Positions 1 through 36,257 of a DNA stretch of 36,257 nucleotides are shown here, in pieces. Under the pieces are notes generated by a model that saw nothing but the letters and a program-made list of their open reading frames with translations, searched no databases and was not told the DNA's origin. The stretch is taken from NCBI GenBank assembly GCA_905478325.1, contig CAJQIB010000053.1:1-36257 (forward strand). Direction: 5' to 3'. Both the position numbers and the translations under genes were made by a program. Positions within the stretch are counted from its first letter, which is position 1, and each line of letters begins with the position of its first letter. Origin of the DNA: an uncultured Flavobacteriales bacterium. Its GTDB lineage: Bacteria > Bacteroidota > Bacteroidia > Flavobacteriales_D > Sanyastnellaceae.

Positions 1-700
1 GACGCTTCAGCCACAGACGCAGGCTACTGCGATTACGCTGACTCCGGTTACGATTGCGCTGGCGTTTGCTTGAACGACGAAGACCAGGACGGTATCTGTG
101 ATGAGTTTGAGGTCGGTGGTTGCACCGACAACACGGCGTGCAACTTCAGCAATGATGCAACGGACGACGACGGATCATGCAGCTATGCTGACGCTGGTTA
201 CGACTGTGCAGGCAACTGCTTGGTGGATAGCGACGGTGATGGCACATGTGATCAAGACGAAGTGACGGGATGTCAAGACGACATGGCGTGCAACTACGAC
301 GCCTCAGCAACGGACGCAGGCTACTGCGATTACGCTGAGGCCGGTTACGATTGCAATGGCGTTTGCTTGAACGACGAAGACCAGGACGGCATATGCGATG
401 AATTCGAAATCGCGGGTTGCACCGACAACACGGCTTGCAACTTCAGCAATGCGGCAACGGACGACGACGACTCTTGCAGCTATGCTGACGCGGGTTACGA
501 CTGTGCAGGTAACTGCTTGGTGGATAGCGACGGTGATGGCATGTGTGATCAAGACGAAGTGACGGGATGTCAAGACGACATGGCGTGCAACTACGACTCC
601 TCAGCAACGGACGCAGGGTACTGCGACTATGCTGACTCCGGTTACGATTGCGCTGGCGTTTGCTTGAATGACGCGGACAACGACGGTGTATGTGATGCGG
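1..700 (+). repeat. 297-bp in-frame tandem direct repeats
   Basis: A 297-bp unit (99 codons) starts at 1, 298 and 595. The first two copies are complete and nearly identical by eye, with scattered changes that are often synonymous. The third is partial and diverges after roughly 700. The period is an exact multiple of three, so copy-number change would preserve the reading frame. The array probably continues upstream of the window. Confidence 0.9.
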
Positions 701-888
701 ACGAAGTGTACGGTTGCGATGACTCGGAGGCGATTAATTTCCAACCTTTGAGCACTGAATCAACCGATAACTGCTTGTATCCTGAAGATTTCGAACCGGA
801 TTGCATGTTCGATACGACAGGTGATGGCTATGTAGGAACAGCTGACTTGCTTGATTTCTTAGGAAACCTCGGGTCAACCTGTCCATAA
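1..888 (+). CDS. Secreted Cys-rich repeat protein with dockerin-like tail (5' partial)
   Basis: Frame 1 is open from the first base, so the gene starts upstream of the window; 295 residues are visible, ending at TAA 886-888. The visible part is a tandem array: a 99-residue unit begins at bases 1, 298 and 595. Each unit has two similar halves of about 49 residues. Each half carries an ACNYD or ACNFS motif, a GYDC motif and an acidic stretch such as DSDGDGTCD that resembles thrombospondin type 3 calcium sites. The last 28 residues form a single dockerin-like calcium loop (DTTGDGYVGTAD) followed by DLLDFL and a terminal CP. The Cys and Asp richness points to an extracellular, disulfide- and calcium-stabilised surface or adhesion protein, probably exported by T9SS. 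No catalytic domain is visible. The annotated function is inference; the repeat structure and tail are seen directly. Confidence 0.8.
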   Translation, partial: DASATDAGYCDYADSGYDCAGVCLNDEDQDGICDEFEVGGCTDNTACNFSNDATDDDGSCSYADAGYDCAGNCLVDSDGDGTCDQDEVTGCQDDMACNYDASATDAGYCDYAEAGYDCNGVCLNDEDQDGICDEFEIAGCTDNTACNFSNAATDDDDSCSYADAGYDCAGNCLVDSDGDGMCDQDEVTGCQDDMACNYDSSATDAGYCDYADSGYDCAGVCLNDADNDGVCDADEVYGCDDSEAINFQPLSTESTDNCLYPEDFEPDCMFDTTGDGYVGTADLLDFLGNLGSTCP

Positions 889-890
889 AT

Positions 891-980
891 AGGACGGGCA
901 AGCTCCTCATTGTTTGCGGAATGTCAATTCTGTGAATAAAACCTGCTTTAAAAAGCATGGGGAGCTTGTCTGTACGTCCT
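891..980 (+). promoter_or_regulatory. Long imperfect inverted repeat before parE
   Basis: The left arm at 891-906 (AGGACGGGCAAGCTCC) pairs with the right arm at 961-980. The stem has 8 bp, a G-U and a G-C pair, a 4-nt bulge on the right side, then 6 more bp. It encloses about 54 nt. Inside the loop lies a small hairpin, TGCTTT / AAAGCA, at 944-957. The element sits between the stop codon at 888 and the parE ATG at 994. It lacks a following T-run, so a classical intrinsic terminator is not obvious; it could be a transcript-end structure for the upstream gene or a leader element of parE. Confidence 0.5.
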
Positions 981-987
981 AATTTCG
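980..987 (+). promoter_or_regulatory. Possible -7 element of parE, very close to the start codon
   Basis: TAATTTCG matches the Bacteroidota -7 consensus TAnnTTTG at all but one position and lies 6 bases before the ATG at 994. No convincing -33 TTTG box is seen at the expected distance. If used, transcription would start near or at the start codon. Confidence 0.3.
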
Positions 988-993
988 TTGGTC

Positions 994-2850
994 ATGTCTG
1001 ATAGCCCAGCGCAAGTCTCGTATACAGAGGATAATATCCGTTCGCTCGATTGGAAAGAGCACATTCGAATGCGTCCTGGCATGTACATCGGTAAACTCGG
1101 TGACGGCCAGTCTGCGGACGATGGAATTTACGTTCTGCTCAAAGAGATCATCGATAACTGCATTGATGAACATGCGATGGGGCATGGTAAGAGCGTGAAG
1201 GTGGTCATCCGGGATGGAGAGGTTCGCGTAAGAGATTTTGGGCGTGGTATACCACTCGGAAAAGTGGTCGATGTCGTTTCCAAAATCAATACGGGAGGCA
1301 AGTATGACTCGAGGGCCTTCAAAAAATCAGTTGGACTGAATGGGGTAGGTTGCAAGGCCGTGAATGCCTTGTCCATGGAATTTGCTGTAGAAAGTTACCG
1401 TGAAGGGGAGGGCAAACTGGCTCGCTTTGAACGCGGTGAACTTTTGGACGAATCCAAGCTGGAAAAAACGGATGAACGGAACGGAACGTCTATTGTGTTT
1501 CGTCCAGACAAGGAGATTTTCAAAGCATTCAGCTACCGCATGGAGCATGTGGAGAAACTCCTATGGAATTTTGCGTACCTGAATACATCGCTGGCGCTGT
1601 ATTTGAACGGTGAGAAATTCAAAAGTGAACACGGTCTCAAGGACCTGCTAGAAAATGATTTGGACCGCGATCCACGCTATTCCATCATTCATTTGACGGG
1701 TGAAGACATCGAGGTTGCCATAACCCATACGGATACGTACGGAGAGGACTACCAAAGTTTTGTCAATGGACAATTCACTCCGCAAGGTGGTACGCACCAA
1801 GCTGCATTTCGAGAGGCTTATGTTCGTGTGCTTCGCGATTTTTTCGGAAAGGATTACGACGCTTCGGATATTCGAGGAGGCATATTGGCTGCTGTTTCAG
1901 TTAAAGTAGAAGAACCTGTTTTTGAGTCTCAGACCAAGACGAAGTTGGGTTCTGCTGAAATGGGACCGGACCGTCCAACACTCAAGAGTTTCATTTACGA
2001 TTTCTTGAAACGTGAACTGGACAACTACTTGCACCGCAATCCAGAAATTGCTCAGTTGCTTCAGTCTCGAATTTTACAGAGCGAGCGGGAGCGAAAGGAT
2101 CTGGCGGGAATCAAAAAGCTGGCGCGCGAACGTGCGAAGAAATCGTCTGTTCACAACAAGAAATTACGGGATTGCCGATTGCACCTCGGCGATAAAAAAC
2201 CGCGCAATGAAGAGTCTACACTGTTCATTACCGAGGGAGATTCCGCATCGGGATCTATCACCAAGGCCCGCGATGTGCAAACTCAAGCGGTTTTCAGCCT
2301 GAAAGGAAAGCCATTGAACAGTTACGGCTTGACGAAAAAAGTGGTCTACGAGAATGAAGAATTCAATCTCCTGCAAGCTGCTTTGAACATCGAAGACGGC
2401 TTGGATAACTTGCGCTATAGCAATGTTGTTATCGCAACAGATGCCGATGTTGATGGCATGCACATCCGGCTGCTTCTCATTACATTTTTCCTTCAGTTTT
2501 TTCCAGATTTGGTAAAGCGCGGTCATTTGTATGTTCTTCAAACGCCCTTATTCCGGGTCAGGAACAAAAAGGAGACACGCTACTGCTATAGTGAAACCGA
2601 AAAACAAGAGGCCTTGAAAGTGCTCGGCGCAAAGGCCGAAATCACCCGATTCAAGGGATTGGGTGAAATCAGTCCGGATGAATTCAGCCATTTCATCGGC
2701 GATGATATCCGTTTGGATCCTGTTGTCATTGGAAAGGAAAGTAGGATTCAAGAAATGATGTCCTTTTTCATGGGGAAAAACACACCAAATCGACAGCAAT
2801 TCATCATTGATAATTTGCGTGTGGAAAAAGATGCCGTTGACAATGAATGA
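994..2850 (+). CDS. parE: DNA topoisomerase IV subunit B (ParE)
   Basis: This is the ATPase subunit of the type IIA topoisomerase that decatenates daughter chromosomes; it acts with ParC, encoded next. The protein has 618 residues from the ATG at 994; a TTG at 988 is in frame but less likely. GHKL ATPase motifs are visible: [10 protein letters not shown] near residue 51, DFGRGIP near 81 and GLNGVGCKA near 114. The TOPRIM metal site has TEGDSASG (Glu414) and DADVDG (Asp483, 485, 487). The short C-terminus ending in [11 protein letters not shown] and [10 protein letters not shown] is typical of Bacteroidota ParE. The stop overlaps the next ORF: the parC ATG at 2843 lies inside the last codons of parE, implying translational coupling. 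Adjacency to a ParC-type subunit with its own pinwheel-like C-terminus favours ParE over GyrB. Confidence 0.93.
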
Positions 2851-5572
2851 AGAGAATCAGCATTCTGAAGAGGAGCCAATAAAGGAGGGCATGGACTTGA
2901 CTCCGAGTGAGGATGTCCCACCAAGCGAAGGCATGGAGCGGGTCATCCAGGTCGCTGGGATGTACAATAACTACTTTTTAGACTATGCTTCGTATGTTAT
3001 TTTGGAACGGGCTGTTCCGCACCAAAATGATGGATTGAAGCCGGTACAACGTCGGATTTTACACAGCTTGAATGAGCTGGATGATGGTCGTTTTCATAAA
3101 GTAGCCAACGTCATTGGAAATACCATGAAGTTTCATCCACACGGGGATGCTTCCATTGGAGATGCGATGGTGCAGATTGGTCAACGTGAGTTGCTTCTTG
3201 ATTGCCAAGGAAACTGGGGCAACATTCTCACGGGTGACCGTGCAGCCGCTCCTCGATACATAGAGGTTCGGCTCAGTAAGTTTGGAAAGGAGGTGGTTTT
3301 CAACGCGAAAACGACCCGCTGGTTGCTATCGTACGATGGAAGAAACCGCGAGCCCGATACGCTCCCGGTCAAGTTTCCCTTGTTGCTCGCTCAGGGTGTG
3401 GAAGGGATTGCGGTTGGTTTGGCCTGCAAAACACTCCCTCACAATTTTATCGAGCTGTTGGATTCAAGCATTGCGGTATTGCAAGGGAAGAGCTTCACGT
3501 TGTACCCCGATTTCCCGACAGCAGGAACGGCTGACGTTGAACAATACAACAACGGTCTTCGTGGAGGTCGGATTCGGGTTCGTGGTCGCATTGAAAAAGA
3601 AGACAACAAAACCTTGGTCATTCGGGAGCTTCCGTTTGGTGTGACAACCGGTTCGCTGATTGATAGCATTTTAAAGGCCAATGACAAGGGCAAAATCAAA
3701 ATCAAACGCGTAGAGGATAACACGGCCAAAGATGTTGAGGTGGTGGTGCATTTAGCGAGCAATGTCAGTCCTGATAAAACCATCGGTGCGTTGTTTGCCT
3801 TTACGGATTGTGAAGTGAGTATCTCGCCCAACTCAACGGTCATCTTGGATGACAAGCCTCATTTTTTGGGAGTGACTGAATTGCTCAAGATCTCGACCCA
3901 CCGGACGCGCGACTTGCTTCAAATGGAGTTGGAGATTGAGCTTGGGGAGCTGCAAGAAAAATGGCATTTTGCCTCGTTGGAAAAAATATTCATCGAAAAC
4001 CGGGTCTACCGCGATATCGAGGAGTGTGAAACGTGGGAGGATATTTTGTCTAGCATCCACGTGGGGCTAAAGCCGCACATTGGTCATCTGCTGCGTGCGG
4101 TGACCGATGATGATGTCACCCGTTTAACAGAAATTCGAATCAAACGGATTTCAAAGTTTGACGCGTTCAAAGCAGACCGGCTCATCGAAGGCTTAGAAGG
4201 TGACATCGCGCAAGTCAAACATCACCTGGAACATTTGACGGATTACGCCATCGAATGGTTCCGTATGCTGAAGAAAAAGTATGGCGCAGGCCGAGAGCGA
4301 AAAACAGAGTTGCGATCTTTTGAGTCCATTACGCGTGCTGAAGTGGCTGTCGCCAATGAGAAGTTGTACGCGCAAATGGAAGAGGGCTTCGTAGGCACAG
4401 GAATGAAGCGCGGCGAAGGGGAGTTCATCGCAGATTGCAGTGATATCGATGACATCATTGCGATCCGAAGAGATGGAGTGATGCAGGTGAGTAAAGTGAG
4501 CCAGAAGGCGTTCTTCGGGAAAGACCTGATCCATATAGGAGTATGGAAGCGCGGTGAGGATCGTACGGTTTACAACTGCATCTATTTCGATGGCGCTTCA
4601 GGAAGGAGTATGGTAAAACGCTTCAATGTCCCTTCCATCACGCGTGACCGGGAGTACCACATCACCAAGGGGACTCCGAAATCTCGAATTCTGTATTTCA
4701 CGGCCAACCCCAACGGTGAGGCGGAAACAGTATCGATAACGCTGCGGCAAAGTCCGCGTTTGAAGAAACTCAAGTTGGATTTGGATTTTTCTGAACACGC
4801 GGTTCGCGGTCGTTCGGCAGGAGGGAACTTGGTCACCAAGCATGCCATACGAAAAATTGAGTTGGGAGAAGCGGGCGTTTCCACGTTAGGGAAAATGAAG
4901 GTGTGGTACGACGAAACTGTTCGGACGCTCAACTCGGATAGTCGTGGTCGTCTCTTGGGAGAGTTCATGGCAGATGACCGCATTGTTGTGTTTTTATCGA
5001 ACGGTGAGTATTTGTTGTCAGGGTTTGATTTGAATACCCGATTCGACGACAAAATGATTCATTTGGAAAAGTGGAATGCCGATCGCCCGGTCTCTGTTGT
5101 CTACTTCGAGGGAGCAAAACAAGAATGGTACGTGAAGCGCTTCTTGCCTGAACTCGTTCAGAAAGCATTCCGATTCATTGGAGACCATGAGCAGTCCCGA
5201 TTGGGTGTTGTCACGAGTCTGCATCATCCCCAAGTTCGGATTCGTTTCAATCGACGCTTTAAAGAAACAAGAGACCGTGAGGATGAAATTGTTGACCTGC
5301 GTAAATTTATCGCTGTCAAGGGATTGCGTGCATTGGGCAATCGATTGAATTCGTTGCCCATCACAGAGGTTATTCTCGAGCCTGAAAACGAAGCATTGGA
5401 AAGTGAAGCGGAAGCGCTTTTGAAGCCTATCGCTGCGCCACCAAGTGGACAGTCGACGTCAGAAGACGCTAAACCGGAAGGAGAAAACCCTTCAACAGAT
5501 TCCAAAGATAAAAGCGACAAGCCCTCCAATAAATCAGAAGGGGAAGACTTCACGCATCCGACGTTATTTTAA
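2843..5572 (+). CDS. parC: DNA topoisomerase IV subunit A (ParC)
   Basis: This is the DNA cleavage and rejoining subunit of topoisomerase IV, about 909 residues. I chose ATG 2843, which overlaps the parE stop; in-frame starts at 2831 and 2807 are possible. The N-terminal 30 residues are acidic and disordered-looking. The winged-helix cleavage domain follows, with [12 protein letters not shown] near residue 64, [12 protein letters not shown] near 98 and the catalytic arginine-tyrosine pair in APRYIEVRL (Tyr139). The coiled tower region lies around residues 360-500 and the C-terminal part from about 540 looks like a beta-pinwheel. The last 70 residues are low-complexity (Glu, Ser, Lys). In the quinolone-contact region, the usual Ser-x3-Glu/Asp arrangement reads Ala-Ser-Ile-Gly-Asp. 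Confidence 0.93.
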
Positions 5573-5593
5573 CTGTCTTCAATCCATTGTGCC

Positions 5594-7030
5594 ATGAGAT
5601 TTTGCTTTGCTTTCAGTCTTGTATTGACCGTGTTGATGGTGCTACCATCGTGTGACAATCCCGGGGCCAATGACCCAACCAGTTCGACTGAATCACTGGG
5701 TCAAGGCACCTCTGGAGATCGGTTGATTCATCCAGAGTGGTCCAAAAACGCCACGATTTACGAGGTGAATGTTCGACAACATACCCCGGAAGGCACCTTC
5801 CTTGCGTTTCAATCTGACTTGCCTCGGATCCAGGCCTTGGGAACGGATATCCTATGGCTGATGCCTGTCCACCCCATTGGAGAGCTGAATCGAAAAGGCG
5901 GTGAGAACGCCAATAATTATATGGTTCAACCCGGTTCTTCAAGCTTGGGTTCGCCTTACAGTGCGCAGAGTTATGTAAAGGTCAACCCAGCCTTTGGGAC
6001 GATAAACGATTTAAGAAATCTGGTTGCTGCAGCGCATGAATTGGGCATGAAAGTCATTTTAGATTGGGTCGCGAATCATACCGCTTTCGATAGTGATTGG
6101 ACGGAGACAAACCGGTCGTTTTTCTTGTTGGACGAAGCTGGAAATCTTCAGCCTCCAACAGGAACGGACTGGTGGGATGTGACCCAGTTGGATTGGGAAC
6201 ACGGGCAGGAAAACGGGTTGTATGATGCGATGGCAGACGCCATGGAATTCTGGGTTGCAGAGGCCGACATTGATGGATTTCGATGCGATGTCGCTGGAAA
6301 GGTGCCGACAGCATTTTGGAACAAAGCCCGGCGGCAACTTGAGCGGGTCAAACCGGAAGTTTTTATGCTCGCGGAAGCAGAGGTGCCAGACCATCACGAC
6401 CGTGCATTTGACATGTCTTACGCGTGGCACATGCACCATGTAATGAATCAAGTGGCACGTATGGAATGGTCAGTAGATTCCATTCGATCGGCGCTTGCCA
6501 TGGATTCCATGCTGTTTGGTGAAGATGCATACCGCATGATGTTTGTCACCAACCACGATGAAAACTCGTGGAACGGCACCATTGCAGAGCGCATGGGGGC
6601 CAATGGTGATGCCATGGCGATGCTTGCGGGAACGTTGTTTGGCATGCCTTTGGTGTATTCCGGTCAGGAGGCTGGAATATCCAAGCGGCTCCGGTTTTTT
6701 GAAAAAGACACGGTTATTTGGGGTGATTATTCTAAGACCAACTTGTATCAAACGATCAATGCGTTGCACCATGATGAAGAGGCGCTTTGGAATGGCCCTT
6801 TTGGGGGGTGGCCGGAGCTGATCCCAACGGACTTCAGTGATGAAGTGGTGGCATGGAAGCGAACAAAGGGCGTGAGTGAGGTGGTCGTTGCTTCAAATTT
6901 CGGCAACGAAAATCGAGTGGTTGCTGTTGGCATTGATACGACGTATGCCATAGCTTGGGGAGACATAGAGCCTGCGGGTCAGGTGGAAGTGCCTGCCCAT
7001 CAAACGTTAGTATGGAAAAAGAAGCCTTGA
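5594..7030 (+). CDS. GH13 alpha-amylase-family lipoprotein
   Basis: This is a predicted outer-membrane-anchored or periplasmic glycoside hydrolase acting on alpha-glucans, 478 residues. The N-terminus has a signal peptide ending in a lipobox (LPSC, Cys20). All four conserved GH13 regions are visible: DWVANHT; GFRCDVAG with the nucleophile Asp232; LAEAE with the acid/base Glu261; and VTNHDEN with the transition-state Asp322. The fold runs as a (beta/alpha)8 barrel with a short C-terminal beta domain ending HQTLVWKK. It follows parC by 21 bases and precedes mgsA by 2 bases, so it is probably co-transcribed with mgsA and prmC. Substrate (starch, maltodextrin, trehalose-type) cannot be told from sequence by eye. 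No starch-utilisation SusCD pair is adjacent. Confidence 0.9.
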   Translation: MRFCFAFSLVLTVLMVLPSCDNPGANDPTSSTESLGQGTSGDRLIHPEWSKNATIYEVNVRQHTPEGTFLAFQSDLPRIQALGTDILWLMPVHPIGELNRKGGENANNYMVQPGSSSLGSPYSAQSYVKVNPAFGTINDLRNLVAAAHELGMKVILDWVANHTAFDSDWTETNRSFFLLDEAGNLQPPTGTDWWDVTQLDWEHGQENGLYDAMADAMEFWVAEADIDGFRCDVAGKVPTAFWNKARRQLERVKPEVFMLAEAEVPDHHDRAFDMSYAWHMHHVMNQVARMEWSVDSIRSALAMDSMLFGEDAYRMMFVTNHDENSWNGTIAERMGANGDAMAMLAGTLFGMPLVYSGQEAGISKRLRFFEKDTVIWGDYSKTNLYQTINALHHDEEALWNGPFGGWPELIPTDFSDEVVAWKRTKGVSEVVVASNFGNENRVVAVGIDTTYAIAWGDIEPAGQVEVPAHQTLVWKKKP

Positions 7031-7032
7031 AC

Positions 7033-7431
7033 ATGAACGACTCCCCAGCTAAGAAGACCATTGCGTTAATTGCCCACGATGGCAAAAAGACAGCCTTGGT
7101 ATCATTTGTTGACTCTCATCGCAAGTGGTTTGAACAATTCAACCTCGTCGGAACAGGAACAACGGGAGGTCGAATCGCAGCGTTAGGGTTGACCGTGGAG
7201 TGCTTGGCAAGTGGTCCTTTGGGTGGGGATGCGCAAATTGCAGCGCGCATTACGGAAGGGCTTGTTCATGCGGTGATTTTCTTTCGAGACCCCATGGGAA
7301 AGCATCCTCACGAACCGGATATCAACATGCTGTTGCGGCAATGTGACGTGCACAGTATTCCATTGGCAACAAACACCTCTACAGCTCACTTGATGGTTGG
7401 AAGTCATGGCTTTGGAAGCAATCCATTGTGA
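7033..7431 (+). CDS. mgsA: Methylglyoxal synthase
   Basis: The enzyme converts dihydroxyacetone phosphate to methylglyoxal plus phosphate, a bypass of lower glycolysis used when sugar phosphates accumulate. It has 132 residues from ATG 7033, matching the usual small size and the known N-terminus (IALIAHD). An in-frame ATG at 7012 lies inside the upstream gene. Family motifs are present: AHD (His15, Asp16), GTTG near 42, SGPLGGD with the catalytic Asp66, FFRDP (Asp86) and HPHEPD (His93, Asp96). It starts 2 bases after the amylase stop and its own stop overlaps the GTG of prmC by 4 bases, so the three are likely translated together. The link to an amylase-type enzyme is compatible with overflow sugar metabolism, but this is inference. 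Confidence 0.93.
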   Translation: MNDSPAKKTIALIAHDGKKTALVSFVDSHRKWFEQFNLVGTGTTGGRIAALGLTVECLASGPLGGDAQIAARITEGLVHAVIFFRDPMGKHPHEPDINMLLRQCDVHSIPLATNTSTAHLMVGSHGFGSNPL

Positions 7432-8345
7432 GTTTCATTGAACGTGGAAAAGGGCCTTGGCCTGTCAACAATCAACTTCATACGGTTCAGCGATGGATTG
7501 CCCTTCGGCTAGGTGGAGGCTACGAGGATCGAGAGATTCAATCGGTGGTTCGTGTCTTGCTGGATGCGGTCAGTTCGCTGGATCGTGGTCAACGGATCGT
7601 AAACGATTGGAAGCCCAATGAATCGGCCTTGGATACATTGGCACGATGGTGCGATCGTTTCAAGAACGGTGAGCCGTTGCAATACATTTTGGGAGAATCG
7701 CATTTTCTAGGTCTGACATTGACCATTGATGCGCGTGCGTTGATTCCTCGTCCTGAAACGGAGGAGTTGGTTCGCGCTTTATTGGACCATCAGTCAGGCA
7801 AAGAGCCCCGGCATGTCTTGGACATCGGAACGGGATCGGGATGCATGGCATTGGGCTGGAAGTCCCAACGTCCACAAGATCATGTGACCGGAGCGGATGT
7901 CTCCTCAAAGGCACTCGAGCTGGCTCGAGAAAATGCGGTGAGGCTCGGATGTGGTGATGTATATTGGCTTGAATGTGACGTACGAGATCAAGATCCATTC
8001 ACAGGGCACAGCGTTCCCAATGGAGGCTGGAACGTGATCATGTCCAATCCACCCTATATCCCGGTTTCGGAGAAGGAGACCATGGAAAATCGTGTGGTTT
8101 CACACGAGCCTGCCGACGCGTTATTCGTTGCTGACAACGATCCGCTGTGTTTTTACAGCGCCATCGCGTTAGGATGCATGAGTGGGCAGTGGCTGCATGC
8201 CGCTGGCTGGCTGGGCTTTGAATGCCATCGCGACCATGCGGATGGAGTGGCTTCGTTATTGTCTGCTCAAAGCGGTTGGCGAACCATTCAAATCGTCACT
8301 GACCTGCAAGGAGCTCCGCGCATGGTAGTGGCCCAAAAAGACTGA
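7428..8345 (+). CDS. prmC: Release-factor glutamine N5-methyltransferase (PrmC/HemK)
   Basis: The enzyme methylates the glutamine of the GGQ motif in class I release factors, using S-adenosylmethionine. It has 305 residues. I chose the GTG at 7428, which overlaps the mgsA stop in GTGA. The N-terminal helical domain contains PLQYILGE near residue 83 and LIPRPETEEL near 105, both diagnostic of PrmC. The Rossmann SAM motif is DIGTGSGCMAL near 132 and the substrate-binding NPPY is at 207-210. It ends 5 bases from the convergent protease gene. Another translation-termination gene, prfC, lies elsewhere in the window on the other strand. Confidence 0.92.
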   Translation: MSFIERGKGPWPVNNQLHTVQRWIALRLGGGYEDREIQSVVRVLLDAVSSLDRGQRIVNDWKPNESALDTLARWCDRFKNGEPLQYILGESHFLGLTLTIDARALIPRPETEELVRALLDHQSGKEPRHVLDIGTGSGCMALGWKSQRPQDHVTGADVSSKALELARENAVRLGCGDVYWLECDVRDQDPFTGHSVPNGGWNVIMSNPPYIPVSEKETMENRVVSHEPADALFVADNDPLCFYSAIALGCMSGQWLHAAGWLGFECHRDHADGVASLLSAQSGWRTIQIVTDLQGAPRMVVAQKD

Positions 8346-8350
8346 AACAG

Positions 8351-10024
8351 TCAGTCGTTTTCCGGTGTGAGCTGAATCATGAGCGCTTCTTGAATCAGAT
8401 GTGCGGGTATGGCAAATCCAATGCCTTCCACCCCCATACCGAGCACTTTTTCATTGACAATTCCAATCAATGTTCCGTCTGTATGGACAAGAGCTCCGCC
8501 ACTATTTCCCGGGCTGATGCTGACATCTGTTTGAATCAGAGTCCGTTCACCGTCTTTCCGCTTACCTGAAATAATGCCTTTCGTGACCGAAGCGCCCAAA
8601 TCAATGTCGTAAGGTGTTCCCATGGCAAAGGTTTCTTCACCGACATCAATGGATTCATCCAAACTGATAAAGAAAGGCTGGAGTCCAACCGTGTCCACGT
8701 GGAGCAGTGCCAAATCATAGATGGGATGGAAACGGACGATGGATGCGGGCAAAGCCTGTCCATTGTCAAAATAAACAGTGTAATCCAAGGTCGGATCGGA
8801 TACCACATGGTGGTTGGTCACGATGTACCCGTCGGACGACAGAATGCATCCACTTCCGTGACCATCTGCGGCATCAATCGTAACGACAGAAGCCAATGCT
8901 TTTGAGATCTTCCCAGCGGGAGCCGTGGCCGGGCGCAAAGAAATCGGTGTCCAATCAGATTTCCATCGTTCCTCTAGATTCTCCAGTTTGCGCATGCTTT
9001 CGTTGAGCAGCGGATGCTCTAAGGCCAAGAACATCGATTCGGTCAATGCTTCTGAAATCAAATCCCGGTCAAATCCGGGGTTGGAAAAATTGTATAAGGC
9101 CCAGTTCGATTTGCCTTCAATGTGAACCGTATCGGTTTTCATGCCGTATGCGTTGTGCACCCACCATTCCGTATTCAGATGATAACAAACTACATTTTGC
9201 ACTCGGTTTTCTTTGACTCGAGTCAATTGTCCTGAAATCAGAATCGATTCGTCATGTTGGAACATGCCGTCCAACACATCCGATTGAAACCCTTGCTCGC
9301 TGAGAGCAGTGGTCAGGTCCTCGTCCAAATTCGAGTAGGGGATGTCAACGGCTTCATCCGATGCGCTCACGAATTCAATCCGATCTTCAGAATACTCTTT
9401 CATGTCTTGGAAGTATTGCCAAGAATGCCCTCCTTCAGGGATGTGCATGTGAAACCCTTCAATCCGGACCATGGGGTCATCGGGACCAGCGACGGGCATG
9501 CCTCGAAGCGGTGCAATGCGATAATGTCGAGCAAACACCTTTTTGGGCGGCGTAAACAGACCGATGGCATTTAAAAACCCGGTAAAGAACCCGACGCCTG
9601 TCACGACGGTTCGATTCTCTTGTGAAATGCCAGCGGCAGCGGTTGCGGCACCTCCAATGGTCAAGGATAAATCCAATAATTTCCAAGGGTTGGCAAAGTC
9701 CGGAAAGAGCGGCGTTACCATGGGATAGTGTCCGTTCTTTTCTGCGCGGATTAGATGAACTGCTTCGCTATTGTCTAACTTGATGACGACCGAGTCTGTG
9801 CCTTCGGGTTGGTAGTGAAAACCTTCCTCCCAAGTCCAGGCATCGGTACTGATGAGGACATTGTCTGCTTGGTCAACGACAAAACGTGCCTTCGTGTTGA
9901 AATTCAAAGCGGAACACCCGGATAGTCCAAAAAACAGCACGAATAAACCTCCGCAAGCAATCCATGTAGCGGTACGTTGCAATCCAAAAAGAGGTCTGCT
10001 CAGCATAGGGAACAAAGTAAGCAT
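8351..10024 (-). CDS. Trypsin-like serine protease lipoprotein with unknown N-terminal region
   Basis: The protein has 557 residues from ATG 10024; an internal ATG at 10006 gives a more typical signal peptide. The N-terminus is hydrophobic and ends in a lipobox (LSGC, Cys37). The C-terminal 170 residues form an S1C/trypsin-type protease domain with a full catalytic triad: His406 in NHHVV, Asp437 in YDLALLHVD and Ser508 in SPGNSGGAL. There is no PDZ domain, unlike DegP or DegS, so substrate recognition probably lies in the roughly 350-residue N-terminal region. That region has a Gly/Ala-rich stretch (about residues 110-140, possibly a membrane-associated glycine zipper) but no fold I recognise. 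It is divergent from ligA and convergent with prmC. A role in envelope protein quality control is plausible but not shown. Confidence 0.8.
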   Translation of the reverse strand: MLTLFPMLSRPLFGLQRTATWIACGGLFVLFFGLSGCSALNFNTKARFVVDQADNVLISTDAWTWEEGFHYQPEGTDSVVIKLDNSEAVHLIRAEKNGHYPMVTPLFPDFANPWKLLDLSLTIGGAATAAAGISQENRTVVTGVGFFTGFLNAIGLFTPPKKVFARHYRIAPLRGMPVAGPDDPMVRIEGFHMHIPEGGHSWQYFQDMKEYSEDRIEFVSASDEAVDIPYSNLDEDLTTALSEQGFQSDVLDGMFQHDESILISGQLTRVKENRVQNVVCYHLNTEWWVHNAYGMKTDTVHIEGKSNWALYNFSNPGFDRDLISEALTESMFLALEHPLLNESMRKLENLEERWKSDWTPISLRPATAPAGKISKALASVVTIDAADGHGSGCILSSDGYIVTNHHVVSDPTLDYTVYFDNGQALPASIVRFHPIYDLALLHVDTVGLQPFFISLDESIDVGEETFAMGTPYDIDLGASVTKGIISGKRKDGERTLIQTDVSISPGNSGGALVHTDGTLIGIVNEKVLGMGVEGIGFAIPAHLIQEALMIQLTPEND

Positions 10025-10131
10025 GGATTCAAAAACGCTTGAATGAAGCCGTGCAGGGTTATCAGCTTCGATTGTGGATTTCTTCCTTGCATTTACTCTC
10101 CCGAATGAAGCATTGCCTAAGCGCTGTTTTC

Positions 10132-10139
10132 TAAATTTA
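10132..10139 (+). promoter_or_regulatory. Possible -7 element of ligA next to its start codon
   Basis: TAAATTTA differs from TAnnTTTG only at the last base and lies 4 bases before the ligA ATG. A TTG at 10113-10115 lies 16 bases upstream and could be the weak -33 partner. The 119-bp divergent region 10025-10143 otherwise shows no clear motif. The 8-mer is its own reverse complement, so it also reads toward the protease gene, but at more than 100 bases from that start. Confidence 0.35.
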
Positions 10140-10140
10140 A

Positions 10141-12669
<2,529 letters not shown>

Positions 12670-12682
12670 TTCAAACGAACAC

Positions 12683-13618
12683 ATGGGGAGGAATCGATTT
12701 GTAGCGCTTGATTTGGAATGTGCCACAAGTGACGTTGGGAACATCTGTGAGATTGGTCTAGTCGTCATGGAAGATGGAATGGAAGTGTCGAAGTTTCGTT
12801 CTTTGGTGCGTCCTGTTGTTGAGGCTTTTGGCGATTGGCAACGATGGAATTTTTCCTACAATCTTCAAGACACCCTTGCGGCGCCTACATTTCCTGAGAT
12901 ATGGCAAACCGTTCAACCGATGTTGAAAGACAGTCCGCTGGTTGCGCACAATGCCTCGATGGTGGAATGCAAGCATTTAGCCGCCGCATTCGTGCACCAC
13001 GACTTACTCGACGAAGACAAACCCATTATGTTTTGCACGTTGGATCTGGCGCGCAGGGGGTGGCCAGATTTGGAAAAGCACGGGATTAAATCGGTCGCCA
13101 AGCACTTTCAATGGAATTTGGATCACCACAATCCAGAGAGCGATGCCCGCGTGTGCGCTTCCATTGTAACCGAAGTCATGAAGGACCGTGATTTTGATTC
13201 ATGGCAATCTTTGGTAGACGGCATGCAGTGGCAAAAGCACGGACTCAATACACAGGGCGTGCACCCTTTGAAAACGAAAGAGCGCAAACAAGTACGCCGG
13301 AAGAAAACCCATGACGACTATGCCAAGGAGTTGGTCAGTTGGGAACCGACAACGGAATTGCAGCAGCTCATTCCTGGACAACGGTTTATTCTCAGTGGGT
13401 TTTCACCGAAAAAGAAAAGAGCATTGCAGCAGGAGGCAATCAGTAAGGGATTGATCTACAAACGGTACATTTCTCCAGGACTCGATTTGCTCGTAGCTGA
13501 TGAGAAAATGGGTGCAGCGAAGTACGAACGTTGCAAAAACCAGTCTGTTCCCATTTGGTCTGAAAATGCTTTTGTGGATGCCCTGGAACAGCTTCCACTG
13601 CAGGGTGAGCAAGGCTGA
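12683..13618 (+). CDS. DnaQ-like exonuclease domain protein with C-terminal BRCT-like domain
   Basis: The protein has 311 residues. Residues 5-170 resemble a DEDDh 3'-5' exonuclease: motif I is ALDLECA (Asp10, Glu12) and motif III is HNPESDA (His149, Asp154). Motif II, normally HNAxxD, reads HNASMVE (residues 89-95): the aspartate position is Val94, with Glu95 next to it. A Lys/Arg-rich linker lies near residues 195-210. Residues about 224-305 look like a BRCT domain (GQRFILSGFSPKKKR, then LLVADEKMGAAKYERC), parallel to the BRCT of LigA. It starts 13 bases after ligA, so a role with ligase in DNA repair or replication is suggested by context. Whether it is an active nuclease or a degenerate DNA-binding protein cannot be settled from sequence. 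Confidence 0.8.
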   Translation: MGRNRFVALDLECATSDVGNICEIGLVVMEDGMEVSKFRSLVRPVVEAFGDWQRWNFSYNLQDTLAAPTFPEIWQTVQPMLKDSPLVAHNASMVECKHLAAAFVHHDLLDEDKPIMFCTLDLARRGWPDLEKHGIKSVAKHFQWNLDHHNPESDARVCASIVTEVMKDRDFDSWQSLVDGMQWQKHGLNTQGVHPLKTKERKQVRRKKTHDDYAKELVSWEPTTELQQLIPGQRFILSGFSPKKKRALQQEAISKGLIYKRYISPGLDLLVADEKMGAAKYERCKNQSVPIWSENAFVDALEQLPLQGEQG

Positions 13619-13627
13619 TCGGCGCGG

Positions 13628-15658
13628 TTAACGCATCAAATGAAGCTCTCCATTGAGGGTGCCACGTTGTTCTCCTCCGCAAAGGATGAGGTAGGACATC
13701 TTGACGTAATACACCCCTTCCGTCACCGGTTCGCCGTTGATTCGGCCATCCCACTCTACGGGTTTTCCATCATGCATATAGACCGCATTGCCCCATCGAT
13801 TGAAAATACTCAATTGATAGCGGTCGACAATGGAGAGAAGTGGGAACTCGGGGTCGTTGGCTAAAAATGGCCGGAACCGCTCGTTTGTTCCATCGCCGTT
13901 TGGAGAAAAGACATTTGGAAGCATCGTTGAACTTGCATCAACAAATGCTTCGGGATCCTGGTACACAAAAACAGAGTCAGAACTGGAACAGCCATTTTCT
14001 TCGAATGCAACATTCAAGACATAGGTCCCGGGTAGATATGCGATTGGATTGAGCGGGTCGACGGCATTGAGGCTGCCAGCATTCCAAGTCCAATCGAACA
14101 CCGGTGTGTAGTTTTCAGGAGTGATGAGGATGTCATATATCGTGGCAGCAGGAGAAGCGCATGTAATGGTGTCAGACCAGCCAGCCTCTACCAGAGGTTC
14201 GGTGAAATCGGCTTCGAGGACCAAGGTTGTTTCTAGGTCGCATCCATTGGAGGGATTGGTTGAGGTGACGCTCCAAGATCCAGGAGTTGATGTCGCGAGA
14301 ACGAAGGGTTCCGTTAACCAATACCAATTCGCATCTGATGGAATGGTCCATTCCAAGAGCGCATCGGCCGCTGCTGTCGCCGTGATTTCTAAAACTTCAG
14401 TGGTGCAATCCAACTGCGCACCGGAAGACGATAGCGTCACATCCAACGTGCTGAAATCAGAAGTGATATCCATGCTGATCTCATCGATACAAACCCCATC
14501 ATCACTGGTCACAACCAACGTATAGATCCCCGGGGAATCCACGGTCGCATTGGGCCCTAGGTTGGACACGAAGTTCCCCAAGTCATCGCTCTGCCAGTCG
14601 TAAGAAACGCCGTTTGGAAAGTTGGATGCACCGAACAATTCAATTTGTGAGATATCGCACGTGATGGTCGTGCCTTCCGAGGTTTCAGCTGAGGCAACGA
14701 GGGGCTCTACAAATACAAAGACAGAATCGGTGATTTCCGCATCGCAGAACCCTGCGTACGTTACGGTATACGCCATGCTTGAATCAGGAGTGCACAGGGT
14801 TGTTGCGTCATTGGGGTTTGAGAGAAAAGTAGGCGGGTCCCAAGTGTACGTGGCATTCGGAGCTCCAACAACATTGAGTTCAACGCTTGCGCCGGGACAG
14901 ATGACCGTTTCAGGACCTGTTGCGATGATGTTCTCGGAGAGACAGACACTCTGGGTGTTAAAGGACCCCCCAGTACTCCCTGTAAACCCCCAGTAAACGA
15001 GGGTCTGTCCATTGAAAATATCGGCAACTAAGTCAATCTGTGCAGCCAACCGCAAAGAGCAGTCAAAATAGACAGCGATAATCTGTGTGTCCGGATCCCA
15101 CGTGATTTTGACCGGATGATCAGCCCCGTCTTCGATATTGATGTTATCCAGGCTTGCTTGAACTGGACCACCTAAACCTGTTGGTGGCGCATGGTTGACG
15201 GATCCATCAGAAACAAACCCGATGTGATCTTGGATGAGATCGCCATATTCACCGTTGTTCCACGTGTCAAATTCAACGCCAAAACTGGGGTCAAACCCAG
15301 TGAATCCTAAAGCTCCTCCGCTTTGTCCCAATGCCTCCGTGCCGACATCTTGCAAGACGAAAACCATGCCGTCTGCACCCGTGGCGTCTAACGTTCCGAA
15401 ATTCATGGTAAAGGACAAGTCAAAGGGGGACTCCAAGTCGATGAACTCACCGTTCCAAACGGTTCCGTTTTGATTGCTTTGCGTTGTCGTTAATTGATAA
15501 CAGTCTCCTTCAATGGACGATGCTGTTCCATTGAGGAAATAGGCTTGACCATTATGGTCTGTGGATGCCAGTAGACTGCAGCTGAGGACCAACGCGACTT
15601 TACCCCAACGGCCGAGATGAATGAAAAATGGAGCCAGGATGTCTCTTGGACGAATCAT
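13628..15658 (-). CDS. T9SS-exported lectin-like surface protein with CHU_C domain
   Basis: The protein has 676 residues from ATG 15658, chosen because it places a signal peptide (hydrophobic stretch then ASTDHNGQAYF) at the N-terminus; an upstream in-frame start at 15718 adds 20 residues without signal character. Residues about 40-250 resemble an L-type (legume-like) lectin: GADGMVFVLQD, FGVEFDTWNN and DHIGFVSDG are typical carbohydrate-binding sandwich motifs. The middle contains Ig/PKD-like beta domains with Cys pairs. The last about 95 residues form the gliding-motility-associated C-terminal domain: LPNVFSPNGDGTNERF, then SIFNRWGNAVY and WDGRINGEPV, the type B T9SS sorting signal. Likely a glycan-binding cell-surface or secreted protein; ligand unknown. 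It is convergent with the exonuclease-BRCT gene (9-base gap). Confidence 0.87.
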   Translation of the reverse strand: MIRPRDILAPFFIHLGRWGKVALVLSCSLLASTDHNGQAYFLNGTASSIEGDCYQLTTTQSNQNGTVWNGEFIDLESPFDLSFTMNFGTLDATGADGMVFVLQDVGTEALGQSGGALGFTGFDPSFGVEFDTWNNGEYGDLIQDHIGFVSDGSVNHAPPTGLGGPVQASLDNINIEDGADHPVKITWDPDTQIIAVYFDCSLRLAAQIDLVADIFNGQTLVYWGFTGSTGGSFNTQSVCLSENIIATGPETVICPGASVELNVVGAPNATYTWDPPTFLSNPNDATTLCTPDSSMAYTVTYAGFCDAEITDSVFVFVEPLVASAETSEGTTITCDISQIELFGASNFPNGVSYDWQSDDLGNFVSNLGPNATVDSPGIYTLVVTSDDGVCIDEISMDITSDFSTLDVTLSSSGAQLDCTTEVLEITATAAADALLEWTIPSDANWYWLTEPFVLATSTPGSWSVTSTNPSNGCDLETTLVLEADFTEPLVEAGWSDTITCASPAATIYDILITPENYTPVFDWTWNAGSLNAVDPLNPIAYLPGTYVLNVAFEENGCSSSDSVFVYQDPEAFVDASSTMLPNVFSPNGDGTNERFRPFLANDPEFPLLSIVDRYQLSIFNRWGNAVYMHDGKPVEWDGRINGEPVTEGVYYVKMSYLILCGGEQRGTLNGELHLMR

Positions 15659-15663
15659 GCTCC

Positions 15664-15671
15664 GAAAATTA
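15664..15671 (-). promoter_or_regulatory. Possible -7 element of the lectin-like gene
   Basis: On the minus strand TAATTTTC matches TAnnTTTG at all but the last position and lies 5 bases before the ATG at 15658. The intervening bases GGAGC are also Shine-Dalgarno-like, so the site is ambiguous. No good -33 box is visible. Confidence 0.25.
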
Positions 15672-15878
15672 CAACGTACAGAAGGGGAATGAGGCGTTTT
15701 AACAGATGAGGTTTGCACAGCAATGAGTCATTTGTGTTCAAAAAGCCACGTGATCTTCCCGTCTGAATTGCGCGTTTATCTGATTTCTAATCGAATACAA
15801 TAATTGGAACGTCGTGATGCTTCAAGAAAAGGCGTGCTGCTCTGAGAACCATGCAACGATTCCGCTTTTCTTGCAGTT

Positions 15879-15895
15879 CTTTGTTTGAAACAAAG
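15879..15895 (+). promoter_or_regulatory. Perfect 17-bp palindrome upstream of the M43 protease gene
   Basis: CTTTGTTT and AAACAAAG flank a single central G, giving perfect 8-bp arms. It lies 13 bases before the ATG at 15909, in a 250-bp divergent intergenic region (15659-15908). The rest of that region is AT-leaning with no other clear motif. It may be a repressor operator or a 5'-UTR hairpin controlling the protease gene; which is not decidable from sequence. Confidence 0.45.
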
Positions 15896-15908
15896 GTGTC
15901 ACAGATTT

Positions 15909-17876
15909 ATGAATAGGAAAGTAAACCGCTTGCTGTTTGTCGTCTTCAGTATACTGATAGTAGGAAATGCCTGGGGTCAAAGAACCTGTGGTACCGATTC
16001 TGTTCATGCTCATATGATGGGGCTTCCTGGTTATGATCGAGCGTATACTGATCGTCTGGATGCGGCAAACGCGGCTGCATCGGATCGCCTCGAGTGCGAT
16101 GTCCCGTTGCTGATTCCTGTGGCCGTGCATTTTCAAAGTACAGGGATTCCAATCGACTGTGCCATTGAAATGGCTGTGTCCCAAGTCCAAACCCTCAATG
16201 AGGACTTCGCTGCGACGAATGGAGATTTGGCGGAATGGGTGGAATCACAGCCAACAATTTGGCCTTCCATTGACAACGGTGAATCCTGCATTAGCTTCTG
16301 TTTGGCCACATTGGATCATCCAGATGGATTCGGATTGGACGAAGGTGACTATGCTGTGACATTGGATCAGACGACGGGAGATAGCGATGCCTCTTGGTCC
16401 GGTTATCTCAACTTTTTTGTACGCACCCTCGGAGGAGGGACATTGGGCTATTCCCCATTAGGAGGCAATGGCTCAGGGGATGGAGTGACCTGTGACCCGC
16501 AGTACTTTGGGAGTGTTTCTTGCGGAGGAAATACAATCAGTGGTGCATTCGACATGGGGCGAACGATCACACACGAAGTGGGACATTATTTGTTTTTGGA
16601 ACATCCTTGGGGTGGAGGAGGCTGTGCAGGTGACGATTTTGTTGCCGACACGCCCGCTACAGATGGTCCTCAATTTGGGTGTCCCAGTGGCCAGAACATT
16701 GTGAATTGCACTGCTCCCATTTTATGGCCGTCGTATATGGACTATTGCGACGACGCTTGCTTGTTCATGTTCTCAGAGGGCCAGGTGGCGCGCATGGAGA
16801 CGTATGTGACAGATAACCTTCAAAACCTGCTCAACAGTTCTACAACGGCTTGTGAAGAAGCCCTTTGCATCGGTTTTGATGTCGCAGTAAATGTTGTTGG
16901 AGAATCCTGTAATGGCAACGATGGAAGTGTCGTGGCATCCAGTGAGGGCGGATTGGCCCCGTATGAATATGTCTTAAATGGAGCACTTCAAGTGGGCAAC
17001 GGTTCCTTTTCCAATTTGCCATCCAACACCTATACGCTTGAAGTACTGGACGGAAACAGTTGTGTGTTCTCCCAGACAATCACGTTGGTTCAGGATGAGC
17101 CGGACCTTGAATTGGTGTCAGTCGTCAATGAGCACTGCAGTGACGGTGCCGGTCAAATCGCGGTGCAAGTCAACGAATCAAGCACGTTTGACTTTAGCAT
17201 CAACGCCGGTGACAGTTGGCAAGATACGGGCTCGTTTGTGGGGCTATCAGGAGGGACTTACACCATCGATGTTCAGAATGTATTTGGCTGTCAAGGAAGT
17301 GTGGAAGTGGAGGTTCTCAATACCAGTGAATTGGACTTGGTGGTTGAGTCCAAGGAAAATGTGCGATGTACGTGGTTTGACAACGGCAGCATTGATGTTC
17401 GGGCAGTCGGAGGGGATGAGCCTTACGTGTACGTCTACAATGACACTGAAACCTCTTCCTCTGGCGACTTCACATTGCTGCCTGTGGGCGATCACTTGAT
17501 TCGCGTAGAAGATGCCGTCGGGTGTGTTTACGAAGAGGTCTTTGCTTTGATCAATGATTTTTCAAACCTCGGTAACGATTGTCCTTGTAGCATATACGTG
17601 CCCAATGCATTCACGCCGGATGGCGATTTGCAAAATGAAGTGTGGGAAGTGAAGGCGTCTTGTCCCGTCTCTGGGTTTCATGTGCAGGTCTATGACCGCT
17701 GGGGAGTGCTGGTATTCGAGTCCATGGACGCAGCGTTCTTTTGGCAAGGAGGTGTCAACGGTTACTACCTTGACGCAGAGCTCTTTCTGTACAGGATCAC
17801 CTATCAATGGGGAGAGGAAGAAAACGCTTCAGTTGAGACGGAAGTCCAAACAGGATACGTATCGATCCTGCGCTAA
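15909..17876 (+). CDS. Secreted M43 (pappalysin-like) metalloprotease with SprB-like repeats and CHU_C domain
   Basis: The protein has 655 residues from ATG 15909; the first 22 or so residues are a signal peptide (LLFVVFSILIVGNAWGQ). An in-frame TTG at 15885 lies inside the palindrome and is unlikely. Residues about 25-315 are a zinc metalloprotease: HEVGHYLFLEH gives zinc ligands His222, His226 and His232 with catalytic Glu223, and SYMDYCDDAC supplies the Met-turn typical of family M43. From about residue 320 come two or three SprB-like beta repeats (SCNGNDGSV, GLAPYEYVLN, SNLPSNTYTLEV). The final about 95 residues are a CHU_C domain (VPNAFTPDGDLQNEVW, VYDRWGVLVFES), the type B T9SS sorting signal. 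Predicted extracellular protease. It ends 7 bases from the convergent TonB receptor gene. Confidence 0.9.
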   Translation: MNRKVNRLLFVVFSILIVGNAWGQRTCGTDSVHAHMMGLPGYDRAYTDRLDAANAAASDRLECDVPLLIPVAVHFQSTGIPIDCAIEMAVSQVQTLNEDFAATNGDLAEWVESQPTIWPSIDNGESCISFCLATLDHPDGFGLDEGDYAVTLDQTTGDSDASWSGYLNFFVRTLGGGTLGYSPLGGNGSGDGVTCDPQYFGSVSCGGNTISGAFDMGRTITHEVGHYLFLEHPWGGGGCAGDDFVADTPATDGPQFGCPSGQNIVNCTAPILWPSYMDYCDDACLFMFSEGQVARMETYVTDNLQNLLNSSTTACEEALCIGFDVAVNVVGESCNGNDGSVVASSEGGLAPYEYVLNGALQVGNGSFSNLPSNTYTLEVLDGNSCVFSQTITLVQDEPDLELVSVVNEHCSDGAGQIAVQVNESSTFDFSINAGDSWQDTGSFVGLSGGTYTIDVQNVFGCQGSVEVEVLNTSELDLVVESKENVRCTWFDNGSIDVRAVGGDEPYVYVYNDTETSSSGDFTLLPVGDHLIRVEDAVGCVYEEVFALINDFSNLGNDCPCSIYVPNAFTPDGDLQNEVWEVKASCPVSGFHVQVYDRWGVLVFESMDAAFFWQGGVNGYYLDAELFLYRITYQWGEEENASVETEVQTGYVSILR

Positions 17877-17883
17877 GCCACAA

Positions 17884-20442
17884 TCAAAATGAGAGGCTGA
17901 CCTTCAGGTTGACCCTTCGGTTGGTCAAATAATTGCTGATGGCATATTGCCTTCCATTGACATCTTCAATCCACGTGTGATTGATAGTATTGCGAATCCC
18001 CAAAATATTGAAGACTTCAATCGATACAAATCCACTGCGCTTTTTCTTGGATGAGGTCTTGTCTTGGTTGTAGAACAGTTCGCGAGAGAAGCCAATGTCG
18101 ACTCTGCGGTAGGTCGGGGTGCGCAAGATGTCTTTGTACCGTTCGAAGGATGGCGGTCCAAAAGGAAGGCCGGTACCGAAATAAAGACTCACAAGCACCT
18201 TGTACGCTTCATTGCCCGGCATCTCGTCTTGGAACAACAGGCTCATATTGAACCGTTGGTCGGTTTGACGCGGAATGAACCCAGGCTCGATTAAACTGCT
18301 GTCTACGGCTACATTGTTCAACGTGAAGCCAGGTATGATGGCCTCGCCTGCGTCGTTGTAGTACTGCAAATACCCATCGTCTTCAAGGTCTTCAGCTGTT
18401 TTTAGCGCGGACAAACGCAACCAGCTCTGAATGCCATCGATGAATTCACCGTTGAGCATGAAATCGATGCCGGTGGCATAGCCGCTGCTGTTGTTTTTGG
18501 CATAATACCGCTGACGCACATTTTCGATTTCATAGGGGATCAAAAAGTCGAGGTCTTTGTAGTAGAGCTCAGAGACCATTTTGAATGGACGGCCATACAG
18601 TTGAAAGACGCGGTCCATACCGAGGACTGCATGGCGCGCGCGTTGAGCGCGTATGTCCGGATTGATGGCTCCGTCGAGTTGGCGCATTTCTCGATAGAAA
18701 GGCTGTTGCCAATAATTTCCTGCCGACAGGTTCCAAACGGTAGACTGGTCGCTTGATTTGGAGACGGGGGCAAAGCTGAGGTGCCCTCGTGGACCACCAA
18801 CGACCTGGTTGCTGTATGACCAATGATGCGCGCGCCCTCCGATGTTTAATTTCCAGAGATCTCCCCGGTCATTTTCCCAATTCCAGGTGCTTTGCACGTA
18901 AGCTTGGACACGGTTAGAGTTGACTTCGTTTTGAGCCCGAATGATGTCGTTTAAAACAATCACTTGGTCGGGGCCATTGTCCACATAACCGATGCTGTCT
19001 TGGGGATGCGGGCTGATGTACCCTGCAGAATCTATGAGGGACCACTCTGATAGGGCATCCGTGATGTGTTCTGCTTGCCATTTGGCGCCCCATTCCCAAA
19101 ACGATTGACTCGGGGTATGAAACGTTGAACCTTTCAATGCGCTGCTGATGACTGTGGCGTCCAATTGATTTCTAGCGTGGTTTAAGAATGCCCCGACGCC
19201 TTTGTTGTTCATCGCTTCACCCAACTCGTCGGAACCCAAATCACGTTCCAATTCATCGAGGAAATAGGCTCCTAAGATGTCGTACGATTCCGATTCTGAA
19301 GTTGAAAAAGCGGAGGTAATCCAGCGCCACTTCGTGCTTTCCGTGACGCGATTTACAGCAAGTGCTCCAAACCCCGTGCGAAAAGAGGTCACCTCCTGTC
19401 CATCGAAGTAGATGGTAAGTCGCAAGGCTTCGTTGATGCTACCCACATCGGTTTGTCGTGTCGTTGGAATGAATTGATAGTCGTTTTGACCATACATCCC
19501 GAGGAATTCCATTTCCCAGGGGCCATAACCATCGGGGTCAAAGGTGGCAAAAGTTTGCAGGTCAATGTACCGTGGTTGGTATTCACCACCTTCATCCAAA
19601 GAGCCCAATACATAACTGTTATCCCGAAATCGAAACCCCGAATTCAAGGTGAACCTACGATGGCCAACGGGGCCTTTTTCACTTACGACATCCTGCTGCA
19701 CTTGGGCGCCAAGCATGCTCGCTGTAAGTTGCGTTTGATTGGTTGTCGGAGTGCGGTAGTGGATGTCCAAAACGGAACTCAGTTTATCGCCGAATTTGGC
19801 TTCAAACCCTCCGGCAGAAAAAGTGATCGACTCGACCATGTCTGGGTTGGGGAAGGACAACCCTTCCTGTTGCCCCGCGCGCACCAAAAATGGACGGTAC
19901 ACCTCAATATCGTTGACGTAGACCAGGTTCTCATCAAATGAGCCGCCACGAACATTGTACCCGCTTGAGAGCTCGCTGTTGAAGTTGACAGGTGCTTGAA
20001 TGAGCAAATCTTCAATCGTGCCGCGAGGCGAAGGGATTCGCGAGGCGACTTTGGGGTCGATTCGTTGAACCGGAGATGTTCGCTCTCCATCGGCAAAGAC
20101 TTCAGAGGTTGCCAAAGCAACACCTGCTTGCAAGCGAATGGCGAAAGTCAACGTGTCTCCGGCGATGGGGGTGATTACCCGTTGTTCAGTTCGATACCCA
20201 ACGAAGCCAAATCGGATGGTGTATGGAACTCCGGCAGTGAGTTGAATGCGATACTTTCCATCTTGATCAGTGACCATCCCTGCAGACGCTTGATCGACAG
20301 GTATAACAGTGGCTCCTGGAAGTGGGCTGCCATCGCTGGAGCCAACTGTTCCTTCAATCCAACCGACCTGAGCCAATCCAGAAAGCTGAACGGTCAAGGC
20401 TATGGCAATCGCCAGCGTATATCGGAGACATCTCAGCATCAT
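17884..20442 (-). CDS. TonB-dependent outer-membrane receptor with N-terminal carboxypeptidase-regulatory domain
   Basis: The protein has 852 residues with a cleavable signal peptide (LAIAIALTVQLSGLAQ). Residues about 27-110 are a CarboxypepD_reg-like beta domain (GWIEGTVGSSDGSPLPGATV, then DGKYRIQLTAGVPYTIRFGF). Residues about 130-240 match the plug domain (YNVRGGSFDENLVYVNDIEV, then FPNPDMVESITFSAGGFEAK). The rest is a 22-strand-type beta-barrel ending in aromatic residues (LKVSLSF), the usual outer-membrane insertion signature. It lacks a SusD partner, so it is more likely an orphan receptor for iron chelates, vitamins or peptides than a SusC. It starts 6 bases after the stop of the carboxypeptidase-regulatory gene and is the last gene of a six-gene minus-strand run. 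Substrate unknown. Confidence 0.9.
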   Translation of the reverse strand: MMLRCLRYTLAIAIALTVQLSGLAQVGWIEGTVGSSDGSPLPGATVIPVDQASAGMVTDQDGKYRIQLTAGVPYTIRFGFVGYRTEQRVITPIAGDTLTFAIRLQAGVALATSEVFADGERTSPVQRIDPKVASRIPSPRGTIEDLLIQAPVNFNSELSSGYNVRGGSFDENLVYVNDIEVYRPFLVRAGQQEGLSFPNPDMVESITFSAGGFEAKFGDKLSSVLDIHYRTPTTNQTQLTASMLGAQVQQDVVSEKGPVGHRRFTLNSGFRFRDNSYVLGSLDEGGEYQPRYIDLQTFATFDPDGYGPWEMEFLGMYGQNDYQFIPTTRQTDVGSINEALRLTIYFDGQEVTSFRTGFGALAVNRVTESTKWRWITSAFSTSESESYDILGAYFLDELERDLGSDELGEAMNNKGVGAFLNHARNQLDATVISSALKGSTFHTPSQSFWEWGAKWQAEHITDALSEWSLIDSAGYISPHPQDSIGYVDNGPDQVIVLNDIIRAQNEVNSNRVQAYVQSTWNWENDRGDLWKLNIGGRAHHWSYSNQVVGGPRGHLSFAPVSKSSDQSTVWNLSAGNYWQQPFYREMRQLDGAINPDIRAQRARHAVLGMDRVFQLYGRPFKMVSELYYKDLDFLIPYEIENVRQRYYAKNNSSGYATGIDFMLNGEFIDGIQSWLRLSALKTAEDLEDDGYLQYYNDAGEAIIPGFTLNNVAVDSSLIEPGFIPRQTDQRFNMSLLFQDEMPGNEAYKVLVSLYFGTGLPFGPPSFERYKDILRTPTYRRVDIGFSRELFYNQDKTSSKKKRSGFVSIEVFNILGIRNTINHTWIEDVNGRQYAISNYLTNRRVNLKVSLSF

Positions 20443-20448
20443 CAGGTG

Positions 20449-21090
20449 CTAGCGATCCCGCAGCGATTGGATGAACTTAGCCCAGGCGATGGGGTTGAAT
20501 AATGAGATCGGAGGGAGTTGTCCGTTGTAGCTGTTTTGGATGGCTTGCTGTTGCATCGTGTACGAATACACTTCAGATCCATCTCGGCCGACTTCCATGA
20601 GTCTGTCATAAAGCGCTTCTGGGTCAAGTCGCTCTTGACCAATAATATAAGCGTCTCTAGTTAAAGCGAGTTCCATGAATTCTTCGCGGAATCGCTCTCG
20701 GGTAGGCCAAGGATAAATGAAAGCTTCTTCCAGCGAAATGGTATCTCTTCCCAAGGGTTGAACGACATTCATTCGAGGAAGTTGTAGGTCGGAGGGTACC
20801 GTGAATTGTTGTGCGATGTAGCCCATCGAGGACACCCGTAAGGTGTCTCCTTCTAAGGCAGGGATGCTAAAGAACCCGTTGGCGTCGGTCATGGTCCCGC
20901 GCGAGTCGCGCATGCGGTAAACTGTTGCGAAGGAAAGTGGGGAAAGGGAGTCGCCTGTAACTACCATTCCACTAATTTGAACAACGTTCAAAAGGGTCGA
21001 ATCGGCAACGGATTCTTGGGCATGGGTGGTCGGTAGTCCGAAGCCCATGACAAGGGCGAAGAGGGTAAAATAGCTGACGAACGCTTTCAT
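20449..21090 (-). CDS. Carboxypeptidase-regulatory-like domain secreted protein
   Basis: The protein has 213 residues from ATG 21090, which gives a clean signal peptide (MKAFVSYFTLFALVMGFG, then AQ). An upstream ATG at 21114 adds 8 residues. Residues about 35-115 form a CarboxypepD_reg-like beta sandwich (GMVVTGDSLSPLSFATVYR, DANGFFSIPALEGDTLRVSS, GYIAQQF). The C-terminal 90 residues are mixed helical and charged (EAFIYPWPTRERFREEFMEL), a tail that I associate with small Bacteroidota periplasmic proteins but cannot name. It precedes the TonB-dependent receptor by 6 bases, so the two are likely co-translated and may function at the same outer-membrane complex. No catalytic motif is visible; it is not a peptidase despite the domain name. 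Confidence 0.75.
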   Translation of the reverse strand: MKAFVSYFTLFALVMGFGLPTTHAQESVADSTLLNVVQISGMVVTGDSLSPLSFATVYRMRDSRGTMTDANGFFSIPALEGDTLRVSSMGYIAQQFTVPSDLQLPRMNVVQPLGRDTISLEEAFIYPWPTRERFREEFMELALTRDAYIIGQERLDPEALYDRLMEVGRDGSEVYSYTMQQQAIQNSYNGQLPPISLFNPIAWAKFIQSLRDR

Positions 21091-21118
21091 TCGGGACAAG
21101 TTAGAACCGCGCATTCAA

Positions 21119-22717
21119 TTAAACTTGAGCTGTTTTAAATTCCGAGGTGAAATGGAACTCCAATTCCGGAAAATTGGCGATTTCCATGTCCAATAGGAAC
21201 TTTGATGGAGCGAGAAAGACATCATTCTTGTCTTTATCAAGGACCATATCTGTGCCTTTAATGCGTTTAAATTCATCCAATTTGCTCTCGTTGTCACTTA
21301 AAATCCAACAGGCTTTAAAATAACGCTTGGGTTGAAATTCACATTTTGCACCATACTCGTGTTCAAGGCGGTATTGAATGACTTCAAATTGAAGCTCGCC
21401 AACGGTTCCTACAATTTTTCGATTGCCCAATTCGCGAATAAACAATTGGGCGACCCCCTCATCAGTCAATTGTTTGATTCCCTTTTCTAGCTGTTTGCTC
21501 TTCATGGGGTCGAGGTTGACTAATTCCTTAAAAATCTCGGGTGAAAAACTAGGGATGCCACGAAATTGAATGATCTCACCTTCGGTTAACGTATCACCGA
21601 TCTTGAAATTGCCTGTGTCGTACAATCCAACAACATCGCCGGGCCAGGCTTCCTCTACAATGCTCTTGTCCTGAGCAAGGAATGTTGCAGGGTTGGAGAA
21701 TTTTAATTTCTTCGTGAGCCGCGTGTGATAGTAGAAGGTGTTGCGCTGAAATTGGCCGCTGCACACGCGGAGAAAGGCAATGCGATCACGATGACGCGGG
21801 TCGATGTTGGCGTGAATCTTAAAAATGAATCCTGAAAAGGCTTCTTCTTCCGGATGGACATCGCGTAGGTCAGCTGGACGTGATCGAGGATCTGGAGCAA
21901 TGTCAATAAACGTATCGAGCATCTCCTGAATGCCAAAATTATTGACAGCACTTCCAAAAAAGACAGGTGCAAGGTCCCCGTCTAAATAGGGTTGTGAATC
22001 CCACGTCTCGTAAACGCCGGTGATCAATTCTACATCTTCTCTGAGCTGGTTCGCGTGCTGTTCTGTGACCAAGTCATCGAGAGAAGCGTCTTGGATGTCT
22101 TCGATGGACACCACTTCTTTTGAAATCTTTGTTTTGTCCGGATTGAACAAGCGCAATTCGGAGTTGTACAAGCTGTAAACCCCTTTAAACGATTGGCCAC
22201 CACTGATCGGCCAACTCAATGGACGAACGTTTATTTTGAGTTTCACCTCAAGCTCATCGAGTAAGTCGAACGGATCTTGTCCTTCTAAGTCCATCTTGTT
22301 GATGAAGATGATGACAGGCGTTTTACGCATCCGGCACACTTCCATCAAGCGCTCTGTTTGAGCTTCGACGCCTTTCACACAGTCAATGACAAGGATGACA
22401 CTGTCAACTGCAGTCAACGTGCGGTAGGTGTCTTCAGCAAAGTCCCTGTGACCGGGTGTATCGAGCAAATTGATGAGGCGGTCTCGATAGTTGAATGCCA
22501 TCACAGAAGTGGCAACCGAAATGCCTCTTTGCCGTTCAATTTCCATGAAATCGGACGCCGCAGTCTTCGTAATCTTGTTGTTCTTCACCGCACCGGCTGT
22601 CTGAATAGCCCCACCAAACAAGAGGAATTTCTCTGTTAAAGTGGTCTTGCCAGCATCGGGGTGACTGATGATAGCAAAGGTGCGCCGCTTGGCAATTTCG
22701 TCTTGGATGTTCCCCAT
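21119..22717 (-). CDS. prfC: Peptide chain release factor 3
   Basis: RF3 is the GTPase that recycles class I release factors from the ribosome after peptide release. The protein has 532 residues, the usual length. GTPase motifs: G1 SHPDAGKTT near residue 18, the RF3-characteristic [15 protein letters not shown] near 54 (switch region), G3 DTPGH near 90 and G4 NKMD near 145. RF3-specific C-terminal sequences ([21 protein letters not shown]) separate it from EF-G. It sits between a glycosyltransferase gene (12 bases upstream) and the carboxypeptidase-regulatory gene (28 bases downstream), without functional relation to either. It is a housekeeping gene in an otherwise envelope-related run. Confidence 0.95.
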
Positions 22718-22729
22718 AGCGCAACAAAT

Positions 22730-23812
22730 TTACGATGCGGGACGGGGAGGTCCCTCCAGGAGTTTCAACCAACTTTCAACGGCCGCTCTTTTGTGGAATT
22801 GGGTCAAGTCTTTTCGAGAGGGGAGCGGGATGTCATTGTGGTGCTTCAGGGCTCTAGCCAAAGCATCCGGTGATCGAGGAGAAATCAGGGTTCCATGCGC
22901 TCCATGGCCCAACAATTCGGGCGTGCCACCAGCGTCGGTTCCAATCACAGGAATGCCCGATGCAAGGGCTTCCAACGTGACCATTCCAAATGTTTCGCTT
23001 GCACTGCACATGGCATAAACATCGCACGCTGCATAGGCGGTTTGCAATGATTCCATTTGCCCATGCCAATGGATGCGGTCGCTGATTCCCCGTTGTTCGG
23101 CGTCCGTTCGTAGGCGTGTTTCCCAATCTTCTGCTTCATTCGCGGTATTGCTCCCAACAATGAACGCGTGCCAGTCAGATGCGCTTTCCAAGGCGGCGAA
23201 GAGCATGTCTTGCCCTTTCAGGGGGTCCAATCTTCCAAACAGCCCAACCAGTTTGACATCAGAAGGGATGCCAAATTCCTTTCTCGAGGCTGCTTTGTCT
23301 TTGGAAGGAGCGAACCAATGGGAGTCCAGAGCGAGAGGGATCTGACTGATTTGATGCGGTTTTAAGGGGGTGTTTCTCAAAACTTCATCTGCAAGACGCT
23401 TCAGAGGGGTGACCCAATGATCAATTTGTCCAAATCGCCAGCGATGCCACGGTCTCTTTTTGGGCCGGTCAATTTGCATCCCTTGTTGGAAGACCAAGCG
23501 ACAGGGTATGCCGCAAACGGCCAAGGCGGCCAACGGTAAATCCCGGGGATCTCGTATCCAAAGAACTTCGGCGCTCAATGCTTGCAACCGGGAGCGCAAG
23601 TGCAAGGCCGCCCTCCATGGAAGATGTCGATTCTGACGAGCGATGGTTTCTAAAGGCAGGCCTGCTGCTTGCGCTTTTTGATGCAGTGGAGACTGCGAAA
23701 CGCTCAAAACGCTGACCGTGGCACCAGCCTCTTGCATCCATTCGGCATAGCGAAGTAAATTCTGTTCAAGACCTCCCCAACCTGTTGAGCTGGATAGAAA
23801 AACAAGTTTCAT
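22730..23812 (-). CDS. GT4-family glycosyltransferase
   Basis: The protein has 360 residues. It transfers a sugar from a nucleotide-activated donor with retention, probably at the inner face of the cytoplasmic membrane during surface glycan synthesis. The GT-B fold is indicated by the N-terminal glycine motif (SSSTGWGGLEQNLLRY), the donor-domain strand GLFGRLDPLKGQDML near residue 191 (Arg194, Lys199) and the C-terminal EX7E motif (Glu273, Glu281) in SETFGMVTLEALASG, followed by IGTDAGGTPELL. Its ATG overlaps the SDR stop in ATGA, so the two are co-translated. Donor and acceptor are unknown. It is a single transferase without a surrounding polysaccharide cluster. Confidence 0.88.
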   Translation of the reverse strand: MKLVFLSSSTGWGGLEQNLLRYAEWMQEAGATVSVLSVSQSPLHQKAQAAGLPLETIARQNRHLPWRAALHLRSRLQALSAEVLWIRDPRDLPLAALAVCGIPCRLVFQQGMQIDRPKKRPWHRWRFGQIDHWVTPLKRLADEVLRNTPLKPHQISQIPLALDSHWFAPSKDKAASRKEFGIPSDVKLVGLFGRLDPLKGQDMLFAALESASDWHAFIVGSNTANEAEDWETRLRTDAEQRGISDRIHWHGQMESLQTAYAACDVYAMCSASETFGMVTLEALASGIPVIGTDAGGTPELLGHGAHGTLISPRSPDALARALKHHNDIPLPSRKDLTQFHKRAAVESWLKLLEGPPRPAS

Positions 23813-24522
23813 CGGTTATCGGGACGAACGGTAATTTCGCTAAAAACACCACGGCCTTTCGATTCAATGGAGAGCACAATGGCTTCAGCGATGAACACAG
23901 GGTCCATGCCTTTTTCAAATTGGGGGCGATAGGATTCCCGGAGGTCGGAGTTGGTCGTTTGATCAATGAAGGCCGTATTCACTGCGCCCGGATTGATTGT
24001 GGTCACGGCAAGGCGGTCTCGGAACTCAATGCGAAGGGATTCACTTAAAGCCAGTACCGCATGCTTGGTGGCGCAATACACGCCACTATTTGGAAACACA
24101 TTGCGCGCGGCAACCGAGCCAATTTGAATGACCTGGCCTTTGTTTTTCAAGAGCGAATCAAGGCACGCATGCACGCCATTCAAAACGCCTTTTATGTTGA
24201 CGTCAATCATCCGGTGCCAGTCCGAAATGTCAGCTTCCTCTAGGGGCGAAAAAACGCCGATTCCAGCGTTGGGAATGCACACGTCAATGCCACCCCATTG
24301 GTCCTTCATTTTTTGAGCAGCAACCTGCATGGATTCCGCATTGGTAGCGTCTCCTTCGTGCAGCAAGACACTGTTTTCATCGCGTGCTGACGCCCACGAT
24401 TGCATAGCGCTCAAGTCTCTTGAAATAAGTAAAACACGGTGGCCTTTTTCGGCCAACAGACGAGCAGTTGCAGCTCCAATTCCACTGGAGGCTCCTGTCA
24501 GGAAAATACGTTGAGATTTCAC
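23809..24522 (-). CDS. Short-chain dehydrogenase/reductase
   Basis: This is an NAD(P)H-dependent oxidoreductase of the classical SDR family, 237 residues. I chose the GTG at 24522 because the NAD(P)-binding motif TGASSGIG then falls at residues 9-16, as in the family; the frame stays open upstream to 24669 but those residues lie within the preceding gene and look unrelated. Catalytic residues are Ser136 (QIGSVAA), Tyr149 and Lys153 (YCATK), with NAGIG at 85-89. The C-terminal segment (TINPGAVNTAF) is typical. The arginine after the second beta strand (SRDLS) suggests NADPH preference. It overlaps the glycosyltransferase gene by 4 bases. Substrate cannot be inferred. Confidence 0.88.
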   Translation of the reverse strand: MKSQRIFLTGASSGIGAATARLLAEKGHRVLLISRDLSAMQSWASARDENSVLLHEGDATNAESMQVAAQKMKDQWGGIDVCIPNAGIGVFSPLEEADISDWHRMIDVNIKGVLNGVHACLDSLLKNKGQVIQIGSVAARNVFPNSGVYCATKHAVLALSESLRIEFRDRLAVTTINPGAVNTAFIDQTTNSDLRESYRPQFEKGMDPVFIAEAIVLSIESKGRGVFSEITVRPDNR

Positions 24523-24553
24523 GCCGTGAAGGTACAACGCACAACGGTTGAGT

Positions 24554-25936
24554 TCAATACACTGCGGCGCGCCCAGATTGAAAGCCAATGACCCGGTCAT
24601 AACCGGAATCATCCCAGTAATAGGCAATGACTTGGTAGGTGTTGTCTGCAGCAGCATGGGAACCTTCAACCGTTGATGTTACTCCAGCCCCTTTGGTCAA
24701 AGCTTCCGTGTCATACCGATCGGCCGCCCAAGAAGGCCGAGTGAGATAGGTGTAGTTGTAATATCCTTGCTTTAAAAAAAGAGCAAGTTCGTACCGGCGT
24801 TTGGTGTCATCCCACGTCATGCGATGCGTCAATGGAAACATCCAATCCGAGCATTGGCCAAAAACATACACGTCGCGATCTGGATAGGGGTCAAAGCAAG
24901 CTAGATAAAAATGGGCCATCACGTAATCGCCTCCTGTGTGATCATCTTGTCGCTCATTCGAGATAATATACGCACCGTTCAAGTCCCTTCTTGCTTGGTG
25001 GTATGCATAGGTGCGCAGTTCGTCAGGCTCTAAATGCATGTGGAAGTGATTGCGGCCATCTTCTATGCGGTCGAGTCCTTGGCTGACAAACTGCAGGCTT
25101 TTCAAATCGACGAATCGCCAGCTATTTCCGCCCTCAAATGCATTTTCACCCTGTTGGCTGAAGACCACTTCCTCGCCTTTAACAAAGACGGGTTCTAAAC
25201 TGGAAATAGCGGCATCCCAGCGACCGTTTTGAAGGAGTGTGGTCTGAAGCGCATCGTATGCGTCTTGAATAACAAAGCGATCCGGACTGTGCGTGATGGC
25301 GAAATCCAACTCTTGGTGAGAACGCTTCAGCGGAATCGACTTGGCCTCTTGCACCGTCATTTCAATGTCCACGAGGTTTTCATACACCACAAATCGTCGA
25401 AGAATCAGCGGGGTATCTGGTTCCGAAGGGTCAACAACTTCCAGAATATAGTTGCCGCTTTTATCAAAGCGCATGAGGTCATTTGGGAATTGCGCTGCAA
25501 AATGGGTGTAGCCGACCCGTGTGTTGAAACTGGACTCTGCCTGATCAAGACTCAGCGATGTGAAGCCCTGAATGCAGTCTGATGCTGTGAGGTCGGGAGA
25601 ATCATACCAGTCAAAAGTGCAATGTTGCCAACGCATTTCCAATGTTCGGAAGCGCTCACTCAGATCATCAAATTGGAATTTCAGAATGCCGTCGTCCAAT
25701 GCAATAAATGGAAGTTCAGCCGGGAGGCCTTGTGGATGCAGCGTCACGCTGAGGATGTTCTCTGCCGCATAGGCAATGGGATATGGGGTGTCTTGACCTT
25801 GGGCAACCGTGCTCAAAAATGCAAAGGCGAGAAGCAAAACGAAAAGAGAAGGATTGGAGAGAACACGCGCTGTATTTGGTGTCCGATTCGGGTCTTTCTG
25901 AGCCCCTAAAAGTGTGAATTGTCTGTTTAGCAACAT
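24554..25936 (-). CDS. Type IX secretion system plug-family protein (DUF5103)
   Basis: The protein has 460 residues. The N-terminus is a long basic n-region followed by a hydrophobic signal (LFVLLLAFAFLSTVAQGQ); no better in-frame start is present. The body matches the Bacteroidota DUF5103 or T9SS-plug family as I recall it: RTLEMRWQHCTFDWYDSP near residue 95, SSFNTRVGYTHFAAQFPND near 135, KSGNYILEVVD near 160 and LILRRFVVYENLVDIEM near 175. Members of this family are described as T9SS plug components associated with the SprA translocon; that role here is from family knowledge. It is the first gene of the minus-strand run and is divergent from nqrA, with 88 bases between start codons. Confidence 0.85.
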   Translation of the reverse strand: MLLNRQFTLLGAQKDPNRTPNTARVLSNPSLFVLLLAFAFLSTVAQGQDTPYPIAYAAENILSVTLHPQGLPAELPFIALDDGILKFQFDDLSERFRTLEMRWQHCTFDWYDSPDLTASDCIQGFTSLSLDQAESSFNTRVGYTHFAAQFPNDLMRFDKSGNYILEVVDPSEPDTPLILRRFVVYENLVDIEMTVQEAKSIPLKRSHQELDFAITHSPDRFVIQDAYDALQTTLLQNGRWDAAISSLEPVFVKGEEVVFSQQGENAFEGGNSWRFVDLKSLQFVSQGLDRIEDGRNHFHMHLEPDELRTYAYHQARRDLNGAYIISNERQDDHTGGDYVMAHFYLACFDPYPDRDVYVFGQCSDWMFPLTHRMTWDDTKRRYELALFLKQGYYNYTYLTRPSWAADRYDTEALTKGAGVTSTVEGSHAAADNTYQVIAYYWDDSGYDRVIGFQSGRAAVY

Positions 25937-25956
25937 AACGGCGTTAATTCTGTGGG

Positions 25957-25965
25957 CAAATCATA
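25957..25965 (-). promoter_or_regulatory. Weak promoter-like element for the T9SS plug-family gene
   Basis: The minus strand reads TATGATTTG, close to TAnnTTTG but with one extra base between TA and TTTG. It lies about 20 bases before the ATG at 25936, in the 88-base divergent region shared with nqrA. No clear -33 box is visible. Confidence 0.2.
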
Positions 25966-25988
25966 GGGATATCACCGGTTGTCAGTCC

Positions 25989-25996
25989 TACCTTTG
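25989..25996 (+). promoter_or_regulatory. -7 promoter element of the nqr operon
   Basis: TACCTTTG is an exact match to the Bacteroidota -7 consensus TAnnTTTG. It lies 28 bases before the nqrA ATG at 26025, leaving a leader of about 20 bases. A canonical TTTG -33 box at the expected distance is not visible. It is the only exact match I noticed in the intergenic regions. Confidence 0.55.
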
Positions 25997-26024
25997 CGCC
26001 CGAAAAGTAAACATTCGTGAGCTG

Positions 26025-27383
26025 ATGTCCCGCACGATAAGGATCCGAAAAGGAGCAAATATTCGATTAAAAGGTCGCCCCGCGACCTCAATTGTCGATG
26101 CTCCACCAGCAGCAATATACGCTGTACAACCTCCAGATTTTACTGGAGTCATACCCAAACTTCGCGTAAAAGAAGGAGATGCCGTTGTGGCCGGTAGTTC
26201 GCTGTTTTTCAGCAAGGACTGCCCTTCTGTGCAATTTTCCAGTCCCGTTAGCGGGGTGGTAAAAAGCATTGTACGCGGTGCCAAACGAAAAATCCTTGCT
26301 GTCCTCATTGAGGCAGATCAACAAGGAAAAGCGGAGTCATTCCCAGTCATCGACCCCAAAACGGCGGATCGAACGGCCATTTTAGGGGCAATGCTCAATG
26401 GCGGTCTCTTTGCCTTTGTCCAACAACGGCCGTTCGCCGTCGCTGCAGATCCGGCAATTACGCCACGAAGTATCCACATTAGCGGATTCAATTCGGCACC
26501 ACTGTCTCCGGACATGGCGGTCGCACTGAATGGGCGTATGGAGGACTTTCAAATAGGTATCGATGCTTTGAACCAACTGGCAGGGTCAGAGGGTGTGCAC
26601 ATTGGTGTGCGTTCAAATGAAACGATCTTTTCGGGAATTGAAGGCGCCAAGGTGACGCAGTTCGAAGGTCCTCACCCTGCAGGCAATGTGGGTGTGCAGA
26701 TTCATCATGCTGCGCCATTGAATAAAGGCGAAGTTCTTTGGACGATGCATGCTGAGGACGTCGCGAACTTGGGTGTTTTGCTCTCAAAAGGTCGTTATGA
26801 GCCTCTCCGCGTTGTTGGAGCAGGCGGCTCGGAGCATCCTGCACCACAGCACATGCGGGCTTTGGCGGGTACAGCGTTGACGTCACTTGTTGGAGGCCAT
26901 CAAGATGCTGAGAACACGCGCTACATTTCAGGAGATCCCTTAACAGGAACCGATGCCAGTGCAGCCGGTTACCTCGGTGGGTTGCATCATCAAGTGACTT
27001 TGTTGCCTGAAGGAAACGAGCCTAAATTCTTGTTGACTGACGGTTGGTTGAGCCCGGGATTGAAGAAGTTTTCTCTTTCGAGGAGCTATCCCACATGGCT
27101 CATGCCTAAATCAAAGGAGTTCACCATGGACACCAATTCCAACGGTGAAGAACGCGCGTTCGTTGTGACCGGTCAATACGAGCCGGTATTCCCATTTGAC
27201 ATTTACCCTGTGCAGCTCATCAAGAGCATCATGGCCAATGACATTGATGGAATGGAAAAACTAGGCATCTATGAAGTAGCGCCTGAAGATTTTGCTCTTT
27301 GCGAATATGCGTGTACATCCAAGATTGCGGTTCAGAAGGTGGTACGGGACGGTTTGGACATGTTGAAGAAAGAACTTGGTTAA
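26025..27383 (+). CDS. nqrA: Na+-translocating NADH:quinone reductase subunit A
   Basis: NqrA is the membrane-associated subunit of the Na+-NQR pump that contacts quinone. The protein has 452 residues, the usual length. I chose ATG 26025 (SRTIRIRKGANIRLKG), the conserved start; the frame is open upstream only by chance. Family features: GRPATSI near residue 16, SSPVSGVV near 75 and a C-terminal segment with EYACTSK followed by VRDGLDMLKKELG. It is the first gene of nqrABCDEF-apbE, preceded by an exact TAnnTTTG element, and is divergent from the T9SS plug-family gene. Confidence 0.95.
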   Translation: MSRTIRIRKGANIRLKGRPATSIVDAPPAAIYAVQPPDFTGVIPKLRVKEGDAVVAGSSLFFSKDCPSVQFSSPVSGVVKSIVRGAKRKILAVLIEADQQGKAESFPVIDPKTADRTAILGAMLNGGLFAFVQQRPFAVAADPAITPRSIHISGFNSAPLSPDMAVALNGRMEDFQIGIDALNQLAGSEGVHIGVRSNETIFSGIEGAKVTQFEGPHPAGNVGVQIHHAAPLNKGEVLWTMHAEDVANLGVLLSKGRYEPLRVVGAGGSEHPAPQHMRALAGTALTSLVGGHQDAENTRYISGDPLTGTDASAAGYLGGLHHQVTLLPEGNEPKFLLTDGWLSPGLKKFSLSRSYPTWLMPKSKEFTMDTNSNGEERAFVVTGQYEPVFPFDIYPVQLIKSIMANDIDGMEKLGIYEVAPEDFALCEYACTSKIAVQKVVRDGLDMLKKELG

Positions 27384-27392
27384 CCAGAGATT

Positions 27393-28649
27393 ATGAAAGC
27401 ATTGCACAACATCTTGGATTCGATCCGGCCTCATTTTGAGGAAGGAGGAAAGCTGAGCAAGTTTTGGGTGGTTTTTGACTCCCTCGAAACATTTGCCTTT
27501 ACTCCAGGGCATACGAACAAAAATGGAGTTCACATTCGGGACGGAGTGGATTTGAAGCGCACCATGTTCTTGGTGATTTTGGCTTTGGTTCCCGCTTTGC
27601 TCTTTGGAACGTGGAACCAGGGACACCAGTACCTTCTTTCCATAGGGGAGATTAGCGTATCGGATGCTTGGAACACCATGATTTGGGACAAGCTGTTGAT
27701 TGGAGCCTGGAAGGTTCTGCCGCTGGTTGTTGTGAGTTATGGAGTTGGATTGGGCATTGAATTCTTGTTTGCAGGTTTTCGCAAGCACAGCATCAATGAA
27801 GGATTCCTGGTTTCGGGAATGCTGATTCCGTTGATCATGCCGATCGATGTGCCCTTGTGGATGGTCGCTGTGGCCGTGGCATTTTCAGTGATCATCGCGA
27901 AGGAAGTATTTGGAGGTACAGGAATGAACATCTTGAATGTGGCCTTAACCGCCCGCGCCTTTTTGTTCTTTGCTTATCCGAAACAGTTGTCCGGAGAAAT
28001 TTGGATTCATGAGGTGGCCGCTTCGAAGTCGGGTGGTCTGCTCGTGGACGGATATACGGGGGCTACGGCTCTTGGGGAACTGGCTTCGACAGTGGGTAAG
28101 CCCATTATGAATGCGGATGTCACATCGGTGATGGGCATGTTTGACGCCGGGGGAATGTACAGTCTGAGCAATGCCTTTTTGGGCCTAATTCCAGGTTCAA
28201 TCGGTGAGACTTCGGCTTTGGCCATCTTAATCGGAGCTGCGCTTCTGATTTGGACGGGCATCGGAAGTTGGAAGGTGATGAGTTCTTTTTTAGTGGGTGG
28301 CTTGGTGATGGGATTCTTGTTCAATCTCATGGGGATGAATGCTTACATGACGTTGCCTCCGATTCATCAAGTGGTGATGGGAGGATTCATGTTTGGCATG
28401 GTCTTCATGGCTACGGACCCTGTCAGTGCCGCTCAAACAGAGCGCGGCAAATGGATTTACGGCTTTTTGGGTGGGTTCTTGTCGATCATGATTCGCGTTT
28501 TCAACCCGGCTTATCCTGAAGGAGTGATGATGGCAATCTTGTTCATGAATGTCATGGCACCCCTCATTGACCATTATGTGATTCAAGCGAATGTCAGCAA
28601 GCGTGAAAAACGCGCAATGCTTGCCTCCGCTCAACGAGCCTCCGCATAA
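27393..28649 (+). CDS. nqrB: Na+-translocating NADH:quinone reductase subunit B
   Basis: NqrB is a polytopic membrane subunit carrying covalent FMN, riboflavin-binding surfaces and part of the sodium path. The protein has 418 residues. The N-terminal about 50 residues are cytoplasmic, then about ten hydrophobic segments follow. The flavinylation motif DGYTGATAL (residues 219-227) places the FMN on Thr225, the target of ApbE encoded downstream. Another conserved stretch is GGTGMNILNVALTARAFLFF near 174. It begins 9 bases after nqrA. Confidence 0.96.
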   Translation: MKALHNILDSIRPHFEEGGKLSKFWVVFDSLETFAFTPGHTNKNGVHIRDGVDLKRTMFLVILALVPALLFGTWNQGHQYLLSIGEISVSDAWNTMIWDKLLIGAWKVLPLVVVSYGVGLGIEFLFAGFRKHSINEGFLVSGMLIPLIMPIDVPLWMVAVAVAFSVIIAKEVFGGTGMNILNVALTARAFLFFAYPKQLSGEIWIHEVAASKSGGLLVDGYTGATALGELASTVGKPIMNADVTSVMGMFDAGGMYSLSNAFLGLIPGSIGETSALAILIGAALLIWTGIGSWKVMSSFLVGGLVMGFLFNLMGMNAYMTLPPIHQVVMGGFMFGMVFMATDPVSAAQTERGKWIYGFLGGFLSIMIRVFNPAYPEGVMMAILFMNVMAPLIDHYVIQANVSKREKRAMLASAQRASA

Positions 28650-28659
28650 ATATTGAGTC

Positions 28660-29463
28660 ATGGCAATCAATAAAAACAGTACAGTTTACACGTTTGGCTT
28701 TTCCATTGCGATGGTCATTGTCGTCGGTATTTCTTTGGCCTACACATCGTTGTCCCTCAAGGACCGACAAGATGCCAATGCTGCTGACAAGAAGATGATG
28801 AACATCCTTTCAGCCATTGGTGTTGAGGCAAATCGCGCGAATGCAGGTGATTTGTTCGCAGATTATGTCGTCGAACGTGTTTCCATAGACGGATCTGGCC
28901 GTCAGGTGAATGCAACAGTAGACCCGGTGAATGCGAAGGACAAGCAAGATCCTTTTAGCATAGAAGTGATGAAGGATTACCGCGCAAAAATCAAATCGGC
29001 AGTGAAGGCTGCTGACGGTGACGCGGCAACCCTTCAGGCTGCGCTCGAATCCGCGGACTTGCAATTCCCCCTTTACCGCTGCTCAAAGGACGATCAGGAT
29101 CTCTTTGTGGTTCCTTTGGTCGGATCGGGTCTATGGGGACCGATTTGGGGGTTTGTTGCCCTTGAGGACGATATGACGACGATTTACGGCGCCAACTTTG
29201 ACCACAAGACCGAAACGCCTGGACTGGGTGCCGAAATCAGAGAAGGGTTCTTTACGGATAAGTTCCGCGGAAAGAAATTGAACACGGCTGGACCGTTGCT
29301 GTTCTCTATCCTCAAAGGAGGAGCTCAAACCAATGAGAACAGTGTGGATGGAATTACTGGCGGAACGATTACATCGAAAGGAGTGGATGAAATGATCAAT
29401 CGCACGTTGGCGGTGTATCTCCGCTACTTTGAATCTCAAACTCAAACCCGCGCACAAAAATGA
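28660..29463 (+). CDS. nqrC: Na+-translocating NADH:quinone reductase subunit C
   Basis: NqrC has a single N-terminal membrane anchor (FGFSIAMVIVVGISLAYTS, residues 12-30) and a periplasmic domain with covalent FMN. The protein has 267 residues. The conserved stretch SGLWGPIWGFVALEDD lies near 156 and ETPGLGAEI near 185. The flavinylation site is DGITGGTITS (residues 230-239), so FMN is expected on Thr236; the residue before it is Gly rather than the Ala usual in the DgxsgAT consensus. The stop overlaps the nqrD ATG in ATGA. Confidence 0.94.
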   Translation: MAINKNSTVYTFGFSIAMVIVVGISLAYTSLSLKDRQDANAADKKMMNILSAIGVEANRANAGDLFADYVVERVSIDGSGRQVNATVDPVNAKDKQDPFSIEVMKDYRAKIKSAVKAADGDAATLQAALESADLQFPLYRCSKDDQDLFVVPLVGSGLWGPIWGFVALEDDMTTIYGANFDHKTETPGLGAEIREGFFTDKFRGKKLNTAGPLLFSILKGGAQTNENSVDGITGGTITSKGVDEMINRTLAVYLRYFESQTQTRAQK

Positions 29464-30155
29464 GCACGGAAACCACACCTGCGGTCACTCAGAAGAAAGA
29501 GTCTCTGTTCTCCAAAAAGAATAAGAAACTGCTGTCTGATCCGCTCAATGACTCCAATCCAATTACCGTTCAGGTATTGGGCATTTGTTCAGCATTGGCA
29601 ATTACAGTACAATTGCAGCAAGCGGTCATCATGAGCTTGTCTGTATTGTTTGTTATGATTGGCGGAAACGTTATCATTTCGTTGATGCGCAATTTGGTCC
29701 CAGACCGTATCCGCATCATCGTACAATTGGTCGTTGTGGCCTCTTTGGTCATCATTGTGGACGAAGTGTTGCAGGCTTTCCAACCAGACATTTCAGAAAA
29801 GCTGTCCGTATTTGTAGGCCTGATTATTACCAATTGTATCATCATGGGGCGTTTGGAAGCATTTGCGCTGGCCAACAAACCTGGACCATCTTTCTTGGAT
29901 GCGATTGGAAACGGCATGGGCTACGCTTGGATTTTGTTGGTGGTATCCATCGTCCGGGAAATCTTTGGTAGCGGAGCGATATCCCTTCCAGGAATGGGAC
30001 AAGTGAAGTTTTTGCCAACAAGCTGGTTTATCAGTGAAGGCGGGCTTTACGAAAACAACAACTTGATGATTTTGCCTCCGATGGCATTGATCACTGTGGG
30101 CATTATCATTTGGATTCAGCGTAGTCGCAACCAAGCTTTAATCGAGGAGAACTGA
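29460..30155 (+). CDS. nqrD: Na+-translocating NADH:quinone reductase subunit D
   Basis: NqrD is a six-helix membrane subunit that pairs with NqrE in an inverted arrangement and holds the intramembrane iron centre between them. The protein has 231 residues, about 20 longer than many NqrD, owing to a charged N-terminal extension ([16 protein letters not shown]). The membrane cysteine lies in [16 protein letters not shown] near residue 121, in the conserved half of the iron site. It overlaps nqrC by 4 bases and nqrE by 1 base, implying coupled translation. Confidence 0.95.
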
Positions 30156-30769
30156 TGGAATACTTCAACATTTTTGTCAAAGGCATCTTCATTGAAAACA
30201 TGATTTTCGCCTACTTCTTGGGAATGTGCTCTTATTTGGCCGTTTCCAAGACGGTAAAAACAGCCAATGGATTGGGGCTTGCCGTAATTTTCGTTCTGGG
30301 AATTACAGTACCGATCAATTATTTGTTAGAGAACTATGTCCTGAAGGAAGGAGCATTGTCTTGGCTGAGTCCAGAATATGCAAACGTTGACCTAGGCTTC
30401 TTGAGTTACATCATGTTCATCGCTGTCATCGCTTCCATGGTGCAGTTGGTGGAGATGATCGTCGAGAAATTCGCGCCGGCTTTGTATGGCGCCTTGGGAA
30501 TCTTTCTTCCGTTGATCGCCGTCAATTGCTCCATCTTGGGTGGTGCGCTGTTCATGCAAGACCGGCAATATCCAAGCATTGGAGAAGCAACTGTTTTTGG
30601 ACTTGGCTCAGGTGTTGGCTGGTGGATCGCCATTGTGGCCATCGCAGCCATTCGTGAGAAAATCCGTTATTCACATGTTCCAGCACCTTTGAGAGGATTG
30701 GGCATTACGTTTATCATCACCGGACTCATGGGCATTGCTTTCATGAGTTTCATGGGCATTGAAATCTGA
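30155..30769 (+). CDS. nqrE: Na+-translocating NADH:quinone reductase subunit E
   Basis: NqrE is the six-helix partner of NqrD. The protein has 204 residues. Conserved motifs include [20 protein letters not shown] near residue 12 (membrane Cys) and [17 protein letters not shown] near 118 (second Cys), which help ligate the iron centre. The start codon overlaps the nqrD stop (TGATG). The nqrF gene starts 5 bases after its stop. Confidence 0.96.
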
Positions 30770-30774
30770 TTGAG

Positions 30775-32070
30775 ATGACGACGACGATAGTACTGACCAT
30801 TGCGTTCTTTTTAGCAGTTATTCTGCTTCTTGTAGGACTGCTTCTATTTGCGAAAGCAAAGCTCTCACCAAGCGGTGATGTGAGCATTGTCATCAACGGT
30901 GAACGAACATTGCAAGTCGGTGGAGGTAGCACGTTGCTCACGACACTCGGCAACAATGGTGTTTTCTTGCCATCTGCTTGCGGAGGCGGAGGAACTTGCG
31001 TTCAATGCCGTTGCCAGGTTGACAGTGGAGGCGGAAGTATTCTCCCAACAGAGGAGCCACACTTTAGCCGAAAAGAAATCCAGAACAATTGGAGATTGGG
31101 ATGCCAAGTCAAGGTCAAAGAGGACATGGAAATCCGTGTGCCTGAAGAGGTTTTTGGCATCAAGAAGTGGGAGTGCGAGGTGGTCTCCAACTACAATGTA
31201 GCTTCTTTTATTAAGGAATATGTAGTCCGACTCCCTGATGGTGAGCACTTGGAATTTGAGGCAGGAGGGTACATTCAAATAGATGTGCCTGAGACGGTGG
31301 TCGATTTTAAAACCATGGATGTAACAGCGCATCCAGATCACCACAAGGACCCTAAGACGTTCCAAAACGAGTGGGATAAGTTTGGATTATGGGATTTGCA
31401 GATGAAGACTGATGAGCCGATTGTACGGGCCTATTCCATGGCAAACCACCCGGCTGAGGGAAACATTGTTATGTTGAATATTCGAATCGCTACTCCGCCT
31501 TGGGATCGCGCTCGGAATGCCTGGATGCAAGTCAACCCAGGGGTGTGTTCCTCCTTCGTATTTGGACAAAAAGAGGGCGATAAAGTGACCATTTCTGGAC
31601 CGTATGGTGAATTCTTCATCAAGGAAACTGGATCCGAAATGATTTACATCGGAGGCGGTGCTGGCATGGCGCCAATGCGTTCGCATTTGTTTCACCTCTT
31701 CCATACGGTAAAGACGGAACGTAAGGTGACCTTTTGGTATGGCGGTCGCTCCAAGCGAGAGTTGTTCTACCTAGATGATTTCAATAAGATTGCATCGGAA
31801 TTTCCCAACTTTGATTTCCATGTTGTGTTGTCAGAACCTTCTGACGAGGACGATTGGAAAGTCAAGACGGACGTTTCAGATGAAGGGGATGGCTTTTTGG
31901 GTTTCGTGCACAATGCCGTAATTGAGCACCAACTCAGTCACCACGATTCTCCAGAGGACATTGAATTTTATTTCTGTGGTCCACCATTGATGAACCAAGC
32001 GGTTCTGAAGATGTGTGACGATTGGGGTGTTCCTGAAGAGAATGTCAGCTTTGACGATTTTGGAGGATAA
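30775..32070 (+). CDS. nqrF: Na+-translocating NADH:quinone reductase subunit F
   Basis: NqrF oxidises NADH and passes electrons through FAD and a [2Fe-2S] cluster into the pump. The protein has 431 residues. A single N-terminal membrane helix (residues 4-26) is followed by a ferredoxin domain with cluster ligands Cys69, Cys75, Cys78 and Cys110 (CGGGGTCVQC, LGCQV). The FAD-binding motif RAYSMANHP lies near 218 and the NADH-binding GGGAGMAPMRSH near 298. It ends in the conserved FDDFGG. The apbE start codon lies inside its last 29 bases. Confidence 0.96.
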   Translation: MTTTIVLTIAFFLAVILLLVGLLLFAKAKLSPSGDVSIVINGERTLQVGGGSTLLTTLGNNGVFLPSACGGGGTCVQCRCQVDSGGGSILPTEEPHFSRKEIQNNWRLGCQVKVKEDMEIRVPEEVFGIKKWECEVVSNYNVASFIKEYVVRLPDGEHLEFEAGGYIQIDVPETVVDFKTMDVTAHPDHHKDPKTFQNEWDKFGLWDLQMKTDEPIVRAYSMANHPAEGNIVMLNIRIATPPWDRARNAWMQVNPGVCSSFVFGQKEGDKVTISGPYGEFFIKETGSEMIYIGGGAGMAPMRSHLFHLFHTVKTERKVTFWYGGRSKRELFYLDDFNKIASEFPNFDFHVVLSEPSDEDDWKVKTDVSDEGDGFLGFVHNAVIEHQLSHHDSPEDIEFYFCGPPLMNQAVLKMCDDWGVPEENVSFDDFGG

Positions 32071-33181
32071 AAGGACCTTTTTTGCCCGTTTCAACAAGGC
32101 CTTCCTATTCGGGTGGGCCTTTGTTGTTGTTTGTGGTTGTGGATCATCTGAGGAAAGGGTGATTGCCAAGCAGAACATCGTACATCAAGGAGACACGCAG
32201 GGAACGACGTATGTCATCAAATACCACGGAGCAGACTCTGTAGATCAGCGAATCATTGAGGAGGTATTGGAGCAAGTTGATGTCGAGTTCAATCTATGGC
32301 GTCCTGACTCTCGCATCAATGCGGTGAATGCATTTAAGAGCGATCAAACAGTGTTCTCATTTGAGGATTCAAATCGTTTGTGGTCGGTCTTGTGGGACAA
32401 GTGCTTGGAGATGCATTCTGCTTCAAAAGGAGCTTTCGACCCGACGGTTCATCCTTTGGTAGAATTGTGGGGGTTTGGATTGAAAAACAAAACTTCGGTT
32501 GCTCGAGAGGATGTTGAGAGAATTTTACCGCATGTCGGCATGACAACCGACCGGATTGACTTGGACGAAGTTGAAGAAGGCAGGATTTACCAGCGAACAC
32601 ATGTGCGAAAGGGAGACCGTGAAACCTCCGTTGATTTCAATGCCATAGCCCAAGGAATGACCGTGGATTTACTCGGGGATGCGTTGGTGGAACACGGAGT
32701 TACTGATTACATGGTAGAAGTGGGAGGTGAAGTCAAGTGCATGGGAGTCCGCAACGACGGTCAACCCTGGCGGATCGCTATCGATCGCCCAGTGGACTCA
32801 GCATGGGGTGAACGTCCTCTACAGGTGGTTGTGAACGTGCAGGATGCGGCCATCTGTACCAGTGGGAACTACCGGAAATTTCATGAAGTCGATGGTGTAA
32901 AACGCTCGCACACCATCAGTCCTTTTACGGGGTACCCTGTAACGCACGCTTTGTTGAGTGTCACGATTAAAGCAGTGGATGCCTCTACGGCTGACGCCCT
33001 GGCAACAGCTTGTATGGTGTGGGGTCCTGTTCGCGGAAGGTCCTTCATCAAGGAATACCGAGACAACCATCCCGAGGAAGCGATTGAAGCTTACTTCATT
33101 TCAGCCGCAGAAAACGACACACACGTGTATTGGGAAACGGAAGGGTGGAATCAAGCGTTGCTCCCTGAAGATCAACTTTGA
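32042..33181 (+). CDS. apbE: FAD:protein FMN transferase (ApbE), lipoprotein
   Basis: ApbE cleaves FAD and transfers FMN to the threonines of NqrB and NqrC. The protein has 379 residues from ATG 32042, overlapping nqrF by 29 bases; a GTG at 32015 is also in frame. The N-terminus is basic then hydrophobic (AFLFGWAFVVVCGC) with Cys33 as the likely lipidated residue, matching periplasmic action. Family motifs: GTTYVIKYHG near 54, VDFNAIAQGMTVD, VEVGGEVKCMG, HTISPFTGYPV and the metal-binding DASTADALATA. Overlap with nqrF and its substrate subunits in the same operon make the assignment firm. Its last 10 bases overlap, tail-to-tail, the small minus-strand gene. Confidence 0.95.
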   Translation: MSALTILEDKRTFFARFNKAFLFGWAFVVVCGCGSSEERVIAKQNIVHQGDTQGTTYVIKYHGADSVDQRIIEEVLEQVDVEFNLWRPDSRINAVNAFKSDQTVFSFEDSNRLWSVLWDKCLEMHSASKGAFDPTVHPLVELWGFGLKNKTSVAREDVERILPHVGMTTDRIDLDEVEEGRIYQRTHVRKGDRETSVDFNAIAQGMTVDLLGDALVEHGVTDYMVEVGGEVKCMGVRNDGQPWRIAIDRPVDSAWGERPLQVVVNVQDAAICTSGNYRKFHEVDGVKRSHTISPFTGYPVTHALLSVTIKAVDASTADALATACMVWGPVRGRSFIKEYRDNHPEEAIEAYFISAAENDTHVYWETEGWNQALLPEDQL

Positions 33182-33393
33182 GGAGGGCTGTCTGCAGGGT
33201 TTTCACTCAAGCAGACATCTTGAGGGCGGGCACCACAAACAGAACACGTCCCTGATTCGTCTTTCAGTAAAGGGTTCGAACTGGCGCAGGTTCCTGCAAA
33301 TTCGCCATCTTTCTTCACCAGAAGCTTGATGGATATCCCCGCAAAACCTAAACCGATCAAGCCGATAGCAAGTAAGACTACGTTCCATTCCAT
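33172..33393 (-). CDS. Small four-Cys membrane protein, candidate Na+-NQR maturation factor (NqrM-like)
   Basis: The protein has 73 residues: one N-terminal membrane helix (residues 4-24, VVLLAIGLIGLGFAGISIKL), a basic KKDGEF, then four cysteines (Cys36, Cys50, Cys53, Cys61) in GTCASS and GTCSVCGARPQDVC. The helix-plus-four-Cys plan matches the NqrM (DUF539) factor needed to insert iron into Na+-NQR in Vibrio; that role is from family knowledge, and the Cys spacing is similar but not identical. Position next to nqr-apbE supports it, though here it is on the opposite strand and overlaps apbE by 10 bases. A TAAATTTA element precedes its ATG by 4 bases. It could instead be an unrelated small metal-binding membrane protein. 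Confidence 0.7.
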   Translation of the reverse strand: MEWNVVLLAIGLIGLGFAGISIKLLVKKDGEFAGTCASSNPLLKDESGTCSVCGARPQDVCLSENPADSPPQS

Positions 33394-33397
33394 GGGG

Positions 33398-33405
33398 TAA
33401 ATTTA
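33398..33405 (-). promoter_or_regulatory. Possible -7 element of the NqrM-like gene
   Basis: TAAATTTA lies 4 bases before the ATG at 33393, the same 8-mer and the same spacing as at ligA. The rest of the 92-base divergent region (33394-33485) is AT-rich with no other clear motif. Confidence 0.3.
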
Positions 33406-33485
33406 GCGCTTGATTTTAAGTATATGCGGCGAAACACGTGGAATTGCCGTTAAAATTTCGTATTTTAAATGCTTAACCAGGGATC

Positions 33486-35261
33486 ATGTGGCGTGCAGTT
33501 ATTCGATGGGTGTTGATCATGGGCAGCATGTTGCCTGTTTCCCTGTGGGCTCAATTCGAATCGTGCGCATGTCCACCCATCGGAGACCGGCCGTTGACGT
33601 ATGTGAATGATGGAGAGGGGTCGGGCACGGGGACTGTGCATTGGACGTGCGATAGCATCTATGTTTTAACAGAGACCGTTTTTGTCAATGCAGGTGATGC
33701 TTTGACCATTGACCCCGGAACGGTCATCATGGGGAGACAAGCGTTAGCGATTGATACGTTGACGTATACGTTGCCAAATGGCAATCCGTCGTTGCGTGAG
33801 GACTACATATTCAGTCAAGAGGCGGGGAGTTTAGTCGTTGCAGCAGGTGCGGAAATTCAAGCGGAAGGCACATCCAATTGTCCCATTGTTTTCACGTACG
33901 AAGGGGATCCCATGGACGGAAGTTCGGGGTATGACCTCCGAGGTAAATGGGGAGGTTTGATTGTTTGTGGCCACGGCTCCTTGAACACATATGACGGTGA
34001 TGATACAGTCGAGGGCATTGAAGATTGGTCAGGACAAAACAGGCATGTGTATGGGAATGGAACGGATCCTGATGGCTCTTCTGGAATTTTGAAATTCTTG
34101 AGCATTCGTCATGGATCGACTTCACGGGGCATCAGTCAATTTGGAAATGGCTTAGAGACCAACGCGTTTACGTTGTGTGGCGTCGGAAGTACGACCACCG
34201 TGGATTACATCGAAGCGGTAGCGAGCGGTGATGATGGCATTCAAATTTTTGGAGGTACCGTGAATGTGCGCCATTTAGGCCTTGCGTTCAATGCAGAGGA
34301 TGGTCTGGAATACGACCAGGGGTGGCAGGGAAACGGTCAATTCATTTTTGTCATTACCGATGAACTCAGTGGTGCTGGAGAAATGGCGGGCGATTACGAA
34401 GGAGACGATTATGAAGAATTCGACGTGGACATGACATTCATGCCGTTTTCCAATCCGTTGCTATACAATCAAACCTATGTAGGGCGGGGAGAAGCGACGG
34501 CCATCAGGCTGCACAACGGAGCAGGCGTGCGCCTACACAACAGCTTGTTTCTCAATTTTGAGCTTGGAATCGATTTTGAAGATGAAGATCCATGCGATGC
34601 GTGGGAACTTTTGCTCTTTGGAGAAACGCTCATTGAAAACAATCGGTTTTGGAGCATCGGAGATAGCTCAGCCCTATCTGAAATGATCTTGTATAATGAA
34701 GGGTTTGTTTGGAATGGACAAGAAGAAGTTGAAGCCCACTTTATAGCGAACAACAATGCTGCGGCGGACCCTGGCTGTGATTTTGTGTTTGCTACGGAAT
34801 CAGGATTTGTGATCGACCCCATTGATTTGACTCCAGCACTGGACTCGTTGATCATCGATGATGTTTACTTACCATCCATTGATTGGTTTGTTCCGGTCGA
34901 TTACATCGGTGCGTTTTCACACGATCAATCCAATTGGCTCACGTGTTGGACCTACATGGAACAGCTTGGTTTGTTTGGTCAATGGAACACTCCTGAAGGA
35001 ACCGTAGGGGGGTGCACGTATGCATTTGCGTGTAATTTTAACCCTGATGCGGTGGTGGACGATGGTTCTTGCGAAGTGGAATCATGTGCCGGTTGTGTCT
35101 GGCCAGACGCCTCTAATTATGATCCGGAAGCGGTGTGGGATGATGGTTCTTGCGAGCTCATCTCAGAAAACACATGCCCTGAAGACATCAATGCTGATGG
35201 ACAAGTGACAACAACGGATTTGCTGATGTTTTTGGCGGCATACGGTATGGTCTGCCCATGA
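33486..35261 (+). CDS. Secreted beta-helix-like protein with dockerin-like C-terminal tail
   Basis: The protein has 591 residues with a signal peptide (VLIMGSMLPVSLWAQ). Residues about 50-310 read like a right-handed beta-helix surface protein common in Bacteroidota: TIDPGTVIMG, GKWGGLIVCGHG, SSGILKFLSIRHG, SGDDGIQIFGGTVNVRHL and EDGLEYDQGWQGNGQF. Near the C-terminus are two Cys-rich repeats (GCTYAFACNFNPDAVVDDGS, then SNYDPEAVWDDGSC), related to those of the protein at 1-888. The last 28 residues are a dockerin-like calcium loop (DINADGQVTTTD) followed by DLLMFL and a terminal CP, aligning without gaps to the tail of that same protein. No CHU_C or standard Por_Secre domain is present. No catalytic residues can be named; probable surface or secreted structural or binding protein. 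Confidence 0.8.
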   Translation: MWRAVIRWVLIMGSMLPVSLWAQFESCACPPIGDRPLTYVNDGEGSGTGTVHWTCDSIYVLTETVFVNAGDALTIDPGTVIMGRQALAIDTLTYTLPNGNPSLREDYIFSQEAGSLVVAAGAEIQAEGTSNCPIVFTYEGDPMDGSSGYDLRGKWGGLIVCGHGSLNTYDGDDTVEGIEDWSGQNRHVYGNGTDPDGSSGILKFLSIRHGSTSRGISQFGNGLETNAFTLCGVGSTTTVDYIEAVASGDDGIQIFGGTVNVRHLGLAFNAEDGLEYDQGWQGNGQFIFVITDELSGAGEMAGDYEGDDYEEFDVDMTFMPFSNPLLYNQTYVGRGEATAIRLHNGAGVRLHNSLFLNFELGIDFEDEDPCDAWELLLFGETLIENNRFWSIGDSSALSEMILYNEGFVWNGQEEVEAHFIANNNAAADPGCDFVFATESGFVIDPIDLTPALDSLIIDDVYLPSIDWFVPVDYIGAFSHDQSNWLTCWTYMEQLGLFGQWNTPEGTVGGCTYAFACNFNPDAVVDDGSCEVESCAGCVWPDASNYDPEAVWDDGSCELISENTCPEDINADGQVTTTDLLMFLAAYGMVCP

Positions 35262-35299
35262 TGGGTGGAGAGCCACTTGTCGTCATGAACCTAGAGGGG

Positions 35300-36257
35300 C
35301 TATGAGTTGGAGGCAACAGGACTCCAAACCACCCCTATGAAAGGACTGTCGGCGCGCAATCGGAATGAGCGGAGTCCCAGCTCAATGCCCCAAGAAGGGG
35401 TGATCGCGTGTTGAAGTGCAGTATGCAAGTGACGCGTACCCAATTCGGAATCTGTATGACTCATCATCCAGCCCTGCATCAGAGTCAGCGCTGTGCGGCC
35501 ATAATGACATCGCGCTCCAATGAGAACAGCTGTCTGAATCCTCTTGGATGGATTGGATGAGGCGTCAGGTTCTCCGTTGATTCGCAGACTTTGGTTCAAG
35601 CCGAGGTCTAAAGCTGCTGCCGCGCTCCAGTTGTGTTCTTTTTGATGCCGATAATGAACGGTGTTCATCCAGGTACTCGTGGGGTGAAGGATTCCCCCCG
35701 GCAACCCAATATCTCGAACCCCCACCCGAACCGTCGTCTGGTAGTGCCATCCTTGATTGACCCATTTTTCGGGCAAACGGTCAAGTTTTTTGAGGGCCGG
35801 TTGGTACCGGTCTTTAGAAGGAATAACGGAGAGGTGGACTCCGATCAGATTGATTCCAAGATTGGGGAGTGCCACGGAACCATTGCTAAAGTGGGTAAGC
35901 CCAAAAGCAAACTGCAGACGTCCGAAATGACGGATGTCCCAGTGGTATCCAATGATTGCCCTCAAGGCGGCATTGACATGAGAGCCCAAGGCAAATGAGC
36001 GGGGAGCTTCCAAGGGGTCGAAGGGAGAGGTTGCCCATCCCAATCCAAGCCCAAATTCGCTAAACGCGTTTCCAAAGAGCGGCTTCCTGTTGAGCCATAT
36101 CGCATGGGCGATCCATCCCAAGTCTTTACTCCCTCCCCACGTTCCAGCCACTTCGACGCCTTGCCATGCACCCGCTCGATTGCCATGACTGGACCATCCT
36201 CCTTCGAGTTGCTTGCCCCAAATCAATGAGGTACTCCATGCGTGTCCAGTAACCAGT
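35300..36257 (-). CDS. PagL-like acyloxyacyl hydrolase (5' partial)
   Basis: The frame stays open to the window edge, so the gene starts outside; 318 residues are visible. The sequence is an amphipathic outer-membrane beta-barrel type. The PagL signature is HFSNGSVALPNLGIN (codons near 35850-35900): His and Ser of the catalytic HxSN are present and the PNxGI context is conserved, but the residue at the place of the catalytic Glu is Asn. PagL removes the 3-O acyl chain of lipid A; homologues in Bacteroidota are often annotated acyloxyacyl hydrolase. The visible part is longer than PagL itself, with about 130 residues after the active-site region. Convergent with the beta-helix gene, 38 bases apart. 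Confidence 0.75.
   Translation of the reverse strand, partial: LVTGHAWSTSLIWGKQLEGGWSSHGNRAGAWQGVEVAGTWGGSKDLGWIAHAIWLNRKPLFGNAFSEFGLGLGWATSPFDPLEAPRSFALGSHVNAALRAIIGYHWDIRHFGRLQFAFGLTHFSNGSVALPNLGINLIGVHLSVIPSKDRYQPALKKLDRLPEKWVNQGWHYQTTVRVGVRDIGLPGGILHPTSTWMNTVHYRHQKEHNWSAAAALDLGLNQSLRINGEPDASSNPSKRIQTAVLIGARCHYGRTALTLMQGWMMSHTDSELGTRHLHTALQHAITPSWGIELGLRSFRLRADSPFIGVVWSPVASNS

Follow-up and report, generated by a model that had tools for sequence, protein, structure and literature searches.

Background

Two kinds of sorting signal, type A and type B, are known for the type IX secretion system (T9SS), as set out in PMC9143113. The type A domain has been described as a beta-sandwich, and its targeting signal has been reported to lie in the last 22 residues (PMC4804311). 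The two kinds are represented here by the models TIGR04183 (type A) and TIGR04131 (type B, CHU_C). The PEP-CTERM, GlyGly-CTERM and MYXO-CTERM signals consist of a C-terminal membrane-spanning helix followed by basic residues. Dockerins have calcium loops with the spacing D-x-[ND]-x-D-G-x-[VI]-x-x-x-D and are represented by Pfam Dockerin_1 (PF00404); the NCBIfam model NF041540 (GC-type dockerin domain-anchored protein) also describes dockerin-like repeats at the C-terminus.

The tail described here resembles several of these systems in part. Like the type A domain, it stands at the C-terminus of signal-peptide-bearing proteins, in the same protein families and the same genomes. However, TIGR04183 has 72 model positions against 29 per tail repeat, the sequences do not match, and the beta-sandwich described for type A (PMC4804311) differs from the EF-hand/dockerin-like tail. 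The type B domain is the second C-terminal T9SS signal and is found on two other proteins of the window (the whole stretch of DNA analysed here, contig C53, positions 1-36257); the tailed proteins have no sequence match to it. With Dockerin_1 the tail shares the loop spacing and, for its doubled form, the predicted fold, the best match being 2y3n_B; but tails are often a single half-dockerin, the doublets have four invariant cysteines (34 of 34), and cohesin is nearly absent. The match to NF041540 is also incomplete: 8 of 19 tail proteins from the genome of the window match below the cut-off (17.7-23.1 bits) and the other 11 not at all at E<=0.01, single tails are about half the length of the model, and the tail alternates with T9SS domains. 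A limited search of the literature, which is weak evidence, found nothing linking this tail with the T9SS.

In our view the tail is likely to be a small C-terminal module for sorting or anchoring, probably folded with calcium. In one family of Flavobacteriales it would take the place of the T9SS C-terminal domain on many of the exported proteins.

Two tails in the window

The window belongs to a genome of 2.375 Mb in 59 contigs. Two proteins of the window end in the tail (Table 1). Tail 1 reads CMFDTTGDGYVGTADLLDFLGNLGSTCP and is followed by TAA at 886-888; tail 2 reads CPEDINADGQVTTTDLLMFLAAYGMVCP and is followed by TGA at 35259-35261. A first-pass annotation of this DNA had derived from them the motif C-x2-D-x3-DG-x-V-x-T-x-DLL then FL-x3-G-x2-CP, and both tails indeed fit it without gaps, with the stop codon directly after each. 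The same annotation had taken both tailed proteins to be exported. The second has a signal-peptide-like N-terminus (hydrophobicity measure 1.88, with the line drawn at 1.9), but the first is cut by the start of contig C53, so that its N-terminus and any signal peptide lie outside the visible sequence. The statement that the two other exported proteins of the window carry CHU_C domains is confirmed by their TIGR04131 scores, as is the lack of a CHU_C or Por-type domain on the tailed proteins, for which neither TIGR04183 nor TIGR04131 is listed at E<=10, a listing from which the HMMER filters remove most matches above about 0.1.

Table 1. Features of the window that bear on the tail
Feature	Position	Strand	Basis
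C-terminal part of a large Cys/Asp-rich repeat protein, ending in tail 1	1..888	+	translation; contig start cuts the ORF
Tail 1, single dockerin-type loop and helix, C-terminal	802..885	+	profile E 4.0e-12
Protein with T9SS type B (CHU_C) sorting domain, for contrast	13628..15718	-	TIGR04131 40.3 bits, cut-off 35
Protein with T9SS type B (CHU_C) sorting domain, for contrast	15885..17876	+	TIGR04131 46.9 bits, cut-off 35
Type IX secretion system plug protein, T9SS component	24554..25936	-	NF052315 310.8 bits, cut-off 100
591-aa protein with signal-peptide-like start and tail 2	33486..35261	+	translation; homologue search
Tail 2, single dockerin-type loop and helix, C-terminal	35175..35258	+	profile E 5.0e-15

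Positions 1-780 of the window encode alternating Cys/Asp-rich repeats of the form GCxDxxACNYxxxATDxxGSCxYADxGYDCxGxCLxDxDxDGxCDxxEV. Similar repeats stand before tails in other proteins of the same genome.

The tail family in the genome of the window

Tail 1 alone, used as a query, gives 31 matches at E<=10 in its own genome, itself included. Profile A1 was made from 24 rows of terminal tail repeats; its consensus is xCPxDxNxDGxVxxxDLLxFLxxFGxxCx, with D5, D16, L18 and C28 invariant. All 24 rows have the final cysteine and 20 have the leading one; by eye, both occur in all 16 single tails among the rows. At E<=0.01 the profile finds 59 matches in 46 ORFs of this genome, and in 39 of the 46 the last match lies 0-4 residues from the stop (two paralogues with identical ends are counted apart in both figures), so that the likeness of the two window tails is no coincidence. 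The first-pass annotation had proposed such a count and had named a mainly internal position as an argument against a sorting role; the motif is internal only, or near the N-terminus, in 7 of the 46. One profile match is found in 26 of the 39 C-terminally tailed ORFs and two in the remaining 13. The two repeats are close together in 12 of the 13 and about 118 residues apart in the other (L028), and a weaker, unscored upstream repeat is visible in some one-match ORFs (e.g. L237).

A strongly hydrophobic segment is found near a possible start in 25 of the 28 C-terminal tail ORFs whose start is visible (the paralogue pair with identical ends being counted once and 10 ORFs open at the 5' end excluded), although the measure is rough, since one of seven controls, an alpha-amylase-like protein that may itself be exported, passes too. 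Among the 19 tail proteins of this genome that were scanned, none matches TIGR04183 or TIGR04131 at E<=0.01, and NCBIfam supplies a name above cut-off for two, both choice-of-anchor B proteins. In four ORFs of the genome (L239 on C1, two in L240 on C32, and L242 on C17) a half-dockerin motif stands shortly after a signal-peptide-like start and is not terminal, so the module is not confined to C-termini. A further protein, L024 on C23, has 155 residues made up of a short N-terminal domain and a dockerin doublet; we take it to resemble small proteins of Bacteroidota whose usual C-terminus is a type A domain.

Dockerin likeness and predicted fold

The earlier reading of the tail as a dockerin-type loop followed by a helix agrees with the profile search, in which, among solved structures, A1 matches the dockerin chain 2y3n_B best (E 9.6e-10), with cellulosomal chains ranking ahead of the first calmodulin. 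Among the doublets found in the loci of named genomes, the loop aspartates are common to all 34, as are the four cysteines. A model of one such doublet (L146) has a pLDDT of 84.3 and a pTM of 0.67 and superimposes on 2y3n_B with Z 9.9 and rmsd 1.6 over 60 aligned residues, a Z of the middling kind which, as the structure-comparison tool warns, is common for helical models. A Foldseek search with the doublet model also places dockerins on top, with a best E of 1.7e-3 and none under 0.001. The model of a single tail of the window is of low confidence (pLDDT 54.6, from an alignment of 4 rows only), and the dockerin fold is thus supported for the doublet only. For the doubled tail of related genomes, then, the predicted fold is that of a dockerin.

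Family models recognise the tail unevenly. A Pfam scan of nine proteins finds Dockerin_1 in two at E<=0.01, one above the cut-off of 22.9 (L027, 26.1) and one below it (L024, 20.7). In the window, where each tail has one repeat, tail 2 scores 18.8 against this same cut-off and tail 1 is unmatched. The protein L088, from the same genus, covers positions 1-67 of the 67 in NF041540 with 31.3 bits (cut-off 29), whereas L096 reaches 26.3 bits and tail 2 alone 20.3 bits, both below the cut-off; tail 1, and each of the two window proteins taken whole, have no listed match to this model. NCBI already names a related GC-type dockerin as an anchor, and we regard the tail as a variant of that known kind.

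Other classes of C-terminal signal were considered and rejected. A type A or type B domain diverged beyond recognition does not fit, as these domains are unlisted at E<=10 in the window proteins and the doublet models as a dockerin. The PEP-CTERM, GlyGly-CTERM and MYXO-CTERM class was set aside on inspection of A1 by eye: the profile has a short DLLxFLxxFG helix and a cysteine near its end, with no long hydrophobic span and no basic end. A membrane-anchored, sortase-type signal was rejected because A1, again by eye, contains no membrane span.

Exchange with the type A domain

The exchange of the tail with the type A domain, as read from sequence comparison, is the strongest evidence for a putative role in sorting or anchoring. 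It is best seen in the NCBI choice-of-anchor B family (TIGR04312), which takes in two tailed proteins of the genome of the window (L021 and L030). Among 77 choice-of-anchor B ORFs, a non-random sample comprising these two proteins, 30 loci and 40 stretches from an order-wide search, the stretches picked for genus coverage (L111, a second copy of L089, being counted once), 34 have a type A end, 30 a tail (29 double and one single) and none both, while eight have neither and five are cut off. Type A ends were labelled with a local model for which 32 of these same sequences had served as input; an NCBIfam check of ten proteins found the domain in 5 of 5 labelled type A and in 0 of 5 with a tail. 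Both end types occur in the genome of the window, since L093 ends in a type A domain. In 27 of 80 loci of named records the choice-of-anchor B protein is visibly tail-ended.

Mapped on a tree built from the shared domain alone, the end types require a minimum of three changes, compared with a mean of 21.5 changes when the labels are shuffled. One of the three changes rests on L030, which forms a very long branch. A tree without the two longest branches, L030 and L124, still needs three changes, two of them forced by well-supported (starred) branches; both trees are from quick searches. The clearest case comes from genome G047, in which the single-tail protein L126 groups with a type A protein of the same genome (L125) and with the type A proteins L093 and L094 of the window's own genus, with a support of 85.

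The family of the second window protein presents a similar picture. Among 31 ORFs in the best 30 loci, 19 end in a tail, nine in a type A domain and none in both; two of the others are cut off and one ends at an N-run. The tail-ended homologues belong to four genera (g1, g5, g11 and g12) and the type A ends to other genera. The tree of this family has one end-type change, between the orthologues and more distant paralogues, which could thus be one old event.

Across 22 genomes of the window's family the number of tail matches per Mb is negatively related to that of type A matches (Spearman -0.69), a relation which ignores ancestry, counts tail repeats rather than proteins, and includes four genomes with type A counts of at least 150 and four in which the tail counts are lower bounds. 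Without the four genomes of high type A count the coefficient is -0.72 (18 genomes), and over their 13 genera it is -0.76. Per Mb, for example, the two genomes of genus g7 have 38.8-46.2 type A matches and 0.4-1.0 for the tail, and the two of genus g11 have 17.5-18.8 type A matches and 32.5-33.8 for the tail. Genera g1, g2, g3, g5, g8, g11-g15 and g17 are rich in tails, and their sister genera g4, g6, g7, g9, g10 and g16 are poor in them.

Distribution of the tail and of the T9SS

In a sample of 150 genomes of the order, searched at E<=0.01 with up to 55 candidates scored in each genome, 64 genomes have a tail match. The tail is present in 46 of the 47 genomes of the window's family and in 18 of the 103 elsewhere in the order, the latter having 1-3 matches each; at least 30 matches are found in 32 of the 47. 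In a sample of the phylum, searched at E<=1e-5, three of 296 genomes have the tail, all of the same order and the genome of the window among them. A further set consists of the 24 genomes behind the loci of named records. The ten with a tail-ended choice-of-anchor B protein, some of them also in the order sample, have 39-89 tail matches each, while of the other 14 genomes 12 have no tail match and two have one weak match. The named tail carriers are titled uncultured Flavobacteriales, Bacteroidetes or similar metagenome-assembled genomes (MAGs).

The T9SS is far more widespread. Its channel, SprA, is found in 147 of the 150 genomes of the order sample and in 47 of 47 from the window's family, and every one of the 150 has type A domains. 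The first-pass annotation had asked whether the tail tracks the T9SS, and of the 64 genomes with a tail in the order sample, 63 have SprA; the tail-bearing genome in which SprA was not found (G082) is 82% complete and has one tail match. Because SprA occurs in all 47 sampled genomes of the family, co-occurrence says little inside it, and since every tail-rich genome has a T9SS, the family offers no natural test. Occurrence in genomes that lack a T9SS had been named as an argument against a sorting role; a single weak tail match was found in one of seven non-Bacteroidota genomes of the named set, none of which is known to have a T9SS. Neither this count nor that of the internal matches refutes the sorting idea.

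Possible function of the tail

The suggestion that the tail is an alternative signal for export or anchoring is partly supported, by its C-terminal position, its exchange with the type A domain in two families, the lack of any ORF with both, and its occurrence mostly in T9SS genomes. Since the tail occupies the place of the T9SS signal in related proteins, it probably serves a comparable purpose, directing proteins to the cell surface or keeping them there in a different way. A possible course of events can be outlined. A Sec signal peptide, judging from the signal-peptide-like starts seen in the sequences, would take the protein out of the cytoplasm. In the periplasm or outside the cell, one or two loops of the D-x-[ND]-x-D-G-x-V type may bind calcium and order the DLLxFLxxFG helix, and the conserved flanking cysteines could form a disulfide that closes the module. 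The folded module might then dock on a partner, other than a recognisable cohesin, which would bring the protein to the surface and hold it there. Passage of the outer membrane would most likely be by the T9SS, either because its machinery recognises the tail or because the partner on which the module docks is a T9SS substrate in its own right. A bolder proposal, which we consider possible but somewhat less likely than not, is that the tail represents a third class of T9SS signal, a calcium-dependent half-dockerin of about 30 residues whose fold is unrelated to type A and which is read, by the T9SS or by a T9SS-exported receptor, as a tag for export and surface attachment.

How the tail would be read may be considered in several ways. 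Recognition by the T9SS machinery itself, for example by a PorV- or PorP-like shuttle that handles the tail like a type A or type B domain, is a possibility that we regard with some doubt. The interchange of tail and type A domain at one C-terminal place argues for it, as do the SprA count in the tail-bearing genomes of the order sample and the negative relation between tail and type A densities. Yet the presence of SprA in all 47 sampled genomes of the family weakens the co-occurrence argument there, and a small EF-hand/dockerin-like tail differs from the published beta-sandwich (PMC4804311), so that direct reading would need a different contact. That the tail serves a T9SS-independent route of export or anchoring, specific to the window's family, seems rather unlikely; such a route would agree with the near confinement of the tail to one family while the T9SS is order-wide, and with the NCBI naming of the GC-type dockerin as an anchor, but for the replacement of a T9SS signal in genomes that possess a T9SS, a common exit is the simpler explanation.

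If the tail had no sorting role, it might be a cap, stabilised by calcium and disulfides, on proteins which are no longer exported to the surface and act in the periplasm instead. The shortness of the module, its conserved cysteines and the seven ORFs with the motif only away from the C-terminus are compatible with such a cap, which we nevertheless judge unlikely in view of the C-terminal position on unrelated proteins (39 of 46 ORFs) and the repeated exchange with a sorting domain. An ordinary cohesin-dockerin scaffold of the cellulosome kind, in which the tails plug into cohesins of a surface scaffoldin, would account for the relation of the tail profile and fold to dockerins. It has parallels in a model for Cloacimonadota, where dockerin-bearing enzymes sit on a cohesin scaffold that carries a C-terminal domain (CTD) for surface attachment (PMC8542988), and in the proposed planctomycete 'planctosome' with its cohesin-dockerin pairs (PMC6461901). 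However, a search for cohesin (PF00963, E<=0.001) was nearly empty, with one copy each in 4 of the 47 family genomes and none in the nine of the window's own genus, even though 32 of the 47 have at least 30 tail matches. One paper reports that cohesins and dockerins were not found in its genome, in line with other Bacteroidetes (PMC5831590). With cohesins nearly absent we reject an ordinary cellulosome as improbable, a diverged cohesin-like fold being possible. The Cloacimonadota model does provide a precedent for hitch-hiking on T9SS-type cargo (PMC8542988).

If the tail does stand in for type A or type B domains, predicted secretomes miss many proteins, with 39 C-terminal-tail ORFs in the genome of the window alone; metalloproteases (L019 and L027) and choice-of-anchor proteins would be among them. 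The tag would then be very short and perhaps calcium-dependent, and its natural swap with type A on the same protein families makes the requirements of a C-terminal signal directly testable.

Other C-terminal ends and a doubtful genome name

The eight choice-of-anchor B ORFs with neither end comprise three with ends that look like diverged type A domains (two in L118 and one in L130), two at N-runs (L072 and L106), and three that have another C-terminal pattern in common (L068, L074 and L087). This pattern, similar to LVKxxDxLGREVxxxxNQxxFxxYSDGSxEKxF, was missed in these three by the local type A model, and an end of the same type also occurs in L169, L170, L174, L176, L184, L185, L187, L190, L195, L198 and L216. 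It is possibly a diverged T9SS domain that the standard models miss. Two proteins of Saprospiraceae (in L188 and L225) end in a different tail with a single calcium-loop-like segment, DYNLxGDVNGADKxxWxxNNGxSSRVPK, which may be a comparable tail of independent origin in a separate lineage. Finally, a MAG titled Chryseobacterium gleum, isolate MiE-14oct19-89 (G448; loci L159 and L180), has 49 tail matches; it looks like a member of the tail-using family, and the name Chryseobacterium gleum is probably wrong.
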